A stretch of 64,000 nt of DNA from Siphonodentalium dalli (lineage: Eukaryota; Mollusca; Scaphopoda; Gadilida; Siphonodentaliidae): contig CP136061.1 of the NCBI GenBank assembly GCA_032622095.1, positions 6,768,734 to 6,832,733 on the forward strand, read 5' to 3'. Position 1 is the stretch's first letter. Each line of letters begins with the position of its first letter. The notes beneath the pieces were generated by a model. The model was not told the origin of the DNA. It was given only the letters and a program-made list of their open reading frames with translations, and did no database searches. Positions 1 through 64,000 of the stretch are shown here, piece by piece. The translations under genes and the position numbers were made by a program.

Positions 1-120
1 CGATTAACATCAAATATGGCAACGAGGTTATCTAACTTGTATTTACTGCTGAACGCCATGGCTTCCCAGATTGAACCCTCTGCACTCTCACCATCACCAA
101 TCAAACAGTAGGTACGATAA
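1..120 (-). CDS. TKT: Transketolase, coding exon 5 (continues past the left edge)
   Basis: The minus-strand translation is [20 protein letters not shown] followed by [20 protein letters not shown], continuing off the window. This is the TKT region with the GDGE.SEGSVWEA metal and thiamine-diphosphate binding motif (GDG...N family signature) and LDNLVAI(L/F)D.NR. The acceptor ctttcag ends at 121, and the exon's first T completes an Asp codon from exon 4. The 40 bp spanning this acceptor are the unit of a 28-copy array that continues upstream. Only this acceptor, the last one met by the transcript, leads into an open exon. About 450 further residues, including the Pyr and C-terminal domains, must lie to the left of the window. 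Confidence 0.95.
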
Positions 121-1241
121 CTGAAAGAGATATTAACCGATCAAACAGTAGGTACGATAACTGAAAGATATATTAACCGATCAAACAGTAGGTACGATAA
201 CTGAAAGAGATATTAACCAATCAAACAGTAGGTACGATAACTGAAAGAGATATTAACCAATCAAACAGTAGGTGCGATAACTGAAAGAGATATTAACCAA
301 TCAAACAGTAGGTATAATAACTGAAAGAGATATTAACCAATCAAACAGTAGGTACGATAACTGAAAGAGATATTAACCAATCAAACAGTAGGTACGATAA
401 CTGAAAGAGATATTAACCGATCAAACAGTAGGAACAATAACTGAAAGAGATATTAACCAATCAAACAGTAGGTACGATAACTGAAAGAGATATTAACCGA
501 TCAAACAGTAGGAACAATAACTGAAAGAGATATTAACCAATCAAACAGTAGGTACGATAACTGAAAGAGATATTAACCGATCAAACAGTAGGAACAATAA
601 CTGAAAGAGATATTAACCAATCAAACAGTAGGTACGATAACTGAAAGAGATATTAACCGATCAAACAGTAGGTACGATAACTGAAAGAGATATTAACCGA
701 TCAAACAGTAGGTACGATAACTGAAAGATATATTAACCGATCAAACAGTAGGTACGATAACTGAAAGAGATATTAACCAATCAAACAGTAGGTACGATAA
801 CTGAAAGAGATATTAACCAATCAAACAGTAGGTGCGATAACTGAAAGAGATATTAACCAATCAAACAGTAGGTATAATAACTGAAAGAGATATTAACCAA
901 TCAAACAGTAGGTACGATAACTGAAAGAGATATTAACCAATCAAACAGTAGGTACGATAACTGAAAGAGATATTAACCGATCAAACAGTAGGAACAATAA
1001 CTGAAAGAGATATTAACCAATCAAACAGTAGGTACGATAACTGAAAGAGATATTAACCGATCAAACAGTAGGAACAATAACTGAAAGAGATATTAACCAA
1101 TCAAACAGTAGGTACGATAACTGAAAGAGATATTAACCAATCAAACAGTAGGTGCGATAGCTGAAAGAGATATTAACCAATCAAACAGTAGGTATGATAA
1201 CTGAAAGAGATATTAACCAATCAAACAGTAGGTACAATGAA
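101..1241. repeat. 40-bp minisatellite built from the TKT exon 5 splice acceptor (28 full units)
   Basis: Units of exactly 40 bp start every 40 bases from 101, with a partial unit at 1221-1241. In transcript orientation each holds the tail of intron 4, the acceptor ctttcag and the first 23 bases of exon 5 (TTATCGTACCTACTGTTTGA...). Point variants (ggtgcg, ggtata, ggaaca, gatata) recur in the same order 560 bp apart (141 onward versus 701 onward). This implies a 14-unit segmental duplication on top of single-unit growth. Confidence 0.95.
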
Positions 1242-2879
1242 TGAAATACAATGTGAAAAGTAAAATTAGATATAACCATTTTAGTTCAGGCCAAATAAAA
1301 TAATACCTTTGTTTCCTGTTAAGGAGGACAAAATAAATTAGGGTTGGGAAGGGGGGGGTAATTTTTTTTTTTTTTTTTTTTTATAAATTCCCATAATGCA
1401 CAAGGTAATAACAGCCCTTAATGTATTGTAGATACAGGTATGCTATGAATATAGTCTATCTGGATAAAATTTTGTGATGAACTCGCAAGGCACTGTATTT
1501 TATATTCTTTAATTTAAGATTTTATTTATCATATGGCCTGGCAATAACAGGAGTCAGACCACTTTGTGCAAATCTCGCATATTGGAGACTGTCGAATGTT
1601 TTGTCTTAGGGAAGCTTTCACCACACGATTACCTTCCCCATATCGGACACAAACATAAGCTCGGCCATCACCAGAACCATAGTATGCCAACTCTAGAGGA
1701 TCAGACAGGGATAATCTTGAGTGTTTTTGGGAAAGGGTCCGGAGCCCATGCAATTAGGAAAAATAGATACCTTGTGGGGTAATTGGGAATTTTCGAATTG
1801 AAATAATGACACTATCAAATGAATTTAAAAAATAAGATGTTTAAAACTTAATGAACTAATGAATAAAACAAGTGTATATTCCAGCTCATACTAAGTCTGA
1901 GACAGTATCTCTAAAAAATCTAATACATGACATGTACAAACCAGCTCATACTAAGTCAATACCTCCATAAATCTGATATATACTTTATTCTAGTACATGT
2001 AGTTGAAATTATTATATACAAAGTATAGTCAGGACTATTATATATGATTCTTGGTATAAGTTAGTACATGCATGTAGAATTCCATAATAACATGTTGCAT
2101 TAAAGCATGAGTTCCCTTCCTGTATGTGAACAATATTCAACCTGCTAAAAAAATCCCACCTCCCTGCACCTTCCCACAAATCATGTTTCATCCAATTTTC
2201 ATATTAGAGTTACATGCTTCAGTGCTATCAGAAAATTTAACAACAGATTGTTGATAATTTGTATGAAACAATCAATAGCCATATTTGTACAAAGCCATTT
2301 AATTTCTATTAATCAACACCGCTAAACATATCAAATTGAGTTACTAAACATTATTCCATACCTATAACTCTAAAATACTTCGGGTTAAAGTTGCCTATTT
2401 TCGAGGAATCATGTTTTTGGATGTTTGTTAGCCCACTAACCCCATTTTGGTGTGTTTTGTGAGCGTGATTTTGCAAGTTAATTAGGCTAATTACTCATTG
2501 AATTAAAATCAGCAACTTATACTAATAGAAACTGAAAGAATAATGTCAAGTTGGGAGAATGAAATTGGGAACTTCGAAATTTATTTTATTTTGAAAATAA
2601 AAGTTGTTTTGGTAGGCCATTTGGCGAATGGGTTACAATAAACAAAGGTGTTATTTTCTTTTAGGCCTTATAGTACTCAAGCTTTAAATTAAACTTAGTT
2701 GTTGCTCACCAAGGTACAAAATATGTTGAAATACAAGATAATTTGGACCATTTATGATAAGGAAACACTCGTTATAATGAAGAGATAGAATTACTGCCTC
2801 ACAAAGACAATATGGGTCCCTTTAATCTTAGCATTTAACAACAAAGAGAGTTCTCTGTTAGTTTATCCCGTAATTGAGT
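1242..2879. other. TKT intron 4, mostly featureless
   Basis: AT-rich sequence with a G run and a T run (about 1348-1382), and a short duplication of ccagctcatactaagtc (about 1881 and 1941). A 74-codon minus-strand ORF at 1529-1753 has no recognised family. No other structure is supported. Confidence 0.6.
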
Positions 2880-2939
2880 GACATGCTCCGATTGGTCCAT
2901 GTATGTATTTGCCTGTGAATGCCATACCAGGAGTTAAAA
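2880..2939 (-). repeat. TKT: Partial copy of TKT exon 4 3' end in intron 4
   Basis: The sequence around gattggtccatgtatg and tttgcctgtgaatgccatac is a diverged copy of the 3' end of exon 4 (3310-3360), about 400 bp into the downstream intron. The donor is altered (gcatgt instead of gtacgt), so it is probably not a usable exon end. Confidence 0.75.
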
Positions 2940-2972
2940 CTGTGGGTCAAAAATTGGAAGTAAACCTAGCTA

Positions 2973-3219
2973 CAGTAATGCCCTAAATAATTGACTCTTT
3001 AACCGCAGCAGAATTATGGGTAACTTTTCAGGATTTAGTCGGATATATGGTTGTTGCCTGCCATTCATCGGAAAGCTCTCACTGCTTTCTGATGAATGAC
3101 AACAAGCCATATTTGAGAGCTTTCCGATGAATGGCAACAAGCCATATTTCCGATTAAATCCTGAAAAGTTACCCATAAATCTGCTGTGGTTAAGGAGTCG
3201 ATTATTTAGAGCATTACTG
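2973..3219. mobile_element. Foldback element F (TA-flanked)
   Basis: A long inverted repeat with termini CAGTAATGCCCTAAATAAT and arms containing ttatgggtaacttttcagg and its complement. TA precedes the left end. The CAGT terminus and TA target suggest a Tc1/mariner-type non-autonomous element. It lies between TKT exon 4 and the partial copy of its end. Confidence 0.75.
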
Positions 3220-3309
3220 ATTCTAATTTCCAATGGGAATGGAGCCCATCCCTGAAATGGGCCTATTCTTCTGCAGCATTTAATAATAAATAATAAATGC
3301 AAGACGTAC

Positions 3310-3407
3310 TCTGATTGGTCAATGTATTTGCCTGTGTACGCCATACCAGCTCCCACGCTGAGACCCTGGCCAAGAGATCCGGTCGCTACATCGATATAAG
3401 TCTGACG
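3310..3407 (-). CDS. TKT: Transketolase, coding exon 4
   Basis: The minus-strand translation is RQTYIDVATGSLGQGL followed by SVGAGMAYTGKYIDQS. It contains the invariant TGSLGQGL motif that lines the thiamine-diphosphate site in transketolases. The acceptor tttcag lies just above 3407. An alternative AG six bases further in would drop two residues, but the upstream site gives the family's exact spacing after GHPTP. The donor is gtacgt starting at 3309, leaving GA. With the first T of the next exon this gives Asp and restores frame (QSD|YRTYC). Length is 98 bp. A partial copy of its 3' end lies at 2880-2939. Confidence 0.94.
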
Positions 3408-3583
3408 CTGAAACGAAATATGTCATCAATATTAAACTCGGATGCTGAAATAAGATGTCATCAACATAACGTTTGAAACAAAACATATCACGTTTAAAAC
3501 TTAACTCAAGCTCCAAGTTATCAACAATTAAAGATTTAGAAAGGTCTGTTGATTAGGGCTGCAATGATATCATTGGTCACGAT

Positions 3584-4790
3584 TAGGGCTGCCACGATGC
3601 ATCGAGATTTCGATGCATCGCGATGCGCTTGACTCGATTCAATTTTCGATTTATCCAAAACCATAATCGAATAGTTTCGATGCGGACTGTACCGCACCGG
3701 CCGGTGCATAAGTCGATCTTTTGTCATTTACTAGTGTATAAAGACACCCCTATTTTATGTACGAATTATGAAGGTACATGTGTATCTGTGTATGGGTAAG
3801 TATAGCCATATGATGAAATTTTTGTGAAACGAGATCTGTTTTATTTATTTGGAATAGGCGTTGCGATACGGTAACTGTCGCCATTTTAATTGGAATTTCC
3901 CACTCTAAATATAGATGGTTTCGTTTGCTATCTAATTACCGCAGTGTGCAGACGAAAGCTAACATGAGAAGAATGATTTGATAGGCTGATTTCGGTAATG
4001 CGCATACTATTGACCAATGACCTGCCCTGTTTTAAAAGTCGATCGGGGTCAAACACGTGACACACTCAAAATCTTTTGCGAGCAGAGCTCTGATAGGTCA
4101 AAAGCTCAAATGTCACACTCGATAAACCAATGGTTATGCGTGTTATTTTACTATATGTGGTCACAGTGTGCGATATCAAAATGTCTGCTGAAAATAAGCC
4201 TGAAATATCTATCATTCAATCAAATTCGAATAAAAAATGAGGATTTACATTTATCAATTGCAAAAAATAAAAATCTGGACCTCACTTTCATGGCTTTCTT
4301 TGAAAGTTGGCACTTGCACAATGTACAGTATGGTTTAATTTAATATTGGATCCCAGAAGTACATGTACATGTTATTCAGAGATATTAGACCTGTCGACTC
4401 GCACATACTCAGTCCCAAGTATGGGCATATGGCCATTATGGGGTAAATTCAGGGTAATACGTGAACATTGAACAACATCTCTAAAAGTAAATGTTACCAT
4501 TGGAAATGCTTTTGGTAATTGATTTATTAACAGTGTTTAGAAACTCGAGTGCTGTTTAGTATTTACATATTGTATACATACATAGCAGTATAGATTACAG
4601 TATCATGACACAATACATGAATGGTATTTAAATTTTTCAAATAGACTTTCTGGGATACAGTGCCGCTGTCATGACTCTGAATCAGCAGACCTGTTTTTGC
4701 CGGTAACTTGCATCGCGATGCGCATCGCATAGTGGACAAATAATCGCGATGCGCATCGCATCGTGACCCCTCCGCATCGTGGCAGCCCTA
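3584..4790. mobile_element. hAT-like element with perfect 8-bp TSD GTCACGAT
   Basis: 17-bp perfect terminal inverted repeats (TIRs), TAGGGCTGCCACGATGC. The 8-bp target duplication GTCACGAT is at 3576-3583 and 4791-4798. Subterminal GCATCGCGATGCGCATCGC motifs are palindromic. No coding capacity was recognised in its 1.2 kb, so it is non-autonomous. Confidence 0.88.
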
Positions 4791-4935
4791 GTCACGATAT
4801 GAAATGAATCACGATACATGATCAACGATACGATATCACAATACACTAAATTTTTGTTTCCAAATGAATGCCACCTGAATTATCAGAAACAACAAGTTTA
4901 TAACTAGAATAATACAATAGATAGTCTAGCCCAAA

Positions 4936-5048
4936 GGGACTTCATGGTGATCCAACAAATAAAAACGTAACACTCTTATTGGTAATTTTCGGCCACATGG
5001 CTTTCTTTTGGCAAAAATTTCCAATAAGAGTGTTACGTTGTTATTTGT
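4936..5048. repeat. Short inverted repeat inside the outer hAT element
   Basis: The arms aacgtaacactcttattgg (about 4966) and their complement (about 5021) face each other around a ~35-bp loop. The family is not recognised. Confidence 0.6.
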
Positions 5049-5174
5049 TTATAACTAGAGTTCATTTTAAACTAAAATTGAGTTTAATTGTTGGGTAGAT
5101 GAGTCAAATATTCATACTATACATGTAAACTTGAGAGATAATTGGAGGTCTTGATTTTTTCCACTAGCCCAGAC

Positions 5175-5817
5175 CAGGGTTGTCAATAGCTACTGGTACC
5201 GGTAGCGGAACCGGCGGTAATCAGGAATTAAATCAGTACCGGTGTGCTACGACATCTTCCCCCCTGCGGGGGGGAAGATACAGAGTTACCAGAGTGTATT
5301 TGACTATTTTCTCTCTAAATCTATTTCAAATTTTCGAACTAGCCAACTACAACTAGGCTTACTGGAAACGACTTTGGTTTCATTGGGTGACATCATTTAT
5401 GAAATTACAACATGTGAGTAATATGGCCGATTTGTGAGTTCTCTAATTAATTACCACACAAATAAAATGGTGTACCGGGTATCCATATAATTCTACAATG
5501 TTGGCCGACCCAGTAGTCAAACATACATGTCTACATTCGTTCCACTCTGTATTCTGTCTTTTAAAAAATCCTCCCTTTGCGACTTGCCGAAAACCGTCGC
5601 AGACAACAACTTAATCATAAATGTCGTTGTGATTTTGATTTTCGTTGTTTGACTAATCCTCGAACTTACCGAATAATTGATGATGGAACCGCATGAAAAC
5701 AAAGTTATTTGCGGTATAAAAGTCCACTCAATGAGAACCGATACCGACCCGGTTTGCGGTACTGAACATCAGTACGGAACCGGTACCGAAAGTTGTGGTA
5801 CCGTCGGGACAACACTG
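5175..5817. mobile_element. hAT-like element with perfect 8-bp TSD GCCCAGAC
   Basis: The element begins CAGGGTTGTC and ends GACAACACTG. GCCCAGAC flanks it at 5167-5174 and 5818-5825. Both ends are rich in ggtaccgg-like motifs. It is 643 bp, non-coding and nested in the element 3554-5931. Confidence 0.88.
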
Positions 5818-6059
5818 GCCCAGACATTACTTGATTTCCTATATCGCGATACACATGACACGATACGATATGTGTATCATTTGAAAGTGTATCGCGATAC
5901 ATTGAATTCATGATGAATCGTTGCAGCCCTACTGTGATATTGTAATGGCTCATTGAACTGGGAGAAATATTCTATAAGAATTTTTACTATTCCTTAAAAT
6001 TTATTTTACATCTATTAATTTCTACGAAAGTCTACGAAAAATATATAAAAATAAAGAAT

Positions 6060-6182
6060 CAGGTGCCTGTCATTGGCAGAATGAGGTCCCCAGGGGTGAA
6101 TTTGGGGATGCTAGCCCGCTAAATTCACCCTCTGGGGACCTCATTCTGCAAATGACAGGCACCTTATTCTCAGGCCTGGAAG
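6060..6182. mobile_element. Family H hairpin (single-hairpin copy)
   Basis: A near-perfect palindrome with arms cagaatgaggtccccaggg and complement, bounded by caggtgcctgtcatt at the left and its complement at the right. It lies 70 bp from TKT exon 3 in intron 3. Confidence 0.8.
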
Positions 6183-6249
6183 GAATTGACTTAGAACACA
6201 TGTATTCAATCATTGTGAATAGCTGAATATATTTACAAATAGAACTTAC

Positions 6250-6363
6250 TGGGGTAGGATGTCCCTCCAATTCACTGTCAATCTTACGTAGATTAGTCAG
6301 CTCCTCAATCGGAATGACACCAGCTTCGGCCCAGGCAGCATATAGAACCGGAGCGGCATGACC
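6250..6363 (-). CDS. TKT: Transketolase, coding exon 3
   Basis: The minus-strand translation starts [18 protein letters not shown] and ends [13 protein letters not shown]. It corresponds to the TKT stretch GHAAPILYAVWAEAG...LRKI.SDLDGHPVP, including the conserved SKGHAAP His region (the SK comes from exon 2). The acceptor ttttag ends at 6364 and the donor gtaagt starts at 6249. The exon is 114 bp, exactly 38 codons, phase 0 on both sides. Its 5' half and acceptor are repeated several times just upstream in the transcript (6390-6880). This copy is the only one that runs full length in frame into a good donor, so I take it as the real exon. Confidence 0.95.
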
Positions 6364-6880
6364 CTAAAAAAATACATAATAGTAAATATATAGAACCCTA
6401 AATCGGATTGACACCGGCCTCGGCCCAGGCAGCGTATATAACCGGAGCGGCATGACCCTAAATAATACATAATAGTAAATATATAGAATCCTACATGTAA
6501 ATCGAAATGACACCGGCCTCGGCCCAGGCAGCGTATAGAACCGGAGCGGCATGACCCTAAATAATACATAATAGTAAATATATGGAATCCTAAATTGGAA
6601 CGACTCCAGCCAATCTTACGTAGATTAGTCAGCTCCTCAATCGGAATGACACCAGCTTCAGCCCAGGCAGCGTATTGAACAGGAGCGACATGACCCTAAA
6701 TAATACATAATAGTAAATATATAGAATCCTAAATCGAAATGACACCAGCCTCGGACCAGGCAGCGTATAGAACCGGAGCGGCATGACCCTAAATAATACA
6801 TAATAGTAAATATATAGAATCCTAAATCGGAATGACACCAGCTTCGGCCCAGGCAGCATATAGAACAGGAGCGGGAACAA
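6364..6880 (-). repeat. TKT: Tandem copies of the TKT exon 3 acceptor and 5' half
   Basis: About five units of roughly 92-97 bp. In transcript order each carries an AT-rich intron tail, the acceptor tttag and a copy of the first ~55 bases of exon 3 (GGTCATGCCGCTCCGGTTCT...). Most units end the homology with ATT TAG, an in-frame stop. The unit at about 6604-6696 extends to 92 exon bases before diverging. More decayed copies occur near 7615-7680, 7702-7745 and 8050-8095. Confidence 0.9.
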
Positions 6881-7107
6881 ATATCTTATCCCCTGGACCA
6901 TAGTGAGTGTTGAGCTCGATGAAACATGTCGGAATTTATCGGAACGGATAACGTCCCAACACGGCGGAAGCATCAAATCCATTTCTGTTGGAAAAAACAA
7001 AACATCAGACTTCGACTCCGTCTCACCTGAATTGAAAGCCACACATTTTTGGCTTTTAGTTTCAGTATTAATAAAATTTCATTAAAATCAAATCAAGTAG
7101 TCATGTT

Positions 7108-7300
7108 TCAATGTCCGAACATTGGTTTTACAATTTTAGGATAAACAAATAAAAACCTGCCTGCCGGGAAATTTTTGTCATAAAATATGGTAATAAAAAC
7201 CTGCCTGCCGGTAAATTTTGGCCATAAAAAATAAATATAAAAATCTGCCTGCCTGCCTGCTTTGGGTAAAAAAGTGTCTGAGAAACAGAGAATCAACTTC
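7108..7300. repeat. Three ~52-bp repeats around cctgcctgcc
   Basis: The phrase aaaacctgcctgccgg-aaattttkgycataaa recurs at about 7154, 7198 and 7243, the last with extra tgcc units. It is a small degenerate minisatellite. Confidence 0.65.
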
Positions 7301-7409
7301 CTGTGGCCTTACCAGTATATTATACGCATGATAAGATTCCATAATTTGAGGCAAAGTTGACCGGAAGCGGGCGGCCAGCATTAATGAAGCTTTGTTTTCA
7401 TTAACGCCT

Positions 7410-7602
7410 GCATAATAGTAATAACATGATTTTGTCGGGCGCTATGGTTTATTAACGGCACTCCAGGAATGATTAACAACCCTCAGGCCTAACAGTGGCC
7501 CTCGACTGTGTCTCTAATAGGCCCTCGGGCTGTTAATCATTCCTGTCGAACCGTTAATAAACCATTTGATAACACCTTAAAAAATCATGTTATTGGTATA
7601 AT
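7410..7602. repeat. Foldback element of unknown family
   Basis: Outer arms taataacatgatttt and complement, then atggtttattaacgg and complement, then ggaatgattaacaaccc and complement, surround a short central spacer. It has the structure of a small hairpin MITE. No TSD was resolved. Confidence 0.65.
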
Positions 7603-7739
7603 ATATAGAACCCTAAATCGGAATGACACCAGCCTAGGCCTAGGCCCAGGCCGCATATAAAACAGGAGTGGCATGTCCCTACAAAAACATCAACAGTATA
7701 AATTTAGAGTCATCAATCGTGATTACACCAGAGTCAGCG

Positions 7740-8056
7740 GAGGCTTGAAACAGTGTGTTTGTCATTTGCAGAATCTATAGTCTCAAATTAACATTGTCTT
7801 TAGTTACTTTTTCCCTTCTGTTCAGTTTCTATATCCCCTAATTTGCAGAAGATAAAATGCATAATTGAGGTGACTAATGGGTGAACATCACCAACTTCAA
7901 TCTGATACTTGGTCTCCCATAGCAGTTGAGGCCTAAGCAGAATGAGGTCACAAGAGGGTAAATTTAGTGATGCTAGCCCACTATGCGGGATAGCGTCACT
8001 AAATTCACCCTCCGGGGACCTCATTCTGCAAATGACACACACACTATTTCAAGGCA
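7740..8056. mobile_element. Family H element, left hairpin lost
   Basis: The left end cttgaaacagtgtgtttgtc leads into the H core (aacattgtctttagttac...) and an intact right hairpin ending cattctgcaaatgacac and ctatttcaaggc. Confidence 0.75.
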
Positions 8057-8391
8057 TGGGCCAGGCAGCATATATAAAACAGAAACAGAGCTGCATGTTG
8101 ACACAATGGCGGCAAATAAAAGTCATGCATAGCAGTAGAACTTTCAAATTCATAAAAAAAATTCCTTACTATATATGAAATATTGAACAAAATATTTGAA
8201 TATTTAACCATTCCATGACTGGAGCATCCAGAAATTTTGCGAAAACCCTGTGTCAATGCAAGTCTCCCATAGGGAACCTGGCTTATATAAGAGAATACAT
8301 TGGCCTCAATTAAATTGACCTATGGAAACTTGCATATATAATAGAATGTACAGCAACTCCCTTCATTAAAGGGTTAAGTAATCAGCATATA

Positions 8392-8521
8392 CAGTAATGC
8401 CCTAATTAATCGACTCCATAACCACAGCAGAATTATGGGTAACTTTTCAGGATTTAGTCGGAAATATGGCTTGTTGCCATTCATCGGAAAGCTCTCGGGG
8501 AGCTTAATTAGGGCATTACTG
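8392..8521. mobile_element. Foldback element F, shortened
   Basis: CAGTAATGCCCTAATTAAT at the left and its complement ending attagggcattactg at the right, with TA on both sides. Most of the right arm is missing. Confidence 0.75.
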
Positions 8522-8689
8522 TACATCATTTGATTGCCGACGGCAGCAATATTCCATATTCAAATCGTTACAATTTGTGTCCAATTCTAATTTTCACTCA
8601 AATAAGAACAAATATTTTTTTAAAGAGTCAGATGACAAGAAAATATCTGTACAATACCAACATTTCTTTAAGACTGACATGGAAAAACA

Positions 8690-8724
8690 TGGATGGTAAT
8701 TATAGTTCGAGCCTCACCTTGGTA
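8690..8724 (-). repeat. TKT: Duplicate of the TKT exon 2 donor region
   Basis: gagcctcaccttgg and adjoining taattatagttc repeat the sequence over the true donor (8766-8779), 56 bp downstream in the transcript. It keeps a gtgagg donor. Using it would add 56 bases and shift the frame. Confidence 0.8.
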
Positions 8725-8773
8725 CATTGTATATGTACATGGATGAACATGGTAATTTTAGTTTGAGCCTCAC

Positions 8774-8891
8774 CTTGGAGAGAATGAAGCGATCGTTGGC
8801 TGCATTCCTCACTTCCTCGATCGAGTACCTCATCACTTTGAAGAAGAGAACTGACATTATCTCCGCCATAGAACAGCATGATGTCGGATGT
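8774..8891 (-). CDS. TKT: Transketolase, coding exon 2
   Basis: The minus-strand translation includes [17 protein letters not shown] and ends NDRFILSK. This aligns almost residue for residue with the animal TKT segment carrying the conserved GHPTSCCSxAEIMAVLFF motif of the thiamine-diphosphate domain (family knowledge). The acceptor is tttttag ending at 8892, and the donor is gtgagg starting at 8773. The 118-bp length (1+117) takes up the split Gly codon from exon 1 and returns to phase 0. Codons are intact with no frameshift, so I read it as functional. The donor motif occurs a second time 56 bp further into the intron (8711-8724), listed separately. Confidence 0.96.
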
Positions 8892-9177
8892 CTAAAAAGC
8901 ATCGAAATAAAGTTATTATATTTATAATGTTGGCACGCTCTTTATTTTCATAAATTTATGTTTTCTCCATTTAAACCAGCGGTATTATGTGTTCTCCATT
9001 TATGTTTTGTTCCCACCATTCAAATCATCATATGTTTTCTCTATTAAAACCCTCTGGGGACCTCATTCTGCTCAGGCCTCATCTTTTCGGGAAAGTATCT
9101 TTACTAACAAATTAACAAGTTTTTTTTAGCTTCAGAAAGTTTCTTTTCTTTTTTAGTTTAATTTCCTTATATGTGAC

Positions 9178-9310
9178 CCGCCATATCAAATACAGTCGTA
9201 AGTCGGGATTTTTTTACCCTGTGCCAATGCATTCTCTTATATATGTGAGTCGACCATAGGTCGCCTCGCATATATAAGAGAATGCATTGGCCTAACAATT
9301 TTTTATCATT
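9178..9310. repeat. ~70-bp palindrome (hairpin module) in composite context
   Basis: gccaatgcattctcttat and its complement bracket the inner palindrome cgaccataggtcg at about 9217-9290. It is preceded by ttaccctgt and followed by taacaatttttta. The same module occurs in families P1 and P2 and in the composites at 12303 and 22985. Confidence 0.85.
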
Positions 9311-9517
9311 TTTTTTTAAATAAATGTTTCTTACAATTTTTATGACATAAAATAAACAAGACAGTCATCAATGACTGTGGGGTCGCTCACCAGACTGCAA
9401 AGACTGATAAGACTGGGACTCTGGAGACCACAACAGTCAGAACTTTTCATAATCACTTTAAAAGAAGTAGATCTAAACAGGATATGTGGCCAAATTACCA
9501 AATGTACACTACTGATC

Positions 9518-9519
<2 letters not shown>

Positions 9520-9551
<32 letters not shown>
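9520..9551 (+). repeat. Homopolymer C tract
   Basis: About 32 consecutive C residues, a possible length-variable site or assembly-sensitive run. It creates the proline/glycine stretches in overlapping false ORFs. Confidence 0.9.
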
Positions 9552-9553
<2 letters not shown>

Positions 9554-9829
9554 CAAGTCCCCTCCCGACTGGGCTCCAGACTCCCAAGTCTTAGGTTGGA
9601 ATTACACAATTGATATCTCAAACTTTCCCAATTGTTGGAAATTTCCAATCTCACAAGCGCCTTTTTATAAAATAGACCTGATGGTCCTTGTGAAGGAAGC
9701 ATATTAAGAAGGAAACTGTCCTATTTTTCCAGGTTACCCCATTAAAAATATCTGTATCGCAGTCAAACAAGAACATTCCATGCTAAATAAGCCAACTAGT
9801 TCTTGGCTCTGCCATACATATTTTAAGAA

Positions 9830-10510
9830 TTACTATGTTGTGAAATAGTTATGTCTCTGGCAATGCCCTTATTCGACTTTGTGATGCCATTTTCACAAAT
9901 CTGTCACCCAAGGTAATTTCCTACTAAATATAAGCAAAATAGGCCATTTCATGCTTGCATAGAAGACGTATGATGAATTACTATGGAGAGAAAGAGTAAT
10001 GTAGCTGGCCTTGCACCTACTTGACCTGGTGACCCTGATTAAACAAATCTGAATCACACATCACCAAAGGAGCCTCAATATTAAATGTGAACTAAATAGA
10101 GCTGGTGGTTCTTTCAAAGAACACTTTTCAAGTTTGCCAAATATGTTCTGGTGAAGTGGTGGGTGTGGGAGAGTTAAATGTCCTGTTGAAAGATTTGAAC
10201 AATACATATGATAGATTGATGTTGTAATTGGGAATTAATTACCTCTAGCAGATCTCCAGGAAATGTTTATAAAAATGTCAGACTTCACTTGCAATTTTTA
10301 ATATTTTGTGGAGTTATGTCCCTGCCCACATTTGACCCAGTGACCTCATTTGAACAAATCTGAATGTGAGTCACCTAGGCAATATCCACACCAACTATGA
10401 ACCCATTCGGTCTTATGGTTCCAGAGGAGAAGTTTAAAGAATTGTTGACGGACGGACGAGGAGTGATGACTATAGCTCCACCAGAGACTTTGTCTCAGGT
10501 GAGCCAAAAA
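9830..10510 (+). repeat. Degenerate ~140-bp repeats with gacggacgg tail
   Basis: Recurring phrases such as gtgacctcatttgaacaaatctga, shorter ttatggccctg-like blocks and agaattactatgg end in gttgacggacggacg and gactatagctccacc. A second copy of the array and tail is at 11760-12300. The unit resembles dispersed repeats common in bivalve genomes. No SINE promoter was identified. Confidence 0.6.
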
Positions 10511-10779
10511 CTATTGAAATTATAGAATGACTCCCCCCCCCCCCCCCCCACTTTGGATCAGAATTCAAACTTTTTTAATGGAAGGGGAAGAACTCCATCT
10601 TTAATATATAGAGTTATTCCCCCTGCATTGAAAATAATTTAGCTTTTTACTGCAATCGAGATGACAAAACTCTTTGGCAACTCAATAAAAACAACATGTC
10701 CACAGTTTATTATACTGGATAAGTTGATAATAGAATGTTTTGAAGCTTGCTCTTTCAAATGGTATATAATATGCCATAT

Positions 10780-11390
10780 ATTTTATATAATGTAATCTGG
10801 GGGTTAAACAATTAAGTAGTTTACTATTTTATATTCATTTTAGTCTATATAATTAATTTTGAGAAAACAAATTACATCTCATTGAACAATTCCACCCCCT
10901 CAACCCATGGGGACATCCCTGCAAGAATAGGACATCTGTGATTTATTGGATGCTTGTCTACATTTACCTAACAATATTTCCTTAACCTTGAAAGCCAGTG
11001 CATTCTCTTAGGTGAGGCTACCTGTGGGACACTCACATATATAAGACAATGCACTGACATGATACTAGTACTTTGTTATAAAATAATAAATATTGGACAA
11101 ATATTAAAACTAGGAGCTCATTTCTCTTGATCAATGGTCTATTATTTTATATTCATTTTATTTTAGTATATGTAATTGGTTTTGGAAAAACAATTACATC
11201 TCAATGAACAAATCTGATAAATTTGCCCCCTCCCCAAACATGTGGGGACATCCCTGCGAGAATAGGACATGTGTTATTTATTTGGATGTCTGACTATGTT
11301 GGCCTAACAATATTTCCTTGATCTTGAACCCCAGTGTATTCTCTTATATATAGGAGAATACACTGATGCAGGGTCTTTATTGCTGTACCA
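10780..11390. repeat. Diverged ~290-bp tandem duplication containing decayed hairpins
   Basis: Blocks such as ggggacatccctgcaagaat, aacaatatttccttgatctt and ccagtgtattctctta appear twice, about 300 bp apart. Each ends in a decayed version of the hairpin module. Confidence 0.65.
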
Positions 11391-11759
11391 GCATAGCTCT
11401 GGTAATGAAATGGTTAATACTAATAATAAATGTGTAAACTGTCAAACAGTTAGAGTTGTATTTGAGATTGCTGTAAACACATAGGATTAAATTTCATTCA
11501 CACACATCTTTCTCTCTTAGCCTGATAAATGTGGATATTGAGATAAAAGGTAATTACTTTATAATGACTGGACACACAGCTGTGAGCACTGTGAGAATTA
11601 AGGCTGGTCAGTTCCTGGCATGTCATATAACTAAAGTGTAAGGCTTTTAATGGGGTGAACCTTGCAGGGATCTCTGGTGTGGGGTGGCAGGGACATGCAG
11701 TGGTGGGGAAGGTGTGGGGTGGAGGGGGGGGGGCAAGGGTTTAAAACAAGGATTTGAAT

Positions 11760-12300
11760 TAACTTTTTTTTAAGAGTTATGTCCCTGGGCCCTGGCTCTG
11801 CCCCTATTTGACCCAGTGACCCCATTTGAACAAATCTGAACCCCAGTCACACAAGGACTCTCCATACCAAATGTAAGCTAAATCGGTCAAATGGTTCAAA
11901 AGAAGAAGTCATTCTAAGAATTACTATGGAGGAATAGAGTTATGGCCCTGGTTTCTCAACTAATCAACCTGGTGACCTCATTTTAACAAATCTGAATGTG
12001 AGTCAACTAGGGAACATCCACACCAAATATGAATCCATACGGCCTTATAGTTCAGTAAAAGAAGTCGTTCTAAGAATTACTATGGAGGAATAGTGTTATG
12101 GCCCTGCTTTCACAACTATTCCACCCAGTGACCTCATTTTAACAAATCTGAATGTGATTCACCTAGGGAACATCCACACCAAATATGAACACGTTAAGTC
12201 TTACGGTTCGGGACGAGAAGATGATTGTTGACGGACGGACGGACGACGGACGAGGAGTGATGACTATAGCTCCACCGGAGACTTCGTCTCAGGTGAGCTA
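11760..12300 (+). repeat. Second degenerate repeat array with gacggacgg tail
   Basis: Three or so ~140-bp units with gaattactatggagga and catccacaccaaatatga, ending gacggacggacggacgac and gactatagctccaccgg, as at 9830-10510. Confidence 0.6.
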
Positions 12301-12302
12301 AA

Positions 12303-12577
12303 AACATCCATTACCCTGCAGGGAGCCCGACACATATATAGAAGCATATAGAAAAGTGTCGTCTGCTCATGTTTGTCTGGGGCTCTGTATGGGTGAAATT
12401 ATAAAATTGTTAAAGAATACAAGAAAAAATTATTAAAATTGTAAAAAATTGTTAGGCCAATGCATTCTCTTATATATGCGAGGCGACCTATGGTCGACTC
12501 GCATATATAAGAGAATGCATTGGCACAGGGTAAAAAAAATCCCGACTTCCGACTGGATTTGATATGGCGGGTCACAT
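12303..12577. mobile_element. Composite of family P3-like end, AT spacer and hairpin module
   Basis: Starts taccctgcagggagcccg with P3-type internal sequence (gtgtcgtctgctcatg), then aaattgttaaagaata and a perfect ~70-bp palindrome (12452-12526), then cacagggta. The same order appears inverted at 22985-23222. H-core sequence (ccaaattggcagacgacac) follows. Confidence 0.65.
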
Positions 12578-12997
12578 ATCACCAAATTGGCAGACGACAC
12601 ATCACACATTGCATAATCAAGGAGCCCAATGGGATCTTCACCATCTGGGAACTTAAATCTTGAGCCTAAGTATCCCATAGCAGATGAGCCATAATGAAAT
12701 CCCCAGTGTTTTTTTCGAAATTGGCCAATAAAAAGCTAATTCAAAAGTGCTGAATAGATCAACAGTCCACACAAAGTTAGGTGACGAAAGTATTTCATAC
12801 TACGGAAATATCGTACTACGAAAACTAAAATTTATTTTGTAAAGGCAACATTGATTGAATGAGGACGATAAACAGACCTTGGTTGATGTATGACAATAAA
12901 AAGGGTGCGATGTTCTGTAGTGTGTGCATTCAGGCTGGCGTGAGTAACCATTTCGTTGCTGGCTACTAGTGGCTAGACATCATTGAAACTGTATATA

Positions 12998-13608
12998 CAG
13001 GGATTTTTTAGGTGTCCTCAGGGTCCGTTATTCGGCCCCATTCCCAATGGGAAAAAGGCACCTTTATTCCCAATTTTCAACCACCAAATTCCCAATTGCA
13101 GGCAGGTATATAATACCATCGGGTTTATTGAATAATTATCAATTTTTACGATGTTTTGTACACTCAGTCGATCGATAAACGGCTGAAAACAAGTAGTAAA
13201 TCAGCGACATTGGTAGCCCGCATCGTATAATGTACACACGGCGACCTAACTATTAGCTTAACATGCGAATTACCTCCCCTCTACCAGTCAGTGCATTTAT
13301 GAAAGAGGGAGGATAACTTTAAATAAATTGCTGATTTATATAAAACATGTGTACAGGAAATACTTGTCATGTCGCACAATTCAAAATACTATGTGAAAAA
13401 ACTAACAAAGCGGGGAAACAAGCCGGAGCAGACTATCACAAAGTTTAAGTTGCGTTATACACCGAAAATTACTATTTACTTGTGTGTAACAGTGATTAAT
13501 TGAATTTTTCTAAAACATGGAAAATTCCCAATTTTGGTTTGTGAAGACACATTTTTCCCAATTCGAAGGGACCCGGACCCATTCCCAAAATAGGCAGAAA
13601 AATCCCTG
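12998..13608. mobile_element. hAT-like element CAGGGATTTTT...AAAAATCCCTG
   Basis: Inverted termini with subterminal ttcccaat repeats on both sides. Flanks (tgtatata / atatattc) do not form a clean 8-bp TSD. Non-coding. Confidence 0.55.
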
Positions 13609-14035
13609 ATATATTCAAACTTCATGAGACAGCGACATGTCAGCTCTAACATTTAACCAGCCATTTCAAATAATATTGGATTAATCGTAAAAACGCTTAA
13701 TCTGTACACTGGTTACGAATTTTTTGTTGATTAGGCAGGCTGTTAAAATAAAATACCTAAGGCCAAAACAACGAGAGGCCGATCACGATCGGCAGATGTT
13801 AACCCATCCCTTGGCGATGATTTTGAACCGATTTAAACAAATTTGGTGTGGTGATTCGGGGTACCATTGGCAGAGTTATAATGATGTTAGTTTTTCAAAT
13901 TTTTTTGGACACATTGGGAACCATTTTATCAACTTGTATCATAATCATCAATATCTAAATAAAAACAAATGAAAGAGTCAATGACATTTTTTTTATTATT
14001 ATTATAAAAGTAAAAAAAAATAATAATTCTTTCAA

Positions 14036-15290
14036 AAAAGGGTCATAACTCCTTTAAAATAAATCGGATCAAACCCATATTCAACTCACTCAGTATTTTG
14101 GGGTGTGAAACTCACATACCAAATTTGGTTCCAATCAGATAAAAAATGTTTGAGTTATGGCAATGTGTTAATTCTGAGTGGAAAAAGGGCCATAACTCTG
14201 TAACAAAATCTCGGATCAAATCCAAATTCAAACTCGATATGTATTTTGGGCTGAGAAACCCATATACAAAATTTGGTTCCGATCGGATAGAAAATGTTTG
14301 AGTTATCGCATTATGTACTCACATACCAAATTTACATACATCTCAATTCTATTAAGTATCAGGAATGTTGAGAAGGGTTCATTTTAACTACAAAAGTCCA
14401 TACTGTACAATCGAATGGGATATAATAGGAGAATGACTACATGAAAAATATACAAAAGCATAAAATTGATGACCAGGGTTAACAATTTTAACTCTATAAA
14501 ATTAGGGGACTGTATGTCACTTGAACAATGCATTGATAGGCAGCCTAAATCTGACAAAGAGCTGCCTGGGAGTCCTGAGCCAACAGGGTCCACACACTAT
14601 GGAAATGCAATAAACAGATGTCTAGCAGCAGTGAGTATCAGATTTCATTATCAATAATAGAGTTTAACTCTAGTCTCTTTCTCACAGATACCACAGTTAA
14701 TTATAAGCTGCTTCTGGTTATATGTTGCAAGCAAATATCAAATCTGTTCAATTCTAAGTTAAAACGGGGCCATAACTCTGGTATAAAAAACAGGATCTGA
14801 CCCATATTCAAACTCGATCTGTATTTTGAGTTGACAAACTCACATACCAAATATGGTTCCTATCAGATGAAAACTAGTAGATTTATTGAAGCATGCATTA
14901 ATTCTATGTCAAAGGGCCATAACTCCATTAAAAATAATCTGATCAAACCCATATTCGAACTCGAACTGTATGTTAGGTGGAGAAACTGACATACCAAATT
15001 TGGTTCTGATCAGTTCTGATCAGATCATTTTTTTTTAGTTATCATAGAATTTGTGAATTCTAAGTCGAAAAAGGGCCATAACTCCGTAAATAAAATTCCG
15101 ATCAAATCCATATTCGAACTCGATCTGTATTTTGGGCCAAGAAACTTACATACTAAATTTGGTTCCGATCAGATAGATAATATTTCAGTTATCGCACCAT
15201 GCGTAAAGTGTCTACAGACAGACAGACAGACAGACAGACAGACGGACGGACGGACTAACGACGAGTGGTCAATCCGGGCAACGACACTAT
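14036..15290 (+). repeat. Degenerate ~150-bp tandem repeats ending in gacagacagacggacgg
   Basis: Units contain gggccataactc, atcaaatccatattcgaact and ataccaaatttggttccgat, six or so times. They end in a (gaca)n(gacg)n tract at about 15217-15253, followed by gagtggtcaatccgggc. Confidence 0.65.
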
Positions 15291-16560
15291 GTTTACCATA
15301 CTATGGTATGGGTAAACATAAAAATGATGCGTGTTTCCCGTAACCCGACCGACCGTCTTCAAAACCCCCCGACCCAAGTTCATTTTATTGGTTTTAAATA
15401 AAAAAAATCAATCTATAAACCGACCGACCGACCGACCGCACTGATAACCAAACTATGTACACGTGGTTCCATTTTATCTGATTCACCTCGCAAGATAAAT
15501 AATATCTTTGATATATTTATATATATTTCGCAAAGCATAGTCACTCTAACGGAAAGTCATATTTAATACGATCTGATGCAATACCGGAAGATCTCATCAA
15601 GAGTTATCGTTCCTCTTCGCTGACCGGAAGCACGTGTTTGTGTTTGTGTTGATATTTACATTAAACATGATGGATGTTGCGGTTGATTAGAATCGAACCG
15701 AATCGATTCGAACAAGTTCATCTCAACGATGGCGGTTGCACATGGGTCGATTCGAAGTCTCTGAGTGAAAATGGAGACGTGTTCTCTTTAATATTTACAA
15801 GCTGTATAACCACAGACTACAATCGATGCAATCAGGTTCCTCTTTCGTGTCCGGTTCGGAGTTATATCGTCCGGTTTGATAGCACAAAATACACTGTTTT
15901 CGAATGTCGTTCTCTTTCTCAAGAATTGACAAGTTACTGAATCCGATTTTTGGCGCATTAATTAGAATGGTTTTTCGTCACAAGAACACAACAATGTTCG
16001 GATTGCCAGATCACAATTTTACTGGGTGCATACAAAATTCAGGATGTGTTGATAAAAATCTTATAAATGTTGTCTCACATTCAATTATGTGATTTAATTG
16101 CAGGTTTCATATATATAAAACCCAGAAATATCATTTACATCTAAATATTAACTCAAATAATAGTTATCTTCCCCATAAACATGCAAGATTTGCAATTGAA
16201 AACTCAGAAAGTTTGTGCTGATTGTTAGCAAGTGCAGGGCTTTGTATTTTTTCGCATGCATGTTAATCGCAATTTACAACAGATATAATACACAAAATGA
16301 AGCCCATGGAATGACTTTGCATGAACAGGATGTTGTATTGTGGTATGGTAAGATATATATTACATATAGAACACCTTTACTTTGTCCATAGTATGCACAA
16401 TTTGAATTCCACATGCCATGCATGATTAACTAACTGATAAGCTACATACTATGATATAGATACCAACACTAACTAGTATCAACAGAAAACCGACTTTGCC
16501 ACTTCAAATTTTCTGGTTTAATACAAAACGTCCAACAGGACATCGAAAGTGGGCCTGTGA
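15291..16560. other. TKT intron 1 without a supported gene
   Basis: Contains a gaccgaccg tract (15420-15440) and a CGGAAGCACGTG motif (15625-15636). Reading frames here are short and unlike any family I know. Confidence 0.5.
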
Positions 16561-16570
16561 TAAAACAAAA

Positions 16571-16701
16571 TGTCCAATCATGGGGTGTTAGGTCCATTCA
16601 TGGGGTGTTAGGTCCATTCATGGGGTGTAAGGTCCACTCGTGGGGTGTTGGGTCCATTCATGGGGTGTTAGGTCCACTCATGGGGTGTTAGGTCCACTCA
16701 T
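16571..16701. repeat. 20-bp minisatellite, six units
   Basis: ggtccattcatggggtgtta is repeated in tandem with a few substitutions. Confidence 0.85.
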
Positions 16702-16814
16702 GAATATTCCCAGCTAAAAATTTTGCTTGGTTCAGGAGGTGTGAACTTCAGTTTGAAATAGGGGGTCCTGACATTTCCCAACAAAGACCCTGAAGCCAAC
16801 TAATAAACTTCTCA

Positions 16815-17465
16815 TCTCTCCCCCGCGCCCCCTAAAATGTTTAACTGTCAACTAATAAATTACTCATCTCTCCCCCGTGCCCCTACAACAACTCATCTCT
16901 CCCCCGCATCCCCTACAATGTTAACTGTCAACTAATAGATTACTTATCTCTCCCCCGTGCCCCTACAACAACTCATCTCTCCCCCGCATCCCCTACAATG
17001 TTAACTGTCAACTAATAAATTACTCATCTCTCCCCCGCGCCCCCTAAAATGTTTAACTGTCAACTAATAAATTACTCATCTCTCCCCCGTGCCCCTACAA
17101 CAACTCATCTCTCCCCCGCATCCCCTACAATGTTAACTGTCAACTAATAGATTACTTATCTCTCCCACATGCCCCCTACAACTAATCTCTCCCCCACTCC
17201 CCATACAACGTTGACTGTTCCCCGCACCCACTACAACATTAACTGTCCACTAACAAATTACTCATCTCTCACACGTGGCCCCTATAACGTTACTAGAAAT
17301 TAACTGTCAATTAATAAATTACTCATCTCTCCCCCATGCCCCCTACAACTTGAACTCATCTCTCCCCCGTGCCCCCCTACAACAACTCATCTCTCCACTG
17401 CACCCCCTACAACAACTCATCTCTCCCCCGCGCCTCTACAACATTAATTCATCTCTCCCCGTGCC
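16815..17465. repeat. Pyrimidine-rich compound minisatellite
   Basis: actcatctctcccccg, ccctacaaca and taactgtcaactaataa recur in mixed order. Larger ~190-bp blocks are duplicated (about 16840-17030 versus 17030-17220). Confidence 0.8.
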
Positions 17466-18169
17466 ATGCGGACATGTAAACTGTCTACTGTTATCTGTTT
17501 TATATGTTTCCCCTCAATATATCAGTTTTATCACTAATTTGTCGGTTGCTCTGGGTCATTGTATGGTGTTTGATGGTGGTTAGGCATGGCCCACACGAGA
17601 CCATAAAAAAATAAAATGAAAAAATAAAATAAAATGAAAAGCCCATATTTTTTTTGGGCTCGTTACGGGAAATACGCATTCATTTTGTTTTAGCCTAAAT
17701 GCATTGTCCCATATTGGATGTACAGGCTAGCAGTACTTAACTCAATGGTTACGTAATGTGTCATAAACTGACTCCCGTCTAATAACAACAACCTGGCTTC
17801 ACACCATAAAAGGTTTGAATATAAGAGATACTCAACAGTTATCATCTCACGATAATAAGCAACATTTGTTTTCAACTCTGCAAAAACAGAAATGACATCT
17901 AACACAGCTCATTACTTTATTAGTTATAATATTTAGTTTTCAAAGTTGTTTTGAGTTGTTTGAATTATGATTTTATTCTGAGTAACAAATACAGTTTAAA
18001 ACATTTATTTTAGTCATCAATTGTGAACCGCCCAGAAAATGGGGATTTAATTTGGCCAATGTTTTTTTTTTAAATGGCCAAAAAAAAACATTCGGCCAAA
18101 ATGTTTTTAATTTGGCCAATAAAATTTTCATTTGGCCAAACTTTTGGCCACAAGATTTTTTGGTCCAGC

Positions 18170-18830
18170 GCTAACACTGCCAGAGGATGAATTTGATAAT
18201 GCTAGCCCAATGTGCATGGTAGCATCACTAAATTCACCCTATGTGGACCAGGTGCGTAGGAAGGTATAATTATTGGGGGGGGGGGGGGGGGGGGTATCAG
18301 GGGCGTAGGAAAGTAGAATATGAGGGGCTATGGCCATCAACGACAGCCACAGGCTGGAGATGGGGAAAGCACGAGAGGGGTGTCCCCTCTCTTTGGTGGG
18401 GGTCTGGGGAAAAATTTTCTGAATTTAAAACCCTCAGATCGCATTTCGTTGCATCTGTGACAGCAATTATGTTAAATTTTGGAGCTTTGGACAAATTAGA
18501 TAGCGTTTGTGGGATAACACGATGATTTCTGAGAGAGTACTAACAAGGAGGTTTATAAGGAGCAAAGGCCGGTGGATAGCACCATACAGGGAGTTATAAT
18601 TTATTACCCGATAAAATTAACCTAAATGTTTGTACTTGTATGATAACACAAACCAGTGGTAGTTTAATTGTTGACCATTTTCTGGAAATTATTGGGGGGG
18701 GGTATTTACCCCCTTACCCCCCCCCCCCCCCTCCCGGTTCCTACGCCCCTGATGTGGACCCCCATCCTGAAAATGTCCAGCACCATATTTTGAGACCTGA
18801 TTGTAACCAGAGTGTATTCATAACCGTGTA
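18170..18830. mobile_element. Family H hairpin split by a hAT-like insertion
   Basis: The H arm gcatcactaaattcaccct is interrupted after ATGTGGAC and resumes at 18752 with ccatcctgaaaatgtcc and cagcaccatat. The insertion itself is listed separately. Confidence 0.7.
18249..18751. mobile_element. hAT-like element with 8-bp TSD ATGTGGAC
   Basis: Begins CAGGTGCGTAGGAAGG and ends TTCCTACGCCCCTG. ATGTGGAC flanks it at 18241-18248 and 18752-18759. A second TIR-like CAGGGGCGTAGGAA lies inside at 18298, so the left end may be duplicated. It contains long G and C runs. Confidence 0.85.
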
Positions 18831-18846
18831 CGAGTATATATATTAA

Positions 18847-19236
18847 CCCTTTACCCAACATAAGGGCCCTGTGCCAATGCATTCTCTTATATATGCGAGT
18901 CGACCATAGGTCGCCTCGCATATATAAGAGAATGCATTGGCTTAACACATTAAAAATTATAAAATTGTTAAAGAATGTAAGAAAAAATGGTAAAAAGTGT
19001 TAAAAAAAGATTTTTGTTAGGCCAATGCATTCTCTTATATATGCGAGGCGACCTATGGTCGACTCGCATATATAAGAGAATGCATTGGCACAGGGCATAA
19101 CTAACTATCACAATGTGGTCAAGGAGCCGGTTCCAATGATATCCATATTTGTATGGTTCTATTGAGACAGACCGAAGATATTTTAGGCTGTTGAAGCTTT
19201 ATTTGGTCGGTTTTGGCCGTTTTGTTGGGTAAAGGG
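18847..19236. mobile_element. Family P1 piggyBac-like MITE, copy 1
   Basis: The TTAA target flanks both ends (18843-18846, 19237-19240). TIRs are CCCTTTACCCAACA. The ~390 bp hold two ~70-bp near-perfect palindromes separated by an AT-rich spacer. TTAA plus a CCC-starting TIR is typical of piggyBac-group elements. Confidence 0.88.
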
Positions 19237-19268
19237 TTAATAAGTTCACCACTCTTTTCAGGTTTCAG

Positions 19269-20275
19269 TTAACCCTTTATGGAGCCCCAGACAGAGAGAG
19301 AACAATGCACTGATGACTGTCGTCTGCTTGGGTCCACGAGAGGCTCCTTACGGGAGTGTTATATAACCCTTTCATGATGGGAACTTTATGGAGCCCAGAT
19401 AGATAGAACAATGCAGTGATGACTGTCGGCTGCTTGGGTCAGTCTGAGGCTCCTTACGGGAGTGTTATATAACCATATCATAACCGGAGCTTTATGGAGC
19501 CCAGGACAGAGAGAACAATTCAGTGATAACTGTCGTCTGCTTGGGTCCACGAGAGGCTCCTTACGGGAGTGTTATATAACCCTTTCATGATGGGAACTTT
19601 ATGGAGCCCAGATAGATAGAACAAAGCACTGATGACTGTCCGCTGCTTGGGTCCGTCTGAGGCTCCATATGGGAGTGTTATATAACCATATCATGACGGG
19701 AGCTTTATGGAGCCCCAGACAGAGAGAACAATGCAGTGATGACTGTCGTCTGCTTGGGTCCATGTGGGGCTCCTTATGGGAGTGTTATATAACCCTTTAA
19801 TATCTTTAAACCCTTTATGGAGCCCCAGACAGAGAGAACAATGCAGTGATGACTGTCATCTGCTTGGGTCCATGTGGGGCTCCTTATGGGAGTGTTATAT
19901 AACCCTTTAATATCTTTAAACCTTTTATGAAGCACCAGACAGAGAGAACAATGCACTGATGACTGTCGTCTGCTTGGGTCCATCTGAGGCTCCTTATGGG
20001 AGTGTTATATAACCTTTTCATGACAGGAGCTTTATGAAGCACCAGATAGAGAGAACAATGCAGTGATGACTGTCGTCTGCTTGGGTCCATGTGGGGCTCC
20101 TTATGGGAGTGTTATATAACCTTTTCATGACGGGAGCTTTATGAAGCACCAGACAGAGAGAACAATGCACTGATGACTGTCGTCTGCTTGGGTCCATGTG
20201 GGGCTCCTTATGGGAGTGTTATATAACCTTTTCATGACAGGAGCTTTATGAAGCACCAGATAGAGAGAACATTGC
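19269..20275. repeat. ~108-bp tandem array of family P3-like units
   Basis: About ten units, each with ctttatggagccccagacag, gatgactgtcgtctgcttgg and gggagtgttatataacc. The first begins TTAACCCTTTATGGAGCC. Predicted peptides here are repeat read-through. Confidence 0.88.
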
Positions 20276-20311
20276 ACTCTGTTATCCTGTGTCAGTGTAT
20301 TCTCTTATATA

Positions 20312-20679
20312 CAGGGGCGCCGGAAGCATCCAAGGGCAGGGGGGGGGCAGAGCCTACAAAAATGGCACTTTTCCGCAAAAAAGGGCATTTTCTCCGCAAA
20401 CTCGGGAAAATAACCATAAATTCATTGTGGCAAAAATCCCTATTTTAATGGTATTTGTCGGTTTTTATGGCCGTTTTGTGATAAAATTGACAAAAAATTA
20501 ATATTCCTTGTGAAATTGGTGGTATTTGGACCAAAAAAGTCACATTTTGCTATAAAAACACGAGATTAAACACACAAAAAGCATTTTCTGTCTCCAGAAA
20601 AAGGGCAAGTCCTGCCCCCGCTTGGTCAAGGGCAGGGGGGTCAGCTGCCCCCTCTGCCCCCCCTCTTCCGGCGCCCCTG
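20312..20679. mobile_element. hAT-like MITE with perfect 8-bp TSD CTTATATA
   Basis: CAGGGGCGCCGGAAG at the left and CTTCCGGCGCCCCTG at the right. CTTATATA lies at 20304-20311 and 20680-20687. The target is a decayed hairpin module (tgtattctcttatata...tatggg). Confidence 0.9.
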
Positions 20680-21075
20680 CTTATATATGGGAGACAGGTT
20701 CATAATTAACGATTAGTCGGTGGCAGAGAGTAACAGTACAGCATACCACACTCATATCACGATTCAGTAATTAGTTAAATCATATAAAATGAAACTTAAC
20801 ACTGACAGTAATTTTATAATTGCCTTTCAGTTGCTATCAGACTACAGAATGTCATATGCAGAAACAGGCAGCTCAGAATTCCACTATGGTATCACTGAAC
20901 CACTCATTTAAATGTACATGGCTTATTATATGACATAATCAAGGGGGGAAGGCTTTGTATACCCAAGTGAATGAAGCAAACGCGAATTTTACCAGTAGGT
21001 CTGAAATTCTGAATCCCCAAGTGTTACGTAATCATCGAAACCAGTTGATTATTGTGTCAACTCCACACTTTCTAC

Positions 21076-21849
21076 TGGAAATTTTGAACATTCGATATAA
21101 AAATGACTAATGAATATAGGGCTGATATTGGAGCCGGTATCGAGCGACCTTAATTGTTGTATCGGTGTCGAGATTTGACACGCCTTTGCATGCCTGGCTA
21201 AGCTGATTGCTGTTCACCTCAGAAATAATTCGTGCGCGAAGCCTTGTTGATTGGTGAACCATCCAATGTTAATATTCATTTTCGGAACAGCGCGTCCACT
21301 GAACGGACTCAATTTATTTCCCATCCCACCCGCCCTTATAATAATATATACATTAAATTCTGTTATATTTTAGTTATGTGTAATGGCATTTTTACCTTAG
21401 GCAGAATCGGTGGTATGCCCTATAACGGTGGCAGATGATTAGTGAGTACTGAGTATACTGTAGCGGATATATATGTGAGTAGATATCTATATCATTATAC
21501 ATGTATGTGATATTGTACAACATCTATTGTTTGAATGTATATGCACTTATAGTATGTATAAATATTACATTGATGTAAAATCAGCAGCCACGTAGAAATT
21601 TTATGATTTGAATGCTTTGAGTAGAATTACGGCCAAAATAAATATTTAAAAAACATATTGGCATGTTATAGTTTATATAGACCCTGAGAATTCATTTGGA
21701 AATTTTGAACATTCGATATAAAAATGACTAATGAATATAGGGCTGATATTGGAGCCGGTATCGAGCGACCTTAATTGTTGTATCGGTGTCGAGATTTGAC
21801 ACGCCTTTGCATGCCTGGCTAAGCTGATTGCTGTTCACCTCAGAAATAA
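21076..21849. repeat. Two identical 153-bp direct repeats
   Basis: The copies at 21076-21228 and 21697-21849 are identical as read, from tggaaattttgaacattcg to cacctcagaaataa. They enclose 468 bp of unrelated sequence. The second copy runs straight into a P2 element whose left end is missing. Confidence 0.85.
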
Positions 21850-22230
21850 AAAAATTTTGGGTTGAATTTTGTTTGGGTATGCTTATAGCGAATTTAAAAA
21901 CAAACTGGTTAAAACCTTATGGGCATATTATAACTCAAAACTATCACCAAGTATTCATAGTAATAATTTTGATGCCCATGAAAAACGTAAGATTCCCTGG
22001 CACTAAACCTACAAAATAAGTCTGGCACTGAAAAAAGAGTAGAGAATATAAGTAAAAATTATTAAAATTGTAAAAAATTGTAAAAAATAATAACAAATGA
22101 TGAAAATTTGTTAGGCCAATGCATTCTTTTATATATGCGAGGCGACCTATGGTCGACTCGCATATATAAGAGAATGCATTGGCACAGGGTATATGGGTTG
22201 ATACAAAAATCGAACTTGGCACTGAAAGGG
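21850..22230. mobile_element. Family P2 MITE, left end missing
   Basis: The internal sequence (tgggttgaattttgtttggg) and one palindrome match the copy at 28510-28914. The right TIR ...GGCACTGAAAGGG is followed by TTAA (22231-22234). Confidence 0.75.
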
Positions 22231-22676
22231 TTAATTTTGAGATTATGAAAATTGAAATAAGCACAAACTCAAGATTTCTATATGATTCTGATATCAAAAT
22301 GATGAGGTTACTGATAACTTTATGCGTGTACATATTCAAGTATATGGCTATGGCATACATGTGAACATTTAAATATTGAATAAAATACTACATGACACGT
22401 ACTATGTTGACTCCTATACTTGACCTGCTATAAAAATAATTTGTTTTGCCAAAGTTTATGTTTTGCTCAGAGTTCCGCCTGCACTATTATTTGGGTCTGC
22501 ACTTTTATTAACTTTCAATGGAATTTCCCCCTGCACTATTATTTGGGCCTGCACTTTTATTTGGAGCCCGAGAGTATGGACAACAATTCTAAAAATATCA
22601 TGACGATTGGGGAGTTAAATAGAAGCTATATATACTCCATTCACACAATCTGTGTCAGCACAAAATCAAGCCAGAG

Positions 22677-22945
22677 TTTAGTGTGTCTGTCATTTGCAGA
22701 ATGAGGTCACCAGAGGGTGAATTTAGTGACACTATCCCACATATGGGGCTAGCATCACTAAATTCACCCTCTGGGGACCTCATTCTGCTTAGGCCTCATC
22801 TTCTCTGGAAAGTTTCTTTATTGTCAAATTTCTATATAAACTTCTTGACATAGATTCTATATCTTTTTTAGTTTAGTTTTTCTATATCCCCAAATTGGCA
22901 GACGACATATTAAGCTAACTTTCAAAGTGATTTTGATTTAGCCAA
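22677..22945. mobile_element. Family H element, left part
   Basis: The left hairpin (arms with gcagaatgaggtcaccag / cctcattctgc) is followed by the H core (tttctttattgtcaaatt...ccaaattggcagacgaca). The right hairpin is absent. Confidence 0.75.
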
Positions 22946-22984
22946 ATAACAACATTAAAATTACGCTTGGTTAACTCCAATTTA

Positions 22985-23222
22985 CGTTTTTTTACCCTGT
23001 GCCAATGCATTCTCTTATATATGCGAGTCGAACATAGGTCGCCTCGCATATATAAGAGAATGCATTGGCCTAACAATTTTTTACAATTTTAATAATTTTT
23101 TCTTGTATTCTGTAACAATTTTATAATTTCACCCATACAGAGCCCCAGACAAACATGAGCAGACGACACTCTTCTATATGCTTCTATATATGTGTGGGGC
23201 TCCCTGCAGGGTAATGGATGTT
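22985..23222. mobile_element. Composite hairpin module plus P3-like end (inverted relative to 12303)
   Basis: ttaccctgtgccaatgc, palindrome (22993-23069), taacaatttttta spacer, then cagagccccagacaaacatg to gggctccctgcagggta. Confidence 0.65.
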
Positions 23223-23284
23223 TTTTTATTTTATGTCCTAAAAATTTTAAGAAACATTTATTTAAAACAAATGATAAAAAATTG

Positions 23285-23360
23285 TTAGGCCAATGCATTC
23301 TCTTATATATGTGAGGCGACCTATGGTCGACTCGCATATATAAGAGAATGCATTGGCACA
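23285..23360. repeat. Solitary ~70-bp palindrome
   Basis: gccaatgcattctcttatat and complement around gcgacctatggtcg, directly left of the LINE fragment. Confidence 0.85.
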
Positions 23361-23367
23361 GGGTCAA

Positions 23368-23825
23368 CTTTGAAACGTTTACTAATTGCGACATTGTCCA
23401 AACTCCATGCAGGGTTTACCTCCATTTTTGATTATCTCAAAGAACTTGCTCTCTTAGCCTCTCTATGTCTTCAATTAGAAGACGAAGAACATTTTTTCCT
23501 TTTCTGTATGAAGAATATTAACCAAAGAAATAATTTATTTCTAAAACTCAATCAACAAGTGGAACCAAAAACTTTACAAGGATCAAAAGAATCTTTCAAT
23601 AATTTTCTATGTCTTCTTGGCCCATCCAAGCACGTGAAACAAAATTGATATGTGAATTTATTTCATGTTCTCTAGACTGACAGGGTCCTCCACAGATGTT
23701 TCACCTATTATAGTCAATTTATAGTCACCAAATATATGATTTCTTTCTCGGATATATATTGTATATATTATGTTAGGACAGACATTTTATGGTTTGTTTT
23801 AATAAATCTTATCTTATCTTATCTG
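23368..23825 (+). mobile_element. 5'-truncated LINE (non-LTR) 3' end with TCTTA tail
   Basis: A 92-codon reading frame starting near 23370 contains a Leu-rich stretch followed by EDEEHFFLFCMKNINQRNNL. This resembles the C-terminal Zn-knuckle-like segment after reverse transcriptase in non-LTR elements (xxTEHFLLxCPxFxxxRxxL). The sequence ends in repeated atctt units (23806-23825), as in many LINEs with microsatellite 3' tails. The RT domain itself is absent. It abuts the palindrome ending near 23358. Confidence 0.55.
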
Positions 23826-23889
23826 ATTTGGTAAGGAAGTATGACTGGTGCACTCTGGTTACGATTGACATTTGTCCAAGATATATTAT

Positions 23890-23997
23890 CTCAGGGAGAG
23901 CTTTCCGATGAATGGCAACAAGCCATATTTCCGACTAAATCCTGAAAAGTTACCCATAATTCTGCTGTAGAAGAGTCGATTACTTAGAGCATTACTG
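23890..23997. mobile_element. Foldback element F, right half only
   Basis: gagagctttccgatgaatgg to gagcattactg, followed by TA. The left arm is absent. Confidence 0.7.
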
Positions 23998-24519
23998 TAT
24001 GTCAAAATATTATTTTGACATCTCAACATATATTCTCGAGATCTCGACATATAATTAGTCTTGACATATGACCTCGAGATAATATTTTAATATCTCAAGA
24101 TGCTTTGTTGAGATTTCTAGATAATAACTCGGTGGAAAAAATGTATTAACCATGTCGCAAATCAGCCACGTAAGATTTGATCAATCTGCATGAGTACCCT
24201 ATTACTAGTAGTCATTGTTGAGCGTTCACTCAACTTCATTGTTCATTGCATTTTTCAACCACCAGTGGCATACAAATTTGAATCAGGTGGTGTAGTGGGG
24301 CAATATTTACGATCTCAAATTTGCAAAATATGATGAAATTTCAGCTAACTTACAATTTTATGATTTACTGCAGATTTTAATGACAATAAAGTTGACCTGC
24401 GATATAATATAAATGTTATTTTACAGTGATTTTTATTTTGTAATAAAAATTGCAAAGGGATTCTATATTCCGAGTCCCGTTTTCATAGACAATTTCTTCA
24501 GTATTTTCAACATGCAATA

Positions 24520-24580
24520 CAACTAATTATATATTAAATTGAATTTTTAAATTATATTTAAAAATTCAATTTAATAGATA
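24520..24580. repeat. AT-rich palindrome
   Basis: ttaaattgaatttttaaa faces its complement across a 6-bp centre. Confidence 0.7.
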
Positions 24581-24896
24581 AATGAAAGTTACATACTGGT
24601 ATATAATTTTAAAAGTGTCATTTTTTTTTATCCATTTAGATTTTAGCAACAAAATTATAACTATTTACAACAAAGTTACACGTAAAACACATCGTAGATG
24701 CTCCAGTCATCAATACAGCCACTTGAAAAATTTGGACAAATTTAACCTTTTCACCCAATAATGTATGAATGAAATCCAATGTTTTCGCATATGTACATGT
24801 ATCTGACATGAAAACGTTTATCACAGCGTGTATCAACTAAATTAGAGGTATTGAATGTTAACTGTGAATTATTCCATAATATTTCCCTTGTCAATT

Positions 24897-25480
24897 TAGG
24901 TGTTCATGTGTACGGTGATGGAGTAAACACGTGATTGCAGATGTTGCCATGAGATGGAGAAAGTCGACGCCAAGTTGAAGCAAGAGACCACAGCTTTTAC
25001 CGAGGAAGAAGGACACTTTAAGTGCATAACCAAGACTATCCCAATCATGAGTGTGTGTTTGGACCAATGGGTACTTGAAGTTGCATGGTTAGGATGTCAG
25101 CAGCAATATAGTCATCTTCACGTCAAGTACAGACATAAAAAATACAGTTTATTCGGTGGTGCTATGGCTACCTTGGTTTACATACAGTAGTGTCATAAAT
25201 AATCGACTACTTAACAGCAGAATTATAGGTAATTTTTCAAGATTTAGTCGGAAATAAGGCTTGTTGTAATTCATCGGAAAGCTCTCAGTGAGAGCTTTCC
25301 GATGAATGGCAACAAGCCACATTTCAGACTAAATCCGGAAAATTTCCCATAATTCTGCTGTGGTTAAGGAGTCGATTATTTAGGGTATTACTGTAACTGC
25401 AGACCTCTTTCATCGTGTACAGCGAATGCCATCAGGCATGATTTCCCGAATGATGGGGTGAATTACAGGGTCCTACCTGA
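24897..25480 (+). pseudogene. P2X7-type C-terminal (ballast) domain pseudogene, interrupted by a foldback element
   Basis: The plus strand reads RDCRCCHEMEKVDAKLKQE, then CITKTIPIMSVCLDQWVLEV and YRHKKY. This follows the Cys-rich and VCL-xxVL-x(n)-YRH-xxY pattern of the P2X7 receptor cytoplasmic C-terminal domain, which also occurs in many invertebrate non-channel genes. After YRHKKY a loss of about 4 bp shifts the frame, and the domain continues as FIRWCYGYLG. It resumes after the transposon at 25185-25393 with NAIRHDFPNDGVNYR. A TAA at 24924-24926 and an upstream frameshift add to the damage. Removing the element plus one TA restores frame exactly across the insertion. It lies antisense inside TKT intron 1. 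No ion-channel part is visible. Confidence 0.7.
25185..25393. mobile_element. Foldback element F inserted in the P2X7-like pseudogene
   Basis: CAGTAGTGTCATAAATAATC to ...tatttagggtattactg with TA on both sides (25183-25184, 25394-25395). Taking out the element and one TA rejoins WCYGYLG and the following codons in a single frame. That proves the boundaries and the TA duplication. Confidence 0.88.
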
Positions 25481-25484
25481 TTTA

Positions 25485-25669
25485 CAGAGTGAACAGAATT
25501 ATGGGTAACTTTTCAGGATTTTGTGGGAAATATGGCTTGTTGCCATTCATCGGAAAGCTCTTGGGAACAGCTTTCCAATGAATGGCAACAAGCCATATTT
25601 CCGACCAATTCTGAAAAGTTACCCATAATTCTGCTGTGGTTAAGGAGTCTATTATTTAGAGCATTACTG
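25485..25669. mobile_element. Foldback element F, left end degraded
   Basis: The left terminus is cagagtgaacagaattatgg, missing ~25 bp of the usual end. The right end gagcattactg is followed by TA. Confidence 0.7.
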
Positions 25670-26275
25670 TAGCTCCAGTTAAAGGTATATATAGTGCAAG
25701 CCTGAGTTTAGTGTGTATAACCCATAGAGAGCCCCACATAGACTGGAGCAGACGACACTCCACAGTGCATGCTTCCAACTGTGTGGGGCTCCCTGTGGGT
25801 TAAACATTAGAGCATTACTGTAGCTCCAGTTAAATGCATATACATGTATAGTGCAAGCCTGAGTTTAGTGTGTATAACCCATAGAGAGCCCCACATAGAC
25901 TGGAGCAGACGACACTCCATAGTCCATGCTTCCAACTGTGTGGGGCTCCCTGTGGGTTAAACATTAGAGCATTACTGTAGCTCCAGTTAAAGGTATATAT
26001 AGTGCAAGCCTGAGTTTAGTGTGTATAACCCATAGAGAGCCCCACATAGACTGGAGCAGACGACACTCCACAGTGCATGCTTCCAACTGTGTGGGGCTCC
26101 CTGTGGGTTAAACATTAGAGCATTACTGTAGCTCCAGTTAAATGCATATACATGTATAGTGCAAGCCTGAGTTTAGTGTGTATAACCCATAGAGAGCCCC
26201 ACATAGACTGGAGCAGACGACACTCCATAGTCCATGCTTCCAACTGTGTGGGGCTCCCAGTGGGTTAAACATTAG
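25656..26275. repeat. Four-unit array alternating A-B-A-B, F terminus plus P3 element
   Basis: Each ~154-158-bp unit has gagcattactgtagctcc (an F right end), a short unique stretch and a P3 element (acccatagagagccccacat ... gggctccctgtgggttaa). Units 1 and 3 share aaaggtatatatagtgc and cacagtgcatg. Units 2 and 4 share atgcatatacatgtatagtg and catagtccatg. Confidence 0.88.
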
Positions 26276-26886
26276 ACAATTGTGTGTAGAAACTAACAGT
26301 TCATGCTCCAATCGCTGTGTCCCATGTTTGATAAATTTCATAATAATATTATTAAAATGCGAGGTACAGAATGATTTATGTGAGGGTGTAACTTTTTTAT
26401 GTGTTCATTCTCCAGAAGAAGAAAAATTATTTTGTGACAGGGGTTACACTAATACATGCCGAATGAAAATTGATATTGTCTCAATGTCCCCTTACCTTGA
26501 ATTATTGCTGCACTTCGTTATTATCTAAATCAACATTCGGATAAACCAGTCTCACTTAATTAATGCAGTCGATATCAGATAGAGAGTAGTAATGAGATGC
26601 TTTTTATAATTATCATGGAAAAATAGGGGTTTAGGCATCTGATCATTTTATATCATGGTGATTTTATTGCATTGTGTTTTATGGCAGGGTTCCTGTAATA
26701 AAGACCCAGTTTTGGTTCCCAAAAAAATTAAACGGAATGTAAATCAATATAAAAAGAGTTGATTTGTGCAGTTCTGGTTGTGTATTTAATTTCCGAATAC
26801 CAGTCACCAATTTCAAAACTGCAACAGAATGAAAGCTCATACATAGGATAGAAGGGTACGCACTGCGTTCATGACTGAACTACCCT
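26276..26886. other. Intron sequence with nothing recognised
   Basis: No repeats, conserved frames or motifs could be supported in this stretch. Confidence 0.5.
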
Positions 26887-27945
26887 GCTGGACAAAACAA
26901 GTGTCCACTTAACCGCGGTGCGGTTAGCATTGCCACCGCGGCTTAAATGCAACTACACCGCAGCTAAGGCCAAAGAAAAAAGATACTATGTTTCCGTACA
27001 TCGACCGACCCTAAAAATAACCCGCCGACCCTAAACTTTTTATTGATATTTTGAGAAAAAGTCAAAATTTTCGCAATTTTAATTTCCTGAGAGTGGATCT
27101 CCTGCCTGCTTTATGTCTTGTTTGGGACTTATGGAACACTATCAACAGACATGGTGGGTGTGTATCTGTATATATACATGTAAAGAGGTTATCACTGCAT
27201 ATATTAGGGGTATACATGTAGCTACTGTTTCCAAAAACCAGGCATGCTCGGTGGGTGTACTGGCTACCCCCAGACAATGGGATGTAATCGTCACAATACA
27301 TGTACGGTATAATGGCGGTATTATTGGTAAAATTCTTATAAAAAGTTAGTGACATCAATTTTGTACGAAGTTTATAGCCAAATTTATGAAAATGTGGTAT
27401 TAGATATAATAAAAAACATACGTAAGCATGAAGTAAGTTTGATTTTTTATCAATCTTAATGTATATTTCCACTGTGTTGATCAAGTAATACTTTCCCCAT
27501 GGCACGGGTTGGCATTTTATGTCACTTTGGTCGAAGTAGTTCAATATTTCTGCAGCTGGATAAAAAATATCAAAATAAAATAAAATAAATTCCCTACCTA
27601 CCTACCCTAAATTTTTCGCTATGTTACCGGAAACATACAATCTTTTTTCTTTGGCCTAACTACAGTTGGGCCGCGGTGTACTTGCCGATCGGCCATGGTG
27701 TAGTTGCCGCGGTGTACGTTCATTTAACTGAAAAAAGACGATACAAACCAGAAATCTAACCACGGTGTACATGCCGTTCAGCCGCGGTGTAGTTGCCTTT
27801 CGGTCGCAGTGTACTTGCTGTTCGGCCGCGGAGTACTTGCCGTTCGGCCGCAGTGCTCAACTGCAGTTACAAACTCTGACACCTGCGCCCGAACGGCAAA
27901 CAACACACCGCGGTGCCAATGGACACTTGTTTTGTCCAGTGGGGT
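26887..27945. mobile_element. Inverted-terminus element with ccgcggtgta subterminal repeats
   Basis: The ends read ctggacaaaacaagtgtcca and, inverted, tggacacttgttttgtccag. Subterminal GC-rich ccgcggtgtacttgccg units occur about six times at the right and in degraded form at the left. Superfamily not assigned and TSD not resolved. Confidence 0.6.
26967..27657. mobile_element. Nested element AGGCCAAAGAAAAAAGAT...
   Basis: AGGCCAAAGAAAAAAGAT at the left faces ATCTTTTTTCTTTGGCCT at the right, each followed inward by a tatgtttccg-like block and gacc/ctacc repeats. It sits inside 26887-27945. Confidence 0.65.
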
Positions 27946-28500
27946 ATATTAATGGTTCTTTGTAATCATATCGTTTGTCACTTTTGTCAAGAAATTTATC
28001 TAATGTGCTTATGAATTCGAACAGGCTTTCCGCAGTAACCATTTATGATGGTAATTTATTCCAGAGATCATATTCTATCAGTACAAACCCTGGGAACTTT
28101 GTGATATTCCAACCTAGTGAACCTACATTGTATTCTGACAGGGAATTTTATAGCATTGAACAAACAAGACAGGGTATATATATCTTTGTTAATACTTGTT
28201 CCTCGATAATCAACTTCACAGCAGGCGGTGGTCTCGGCTAGAGATGTCATGCTTTTTTTGTTACTTTTGTGTCAAGAGTTGAAATCGTAATAAACAATGA
28301 ATTAATTACCTGAAAGAAATTCCATGTATAAAGACACTTTGAGTCTTACAGACATTGCATGCTGATGCCGAGATTCAATTAAATGCACATGTTGATTATC
28401 TGATATTGCAACGAAAAGTATACTTCTTTTAGGAACTGCATGTCGAACTAATGAACCCTATTTCGAGTTGGGACCTTTACCTACAGACTGCAGTGAAATA
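27946..28500. other. Intron sequence with nothing recognised
   Basis: An 88-codon plus-strand frame (27975-28241) shows no known domain and is not supported as a gene. Confidence 0.45.
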
Positions 28501-28509
28501 CATAATTAA

Positions 28510-28914
28510 CCCTTTCAGTGCCAGGGGCCGATCTCATCGGCCCTAATTTACGGTCTGTAAAATCGGCCCTAAAAAAAGATTTTTTTGGGTTGAATTTTGT
28601 TTGGGTATGCTTAAGCATGCTATAGCGAATTTAAAAACAAACTGGATAAAACCTTAGGGGCATGTTATAACTCAAAACTATCACCAAGTATTCATAGTAA
28701 TAATTTTGATGCCCATGAAAAACGTAAGATTCCCTGGCAATAAACCTACAAAATAAGTCTGTTAAAGAATATCAGAAAAATTATTAAAATTGTTAAAAAT
28801 AATAACAAATGATGAAAAAATTGTTAGGCCAATACATTCTCTTACATATTTAAGAGAATGCATTGGCACAGGGTATATGGGTTGATACAAAAATCGGACC
28901 TGGCACTGAAAGGG
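28510..28914. mobile_element. Family P2 piggyBac-like MITE, reference copy
   Basis: TTAA at 28506-28509 and 28915-28918. TIRs are CCCTTTCAGTGCCAGG. Next to the left end is an internal palindrome gccgatctcatcggccc-like. It carries one shortened hairpin module. Confidence 0.88.
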
Positions 28915-28964
28915 TTAAAGACATATTATGGACTTGTTCGGGTGCGTTAAACTGTTGAGTTAGT

Positions 28965-29276
28965 ATTCAGGCACTACGCCAACAGGAAGAATGTAGCATT
29001 CTAATAAATTGCGGAAAATTTCCAGCAAATCTACCGTACCTCTCCATAGAAACCATCATCTGAACTACGCTCAATTGTAAATATTTACATCTCGATTCGG
29101 GACGCAACTATCGGCGACAAAGTAACGAAAACGATTTTCGCCATCGAGAGTCACTGAATTTAATTAATATATAATAATGACGGTGTGTGTTGTCAGTTTG
29201 GATTTAATATTTGTAAAAATAACTACTTTGAGCAACATTATCATCCATTTCTATTTGATCACCCAATCACATCACT
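28965..29276 (-). repeat. Dispersed ~310-bp repeat, inverted copy of 36405-36720
   Basis: Read on the minus strand it matches 36405-36720 over gtgatcaaatagaaatgg, ttgacaacacacaccgtcat-like and atttacaattgagcgtagtt segments with scattered differences. Function unknown. Confidence 0.8.
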
Positions 29277-29280
29277 TTAA

Positions 29281-29663
29281 CCCTTTACCCAACAAACCGG
29301 CCAAATAAAGCTTCAACAGCCTAAAATATCTTCGGTCTGTCTCAATAGAACCATACAAATATGGATATCATTGGAATCGGCTCCTTGACCACATTGTGAT
29401 AGTTACAGTTATGCCCTGTGCCAATGCATTCTCTTATATATGCGAGTCGACCATAGGTCGCCTCGCATATATAAGAGAATGCATTGGCCTAAAAAAACTC
29501 TTTTTTTTAACACTTTTTACCATTTTTTCTTACATTCTTTAACAATTTTTTAATTTTTAATGTGTTAAGCCAATGCATTCTCTTATATATGTGAGGCAAC
29601 CTATGGTCGACTCGCATATATAAGAGAATGCATTGGCACAGGGCCCTTCTGTTGGGTAAAGGG
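29281..29663. mobile_element. Family P1 piggyBac-like MITE, copy 2 (reverse orientation)
   Basis: TTAA at 29277-29280 and 29664-29667, TIR CCCTTTACCCAACA. Two palindromes, opposite orientation to the copy at 18847. Confidence 0.88.
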
Positions 29664-30207
29664 TTAAGGAAGAGATATTACCTGCACTGCTTTTTCAATT
29701 TCTTAACATCAAAAAGTTCCTAGATTTTGTACTGGTGGATTATGATCTCTACCTGTGTAGCTAAGTAGAGAGATTCATGGCATGATCTATCACCCGCCCC
29801 CACCACGACCTTCAGCATGGTGCTTCAGCCACCCCTGGCTGGAAGCTGTGGCTTGGAAGTGGGAGGAACGTTACACCATTGTACAATGTCAATTTTTTGG
29901 TGACCCATAATCATAAATATAGATGTTTACATTTTATCACATGAACTTCAGCTATACAATTTAGAACTAGTCAAACAAGTGTCAATTTTCTCAAAATTTT
30001 ATTTTTAGCATTGAATAGATATCTACATTAATTTACAAAGTCAGTGACCATGCTAAACTTATTTCAGATTTATGGTCCATTATACAGAATGTCAATAAAA
30101 CTGTCTTTCATTGAAAAAGACTAAACAGCAATTAAAAATAACCCTTTGGGGCATGCACTGTGTTCAGAAACACTTCAAACAGTGTTATATTTACATACTT
30201 ATTATAA

Positions 30208-30344
30208 CTTGTCCAAAAATTAAGACTATTCGGATTAAGATATATTTTAATATTGGACATTTACGTTTATTTGGATTAAGATAAACGTAAATGGGCAAAT
30301 ATTAAAATATAGCTTAATCCGAATAGTCTAATTTGTTGGACTAA
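30208..30344. repeat. Foldback repeat just inside TKT intron 1
   Basis: Arms of about 60 bp (gactattcggattaaga... and complement) enclose a small centre. It lies 28 bp from the exon 1 donor. Confidence 0.75.
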
Positions 30345-30372
30345 TTTTAACAGTGAAAAACAAGTGACTTAC

Positions 30373-30479
30373 CCCGAATTGCTGGCATTGGTTGCGCGTA
30401 TGCTGTGAATACGTAATTTGTTAGCAATGTCTTTCAATTCTTGCAGCATCCTTGCATCGGGTCGGTGATAATCTGTCAT
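30373..30479 (-). CDS. TKT: Transketolase, coding exon 1 (start codon to phase-2 donor)
   Basis: Transketolase is a cytosolic thiamine-diphosphate enzyme that moves two-carbon units between sugar phosphates in the non-oxidative pentose phosphate pathway. Read on the minus strand, the exon starts [20 protein letters not shown] and ends ...[14 protein letters not shown]. This matches the animal TKT N-terminus (MADYHKPDQQKLQALKD...; family knowledge). The ATG is at 30479-30477. A gtaagt donor begins at 30372 and leaves GG of a split Gly codon, which the first base of the exon at 8774-8891 completes (SG|HPTS). Length is 107 bp, 35 codons plus two bases. I chose this start because it gives the family N-terminus at the expected distance from the HPTS motif. 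No upstream in-frame extension looks conserved. Confidence 0.95.
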
Positions 30480-30720
30480 AGTGAAGAAGTTCTAATCCAC
30501 CGGGATGATATAAAGGTACAAAAATCGAGAAAATAAGTGCAGAGATTCGCTCAGACCGACCGGCGAAAACGGAATGACCGAGTCAAGAATAATCGGAAGC
30601 ACGTGTTGTGTCACGTGGTCGTATCAATTTAACTTTCGCGGCAAAGTCAAACTTCAAAGAGTCGCCGCCAAAGATCAAAGGTAAAGTATCGGCACGGTTA
30701 AATGTTATTTGGTGTGTGGT
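30480..30720 (-). promoter_or_regulatory. TKT: Probable TKT 5'UTR and promoter with paired CACGTG E-boxes
   Basis: This is the region immediately upstream of the TKT start codon. Two perfect palindromic E-boxes, CACGTG at 30600-30605 and 30612-30617, are separated by 6 bp. CGGAAG (an ETS-type core) abuts the first. Paired E-boxes resemble the carbohydrate response element bound by MondoA/ChREBP-Mlx, classically CACGTG-N5-CACGTG. Transketolase is a known target of that system in mammals. The extra spacer base and the missing transcription start evidence keep this tentative. No TATA box was identified. Confidence 0.45.
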
Positions 30721-32360
30721 AAACTTTAAAACTACTAAATACACATTTACCATTTCATAAAACTTTACCTATATGCCCTAAACTTTCTATTTGAGACAGC
30801 AGAGTTGCCACTGCATTGATAGACCGTGATATGGGTGGAGGATTACAACTTTGGCCAAAATTGTCAGCAGTTGGAAATTTCATGCCTCAAAGAACATTAA
30901 TTGGAAATTTATTACCGCTTAGGGTTGAATTTGTTCTGAAAGTTTTATAGTCCTACCCAAAGTGTCATGAGTGACAATTTTTCATACTTTCGGTCAAAGT
31001 TTTGGACCGAAATGGCAATTAATTGTAATTTTCCAACAATAGGGAGTGTTTTATGTTGTAAATAGTTTGCGGTACCAGTTGAATAATTTTAACCCAAGGG
31101 AGGAGTACAAATTGAATTTTTCATATTGGAAATTTCAGTTTGCTTCAGTCAAGAGGTGGTGCATGCAGTTGGAAATTCCAATGTGGGCCCCACCCCCACG
31201 GAGAACCTCTAGCCACGTCCTGATTTCAGGATGTCACCCCTTTCTTTCCTCGTATAGGCTACATGAGATGTTCGGTTGGTTGTTACGCACTAGTCATACT
31301 CCTTATTGTTAACCGGTCTATATGTATGTATATACTCGGGATTCATATGCCCTATTTTAAAGGAACGGGCGACTTTCGTTGCAGAAATATTCATATTTGT
31401 TCAAATCGCCATCAACGGAAGGAATATTAAAATATATATAGTTTTGTTCATATGCCAAACATAATCAGCGCGTAAATAGTATATATTGTCGTCAAGACGT
31501 ACGGTGGTGTACGTAAACAAGAACATGCTCGAGTTACAGAATTTTTGCTTCTGTTTGCATAACACAGCGCAATTCTATTGGTTAATCACACACAAATGAT
31601 ATAAACGCTCTTTATTATTTCTATATCAGGAAAACAGTAACAAATAACGCTATTTGTGTTTACCATATCCGGATCTAAACAAAAGCCAGGTTTTGTAACG
31701 AATTTTTTTGCCTTTGTGTACATAACAAAGGAAAAACATGTGACAATAACATAGGCCTACTGTTTATGCCATATTTCTGATTGTTATAAGAACAAGGTCT
31801 GTCTATATTTTACTATTATTTCTGTTTATGGCGGTTTTTGACGGAGCTCAATATTTTAACAGCATACCCACCCACCGCGAACGCGGCCCGTCGACCTTCA
31901 ATTATAACTGCACCCCCCCCCCCCCTTGAATCAGAATCAGAATCAGACCAAACACAAGTTTTGCATAATTCCATTTGCACCCCTTCGCACCTCAGTGTTC
32001 GGGCCTATATATTCATAAACCATGGTTCTATATTCCAAGTATGAGAACATTCAGATATTTTTAACCTGAATCTAGTGGTCTATAACTCCAGACAAATGCA
32101 CACGGCTACGGACAAGGGACCAGCAGGACACACTGGGCTGACCATGGAGAAAATTTAGAAAACTATATACAAGAAAATGAAAATCGCAAATCCTAGCATC
32201 TAGACTGACCTCAACTGAAGCTTTCCTAGTGTTGGACATTTCACACTCATACCTCCCCCCCCCCCCCCCCCCCCTCAGGTTGGAAAATGCTCCAACTGAT
32301 GTCCATTTCAATCCACAGTTTGACGAAATGTAGTAAAATATTGTTTTCTTAAACTAATTA
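30721..32360. other. Intergenic region between TKT and VGLL4, left part
   Basis: Contains short C runs (31911-31926, 32256-32274). No gene or complete element was recognised. Confidence 0.45.
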
Positions 32361-32883
32361 GAAGTTTTGTATCGACCACGGGGGAGGGACAATGAAACAC
32401 CGGGTCGACCATGGTTCATAATGTATTTAGAACGTGTTACTAATGTTACTCCCCCACCACATGCACGACTTGTCTAAATGTTGTCTTTCTTTTCTATTGG
32501 GATGCCAGGTTGGAATCAAATTTTGTCAACAATTAGAAAAAGTACCAAGAACTTCTGTAAAAAAAAAATTCAAAATTGTACAGTATAGTTCATATATCCA
32601 TGATATCTCAAGATCACGAGAAAATACCTAATTATTCTTCATTCGTGAAATTTAATGATTATTTTCATTTGTAGAAAGGCAACTACCCATAAATAATTTT
32701 CAATATTTGAGAATTTTAATGTCATGCCTGTTAATCAATGAAAAATTGACTTGAGATGAGTTGTGGGTCATGCATGGCATCATAACCAAGTTAAAGCTGA
32801 CCACCATATCTCTTAACACTGTGGCGGGGTGAAGGAGAAGATCACTCGATGCGCAGACGAGATCTCGGAAACGGGTGGAGCTA

Positions 32884-33678
32884 CACTCTTATAACTAATG
32901 TGTAGAAATGATTACACATCAAATGTGTAAACCCGGTTAATACACATAGCAATGTGTAGTTTTACATACAAATACATTGACAAGTGCCGTTCTACACATA
33001 ATGTGTATATTTTGTTACACATAAGTGTGTAAGAACGTAGACATGCGCATTGCGGTGCCTTCAGTTTCATAGTCTGCTACGTGACGGCCATATTGTTTGA
33101 GTATATGTTTTGGAATACAATCTACAGCGATCGTAGACAAGGACGTAAGTTCAGAATTCCAATTTGTGGGTTTAGTATTAATAGTATATCAGGATTTATT
33201 TGTTAAAACTTTCATGGCGATTACTGCCCTTAGACTCTTGTTATGATTGTTGTAAAAATACTAATATTATGCAATCACGCCTCGACTCTGGTTTGTTCAT
33301 TCAAAGCAAAAACTCACAGTGCAGAACAAAATACTACACACCACTATGCGCCATGAAAGTTTTAACATATAAATCTGCATATATCTTTAATACTATACCC
33401 ACAGGTCGGACTACTGAACTTGCATTTCTTGTCTACAAACTGTGTGTGTAAGAACCTACACAAAATGTGTAAGGGATATGTGTTGATTTTATACACACAG
33501 TTGTGTATAAATGTGTAAAAATATACCCATTTATGTGTAAAAATTGTTACACAATTTGTGTACGAATATGAAACTACACATATACTACACAAATATGTTT
33601 AAGATCAAAATTGAATAATGATTGTGTAGCAGGGCTACACATTTTGTGTAGAAAACCTACACATTAGTCATAAGAGTG
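32884..33678. mobile_element. TA-flanked element with dense acaca/tgtgt motifs
   Basis: TIR CACTCTTATRACTAATGTG. TA lies at 32882-32883 and 33679-33680. The flanks (ctcggaaacgggtggagcta / tcgacttgaaatttgg) are found uninterrupted at 33784-33822, a paralogous empty site that confirms the insertion point. The interior is full of short acacattatgtgta-like repeats. Confidence 0.85.
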
Positions 33679-34559
33679 TATCGACTTGAAATTTGGTATG
33701 TGAATGTATCTTGCCCCGGATACGAATTTTATCGGGTCGCCGAGCCCGTGCGACGCCAGCTTCGCGCATGCGCAGACCAGATCTCGGAAACGGGTGGAGC
33801 TATCGACTTTGAAATTTGGTTTTTGAATAGCCCGGACAACGTCGGGCTCATCGGCTAGTATGTATATATGGGGGTATGTTCATGGTGCTATGTTCCATTT
33901 CAATGTCAATGTCAGACCATGTTGCCGGCAATCAACCACAATAACGTATAATATTATGCAATTAAAAATCTAACTCAACATTGATACAAATGAAGCCATG
34001 CAAGCTATTTGGTGATCGGAGTTTTGTGTGAAATTATTAATTATTCTGGCAGTTCTTGGTACGAAATGGACAATAAAAAAAAATTAAAAAAAGTATTTTC
34101 AACATCTCAAATGTATTGAAATCCATTGTATTTGTTTTCTCTTAATCATTGCTCAGATTCTATATATACAATGAAGATGATAATATGAGAAACTTAGTAT
34201 ATTTTGCCCAGATATATCCAGAGAAATTATTTGTTGAAAATCTATTGCCATTTTTGGTTGGATTTATGCAAAACGTGCATGCGCCCCCCACGTAACCAAT
34301 AACCAGTAACTGAAGAACACATTATGCACCGACAAAATATATGTCCCAGAAATCTAAGGCCTCGATCATCTATCCAAGGATGAACATCATTGTACAATAT
34401 AGTATAGGAAAATATTTATATCTTTCAATATTCATACCATCTAAAGCTCCAGAAGAATTAAATGAGCTGATGTTGGCATCACATGGATAATAGAAGGTAA
34501 AAAAAAAAAACATTCAAAACCTGTAAAAACTTATCGAATTGCTTTATTCAGTGCAAGGT

Positions 34560-35150
34560 TTTCCTCGTATATCAGGGAGGAGTCGGAAAAAATTTGCAGG
34601 CACGTATGCTGATTTTTGACTTTCGACCCTTGTTGGGACCCACCCACCCCCGCGTCCAAATAATTTTTTCCGTTTTCGGCAGTTTTTTCGGACCAATTTT
34701 GGACACCAGTCCACCTTTTAACACTAAAACAGAGATTTGCGGGGGATATTCACTGTAAACAGCTGTATATGAATTTATGTGCATATTATTAGTCATGGGT
34801 GTTGACATTGACATGTAAATAGGAACAAGACATTTTGGGGTCATTCGGTCAAAAAAAGACATGGCTGCCAGCAGCCATCTTGGATTTCAAAATTCAATCC
34901 ATTAACATGGGCTATATATACAGGCTATACTGTTTGTCTGATCATCATGAAAGTTGTCATTTATGTTAATATTGACATATATAGATGTGTTTTAAGCCAA
35001 ATTCATTGCAAAAACAGTCAAAAAGACTTGCAGGAAAAATATTTTTGAGTTGCGGAAAAATTAGTTTGTTGGTCCTATCGACCACCCACCCACCCCGGCA
35101 CACGTGCCCGAAAAAAACTTTTTTCCCACCCCCTCCCCCTGCGTATATAA
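34560..35150. repeat. Inverted-like element with acccacccaccc blocks
   Basis: ggaggagtcggaaaaaattt at the left and aacttttttcccaccccctc at the right, with cgacccttgttgggacccac and cgaccacccacccaccccgg. Probably one degraded element. Boundaries uncertain. Confidence 0.4.
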
Positions 35151-35194
35151 GAAGAAGCGGGACACACTCCATGATATCGTATTAGAAATGACAA

Positions 35195-35400
35195 AAAATA
35201 AACTAAAAAAGAAATAGAATCTATGCGAAGAAGTTTCCTTATAAATTTGATAATATATAAAGAAACTTTCCAGAGAAGATGAGGCCTTAGCAGAATGAGG
35301 TCCCCCCAGAGGGTGAATTTAGTGATGATAGCCGCTATGCGGGATACCTCTGGACACCTCATTCTGCAAATGACATGCACACTATATATATAAACTCAGA
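35195..35400. mobile_element. Family H element, right part
   Basis: H core (tataaagaaactttccagag) followed by a hairpin ending cattctgcaaatgacatgca. Confidence 0.7.
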
Positions 35401-35642
35401 CGTGCAATTACTGTGCTGCATTTTATTAGTTAATTATTTAGTTAACTCAACTTAGATCATGGAGTGCGCAATTTAACTTTTTAATTTCAGACGGGCCAAG
35501 GGCAATTGTACCTATATAATATTTGAACATTTCCTGAAGAAATTGCATGTCAATGAGTATTTAGTATAAACTGCATGTCAAAGAGTATTTAGTATAAAGC
35601 AACCGCTGATTCATCAGTTAACTATGTTGACTGGAGCTTCAT

Positions 35643-36442
35643 TAAAGTGATGTGAAACACTCCGGTATGGTGATCAAATAGAAATGGAGAATAATCTTAA
35701 TGTGATGTGAAACACTCCGGTATGGTGATCAAATAGAAATGGAGAATAATCTAAATGTGATGTGAAACACTCCGGTATGGTGATCAAATAGAAATGGAGA
35801 ATAATCTTAATGTGATGTGAAACACTCCGGTGTGGTGATCAAATAGAAATGGTTAAAGTGATGTGAAACACTCCGGTATGGTGATCAAATAGAAATGGAG
35901 AATAATCTTAATGTGATGTGAAACACTCCGGTATGGTGATCAAATAGAAATGGAGAATAATCTTAAAGTGATGTGAAACACTCCGGTATGGTGATCAAAT
36001 AGAAATGGAGAATAATCTTAATGTGATGTGAAACACTCCGGTGTGGTGATAAAATAGAAATGGTTAATGTGATGTGAAACACTCCGGTATGGTGATCAAA
36101 TAGAAATGGAGAATAATCTTAAAGTGATGTGAAACACTCCGGTATGGTGATCAAATAGAAATGGAGAATAATCTTAATGTGATGTGAAACACTCCGGTGT
36201 GGTGATAAAATAGAAATGGTTAAAGTGATGTGAAACACTCCGGTATGGTGATCAAATAGAAATAGAGAATAATCTTAAAGTTATGTGAAACACTCCGGTA
36301 TGGTGATCAAATAGAAATAGAGAATAATCTTAAAGTGATGTGAAACACTCCGGTATGGTGATCAAATAGAAATGGAGAATAATCTTAAAGTGATGTGAAA
36401 CACTCCGGTATAGGTGATCAAATAGAAATGGAGAATAATCTT
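35643..36442. repeat. 55-bp minisatellite, 15 units
   Basis: gtgatgtgaaacactccggt and atggtgatcaaatagaaatgg recur 15 times, with some short units. The final unit runs into the dispersed repeat shared with 28965-29276, so the array grew from the end of that repeat. Confidence 0.92.
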
Positions 36443-36802
36443 GTTCAAAGTAGTAATTTTTACAAATATATATCCAAATTGACAACACACACCGTCATTC
36501 TTATATATGAATTAAATGCAATGACTCTCTATGGCGAAATCATTTTCGTTAGTTTATCGCCGATATATGCGTTCCGAATCGAGTAGTAAATATTTACAAT
36601 TGAGCGTAGTTCTGACGATGTTTTCTATGGAGTGGTACGGTCGATTTGCTTAAAATTTTCGGCGATGTTAGTAGAATCAGAATGTTACATTCCTCCAGTT
36701 GTCGTAGCGGCTGGATTCTTATATATCTTTATTGCCTCCTTCTATGGAGATATTGAATATATATAAAACCTGTGCCAATGCATTCTCTTATATATGCGAG
36801 TC

Positions 36803-38925
36803 GGGCCGGGCTTACTGAAACCACCCACCCACCGGGCTTGGTATCCTGGAATGTTTTCGCGACCCCCTAATATTTAGAAACCACCCATGCATGCATGCAC
36901 CCACGGGCTTGGTATCCTGGAATGTTTTCGCGACCCCCTAATAGTTAGAAACCACCCACCCACCGGGCTTGGTATCCTGGAATGTTTTCGCGACCCCCTA
37001 ATATTTAGAAACCACCCACCCACGGGCTTGGTATCCTGGAATGTTTTCGCGACCCCCTAATATTTAGAAACCACCCACCCACGGGCTTGGTATACTGGAA
37101 TGTTTTCGCGACCCCCTATAATATTACAGAAACCACCCACCCACGGGCTTCGTATCCTGGAATGTTTTCGCGACCCCCTAATATTTAGAAACCACCCACC
37201 ACGGGCTTCGTATCCTGGAATGTTTTCGCGACCCCCTAATATTTAGAAACCACCCACCCACGGGCTTGGTATACTGGAATGTTTTCGCGACCCCCTATAA
37301 TATTACAGAAACCACCCACCCACGGGCTTCGTATCCTGGAATGTTTTCGCGACCCCCTAATATTTAGAAACCACCCACCCACCGGGCTTGGTATCCTGGA
37401 ATGTTTTCGCGACCCCCTAATATTTAGAAACCACCCACCCACGGGCTTGGTATCCTGGAATGTTTTCGCGACCCCCTAATATTTAGAAACCACCCACCCA
37501 CGGGCTTGGTATCCTGGAATGTTTTCGCGACCCCCTAATATTTAGAAACCACCCACCCACGGGCTTGGTATACTGGAATGTTTTCGCGACCCCCTATAAT
37601 ATTACAGAAACCACCCACCCACGGGCTTCGTATCCTGGAATGTTTTCGCGACCCCCTAATATTTAGAAACCACCCACCACGGGCTTCGTATCCTGGAATG
37701 TTTTCGCGACCCCCTAATATTTAGAAACCACCCACCCACGGGCTTGGTATACTGGAATGTTTTCGCGACCCCCTATAATATTACAGAAACCACCCACCCA
37801 CGGGCTTCGTATCCTGGAATGTTTTCGCGACCCCCTAATATTTAGAAACCACCCACCCACCGGGCTTGGTATCCTGGAATGTTTTCGCGACCCCCTAATA
37901 TTTAGAAACCACCCACCCACGGGCTTGGTATCCTGGAATGTTTTCGCGACCCCCTAATATTTAGAAACCACCCACCCACGGGCTTGGTATACTGGAATGT
38001 TTTCGCGACCCCCTATAATATTACAGAAACCACCCACCCACGGGCTTCGTATCCTGGAATGTTTTCGCGACCCCCTAATATTTAGAAACCACCCACCCAC
38101 GGGCTTGGTATACTGGAATGTTTTCGCGACCCCCTAATATTTAGAAACCACCCACCCACGGGCTTGGTATCCTGGAATGTTTTCGCGACCCCCTAATATT
38201 TAGAAACCACCCACCCACGGGCTTGGTATACTGGAATGTTTTCGCGACCCCCTATAATATTACAGAAACCACCCACCCACGGGCTTCGTATCCTGGAATG
38301 TTTTCGCGACCCCCTAATATTTAGAAACCACCCACCACGGGCTTCGTATCCTGGAATGTTTTCGCGACCCCCTAATATTTAGAAACCACCCACCCACGGG
38401 CTTGGTATACTGGAATGTTTTCGCGACCCCCTATAATATTACAGAAACCACCCACCCACGGGCTTCGTATCCTGGAATGTTTTCGCGACCCCCTAATAGT
38501 TAGAAACCACCCACCCACCGGGCTTGGTATCATGGAATGTTTTCGCGACCCCCTAATATTTAGAAACCACCCATGCACCCACCGGGCTTGGTATCCTGGA
38601 ATGTTTTCGCGACCCCCTAATAGTTAGAAACCACCCACCCACCGGGCTTGGTATCCTGGAATGTTTTCGCGACCCCCTAATATTTAGAAACCACCCACCC
38701 ACTGGGCTTGGTATCCTGGAATGTTTTCGCGACCCCCTAATATTTAGAAACCACCCACCCACGGGTTTGGTATCCTGGAATGTTTTCGCGACCCCCTAAT
38801 ATTTAGAAACCACCCACCCACGGGTTTGGTATCCTGGAATGTTTTCGCGACCCCCTAATATTTAGAAACCACCCACCCACGGGCTTGGTATCCTGGAATG
38901 TTTTCGCGACCCCCAATATTTAGGA
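36803..38925. repeat. 59-60-bp satellite, about 35 units with higher-order structure
   Basis: The unit contains ccacccacccacgggcttgg, tatcctggaatgttttcgcg and accccctaatatttagaaa. Variants (tatactgg, ataatattacag, gcttcg) repeat in the same order with a 478-bp offset (37236 versus 37714). A truncated hairpin arm (36774-36802) forms the left junction. Confidence 0.93.
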
Positions 38926-39011
38926 AATATTTAAGGGTAGTTGACTTTTCAAATGAAAATAATCATTAAATTTCACGAATCAAGAATAATTAAGTACTCT
39001 CGTGAGATGCA

Positions 39012-39081
39012 GATATGATATGATATGATATGATATGATATGATATGATATGATATGATATGATATGATATGATATGATAT
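39012..39081. repeat. (ATATG)n microsatellite
   Basis: About 13 uninterrupted copies of atatg/tgata. Confidence 0.92.
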
Positions 39082-40169
39082 CATGGATGAATGAACTGCA
39101 ATCAATTTGTTTATTCTCTTCACTCAAAATTGCACATTTGAAAAAAAATATATTTTACAGAAGTACCCGAAAACAGTGATCTTTTAATTATTTATCATGT
39201 CATAATTTGTATGTGACTATAAATGAGGTTATAATTTCCAACGGGTTGATGTGTTTCTTAAAGATTGCGTCACAATACTCGCTTAATTGTGCCAAATTCC
39301 AAGGCAAAAGAAATTCCTGACAGAGTTTGAGAAAATCCATTTTGTATTATACCAGTACATTTTTTTTGCAAAACGTACGTGGGTCTGACCCTTAAAACTC
39401 ATATTTTATATCTTATTATACAACTTGACAATTTAATTTAGAATTTGAATTTTCAACTAGAAATTCAACTTTAAACCAATGTTTGAACTCAATATTTTAA
39501 TTTTGATTGGAAATGGGAATGGCGCATGCATGTGTTTTAATTTGCGCACCTTTGTTGTATTTCTCTCCAAATGCACCCGCCCTTGATTCAGTGTCCATGC
39601 ACCCCACCCCAAACCCAAACCAAATACTTGTTTTCCATTTACAGTTGAGTTAAAATTCACAGAATATAATATTTGTTATCAATGTGCATATATAGGCCTA
39701 CTGTATGCATGACTATTGCTTCATGCTATATATTCAGCCATTGTTTTTAAATCATTTGAAATATGTCATCGGTTCAACGGGGCAAATAGTTTGTATGGTA
39801 TTTTGTGTCGCCTTTGTGGTTTTTCTCGTCTAGCCAGTGGTTGGGAACTTCATGGCTGGGCGATCTTTGGTATTTCCTTATGCCATCAACAAACGTCCAC
39901 CCGACTAATATGTTTACATGCTAAAAATAGAAATCGGCTGGAACGTACCGAGAAACTGCAAACAAAACGACAACACAGTAATATTCTCAGATTTTATCGC
40001 AAACAAAAGGGTGTTAAATACTTAGAAATATATTTATAATTGTATTCACATAGAACTAACTCTCAAACTACTATAGAAGTTGGTTTATTAAAGACGCATT
40101 CCTAAAATTCCACACGCAAATCTTCTCTGAACATGTTGTGAAAGTCACATGACTTGGTCACATGACCAA

Positions 40170-40484
40170 CGGGAATTCCATTCATTCCTGTGTATGTCGC
40201 ACGAGGGTATAAAGACTGTTCAATCGTATTGATGGAAGACGGTTATCGGAGAATTTGGTAAGATATTTCAGATTATTTACTCGATTATACGTCACATTCT
40301 CTCGACATACACTTACTTTGACAAACACATTTTTATTTGTAATCGCGGATATCACGATTTTTATCACATCGTTGATCTAAAGCGGCTTCTGCAATTTTCA
40401 ATTTCAGAAGTTATATCCGCTGCCATTTGACACCTCTTTGGTTCTCGTGTCGTGGCTGCTGTGGTTTGTCACTCACAGACTTCT
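40170..40484 (+). promoter_or_regulatory. Candidate VGLL4 5' flank / 5'UTR
   Basis: This is non-repetitive sequence directly upstream of the putative VGLL4 ATG, free of the MITE families that fill the surroundings. No clear TATA element or initiator was found. It is included only because of its position and because it is unique sequence next to a conserved exon. Confidence 0.3.
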
Positions 40485-40560
40485 ATGATGATGGAGACGC
40501 CGTTAGATGTACTATCGAGAGCTGCTTCCATGGTGGAGACGACCCACACGAATGGTAACG
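40485..40560 (+). CDS. VGLL4: VGLL4 (vestigial-like 4 / Tgi), probable first coding exon
   Basis: Three consecutive ATGs (40485, 40488, 40491) lead into METPLDVLSRAASMVETTHT. The first 15 residues from the third ATG match my recollection of the N-terminus of vertebrate VGLL4 (METPLDVLSRAASLV) except for one conservative change. VGLL4 is a nuclear co-factor that competes with YAP/Yorkie for TEAD/Scalloped through C-terminal Tondu motifs. The exon ends at a GT: gtacgt starts at 40561, or less favourably gtaacg at 40555. Both leave phase 1. No Tondu-domain exon was seen in the remaining 23 kb, so intron 1 probably runs past the window. The short length is the main uncertainty. Confidence 0.75.
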
Positions 40561-41477
40561 GTACGTGTATATATATAAACTACAGCTCGGGTAACAACAC
40601 AGCGTTTATTATATCACTGTGTATCGATCGCATTGCTGAAATATTTCTGAGATATTTGTTAATCTCCGTGAGGCGTTTTCACCATTTACGGCGCAGTTGT
40701 TAGGAATTCTTATCAAAATCACCCAGTAAAGACACATAGTTACCATTTACATGTAGTCGTCAATTTTACATTAGATTGACTAGATGGATATGTTCATTGT
40801 GTTTTTGTGCACTGACTGTTCAAAATTCAGTGATTCACGTGCACATGGGTTTTTTTTATTTATAATTAAATGTTTGATATTAATCATATTATTAAAGTGC
40901 CTCATAATGATCAGAGCTAAAATTTATCACACAACATTTATTATATCACGTTGTATCTATCACATTGCTGAAATATTCCTGTGATGTTTGCTAATATCTA
41001 CGAAAGGCATTGTCTCTATTCTTGATACAGTTGGCAATTCTAAATTAATCAAAATAAATCAGGAAAGATACATAATGGGCCCTTTAATTACAATGTAACA
41101 TCCATATTTCATAGAGAGATCATTATATATATACATGTACATTGTGCACTTATTCTGTTCAGAATTCATAGTGATTCACATATGAGATCTTTTTTATTTA
41201 TAATCCCAATTTTCGATATTAAAAGTACTCTATCGATTCGACGGTCCTCATATCATCAGATTCCAACAACACAAACATTATATGCCTGTTTGTCAAATAT
41301 CTGACACAAAAAAGACACTTGATTTTAGAGTTATCCATCTTCATCTGCAAAATTAATATCTGATCACTCTGAACTCTGATTCCTCGACTCGAATCAAATA
41401 TTTTTTTATCCCCGAAGCCAAGGCAATAGTAATTTGCAAGCGTTAATTCGGATTATGTGTCTTTAACAATTATTTAA

Positions 41478-41860
41478 CCCTTTACCCAACAGAAGGGCCC
41501 TGTGCCAATGCATTCTCTTATATATGCGAGTCGACCATAGGTCGCCTCGCATATATAAGAGAATGCAATGGCTTAACACATTAAAAATTATAAAATTGTT
41601 AAAGAATGTAAGAAAAAATGGTAAAAAAAAGATTTTTTTTAGGCCAATGCATTCTCTTATATATGCGAGGCGACCTATGGTCGACTCGCATATATAAGAG
41701 AATGCATTGGCACAGGGCATAACTGTAACTATCACAATGTGGTCAAGGAGCCGGTTCCAATGATATCCATATTTGTATGGTTTTATTGAGACAGACCGAA
41801 GATATTTTAGGCTGTTGAAGCTTTATTTGGCCGGTTTTGGCCGGTTTGTTGGGTAAAGGG
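41478..41860. mobile_element. Family P1 MITE, copy 3
   Basis: TTAA on both sides (41474-41477, 41861-41864), TIR CCCTTTACCCAACA. Two palindromes, same orientation as 18847. It lies in the presumed VGLL4 intron 1. Confidence 0.88.
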
Positions 41861-42096
41861 TTAAAGTGACTTATAATATTCGGGACTGAAATTGAAGCTA
41901 CCAATAATTGCTCGTATTTGTCATGGTCACAGGCTATGATGATACAAACAGGTTGATATAATAACTCTTATAAGTTTATACTCTAACTAGTATATAACCA
42001 CACACCCTCTGCATTCACACAATTAGCTTCCGTAAAAATCGTGATACGGTTTCACAAACTTTTTCGACGTTCATCAGGCAATAACTGAAGGCGCTA

Positions 42097-42186
42097 TTAA
42101 CCCTTTATAGAGCCCCACATAGACTGGAGCAGACGACACTCTGCAGTGCATGCTTCCATCTGTGTGAGGCTCCCTGTGGGATAAAT
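42097..42186. mobile_element. Family P3 element, single copy
   Basis: TTAACCCTTTATAGAGCCCC to ggctccctgtgggataaa. Central gactggagcagacgacac is shared with other P3 copies. The right TTAA is mutated. Confidence 0.7.
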
Positions 42187-42197
42187 CTCTTAATTAA

Positions 42198-42590
42198 CCC
42201 TTCACCCAACAAAACGGCCGAAAACGCCCAAATAAAGCTTCAACAGCCTAAAATATCTTCGGTCTGTCTCAATAACACCATACAAATATGGATATCATTG
42301 GAACCGGTTCATTGACCACATTGTGATGGTTACAGTTATGCCCTGTGCCAATGCATTCTCTTATATATGCGAGTCGACCATAGGTCGCCTCGCATATATA
42401 AGAGACTGCATTGGCCTAATAAAAAATCTTATTTTAACACTTTTTACCATTTTTTCTTACATTCTTTAACAATTTTATAATTTTTAATGTGTTAAGCCAA
42501 TGCATTCTCTTATATATGCGAGGCGACCTATGGTCGACTCGCATATATAAGAGAATGCATTGGCACAGGGCCGTTCTGTTGGATAAAGGG
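42198..42590. mobile_element. Family P1 MITE, copy 4 (reverse orientation)
   Basis: TTAA at 42194-42197 and 42591-42594. TIR CCCTTCACCCAACA / CCCTTTATCCAACA. Two palindromes. Confidence 0.87.
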
Positions 42591-42749
42591 TTAATCCAAA
42601 CACATGGTGTTGTTAAATTGGGTGCACTTTCAACTCCATTTGTCGATATTTTCCTATGACATGTTATGATGCCAGTTTGTTTATGTTTCTGCGTGAATGT
42701 GATTCATGTTTTGGGCTCATTTGCTTTGGGCTATGAATTAACTCTGTTG

Positions 42750-43826
42750 ATATGGGAGGCCAAATTCACATTTAAAAAACCAATTACGCTTAAGCGTAAT
42801 CCCATTGCACTTAAGCATAATCGTTTAATCGCGTAAGCGTAATGCTATTACGCTTTAGCGTAATCCCATTATGCTTAAGCGTAATCCCATTATGCTTAAG
42901 CGTAATTCAGATTTCCATTACGCTTAAATGTAATGCCATTACACTTAAGCGTAATGCAATTATGCTTAAGCGTAATGGAATTTGTATTACTCTTCAGCAT
43001 AATGGGATTACGCTAAAGCATAATTCAAATTCCATATCTCAAAACACCCTGAGGCTGAAATGGATGCAGCCAATTACTGATGCTAGTAACTTTTAATATA
43101 TACCTACTGAAGCATAGAGGCCCAAGATGAATTATATTGGTATGTAGACACGCCATTACAAACTCTGTATCTGCCTTTATTTAGACCCCTCCCCCACATA
43201 CTGCATATTTCTTATAGAAATATGGATAATATCAATATTGCGCTATGCACCTAACCGACCGATTCAGCCTAATGGTACTCCCAGGCACGGCATTACCACA
43301 TCCGTGTTTCACATTCTTCCCAGATCCTGACAGCTATCTATCTGATTCTCGTTGAAATATAAATACGATATCAATAATGTGATATGCACCTGATCCACTG
43401 AGTCACCGAATGAGACTCCAAGCCACCGTTACTATAGTAACTTGCTGCAGCAGGATAGCTAACTTGCTGCAGCAAGATAACTAACCTGCTGCAGCAAGAT
43501 AGCAACTTGCTGCAGCAAGATAGTAACTTGCTGCAGCAAGATAGCTAACCTGCTGCAGCAAGATAGTTAACTTGCTGCAGCAAGATACCAATATAATTCA
43601 TCTGGCACCTCTACGCTTCCGTATATACCTACCTTAGATGATACCATTATATGTAATGTAGTAAGGCTATGAAAACATATTACGCTTAAGAGTAATGGCA
43701 TTACACTTAAGCATAATGGAGTTGTGAGTGAGGCTATTACGCTTAAGCATAATAGCATTACGCTGAAGCGTTATTACGCATTTATATGCTTAAAGGTAAT
43801 TAGCTATTAAATGTGAATTTGGCCTC
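42750..43826. mobile_element. Inverted-terminus element carrying ACGCTTAAGCGT arrays
   Basis: gggaggccaaattcacattt at the left and its complement at the right. Inward of each end are arrays of the palindromic 18-mer attacgcttaagcgtaat and variants (42783-43025, 43678-43800). The centre holds the gctgcag minisatellite. No transposase. TSD not resolved. Confidence 0.65.
43440..43587. repeat. ~21-bp minisatellite of ttgctgcagcaa palindromes
   Basis: Seven units of acttgctgcagcaagatag. Each is itself a 12-bp palindrome. Confidence 0.9.
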
Positions 43827-43949
43827 CCTTATGTTGATGCTGCAAAAAAAGAGATATTTCAGGAAATGTCCAGTTTTATTTCCAATGTTGCCAGTGAATA
43901 TACAACGTACTAGTATATGATTATAAGAAAAGACTGGCTGATCCATTGG

Positions 43950-44354
43950 CAAGCCTTGAAATAGTGTGCCTGTCATTTGCAGAATGAGGTCCCCAGAGGA
44001 TGAATTTAGTGATGCTACCCCGCATAGCGGGCTAGCATCACCAAATTCAACCTCTGGGGACCTCATTCTGTTTACAACTCAGCAGAATGAGGTTCCCAGA
44101 GGGTGAATTTGGTGATGCTAGCCCGCTATGTGGGGTAGCATCACTAAATGCACCCTCTGGGGACCTCATTCTGCAAATGACAGGCACACTATTTGCAGGT
44201 TTTCTCCTACTCCAGTAAGTGAAATAACTCATGAATGTTTTATATGTAACCCACAGGGAGCCTCACACAGATGGATGAATGCACCACAGAGTGTTGTCTG
44301 CTCCAGTCTGTGGGGGGGCTCCCTATGGGTTCAAGCACACTATTTCAAGGCTTG
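43950..44354. mobile_element. Family H element with 8-bp TSD TCCATTGG and P3 insertion
   Basis: CAAGCCTTGAAATAG at the left and CTATTTCAAGGCTTG at the right, flanked by TCCATTGG (43942-43949, 44355-44362). It contains two hairpins and a P3 element (about 44250-44335). Confidence 0.85.
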
Positions 44355-44369
44355 TCCATTGGGATCATT

Positions 44370-44780
44370 GGGTATGACCGGCAGAGTATTATGCAAGTCG
44401 ACCATACATGTACATGTAGGTTGCCTCGCATATAATAAGAGAACGCATTGGCCAAACAAATTTTAAATTATTGTTTATAATTGTTAAAAAATGTAAGAAC
44501 AAATGATAAAGAATTTAAGAAAATATGATAAAAATTAAATTGTTAAAGAATGCTTGAAAAAATTATTAAAATAATTTTTTTTGAAAGATTATAAGAAAAA
44601 ATGATAAAAATTTGTTAAAGAACGTAAGAACAAATGATAAAAAATGTTAAAGAATGTAAGAAAACTTGATAATAAATGATGAACATTTGTTAGGCCGATG
44701 CATTCTCTTATATATGCGAAGCGACCTATGGTCGACTCGCATATAAAGAGAACGCATTGGCACATGGTCCTTAATGTTGT
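44370..44780. repeat. Decayed hairpin modules with aatgtaagaaaa spacer repeats
   Basis: Two damaged copies of the ~70-bp palindrome (about 44392-44460 and 44693-44765) flank an AT-rich stretch in which gttaaagaatgtaagaa recurs. It looks like an expanded, decayed P1/P2 interior. Confidence 0.65.
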
Positions 44781-45235
44781 GCCAACGCAGCTCCCGTTAT
44801 GAAGAGGTTTAATCAAAATTAAAATCGGCTGCTTTACCCCATTTATAAAAATAAATTGAATGAAAACCTAGCAATTTCGATTGTGGCAAACAAGTTACAT
44901 TATTTATTGGAAAGTCAAGATCCCCTGATTTTTTCGTTCAAAAATCAATTAAGCTTCAATCCAGTAAATCTATTGATTGAAGATTTTGTGTTCTATAGTG
45001 CTTGTAACAGTCTCTACCCAATGCCTGCACCAGCCACAGTATGACAGTAATTTGGCATTCTGCAGAGAAATGTATTGATTTTGGAGGAAATCGCTCCATG
45101 TGAGCCCATGTGATGGGATTCTCTCCACCGCCATTTGCTTGTGTTAATTGCAGTGAATCATTCTACAGTGATGCTTTCAGGGACATTATAATTATTTTAT
45201 AATTATTTTCTGGACTTTTTATATTAATTTTGGCA

Positions 45236-46138
45236 CAGGGTTGGCTGATTTAAATCAAGCGATTTAAATCATTGATTTAAATCAAGATTTAAATCAATGA
45301 TTTTTTTCAAAAAAATCATTGATTTAAATCAAAATTTTTGAAATGATTGCATATCTCAAAAATTTGCAATAACTAACAAAGTTTTTTGTAAACTATAACA
45401 TGATTATGATTAAACAATATACAAAATTGGATAATAGATATGAAATTGTGCAGTAATTGTCAACCCTATAGAAACAGACATACTGCATGGTTCTGTGATT
45501 ACTGCTCTAGCAACGGCCTGTTCGGGTTATTTGTAACTACAATCAGATTCAGCACTCCTCATTACACTATTAAATTTCCTTTCCTTTTCTGATTGCCATA
45601 CATGTAAATGCCAACCAAGTAATTCTACCATATACTCAGCCATCTAAACTACTCTAGTTGTCTAATGTCCATACTTGATATATGGTGTGATTACATGTAT
45701 GTCCTCAAGTCACCGAGGAGCAAAGATGATTGATAATATATTCAGTTCTCAGCTAAAATTTACTAAATTTATAAGTAAATCTTTAAGCACAGGTTTACCT
45801 ATCCAGATATCACAACATTGGAACTCACATGGACCTAAGTGTATGCATAATTAAAGTACATGGTCGCTATATCTGTTCTACCATGATATTTGTGCTTGAT
45901 ACATGTAGTCATACAAAAAATAATAAATAAAAATAGAATTTTGATTAATCCAGCCTTGGATATAATAAGCAACACCTTTTGGAACCTTCAATTATCAAAG
46001 ACATTGCACAATTGCATATTTTCATAACAATTAGAAAAAAATCAAAAAAATCGATTTAAATCAAATAAATCTGATTTAAATCAAATAAATCGATTTTATT
46101 GATTTATTTTAAAAAAATCAAAAAAATCACCAACCCTG
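45236..46138. mobile_element. hAT-like element with gatttaaatca termini
   Basis: CAGGGTTGGCTGATTTAAAT at the left and its complement at the right, with multiple gatttaaatca palindromes inside both ends. ATTTTGG occurs on both flanks (45227-45233, 46139-46145). The extra bases on the left make the TSD imperfect. Confidence 0.7.
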
Positions 46139-46790
46139 ATTTTGGATAAGAAATTGATTGAAGCTACATTGCAGTTTGCACTTCTAAATACACCTAATAT
46201 TTACTTTTGAATTTTTCCTGGTAACAAAATAGGTCGAAAATACCTAAACTACCTTTCTACAAGCAATATATGTTCCAGAAAGACACATTGAATCATAAAA
46301 AAAAAAAATTCAAACACAATGTACGGGTCTCGTACAAAAACAGTGCCATTTTTATTCACCGGAAATGTCCGAAATTATGGAATCGATAATGTCCGGAAAA
46401 GGTATATTGCGTTACCATATAATATTTACATAGCCTGTCTGTGTTGGACTAAAACCCGTTTGGTGATTGGTCAACTGCCAATTGGGTCACCCATTTCATA
46501 CCCCATTAACAAAGACTGTAACATGAACACAAAATCACAAATTGTTGACCAAATCAGTAAAAGCGGTCAGCAGAATAATTGGGTGTGCTTTTAAAAGTTC
46601 AGCCGAATTGCATCTGAAGCCAGTTACTTATATCGATCACGTGATCATTGCTAAAGTCTTGGAAATCTTATATTGGGCTTACTTAAGAGCTGCATGGGCT
46701 ATTCTCAAATTCTCGGCAGATTTTGTGAAAATAACTAAGAAAACATTCAGCTTTTTATGGGAATAAATAAGAAAAAAGCTATATAAATAT

Positions 46791-47187
46791 AAGAAATGAA
46801 TATAGTGGGTGTGTGTGTTATTGGGGGATCAAGCCTTGAAATAGGGTGTCTGTCATTTGCAGAATGAGGTCCCCAGAGGGTGAATTTAGCGATGCTACCC
46901 TGCATAGCGGGCTAGCATCACCAAATTCACCCTCTGGGAACCTCATTCTGCTGAGGTGTAAGCAGAATGAGGTCCCCAGAGGGTGAATTTGGTGATGCTA
47001 ACCTGCTATGCGGGGTAGCATCACTAAATTCACCCTCTGGGGACCTCATTCTGCAAATGACAGACACCATATTTCAAGGCTTGTGGGGGATACACCGCTC
47101 TGGTCGTTAGGGCATATTTAGGGAGGACCGTTCTACCACAGTACCCTATCCCCCAATAAGACACACACCCACTACATTCATTTCTTA
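46791..47187. mobile_element. Inverted repeat element split by a family H insertion
   Basis: aagaaatgaatatagtgggt and its complement form the ends. The H element 46830-47083 lies inside. Confidence 0.75.
46830..47083. mobile_element. Family H element with 8-bp TSD TGGGGGAT
   Basis: CAAGCCTTGAAATAGGG to ATATTTCAAGGCTTG. TGGGGGAT lies at 46822-46829 and 47084-47091. Two hairpins are joined by a short linker, without the long core of other copies. Confidence 0.9.
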
Positions 47188-47554
47188 AATAACATGAAAC
47201 TATTTAAAAGATTCACATGCTGCTTTCTCTTCATTATAATCATCAAAATGATGTAATACCATAAATGTTTCAGAGTGACTACAGGTCTCGATTTTCTTCC
47301 CATTGTCTACAGTTGCACATTTTACATGACCGCTGATTATAAACTTGAACACGCGCACAAAACAATTTCAAATTTATCGAAAATTTTAAGAATCAAAACA
47401 GGTATTTTCAGTGTTACACGGTATCTCAACAAATTTAATCTTTTAATACCAAACAATGTATACATAATTTTCGGGTTTGAACGAGCCATGACCCTTTAAA
47501 ATTCTCCACCAATGACTGAGATTTGTTGAATGAGTTGCCCAGAGGGTGAATTTA

Positions 47555-47736
47555 CAGTAATGCTCTAAATAATCGACCCCTTAACCATAGCAGAATTATG
47601 GGTAACTTTTCAGGATTTAGTCGGAAATATGGCTTGTTGCCATTCATTGGAAAGCTCTCCCTATTTCCGACTAAATCCTGAAAAGTTATCCATAATTCTG
47701 CTGTGGTTAAGCAGTCGATTAATTAGGGCATTACTG
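47555..47736. mobile_element. Foldback element F inserted in an H hairpin arm
   Basis: CAGTAATGCTCTAAATAATC to gggcattactg with TA on both sides. The flanks agagggtgaattta and gttatgctaccc are the two parts of an H arm. Confidence 0.82.
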
Positions 47737-48049
47737 TAGTTATGCTACCCTTAACAGCAGGCTAGCCAGTCTCTTTGAAAAGCTGACGAAAATCCTATCG
47801 AATGTACGTCTAGATCTCTCGATTATATTCATTTCTACGATGACGCAGCATTCCCAACATGACGTAATTCACCGTTTCCAAATATTCCTGCCGCAATAAA
47901 TGTTTGTGAGAATCTTAGTATTTAGAAATAGTTATAAAAACAAAATGCGAGAGAATAATGAGTCATGAATATCATTGACTGATAAAACAAACCTCGAAGA
48001 TGATGTCTCCTGTATGAATTGTGGATCTATCTCCTGTATTCATGTTTAC

Positions 48050-48560
48050 ATCATTACATTAGTTTACCACCCGCAACATAGTTGTGGGGGGTATACTGGA
48101 ATCAGCTTTTCTGTCCATCCATCCGTCGTCCGTCCGTGGACTAAAATTTGTCCGGAGTTTTTCTCAGTCATTTTTTAATCAATTTCCGTGAAACTTGGCA
48201 CAGACATCAACCACTATGGGAACCTGTGCACCTGTGATTATGACGTCTGTTGGACTTTTTTTGGTGGAGTTATCCCCCCCTTTTTTTACTTAGAAATTTT
48301 TCGCAACATGTATAATTTTGTCCGAGCTTTTATTCCTACATTTTTAGGTCAATTTTTCTTAGACTTGGCACATATATTTAGTACCATGGGAACCTGTGTA
48401 CCTGCGATTATGACGTCTGTCCGACATTTTATGGTGGAGTTATACCCCTTTTTCGACTTAGAAATATTTTTGCAACATGCATAATTTTGTCCAAGCTTTT
48501 ATTCCTACATTTTTCGGTCAATAAGTTTAAGATTAGGGTTAGGTTGTGCACCTGCAATGG
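48050..48560 (+). repeat. Degenerate repeats with tccatccgtcc lead
   Basis: After a tccatccatccgtcgtccg tract, two ~180-bp units repeat attttgtccgagctttta, cttggcacagacatc-like and tgggaacctgtgcacctg phrases. A related array is at 51040-51430. Confidence 0.6.
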
Positions 48561-48631
48561 GAACTGTTATTTTATTCTTTTAACTAAATGTTTACTGACA
48601 TGTGAAACATCTTAGTATTTTAAAAACACGG

Positions 48632-48654
48632 GGGGGGGGGGGGGGGGGGGGGGG
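48632..48654 (+). repeat. G homopolymer
   Basis: About 23 consecutive G residues in the VGLL4 intron. Confidence 0.85.
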
Positions 48655-48863
48655 TGTATCCTTAGTCACACACACAGTCACACCTCTAGTTGTGTTTGAC
48701 AATGGGTGGGAAAATTGTCAACGTGTTTTTGGTCTCTGATCTCGTTATTAAAATATAACCAACCACGAAACAGTGTCTGTCATTGCTATCGGCTTTGTAT
48801 AGAGGTTGGATTCTGCCTTAAAGTGATCTGTTACGTCTCTAACCAATGAAATCATGCATGCTC

Positions 48864-49309
48864 TCAAGCCTGCAAATAGCGTGTCTGTCATTTGCAGAAT
48901 GAGGTCCCCAGAGGGTGATTTTAGTGACGCTATCCTGCATAGCGGGCTAGCATCACTAAATTCACCCTCTGGGGACCTCATTATGCTAAGGCCATCAACT
49001 GCTATGGCAGACCTAGGATCAGATTGAAGTTCCCCAGTTGAAGTTGGTGATGTTCACCCATTGGGCACCTCAATTATGAATGTTATCTTCTGCAAATTTG
49101 AGGTTATAGAAACTTCCTAGAAGGGAAAAGTAACTAAAAACAATGTTAATTTGATACTATAGGTACTTCCCAGAAGATGAAGCCTAAGCAGAATGAGGTC
49201 TCCAGAGGGTGAATTTGGTGATGCTTGCCCGCTATGCGGGGTAGCATCACTAAATTCACCCTCTGGGGACCTCATTCTGCAAATGACAGACACGCTATTT
49301 GCAGGCTTG
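48864..49309. mobile_element. Family H reference copy, 8-bp TSD CATGCTCT
   Basis: CAAGCCTGCAAATAGCG to CGCTATTTGCAGGCTTG. CATGCTCT lies at 48856-48863 and 49310-49317. Order: hairpin, ~200-bp core (gaagttggtgatgttcaccc, tttgaggttatagaaac), hairpin. Confidence 0.92.
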
Positions 49310-49429
49310 CATGCTCTGCGCCACTCTCCAATGAAATAGAGGGAATCCCATCAAATATGAAACTAATATAAACCACAGATCAAGAGAGTACATCCAATGG
49401 ACCGATTTTTTTCAAAGAGACTGTGGACT

Positions 49430-50141
49430 AGCGTCACCAAATTCACCCTCTGGGAACCTCATTCTGCTTAGACCTCAACTGTTGTTCATGTAGGAGACCT
49501 AGGATCAGATTGAAGTTTCCCAGTTGCAGTTGGTGACAAGCCTTGAAATAGGGTGTCTGTCATTTGCAGAATGAGGTCCCCAGAGGGTGAATTTAGTGAT
49601 GCTACCCTGCATAGTGGGCTAGCATCACCAAATTCACCCTCTGGGAACGTCATTCTGCTGAGGTGCAAGCAGAATGAGGTCCCCAGAGGGTGAATTTGGT
49701 TGGTGATGTTCACCCATTATATACATGTATTAAACAAAATAATAAAAAAAAGTTCTTGGATTCATGTGGTATAAAGCTTATAATTAAGAATGCTCTCTGA
49801 ATTGGTCAATTTTTCCAAGTTTTCTTCACTTCATGTAAACCAGATAGTGAAATTGGTAGGGATAATACTGGTTTTTATCAAAATACGATAGCTAATTTGA
49901 AGGAAACTTGGACTAATGTTTCTGTTGATTATGCCAGCAGCACCCCCCCCCCCCCCGCATAGCGGGCTAGCATCACCAAATTCACCCTCTGGGGACCTCA
50001 TTCTGCTTACACCTCAGCAGAATGAGGTTCCCAGAGGGTGAATTTGGTGATACTAGCCCGCTATGCGGGGGGTAGCATCATTAAATTCACCCTCTGGGAA
50101 CCTCATTCTGAAAATGACAGACATACTATTTGCAGGCTTGT
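49430..50141. mobile_element. Nested and broken family H copies
   Basis: An H core is interrupted at GTTGGTGA by another H end (49537-49698). The same 8 bp follow at 49699-49706. A further pair of H arms (49955-50141) follows after ~200 bp of unrelated sequence and a C run. Confidence 0.65.
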
Positions 50142-50186
50142 GTCAGTAATCAATCTCAAACCTCATTGATAAACTTTATTGTTTAA

Positions 50187-50452
50187 ATCTTTCAGTGCCA
50201 GGGGGTGATCTCATCGGCCCTAATTTACGGTCTGTAAAATCGGCCCTAAAAAAATAAAAAACATTTTTTTTTTTTTAGATTTTAAAAAATTTATTAAAAT
50301 TGTAAAAAATAATAACAAATGATGAAAAATTGTTTGGCCAATGCATTCTCTTATATATGCAAGGCGACCTATGGTCGACTCGTATATATAAGAGAATGCA
50401 TTGGCACAGGGTATATGGGTTGATACAAAAATCGGACCTGGCACTCAAAGGG
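50187..50452. mobile_element. Family P2 MITE abutting a P3 element
   Basis: Left end TTAAATCTTTCAGTGCCAGG, right end GGCACTCAAAGGG followed by TTAA (50453-50456). One palindrome. The same TTAA starts the next element (CCCACAGGGATCCTC...). Confidence 0.8.
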
Positions 50453-50456
50453 TTAA

Positions 50457-50540
50457 CCCACAGGGATCCTCAAACAGATGGAAGCATGCAATATGGATTA
50501 TCGTCTGCTCCAGTCTATGTGGGGCTCTCTATGGGTTGTG
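50457..50540. mobile_element. Family P3 element
   Basis: CCCACAGGGATCCTCAAACAG-like left end to gggctctctatgggttgtg, with the central cgtctgctccagtctatg. The right TTAA is lost. Confidence 0.65.
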
Positions 50541-51029
50541 ACTGACTCATAATTGTTTTGCTGTCCACCACTTTGGACTTCGCAAATCCGCACATTCCCT
50601 GAGGCACCATTTGAAACACAGTCAAATGCATGCCGTACATTCAAAAATCTGTGTGTAAATTAAGAGTGGTCTGTTTAATTTTCCGCCCAATGGAGCAAGT
50701 CAGACGTCACAATCTTTCAAATGTTTTCAAACAATTTTGCATGAATAAATTCCACTGGCTTCCACCACAATGGATGCTATTTCAAAAGGAATGTTTCCCA
50801 TTGAGATTTATTGATAATGGTCACCCGAATATTTACAAATTAAATTTGATCGAATGTTGAATCAGTTGTAAAATAATTTTTGATATATAAATAGGGTATA
50901 AAATATGACAAGAATTTAGTTCACACCGTATCACTGGCTTGACATTTTCATACAACTATGCCTGAAATTCATGTGTGGTATTACTGTTGCCACTTTTTAT
51001 ATGTTATTTTGAAAAAAAGGTTGTATTAT

Positions 51030-51440
51030 TGAATCAGTCTGTCCATCCATCTGTCCGTCCGTTCCTCTGCAGGTTAACATTTGTGGTTTCCGTTCGATAT
51101 CTCCAGTTTGGATTATTTAATCTGAACCAAAGTTGGTATGTGTATTTCCAATCTAAAGATACAGTCCAAGTTCGAATATGGTTTCCGACAATTATTTTTA
51201 CATGAGTTATGGCCCTTTTTCGACTAAGAATTTGACCAGTTTCATAATTTTTCTGTTTCTGACCGATAACTCCTGTTTGGAATACTTGATTTGAACCAAA
51301 GCAAAGCTGATAGGCGTGTTTCCCAGCTAAAACTACAGGCCAAGTTCAAATATGGGTTCTGTCCAATTATTTTCACATGAGTTAGAGACACTTTTCGACT
51401 TAGATTTTGATTGCATTTTGGCATTTAAATTAGGGGTTTA
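51030..51440 (+). repeat. Degenerate repeats with gtccatccatctgtccg lead
   Basis: Two units share gaaccaaag, aagttcgaatatggtttc-like and tttcacatgagttatggcc-like segments. Confidence 0.55.
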
Positions 51441-51786
51441 TCAGATATTCTTGGTAAGCTCAAATTATTATTTTAGTTTGCAGTAGTAAAATTTGAAATG
51501 GCTTGCTCTCGTTAACTGTTGGAAATACCAAGATTGTGAAATATTCAATTTGATATTCAGTTCATTTTCACTACAACCCCTCGTTGATACCCAATGAAAC
51601 CGCCTTCACAAAAAGCTGTGTACAGCTTTGCAATATAAAATAATTTACCCTTTCAGTGCCAAGTCCGATTTTTGTATCGACCCATATTTCCTTGATCATT
51701 TTTCAAATTTATTGATTATAATAATGTGATACATTGATGGAAAGAGCTCTTACCCAATACTGAATTAAGTCCAGATGTACTGCATG

Positions 51787-51974
51787 GTAATGCTCTAAAT
51801 AATTGACTCCTTAACCACAGCAGAATTATGGGTAACTTTTCAGGATTTAGTCGGAAATACAAATGTATGGCTTGTTACCATTCATCGGAAAGCTCTCACT
51901 GAGTAAATCTGACTAAAACCTGAATAGTTACCCATAATTCTGCTGTGGTTAAGGAGTCGATTATTGAGGGCATT
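51787..51974. mobile_element. Foldback element F, degraded ends
   Basis: gtaatgctctaaataattga to gagggcattac. Arms are partly deleted in the middle. Confidence 0.7.
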
Positions 51975-52248
51975 ACCAGTACACCTGGACTTAATTCAGT
52001 ATGGGAATGGAAATGATCTACGGTATTATAGGCAGGCTGAAGTTCATTGGCCATGAATGTTGTATCTGGACATCGCGATTTATTATGATATTATGATAAT
52101 GAGTATTTGAATACCAGCTGTGTGTGTGAATACCAGGTGTTCATACTGCATGTAGCTGTGTAAAACTAAAATACATGATTGAGGTGACCAGAGCCCAGTC
52201 TAGAGGATTCAAATTGGGAGAAGTCACTTCTCCCTGTTTGGTTATTAA

Positions 52249-52482
52249 CCCTTTGAGTGCCAGGTCCGATTTTTGTATCAACCCATATACCCTGTGCCAA
52301 TGCATTCTCTTATATATGCGAGTCGACCATAGGTCGCCTCGCATATATAAGAGAATGCATTGGCCTAACATTTTTTTTTTTTTTACAATTTTCTACCATT
52401 TTAATAATTTATTCTTATATTCTTTAACAGACTTATTTTGTAGGTTTAGGGCCGATGAGATCGGCCCCTGGCACTCAAAGGG
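52249..52482. mobile_element. Family P2 MITE, short copy
   Basis: TTAA at 52245-52248 and 52483-52486, TIR CCCTTTGAGTGCCAGG. One intact palindrome (about 52295-52365). Reverse orientation to 28510. Confidence 0.88.
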
Positions 52483-53040
52483 TTAAGGAGAAGCGGACTG
52501 TTATCAGGGAGAAGTAACAATGGATTAAGTTCAATTTACTCCCCAATACCACCCTTCTATGATGAATTAGTTATGTAAGGGTTAGAGCACAAGAATTGTT
52601 CTTTAAAGAACTATTCGCATGCTCTGACCGACTTGGAGCATAATTGATCCCACATAATGCAATCAACTGGAAATGTGCCATTGAGCGTGTTTTGACTACA
52701 ACGCACAATCCGTGCGCTGGCTGCGATTGGACACAATAGCCGGTTAGCCACGCCCAACAACTTGATTAACATGCACTGATCGCCGTTGAATGTGAATAGA
52801 AATGTCCGAAACAACACGGTCCCGTGCGGCGATTTGTCTGTTATGAGTTGCGTGTGCCTAACAGTGGGATAATCACTGAACTATTCCTCGCCAGCCTTGG
52901 GAATGGGTGTGATTTACCAAAAATCGGGGAATGATTGTAACAATGGGATTGTGCTCTAAAGTATTATACAACACAAGAGCCCGATTATAAAATAATTGTA
53001 GTGAGTAAGAATACCATTATAATCAGTAAATACACTTTAA

Positions 53041-53433
53041 CCCTTTACCCAACAGAAGGGCCCTGTGCCAATGCATTCTCTTATATATGCGAGTCGACCA
53101 TAGGTCGCCTCGCATATATAAGAGAATGCATTGGCTTAACACATTAAAAAAATTATAAAATTGTTAAAGAATGTAAGAAAAAATGGTAAAAAGTGTTAAA
53201 AAAAGATTTGTTTAGGCCAATGCATTCTCTTATATATGCGAGGCAACCTATGGTCGACTCGCATATATAAGAGAATGCATTGGCACAGGGCATAACTGTA
53301 ACCATCACAATGTGGTCAATGAGCCGGTTCCAATGATATCCATATTTGTATGGTTTTATTGAGACAGACCGAAGATATTTTAGGCTGTTGAAGCTTTATT
53401 TGGCCGGTTTTGGCCGGTTTGTTGGGTAAAGGG
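53041..53433. mobile_element. Family P1 MITE, copy 5
   Basis: TTAA at 53037-53040 and 53434-53437, TIR CCCTTTACCCAACA. Two palindromes, same orientation as 18847 and 41478. Confidence 0.88.
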
Positions 53434-53454
53434 TTAATTATACTGGTGGAACAT

Positions 53455-54033
53455 ACTAGTATGCATATGGGTGTATGATAGAGAAGTCACTTCTCCCTCG
53501 GAACATATGTATATGGGTATATGATAGAGAAGTCACGTCTCCCTCGGAACATATGCATATGGGTATATGATAGAGAAGTCACTTCTCCCTCGGAACATAT
53601 GTATATGGATGTATGATAGAGAAGTCACTTCTCCCTCGGAACATATGTACATGTATATGGGTGTATGATAGAGAAGTCACTTCTCCCTCGGAACATACAT
53701 GTATGTATATGGGTATATGATAGAGAAGTCACTTCTCCCTCGGAACATATGCATATGGGTATATGATAGAGAAGTCACTTCTCCCTCGGAATATATGTAT
53801 CTGGGTATATGATAGAGAAGTCACTTCTCCCTCGGAACATATGCATATGGGTATATGATAGAGAAGTCACTTCTCCCTCGGAATATATGTATATGGGTAT
53901 ATGATAGAGAAGTCACTTCTCCCTCGGAACATATGCATATGGGTATATGATAGAGAAGTCACTTCTCCCTCGGAACATATGTATATGGGTATATGATAGA
54001 GAAGTCACTTCTCCCTCGGAATATATTCATATG
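53455..54033. repeat. ~47-bp minisatellite, 12 units
   Basis: gggtatatgatagagaagtc, acttctccctcggaacatat and variable gcatat/gtatat linkers. Two further units lie at 55577-55655, beyond the inserted element. Confidence 0.92.
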
Positions 54034-54823
54034 CAGGGTTTCCGCCAGGGGGAATTAATGAGTCCGTATTGGGGAAACACATAAAACGCGACGGGACGAC
54101 CATGGTTCGTCCTGTGGGGCGAAAAGTTTGTTATTTGACACTGAAAAGATGCCATTTCCTTGCACCTGAGTGTCCCACAAAGCAATCCAAAGCTACGTAT
54201 ATTATGCAAGTCGATCATTTCCGTGGGTGCATTAATTCTGTCGATGGTATCCAAATAATTAGTCATTTAATTACATACGTATAAGACTGCCGTCTGATTG
54301 AAGACTATATAAATGAACGAGCTACGAGTTTAATACAGTGTTTACAAATTTATAACTTACAATAAGATTCCCACAGGTATAATGAATCTAAACACTAAAA
54401 AGCATCTACGCATTGACCAATAATACATAGCAAGGAGAATTGAATAAAGTATTTCTTAGAATTTCAAGTAGCGTCAGTGAAAATGAAACTGACAGGATTA
54501 TATATTCTGTCAATCGTAAAACTATTTGTGTGCCGTGACGTCCTACTGCAGGGTTTGTTTGCAGGAGATATTTATAGCGTCGAAATACGAATGGTAGTGA
54601 AATCTTTCACCTGGAACGCGTAGCTTGCATGTTCAATAGTCTGTATTAGTCCAACAACAGTACTGATGACCGCAGCTATAGCACAGAGTTTTAGCCAACG
54701 TGTTATAAAATTTAATTGAGTTTTTGGCGGGAAATGTGAAAAAGTGCGTCGTTGATTATTGTGCTTGGGGACCTAGGCGGGACAACGAAACTATTATTGA
54801 CCGTACTTTGACTTTATCTCCAT

Positions 54824-54859
<36 letters not shown>

Positions 54860-55576
54860 GGGGGGGGTATGTGTTCGTGTTTATCCTCCATGCATGTAAT
54901 ATGGCTCAAATGAATGGTGTTCTCACTATGAATTCCCGCTATAAAGACTGATTTGGGACAGGTTCCGTATTATTGTGAAATCACTTTGGGATTGTGTTAA
55001 GTTTGCATGGCAATATACGCATAATAATCAACACGCGTAGAGAATCACATGTATTTTTCAGGAACTTCACTTACCGGTACATCGAACTCAAAACAAATGA
55101 TAATACAGCAATAAGATAAATGATCAACATTGGGTAGTTTCATCCATACACGAAAATCCCGTGCATAAAAATATCCCCGACTCGGCAATTGGGTGTTCTT
55201 TGATCCAATTATGTAATCGTACGATAGCACGGGGTCTTCGAGCGTGAGTAGTTTCATCCATGGAATTCCGTGCACAAAAATATCCGCACTCAACGGTCCG
55301 GCATTCTTTGATGTTACCGCGACATGTATTACGCTGTATCTAATGTCGCTATTTGACACGCTCTTTCTTATTGTTTTTTCGGGAGATGGACTGTGTCAAT
55401 TTCATTTTGTCAATATTAATGAAAATAAGTGTAGATATATAGCCTGTCGACACAGACAAGACTGAAAAAGTTTTTAATAACGTCATTTATTTGTGTATGA
55501 GCGGGATTTCATGCAACGACTGACGGGGGGAATGGGTCCGTGGGACGGACCCGCAGCCGGCCTGGCAGAAACCCTG
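54034..55576. mobile_element. hAT-like element splitting the 47-bp minisatellite
   Basis: CAGGGTTTCCGCCAGG at the left and CCTGGCAGAAACCCTG at the right. catatg flanks both ends (54028-54033, 55578-55583), though not as a perfect 8-bp TSD. The 1.5 kb contain an internal ~120-bp duplication (about 55135 and 55250) and a G run (54829-54868). No transposase recognised. Confidence 0.75.
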
Positions 55577-55654
55577 GCATATGGGTATATGATAGAGAAG
55601 TCACTTCTCCCTCGGAACATATGTATATCATGGGTATATGATAGAGAAGTCACT

Positions 55655-56310
55655 TCTGGGTGGGGGCAGAATGGGGGGGGGGGGGTAGAGGGTGGTTGTC
55701 TGGGCTGGTTCTCGGAAGGGGAGAAGGTTTCTAAGATATCTTCCTGATGAGTGTCTTGTATCTTGTAAATACTATGAATTCCTGTATATCTTTATGTAAG
55801 GACTGCCGATTAATACAGGTATCTGAGATGCTGTTGATGGGTGGGGGCAGAATGGGGGGGGGGGGTAGAGGGTGGTTGTCTTGGCGTGTTCTCGGAAAGG
55901 GGGAGGAGGACTGCCGATTAATACAGGTACATGTATATGAGATGCTATTGATGGGTGGGGGGCAGACTGGGGGAGGGTGGTTGTCTTGGCGTGTTATCGG
56001 AAGGGGGGAGGGGAGGACTGCCGATTAATACAGGTATGTGAGATGCTATTGATGGGTGGGGGCAGACTAGAGGGTGGTTGTCTGGGCGGGTTCTCGGAAG
56101 GGGAGAAGGTTTCTAAGATATCTTCCCAATGAGTATCTTGTATCTTGTAAATACCATGCATTCCTGTATATTTTTATGTGAGGACTACCGATTAATACAG
56201 GTATGTGAGATGCTATTGATGGTGGGGGCAGACTGGGGGTGGGAAGGGGTGGTTGTCTTGGCGGGTTCTCAGAAGGGGAGAAGGTTTCTATGATGTCTTC
56301 CCGATGAGTA
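55655..56310 (+). repeat. G-rich tandem repeats
   Basis: gggtgggggcagaatggggg, gagggtggttgtcttggcg and ggactgccgattaatacagg recur four or five times with large indels. G runs could form quadruplexes. Confidence 0.8.
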
Positions 56311-56317
56311 TCTGGTA

Positions 56318-56500
56318 CAGTAATGCCCGAAGTATATGACCCTTTAACCACAGCAGAATTATGGGAAATGTTTCAGGATTTAGTCAGAAATATGGTGAGA
56401 GCTTTCCAATGAATGGCAACAAGCCATATTTCCGACTAAATCCTGAAACAGTTCCCATAATTCTGCTGTGGTTTATGGGTCGATTATTTAGGACATTACT
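56318..56500. mobile_element. Foldback element F
   Basis: CAGTAATGCCCGAAGTATA to ttatttaggacattact. TA precedes the left end. It lies in the G-rich repeat array, whose sequence resumes afterwards. Confidence 0.75.
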
Positions 56501-56557
56501 TTATCTTGTAAATACCATGAATTCCTGTATATCTATGTGTGAGGACTGCCGATTAAC

Positions 56558-56996
56558 AAGCCTGCAAATAGCGTGTCTGTCATTTGCAGAATGAGGTCCC
56601 CAGAGGGTGAATTTAGTGATGCTATCCTGCACAGCGGACTAGCATCACCAAATTTACTCTCTGGAGACCTCATTCTGCTTAGGCCTCATCTTCTTGGAAG
56701 TATCTATAGTATCAAATTAACATTGTTTTTAGTTGCATTTCCCTTCTAGGAAGTTTCTATATCCCCTAATTTGCAGAAGATAAAATTCATAATTGAGGTG
56801 CCTAATGGGTGAATATCACCAACTTCAACTGGGGAACTTCAATCTGATCCTAGGTCTGCCATAGCAGTTGAGGGCCTTAGCAGAATGAGGTCCCCAGAGG
56901 GTGAATTTAGTGATGCTAGCCCGCTATACGGGATAGCATCACTAAATTCACCCTATGGGGACCTCATTCTGCAAATGACAGACACGCTATTAGCAT
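56558..56996. mobile_element. Family H element
   Basis: CAAGCCTGCAAATAGCG at the left. The right end is altered (cgctattagcatgtctgg). Both hairpins and the core are present. Flanks ccgattaa / gcgattaa are a probable 8-bp TSD with one change. Confidence 0.8.
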
Positions 56997-57159
56997 GTCT
57001 GGCGATTAATAGAAGAATGTGAGATGCTATTTATTTATGAAGTAACCAAGTCGAGTAAATAAAGTCCTTTATTATGGAGACAGCACTACTATTTAGTAAC
57101 TTATTAAGTTATTATAGGTACATTAACCATCCTATGTACTCTAACAGATCAGAGGTATA

Positions 57160-57372
57160 CAGTAATGCTCTAATTAATCGACTCCTTAACCACAGCAGAA
57201 TTATGGGTAACTTTTCAGGATTTAGTCGGAAATATGGCTTGTTGCCATTCATCGGAAAGCTCTCGGGGAGAGCTTTCCGATGAAAGGCAACAAGCCATAT
57301 TTCCGACTAAATCCTGAAAAGTTACCCATAATTCTGCTGTGGTTAAGGGGTCGATTACTTAGGGCATTACTG
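57160..57372. mobile_element. Foldback element F, near-complete
   Basis: CAGTAATGCTCTAATTAATC to gggcattactg, TA on both sides. Arms are ~100 bp with a small centre, so this is the best copy for defining the family. Confidence 0.85.
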
Positions 57373-57509
57373 TATGAGAGTGATCAGAGTGCTGCATGCC
57401 AAGACATTACACATTCCAATTCACTGGGTGTCATCTACTCAATAAATCTCGGAATGCACTTCTTCTCTTCTGTTAGTTCCGGATAAAGGGCAAGTCTGAT
57501 TACAGCGGG

Positions 57510-57945
57510 TCTCATATGCAGAATGAGGTCCCCACAGGGTGAATTTAGTGACTATCCCGCATAGTGGGCAAGTATCACTAAATTCACCCTCTGGGGACCT
57601 CATTCTGATTAGGCCTCATCTTCTCTGGAAAGTTTCTTTATTATCAAATTTCTATAGAAATTTCTTCACATTGATTCTATTTCTATTTTAGTTTAGTTTC
57701 TCTATATCCCCAAATTGGCAGACGACACATTGCATAATCGAGGTTCCCAATGGGTGTACATCACAATATTCACCAATTGGGAACTTCAATCTCAGTCTAT
57801 GTCTCCATAGAAGATGGAAGTCTAATCAGAATGAGGTCCCCATAGGGTGAATTTAGTGATGCTAGCCTGATATGCAAGATAGCGTGACTAAATTCACCCT
57901 CTGGGGACCTCATTCTGCAAATGACAGACACACTAAACTCAGGCC
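57510..57945. mobile_element. Family H element, outer ends diverged
   Basis: Two hairpins flank the core (tttctttattatcaaattt, ccaaattggcagacgacaca). The right end reads gacagacacactaaactcag. Confidence 0.78.
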
Positions 57946-58659
57946 TGTTGGTACATAATCCAGTTCATGCCTCGGAGGATTCCTCAAATGACTTAGTCGT
58001 TGTCCGTTAATAAATAACTGGATTTACTGTTGTATCATCATTGTTTTCATTGGCTATTGGCAATGCGTCACTCGGATCTATAAAGTGGGTAGAAAGATTG
58101 GGGAATGCAGTCATTATTAGCCTGTGGAATGCTAATAAAACGCTAGGAATGTGTGAAATTTTATTCTCCTTGTATTTATCTCCATATATCCGTGCACATA
58201 TTAGAATTATGTTGTGGAATGTAGTCATTATTAGCATATGGAATGTTAATAAAATGCTAGATTTTGTCTGTCTGTCCATCAGCTAGTTTGTCACTCCATT
58301 CAGATATATCATGGGTTATTAGATCTCAGTGAAATTTGACATAGGTTTCCCCTGTAACCTGCACTGTCAAAAGAATGTCAATGTGGAACAAAATACAAAT
58401 TTCACATTTTATTTAGAGTTATCCCTCTTTGTTCATCTGGAAATGTTTGTTTCTGTCCATCCATCCATGATAATAGCTATAATATGGGTTATCACATCTC
58501 AATGAAATCTGGTGATCAGCCTTCATGCAGTTCCCATTCTAGAGTTATCCTTCTTTGCTTATCTGTAGTGACCTGTAGTCATCATTAGCTTGTGGAATGC
58601 TAATAAAACACTAAGAATGTGTGAATTGTTTTTATTCTCCGATCTATTGCCAGGCCTGG

Positions 58660-59095
58660 GAATATGTTGCTGGACATTTGTAGCATGAGGTCCCCAGAAG
58701 GTGAATTTAGTGACGGTTCCTTGCACAGCGGGCTTGAGGTCCCCAGAACGTGAATTTAGTGACGGTTCCTTGCACAGCGGGCTTGAGGTCACCAGAACGT
58801 GAATTTAGTGACGGTTCCTTGCACAGCGGGCTTGTATTACTAAATTCATCCTCTATGGACCACATTCTATGTGGCATCATCTGCTGTGGGTAGACTCAGA
58901 TTTAGGATCCCAGATTTAATAGATAATAAATATACATTGTACTTTTTCAAATGTACTTTCCAAAGATGATGCCTTAGCTGAATGAGGTCCCCAGAGGGTG
59001 AACTTAGCTGAATGAGGTCCCCAGAGGGTGAACTTAGTGGTGCTCTGGGGACCTCATTCTGAAAAATGTCCGGCACCATATTCTCAGGTCTATCC
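58660..59095. repeat. Degraded family H with three tandem 49-bp arm units
   Basis: gaggtccccagaacgtgaat, followed by ttagtgacggttccttgcac, repeats three times. A second broken arm pair follows at 58975-59085. Confidence 0.75.
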
Positions 59096-59149
59096 ACATC
59101 TTATAAACAATCTTGTACCAAATACTTTAAAGGTCCACTTAATTTTCAA

Positions 59150-59880
59150 ATCACCAGATTACATCACATTATATACAACATGTCACCAGATTACATTACA
59201 ATTTACATGTATACACAACATATTCTATATTATACACCAGATTACATCACATGTATATACAACATATCACCAGATTACATTACATGTATATACAACATAT
59301 CACCAGATTACATTACATGTATATACAACATATTCTATATTATACACCAGATTACATCACATGTATATACAACATGTCACCAGATTACATTACAATTTAT
59401 ATGTATACACAACATATTCTATATTATACACCAGATTACATCACATGTATATACAACATATCACCAGATTACATTACATGTATACACAACATACACACCA
59501 GATTACATTACATGTATACACAACATATTCTATATTATACACCAGATTACATTACATGTATGCACAACATATACACCAGATTACATTACATGTATACACA
59601 ACATATACACCAGATTACATTACATGTATACACAACATATTCTATATTATACACCAGATTACATTACATGTATATACAACATATTCTATATTATACACCA
59701 GATTACATTACATGTATACACAACATATTCTATATTATACACCAGATTACATTACATGTATACACAACATATTCTATAATATACACCAGATTACATTACA
59801 TGTATGCACAACATATTCTATATTATACACCAGATTACATTACATGTATACACAAGATATTCTATATTATACACCATTTG
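59150..59880 (+). repeat. Minisatellite with all three forward frames open
   Basis: Units combine caccagattacattacatg, tatacacaacata and ttctatattatacac. No stop occurs in any forward frame for several hundred bases, giving ORFs of up to 390 codons that are repeat artefacts. Confidence 0.88.
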
Positions 59881-60048
59881 ATAGAGGAAGCTCCAAAACA
59901 TTTTATTGTCAACTCATCTGGTCGAATAAAGTGGGAACATGTTTTTGTCGAGGTACCGAGGTGCGTTCTATGCTTAATTTTGACCAGGACTGTAAGATAA
60001 TTCTTCTCAATGGAAGGGGAATAACTCTATCTCTTAGTTTGAATTCTG

Positions 60049-61281
60049 AATTCTGGGGGAACTCTTGGAATGAATCTGAGAATCTCTACCACTTAGTGGA
60101 CACTCCTAGGCCACAGCTTTTACATATTATGGTGGAATATATATATTATTGGTTCTGCTTCCAAATGGTATATAATATGGAATATATAATATTATCTTGA
60201 TTCTAATTTGGCATTCGAAAATTAAAAAAATTTCACATTTTATTTCGAGTTATCCTTCTTTGTTAATCTGAACATTTAAATTTTCTGTCACATCTCAATG
60301 AACTTCAGCATGAAGATCGTCATCATCAGTATTTCCCATTCTAGAGTTATCCTTCTTTGCTTATTTGCAGTGGAATATAGTCATTATTAGTGTATGGAAT
60401 GTTAATAAAACACTAAGAATGTGTGAAATTCCCCCTCATCTATCTCCTTATAATACTGTATACACCCATCAGTAAGCCCAGGGGGGGGGTCTTACAATTT
60501 TTTTTTCAAAAGGAAAATATTACTGGGACTGCGCTTACCTTCGAGGACCGCACTTAAGGGCTTAAGCCCTTAAACATTTTTGTTTTTTCCATATTAACTG
60601 TTGTTTGGGGTCTACGGTATAAATCATTCTAACACAACTTTCTAAAAACCACAGAATTCGGACAAATTCTGGGGGAACTCTTGGAATGAATCTGTGAATC
60701 TCTACCACTTAGTGGACACTCCTAGGCCACAGCTTTTAATATTCTGGTGGAATATATATATTATTGGTTCTGCTTCCAAATGGTATATAATATGGAATAT
60801 ATAATATTATCTTGATTCTAATTTGGCATTCGAAAATTAACAAAATTTCACATTTTATTTCGAGTTATCCTTCTTTGTTAATCTGAACATTTAAATTTTC
60901 TGTCACATCTCAATGAACTTCAGTATGAAGATCGTCATCATCAGTATTTCCCATTCTAGAGTTATCCTTCTTTGCTTATTTGCAGTGGAATATAGTCATT
61001 ATTAGTGTATGGAATGTTAATAAAACACTAAGAATGTGTGAAATTCCCCCTCATCTATCTCCTTATAATACTGTATACACCCATCAGTAAGCCCAGGGGG
61101 GGGTCTTACAATTTTTTTTTCAAAAGGAAAATATTACTGGGACTGCGCTTACCTTCGAGGACCGCACTTAAGGGCTTAAGCCCTTAAACATTTTTGTTTT
61201 TTCCATATTAACTGTTGTTTGGGGTCTACGGTATAAATCATTCTAACACAACTTTCTAAAAACCACAGAATTTGGACAAAA
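60049..61281. repeat. ~616-bp tandem duplication
   Basis: The segment from aattctgggggaactcttgg to ctttctaaaaaccacagaatt occurs twice, nearly identical, at about 60049-60663 and 60664-61281. Each copy holds the palindrome ttaagggcttaagcccttaa. Confidence 0.88.
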
Positions 61282-61799
61282 TAGGACAAGGATTGAGGGC
61301 TTAAGCTCATTAACCCTGGACCTTCATACTAATATATATGCAAATAAATTTTATTTTTCTCCAGTACTGAAGAGTTTACATAACACATAGACGTGTACAC
61401 ATCAAATTACTAATAACAGATTTTACAGATATAACATGTTGTATATGTGGTATGCTAATATCAATATTCAACGTAGCCCTGAAACCTCTTTCGTTGGTGC
61501 ACTTTTTGATGCCTCGTTTAAGCTTGTTAATATGACCGGACCTCAGCTCATAAACCACTGTCCACTTAAACACCCTTTCGTTTGTCTAGCTGTTCGCTCA
61601 TTTATCTCAACCATTGTTATCGGATATCGATGAAATTTGTTATGCTGATTTGGCATCAGGAGGGCTTTCATTGACGTTGTTCACATTTTCCAATCAAAAG
61701 TTATCCCTCTTTGTTTATCGGAAAATGGTGGATTTCCGTCCATCGTTCATTAGAATTGTCCAGTAATATTTTCCTTTTGAAAATATTTTTTAAGACCAA

Positions 61800-64000
61800 A
61801 CGTGTTATCCTACTCACAAGATGTTATCCTACTCTCAAGATGTTATCCTACTCTCAAGATGTTATCCTACTCTCAAGATGTTATCCTACTCTCAAGATGT
61901 TATCCTACTCTCCAGATGTTATCCTACTCTCAAGATGTTATCCTACTCTCAAGATGTTATCCTACTCACAAGATGTTATCCTACTCTCAAGATGTTATCC
62001 CACTCTCAAGATGTTATCCCACTCTCAAGATGTTATCCCACTCTCAAGATGTTATCCTACTCTCATGATGCTATCCTACTCTCAAGATGTTATCCTACTC
62101 CCATGATGTTATCCTACTCTCATGATGTTATCCTATACTCTCAGGATGTTATCCTATACTCTCATGATGTTATCCTATAATCTCAGGATGTTATCCTACT
62201 CCCATGATGTTATCCTACTCTCATGATGTTATCCTATACTCTCAGGATGTTATCCTACTCCCATGATGTTATCCTACTCTCATGATGTTATCCTATACTC
62301 TCAGGATGTTATCCTACTCTCATGATGTTATCCTATACTCCCAGGATGTTATCCTACTCCCATGATGTTATCCTACTCTCATGATGTTATCCTATACTCT
62401 CAGGATGTTATCCTACTCCCATGATGTTATCCTACTCTCATGATGTTATCCTATACTCTCAGGATGTTATCCTACTCTCATGATGTTATCCTACTCTCAT
62501 GATGTTATCCTATACTCTCAGGATGTTATCCTACTCTCATGATGTTATCCTATACTCTCAGGATGTTATCCTACTCTCATGATGTTATCCTACTCTCATG
62601 ATGTTATCCTATACTCTCAGGATGTTATCCTACTCGCATGATGTTATCCTATACTCTCAAGATGTTATCCTACTCTCATGATGTTATCCTATACTCTCAG
62701 GATGTTATCCTACTCTCATGATGTTATCCTATACTCTCAGGATGTTATCCTACTCTCATGATGTTATCCTATACTCTCAGGATGTTATCCTACTCTCATG
62801 ATGTTATCCTATACTCTCAGGATGTTATCCTACTCTCATGATGTTATCCTATACTCTCAAGATGTTATCCTACTCATGATGTTATCCTATACTCTCAGGA
62901 TGTTATCCTACTCTCAAGATGTTATCCTACTCTCATGATGTTATCCTATACTCTCAGGATGTTATCCTACTCTCATGATGTTATCCTATACTCTCAAGAT
63001 GTTATCCTACTCTCATGATGTTATCCTATACTCTCAAGATGTTATCCTACTCTCATGATGTTATCCTATACTCTCAGGATGTTATCCTACTCTCAGGATG
63101 TTATCCTACTCTCATGATGTTATCCTATACTCTCAGGATGTTATCCTACTCTCATGATGTTATCCTATACTCTCAGGATGTTATCCTATACTCTCAGGAT
63201 GTTATCCTACTCTCATGATGTTATCCTATACTCTCAGGATGTTATCCTACTCTCATGATGTTATCCTATACTCTCAGGATGTTATCCTACTCTCAAGATG
63301 TTATCCTACTCTCATGATGTTATCCTATACTCTCAGGATGTTATCCTACTCTCAAGATGTTATCCTATACTCTCAAGATGTTATCCTACTCTCATGATGT
63401 TATCCTATACTCTCAAGATGTTATCCTACTCTCATGATGTTATCCTATACTCTCAATATGTTATCATACTCTCATGATGTTATCCTATACTCTCAAGATG
63501 TTATCCTACTCTCATGATGTTATCCTATACTCAGGATGTTATCCTACTCTCAGGATGTTATCCTATACTCTCATGATGTTATCCTATACTCTCAGGATGT
63601 TATCCTACTCTCATGATGTTATCCTATACTCTCAAGATGTTATCCTATACTCTCAGGATGTTATCCTACTCTCATGATGTTATCCTATACTCTCAGGATG
63701 TTATCCTACTCTCATGATATCCTATACTCTCAAGATGTTATCCTACTCTCATGATGTTATCCTATACTCTCATGATGTTATCCTACTCTCAGGATGTTAT
63801 CCTATACTCTCATGATGTTATCCTACTCTCATGATGTTATCCTATACTCTCAGGATGTTATCCTACTCTCATGATGTTATCCTATACTCTCAAGATGTTA
63901 TCCTACTCTCATGATGTTATCCTATACTCTCAAGATGTTATCCTACTCTCATGATGTTATCCTATACTCTCAGGATGTTATCCTACTCTCAAGATGTTAT
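61800..64000 (+). repeat. 19/21-bp minisatellite running off the right edge
   Basis: gatgttatcctactctcaa (19 bp) alone fills the first ~300 bp. After that, 19-bp and 21-bp (atcctatactctcaggatgtt) units alternate as ~40-bp dimers. More than 100 units are visible. Frames are open but meaningless. Confidence 0.93.

Follow-up and report, generated by a model that had tools for sequence, protein, structure and literature searches.

How is the correct acceptor of an exon chosen when it is one of 28 near-identical copies lying head-to-tail? The question is raised by the transketolase (TKT) gene in the window, by which we mean the whole stretch of 64,000 nucleotides that was analysed. TRF finds a single array at 96-1246 with a period of 40, 28.8 copies, 94% matches and a score of 2064, and placed in register it comprises 28 full 40-bp units running head-to-tail over 101-1220 (101-1240 counting the shared edge), with starts at 101, 141 and so on to 1181, in agreement with the 28-copy, 40-bp array that the preliminary description had placed at 101-1241. 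Read on the minus strand, the unit is TTGGTTAATATCTCTTTCAG/TTATCGTACCTACTGTTTGA, in which some 17 nt from the end of intron 4 (…CTCTTTCAG) are joined to some 23 nt from the start of TKT exon 5. The array is composed of:

101-140, minus strand: unit 0, the last array unit, holding the authentic exon 5 acceptor with its boundary at 121/120 (unit register and frame)
141-1220, minus strand: the 27 units of 40 bp lying upstream, all of which contain a decoy acceptor TTTCAG (TRF and unit register; AG in 27/27)
1221-1260, minus strand: a 29th unit that has decayed, at the 5' edge of the array as transcribed, exon-derived part retained and AG gone (12 mismatches)

Every one of the 28 full units differs from the consensus at 0-2 positions, with an exact match in 7/28, and an 18-nt intron piece is common to 26/28 units and TCTTTCAG to 28/28. 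AG is present in 28/28 full units and absent from the decayed 29th. The interior of the array is homogenised, whereas the intron-side edge unit has diverged; on the exon side, unit 0 is undiverged and identical to seven other units. The variants also recur in order, in that units 0-10 are repeated without change as units 14-24, an identity that does not extend to units 11-13 and 25-27, and the self-identity of the array is 0.9875 at a lag of 560 bases, compared with 0.948-0.967 at the 16 other lags tested (multiples of 40 from 40 to 680). Together, the unit order and the identity at lag 560 argue for a late event in which 11 or more units were duplicated together, with an offset of 14 units, more likely in the genome than in the assembly. 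A structured RNA is unsupported as an explanation of the array, given that five units (101-300) fold at z = -1.31, with 23 of 200 shuffles as good, and that Rfam gave no match within the window.

The exon part of the unit is continuous with a coding sequence whose identity is clear. On the minus strand of 1-119, 39/39 residues align to PDB transketolase chains (best E 6.5e-16), the best entries probably being human, and the fragment scores 25.8 bits against Pfam PF00456, where the cut-off is 22. The other TKT exons were located by tblastn with a transketolase query, and their boundaries were set from splice signals and phase:

1-120, minus strand: TKT coding exon 5, 5' part, running off the window (PDB alignment, Pfam, frame with exon 4)
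3310-3407, minus strand: TKT exon 4, ending in GA at 3310, with the donor GTACGT from 3309 (frame and donor signal)
6250-6363, minus strand: TKT exon 3 (tblastn, frame)
8774-8891, minus strand: TKT exon 2 (tblastn, sequence, frame)
30373-30479, minus strand: first coding exon of TKT, ATG at 30479 (tblastn, sequence, frame)

Joined, exons 1-5 form one open frame across introns of 21481, 2410, 2842 and 3189 nt, and the window edge cuts the gene 120 bases into exon 5, so that the remainder is not included. The alignment of 1-119 and the open frame bear out the exon boundary given earlier at 120/121, and the unit register, the PDB match and the frame likewise uphold the earlier reading of the units as copies of the TKT intron 4/exon 5 junction. 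Hence the array is supported as an amplified form of that acceptor, on the sequence as it stands; the numbering of intron 4 and exon 5 holds if TKT has no upstream non-coding exon. A Pfam scan for other genes gave 0 matches in 71 stop-to-stop segments within the window, hand-picked from the 150 longest of 193 (at least 58 aa), from which segments in ten large arrays or with common-repeat peptides had been removed by script. In a further Pfam scan the exon 5 fragment matched and nine other segments, including TKT exon 4, did not; since a true exon is among the latter, short exons escape a segment-based scan of this kind.

Other repeats lie in and around the gene. A very frequent palindromic element between 9266 and 53259 (for example 12455-12511) looks like a miniature inverted-repeat transposon; its 20-mer GCATTCTCTTATATATGCGA is present 29 times, counting both strands, in nine clusters more than 2 kb apart. 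The word GAATGAGGTCCCCAGAG occurs 21 times on both strands over 6130-59043 (for example 43979-44173 and 46859-47054), and near 6075-6148 it forms a fold-back just past the TKT exon 3 donor. TRF also reports a 59-bp array of about 34 copies at 36898-38923, which in the direction of the gene precedes the first TKT coding exon, a perfect (GATAT)14 array at 39012-39081, and a 19/40-bp array (about 111 or 56 copies) at 61803-64000 that runs to the window end. Repeat words taken from the window had no match in collections of genome contigs and viral contigs, which do not comprise animal genomes as such, or in the text of papers; some of the repeats look like ones associated with molluscs, a likeness that amounts to no test of the host.

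The reading frame separates the 28 acceptors. Only the unit 0 acceptor (120/121), 1/28, keeps the frame open after exon 4, and the other 27/27 lead to a TAA nine codons into the exon, each decoy reading giving Y-x-x-YCLIG and then the stop, with x differing by unit. The frame thus supports the view that the last acceptor is required for a coding transcript. The preliminary description had stated that the transcript must use it, and the frame gives good reason for this; use of unit 0 in the animal is what we infer from the need for a working enzyme, rather than something seen. That description had also placed 28 acceptors in front of the exon: the 28 units stand, but the authentic acceptor is one of them and what lies upstream is 27 units and a decayed one. 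As the unit of the real acceptor is identical to decoy units, it appears that local sequence cannot mark the right site. The mark would more probably be adjacency to exon 5 and to the downstream donor. In exon definition, an acceptor is chosen through pairing with the exon's own donor, and we propose that the exon-proximal acceptor is picked in this way, by pairing with the exon 5 donor outside the window. It should be noted that the unit 1 acceptor, if used, would extend exon 5 by just 40 nt.

Exon 5 is not the only TKT exon with repeats at its junction, and the following features were found on the same strand:

6307-6874, minus strand: second array, spanning the exon 3 acceptor (TRF, tblastn, sequence)
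7616-7678, minus strand: decayed copy, separate from the array, of the exon 3 acceptor with the beginning of its exon, giving a stop if used (tblastn, sequence)
8694-8778, minus strand: exon 2 donor region present in two copies (8778-8750 and 8722-8694), 27/29 aligned bases identical
3404-3470, minus strand: weak case (score 34) of a two-copy duplication, now decayed, at the exon 4 acceptor

In the exon 3 array, which lies beyond the positions covered by the preliminary description, the acceptor TTTAG/GGTCATG stands at 6363 (authentic), 6457, 6556, 6695 and 6788, with spacings of 94, 99, 139 and 93, and an additional partial copy at 6825-6872 is without the intron part. A stop follows from 5/5 of the exon 3 decoys tested, in four cases within 22 codons and for the 6695 copy after a longer read-through. 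The exon 2 donor and exon 4 acceptor duplications are weak cases, because 178 and 301 of 1500 random positions respectively match as well: the former count is of TKT-span positions scoring equally high, and the latter of positions with a neighbour at least as similar, while the exon 4 score of 34 was reached by 4/2000 single-base shuffles and 5/2989 TKT-intron stretches. In the same neighbour scan, 34 of the 1500 random positions did as well as the exon 5 acceptor and 75 as well as the exon 3 acceptor; for the acceptors of exons 2 and 4 and for the donors of all four exons (those of exons 1 and 2 centred one base off) the number ran from 178 to 1073, and for the match beside the exon 4 donor, with a score of 35, it was 255. 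Array sequence makes up 21.7% of the window as a whole and 17.4% of the TKT span, and 2/8 TKT junctions fall within it, which is no excess, as 41% of 30480 circular shifts reach at least two (P about 0.41). A preference of arrays for splice junctions is therefore unsupported. At a locus this dense in arrays, their overlap with junctions needs no special cause, and acceptor arrays would be tolerated because new copies land on the intron side.

We now put forward an explanation that we hold with considerable confidence, namely that the exon 5 array is a nearly neutral minisatellite spanning an intron-exon boundary, of the type called a mirage, and that splicing goes to the exon-proximal acceptor. 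It would have begun as a tandem duplication of the TKT intron 4/exon 5 boundary and lengthened afterwards, in part when the 11 or more units noted above were repeated as a block, offset by 14 units. In a tandem duplication across an acceptor, all new copies would come to lie on the intron side and the last copy would stay joined to the intact exon, which would make the event nearly neutral provided that the exon-proximal acceptor is used. Transcripts made from other acceptors would carry the early stop and probably be removed by nonsense-mediated decay. The array is thus probably harmless, because its last, genuine copy is still usable by the cell. The near-identical units, the decayed edge, a frame open from unit 0 only, the second array at exon 3 and the published precedents support this reading. 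Against it, the decoys equal the real site in sequence, which leaves clean use of the last copy without a local explanation, and exon definition need not reject the longer exon 5 that the unit 1 acceptor would give.

These last points leave room for an array that acts on expression as a length-tuned decoy, where some transcripts would take an upstream acceptor, meet the TAA and be degraded, and array length would set TKT output; the preliminary description had suggested that length could influence splicing fidelity or TKT output. Consistent with this are the AG and shared early TAA in 27/27 upstream acceptors, the failure of unit sequence to separate real from decoy sites, and the stops from 5/5 exon 3 decoys. 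We nevertheless consider it unlikely, as stops are expected whenever intron sequence is read as exon, arrays are not in excess at junctions, and published mirages, as they are described, appeared not to disturb splicing (PMC3087553; PMC3902484). It is also quite doubtful that the array is a natural hypervariable attenuator, in which 27 equal acceptors would compete with the real one, any wrong choice would end in the shared early stop, and the transketolase level would be tuned as the copy number changes, whether by inheritance or in somatic cells; the exon 5 array would then also have the highest copy number among the mirages whose published copy numbers were compared, and might be a mirage from outside the lancelets.

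Inflation of the copies by the assembler is very improbable. One mirage is described as aberrantly assembled in a draft genome (PMC3087553), the exact copy number here may be wrong, and the exact 11-unit block repeat could be assembly-made, but the unit variants stand in nested order, one array edge is decayed, and TKT holds further junction repeats with other unit lengths. Least credible is the chance arrival at exon 5 of a mobile element or dispersed satellite: the window is indeed rich in repeats, yet the unit holds TKT coding sequence continuous with exon 5, the 40-bp TRF consensus occurs within the window solely at 96-1246, and tblastn gives the SYRTYCLIG peptide within the window solely at 1202 and below.

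TKT exon 5 offers a clean natural experiment on the way in which the spliceosome selects one acceptor from a set of identical ones. As there are 27 repeats of what lies upstream of the real site, position or signals of the downstream exon must mark the right acceptor, with every wrong choice leading to the identical early stop. Two boundary-spanning arrays also stand in this one housekeeping gene, at an array-dense locus, which fits the idea that boundary repeats form wherever minisatellites abound and could be a starting point for new introns.

Novelty of this kind of array is unsupported, as boundary-spanning minisatellites were already published as 'mirages' in amphioxus, in the genes for Adh3, globins, troponin C and PGBD5 (PMC3087553; PMC3902484), the PGBD5 mirage being added and troponin C cited in the latter source. 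By its sequence the exon 5 array shares their anatomy, so that the kind is known and the TKT instance new; if the host is not a lancelet, mirages would no longer be confined to the group for which those sources describe them. For the amphioxus mirages RT-PCR suggested regular splicing (PMC3087553), and those of Adh and troponin C are said to yield no aberrant mRNAs (PMC3902484). In literature searches confined to open-licence papers, none of the closest-matching papers contains the word transketolase, no transketolase case of a boundary repeat appeared in the titles and abstract openings listed, and no paper on acceptor competition was found. Tandem repeats and assembly errors are reported for amphioxus huntingtin (PMC2206037), boundary repeats not being mentioned in the part of that source drawn on here, and PMC2809761 concerns nonsense-mediated decay and intron gain.

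The likeness to the amphioxus mirages (Adh3; the globins BflGb6 and BflGb9; troponin C; PGBD5) lies in tandem units that span an exon-intron boundary, in a splice signal carried by many units (many, not all, in the published account; 28/28 here), and in a genuine copy at the exon with edge copies decayed or non-homogenised, decayed edge units being described for the globin mirages (PMC3087553). The difference is one of scale. TKT has 28 near-identical units of 40 bp, whereas BflGb6 has 6 and 3 copies of 150-160 bp units, the PGBD5 mirages have at most 7 units of 60 bp and 6 of 108 bp, and Adh3 units are 10-72 bp. Human internal tandem repeats in segmental duplications (PMC2812944) also place minisatellite units at exon-intron boundaries, on average four units of 30 bp, and are said to generate novel introns, and the model of intron gain by splice-site duplication (PMC3087553) would start from just such spare splice sites. 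Unlike either, the TKT array bears no evident sign of a new intron or exon.
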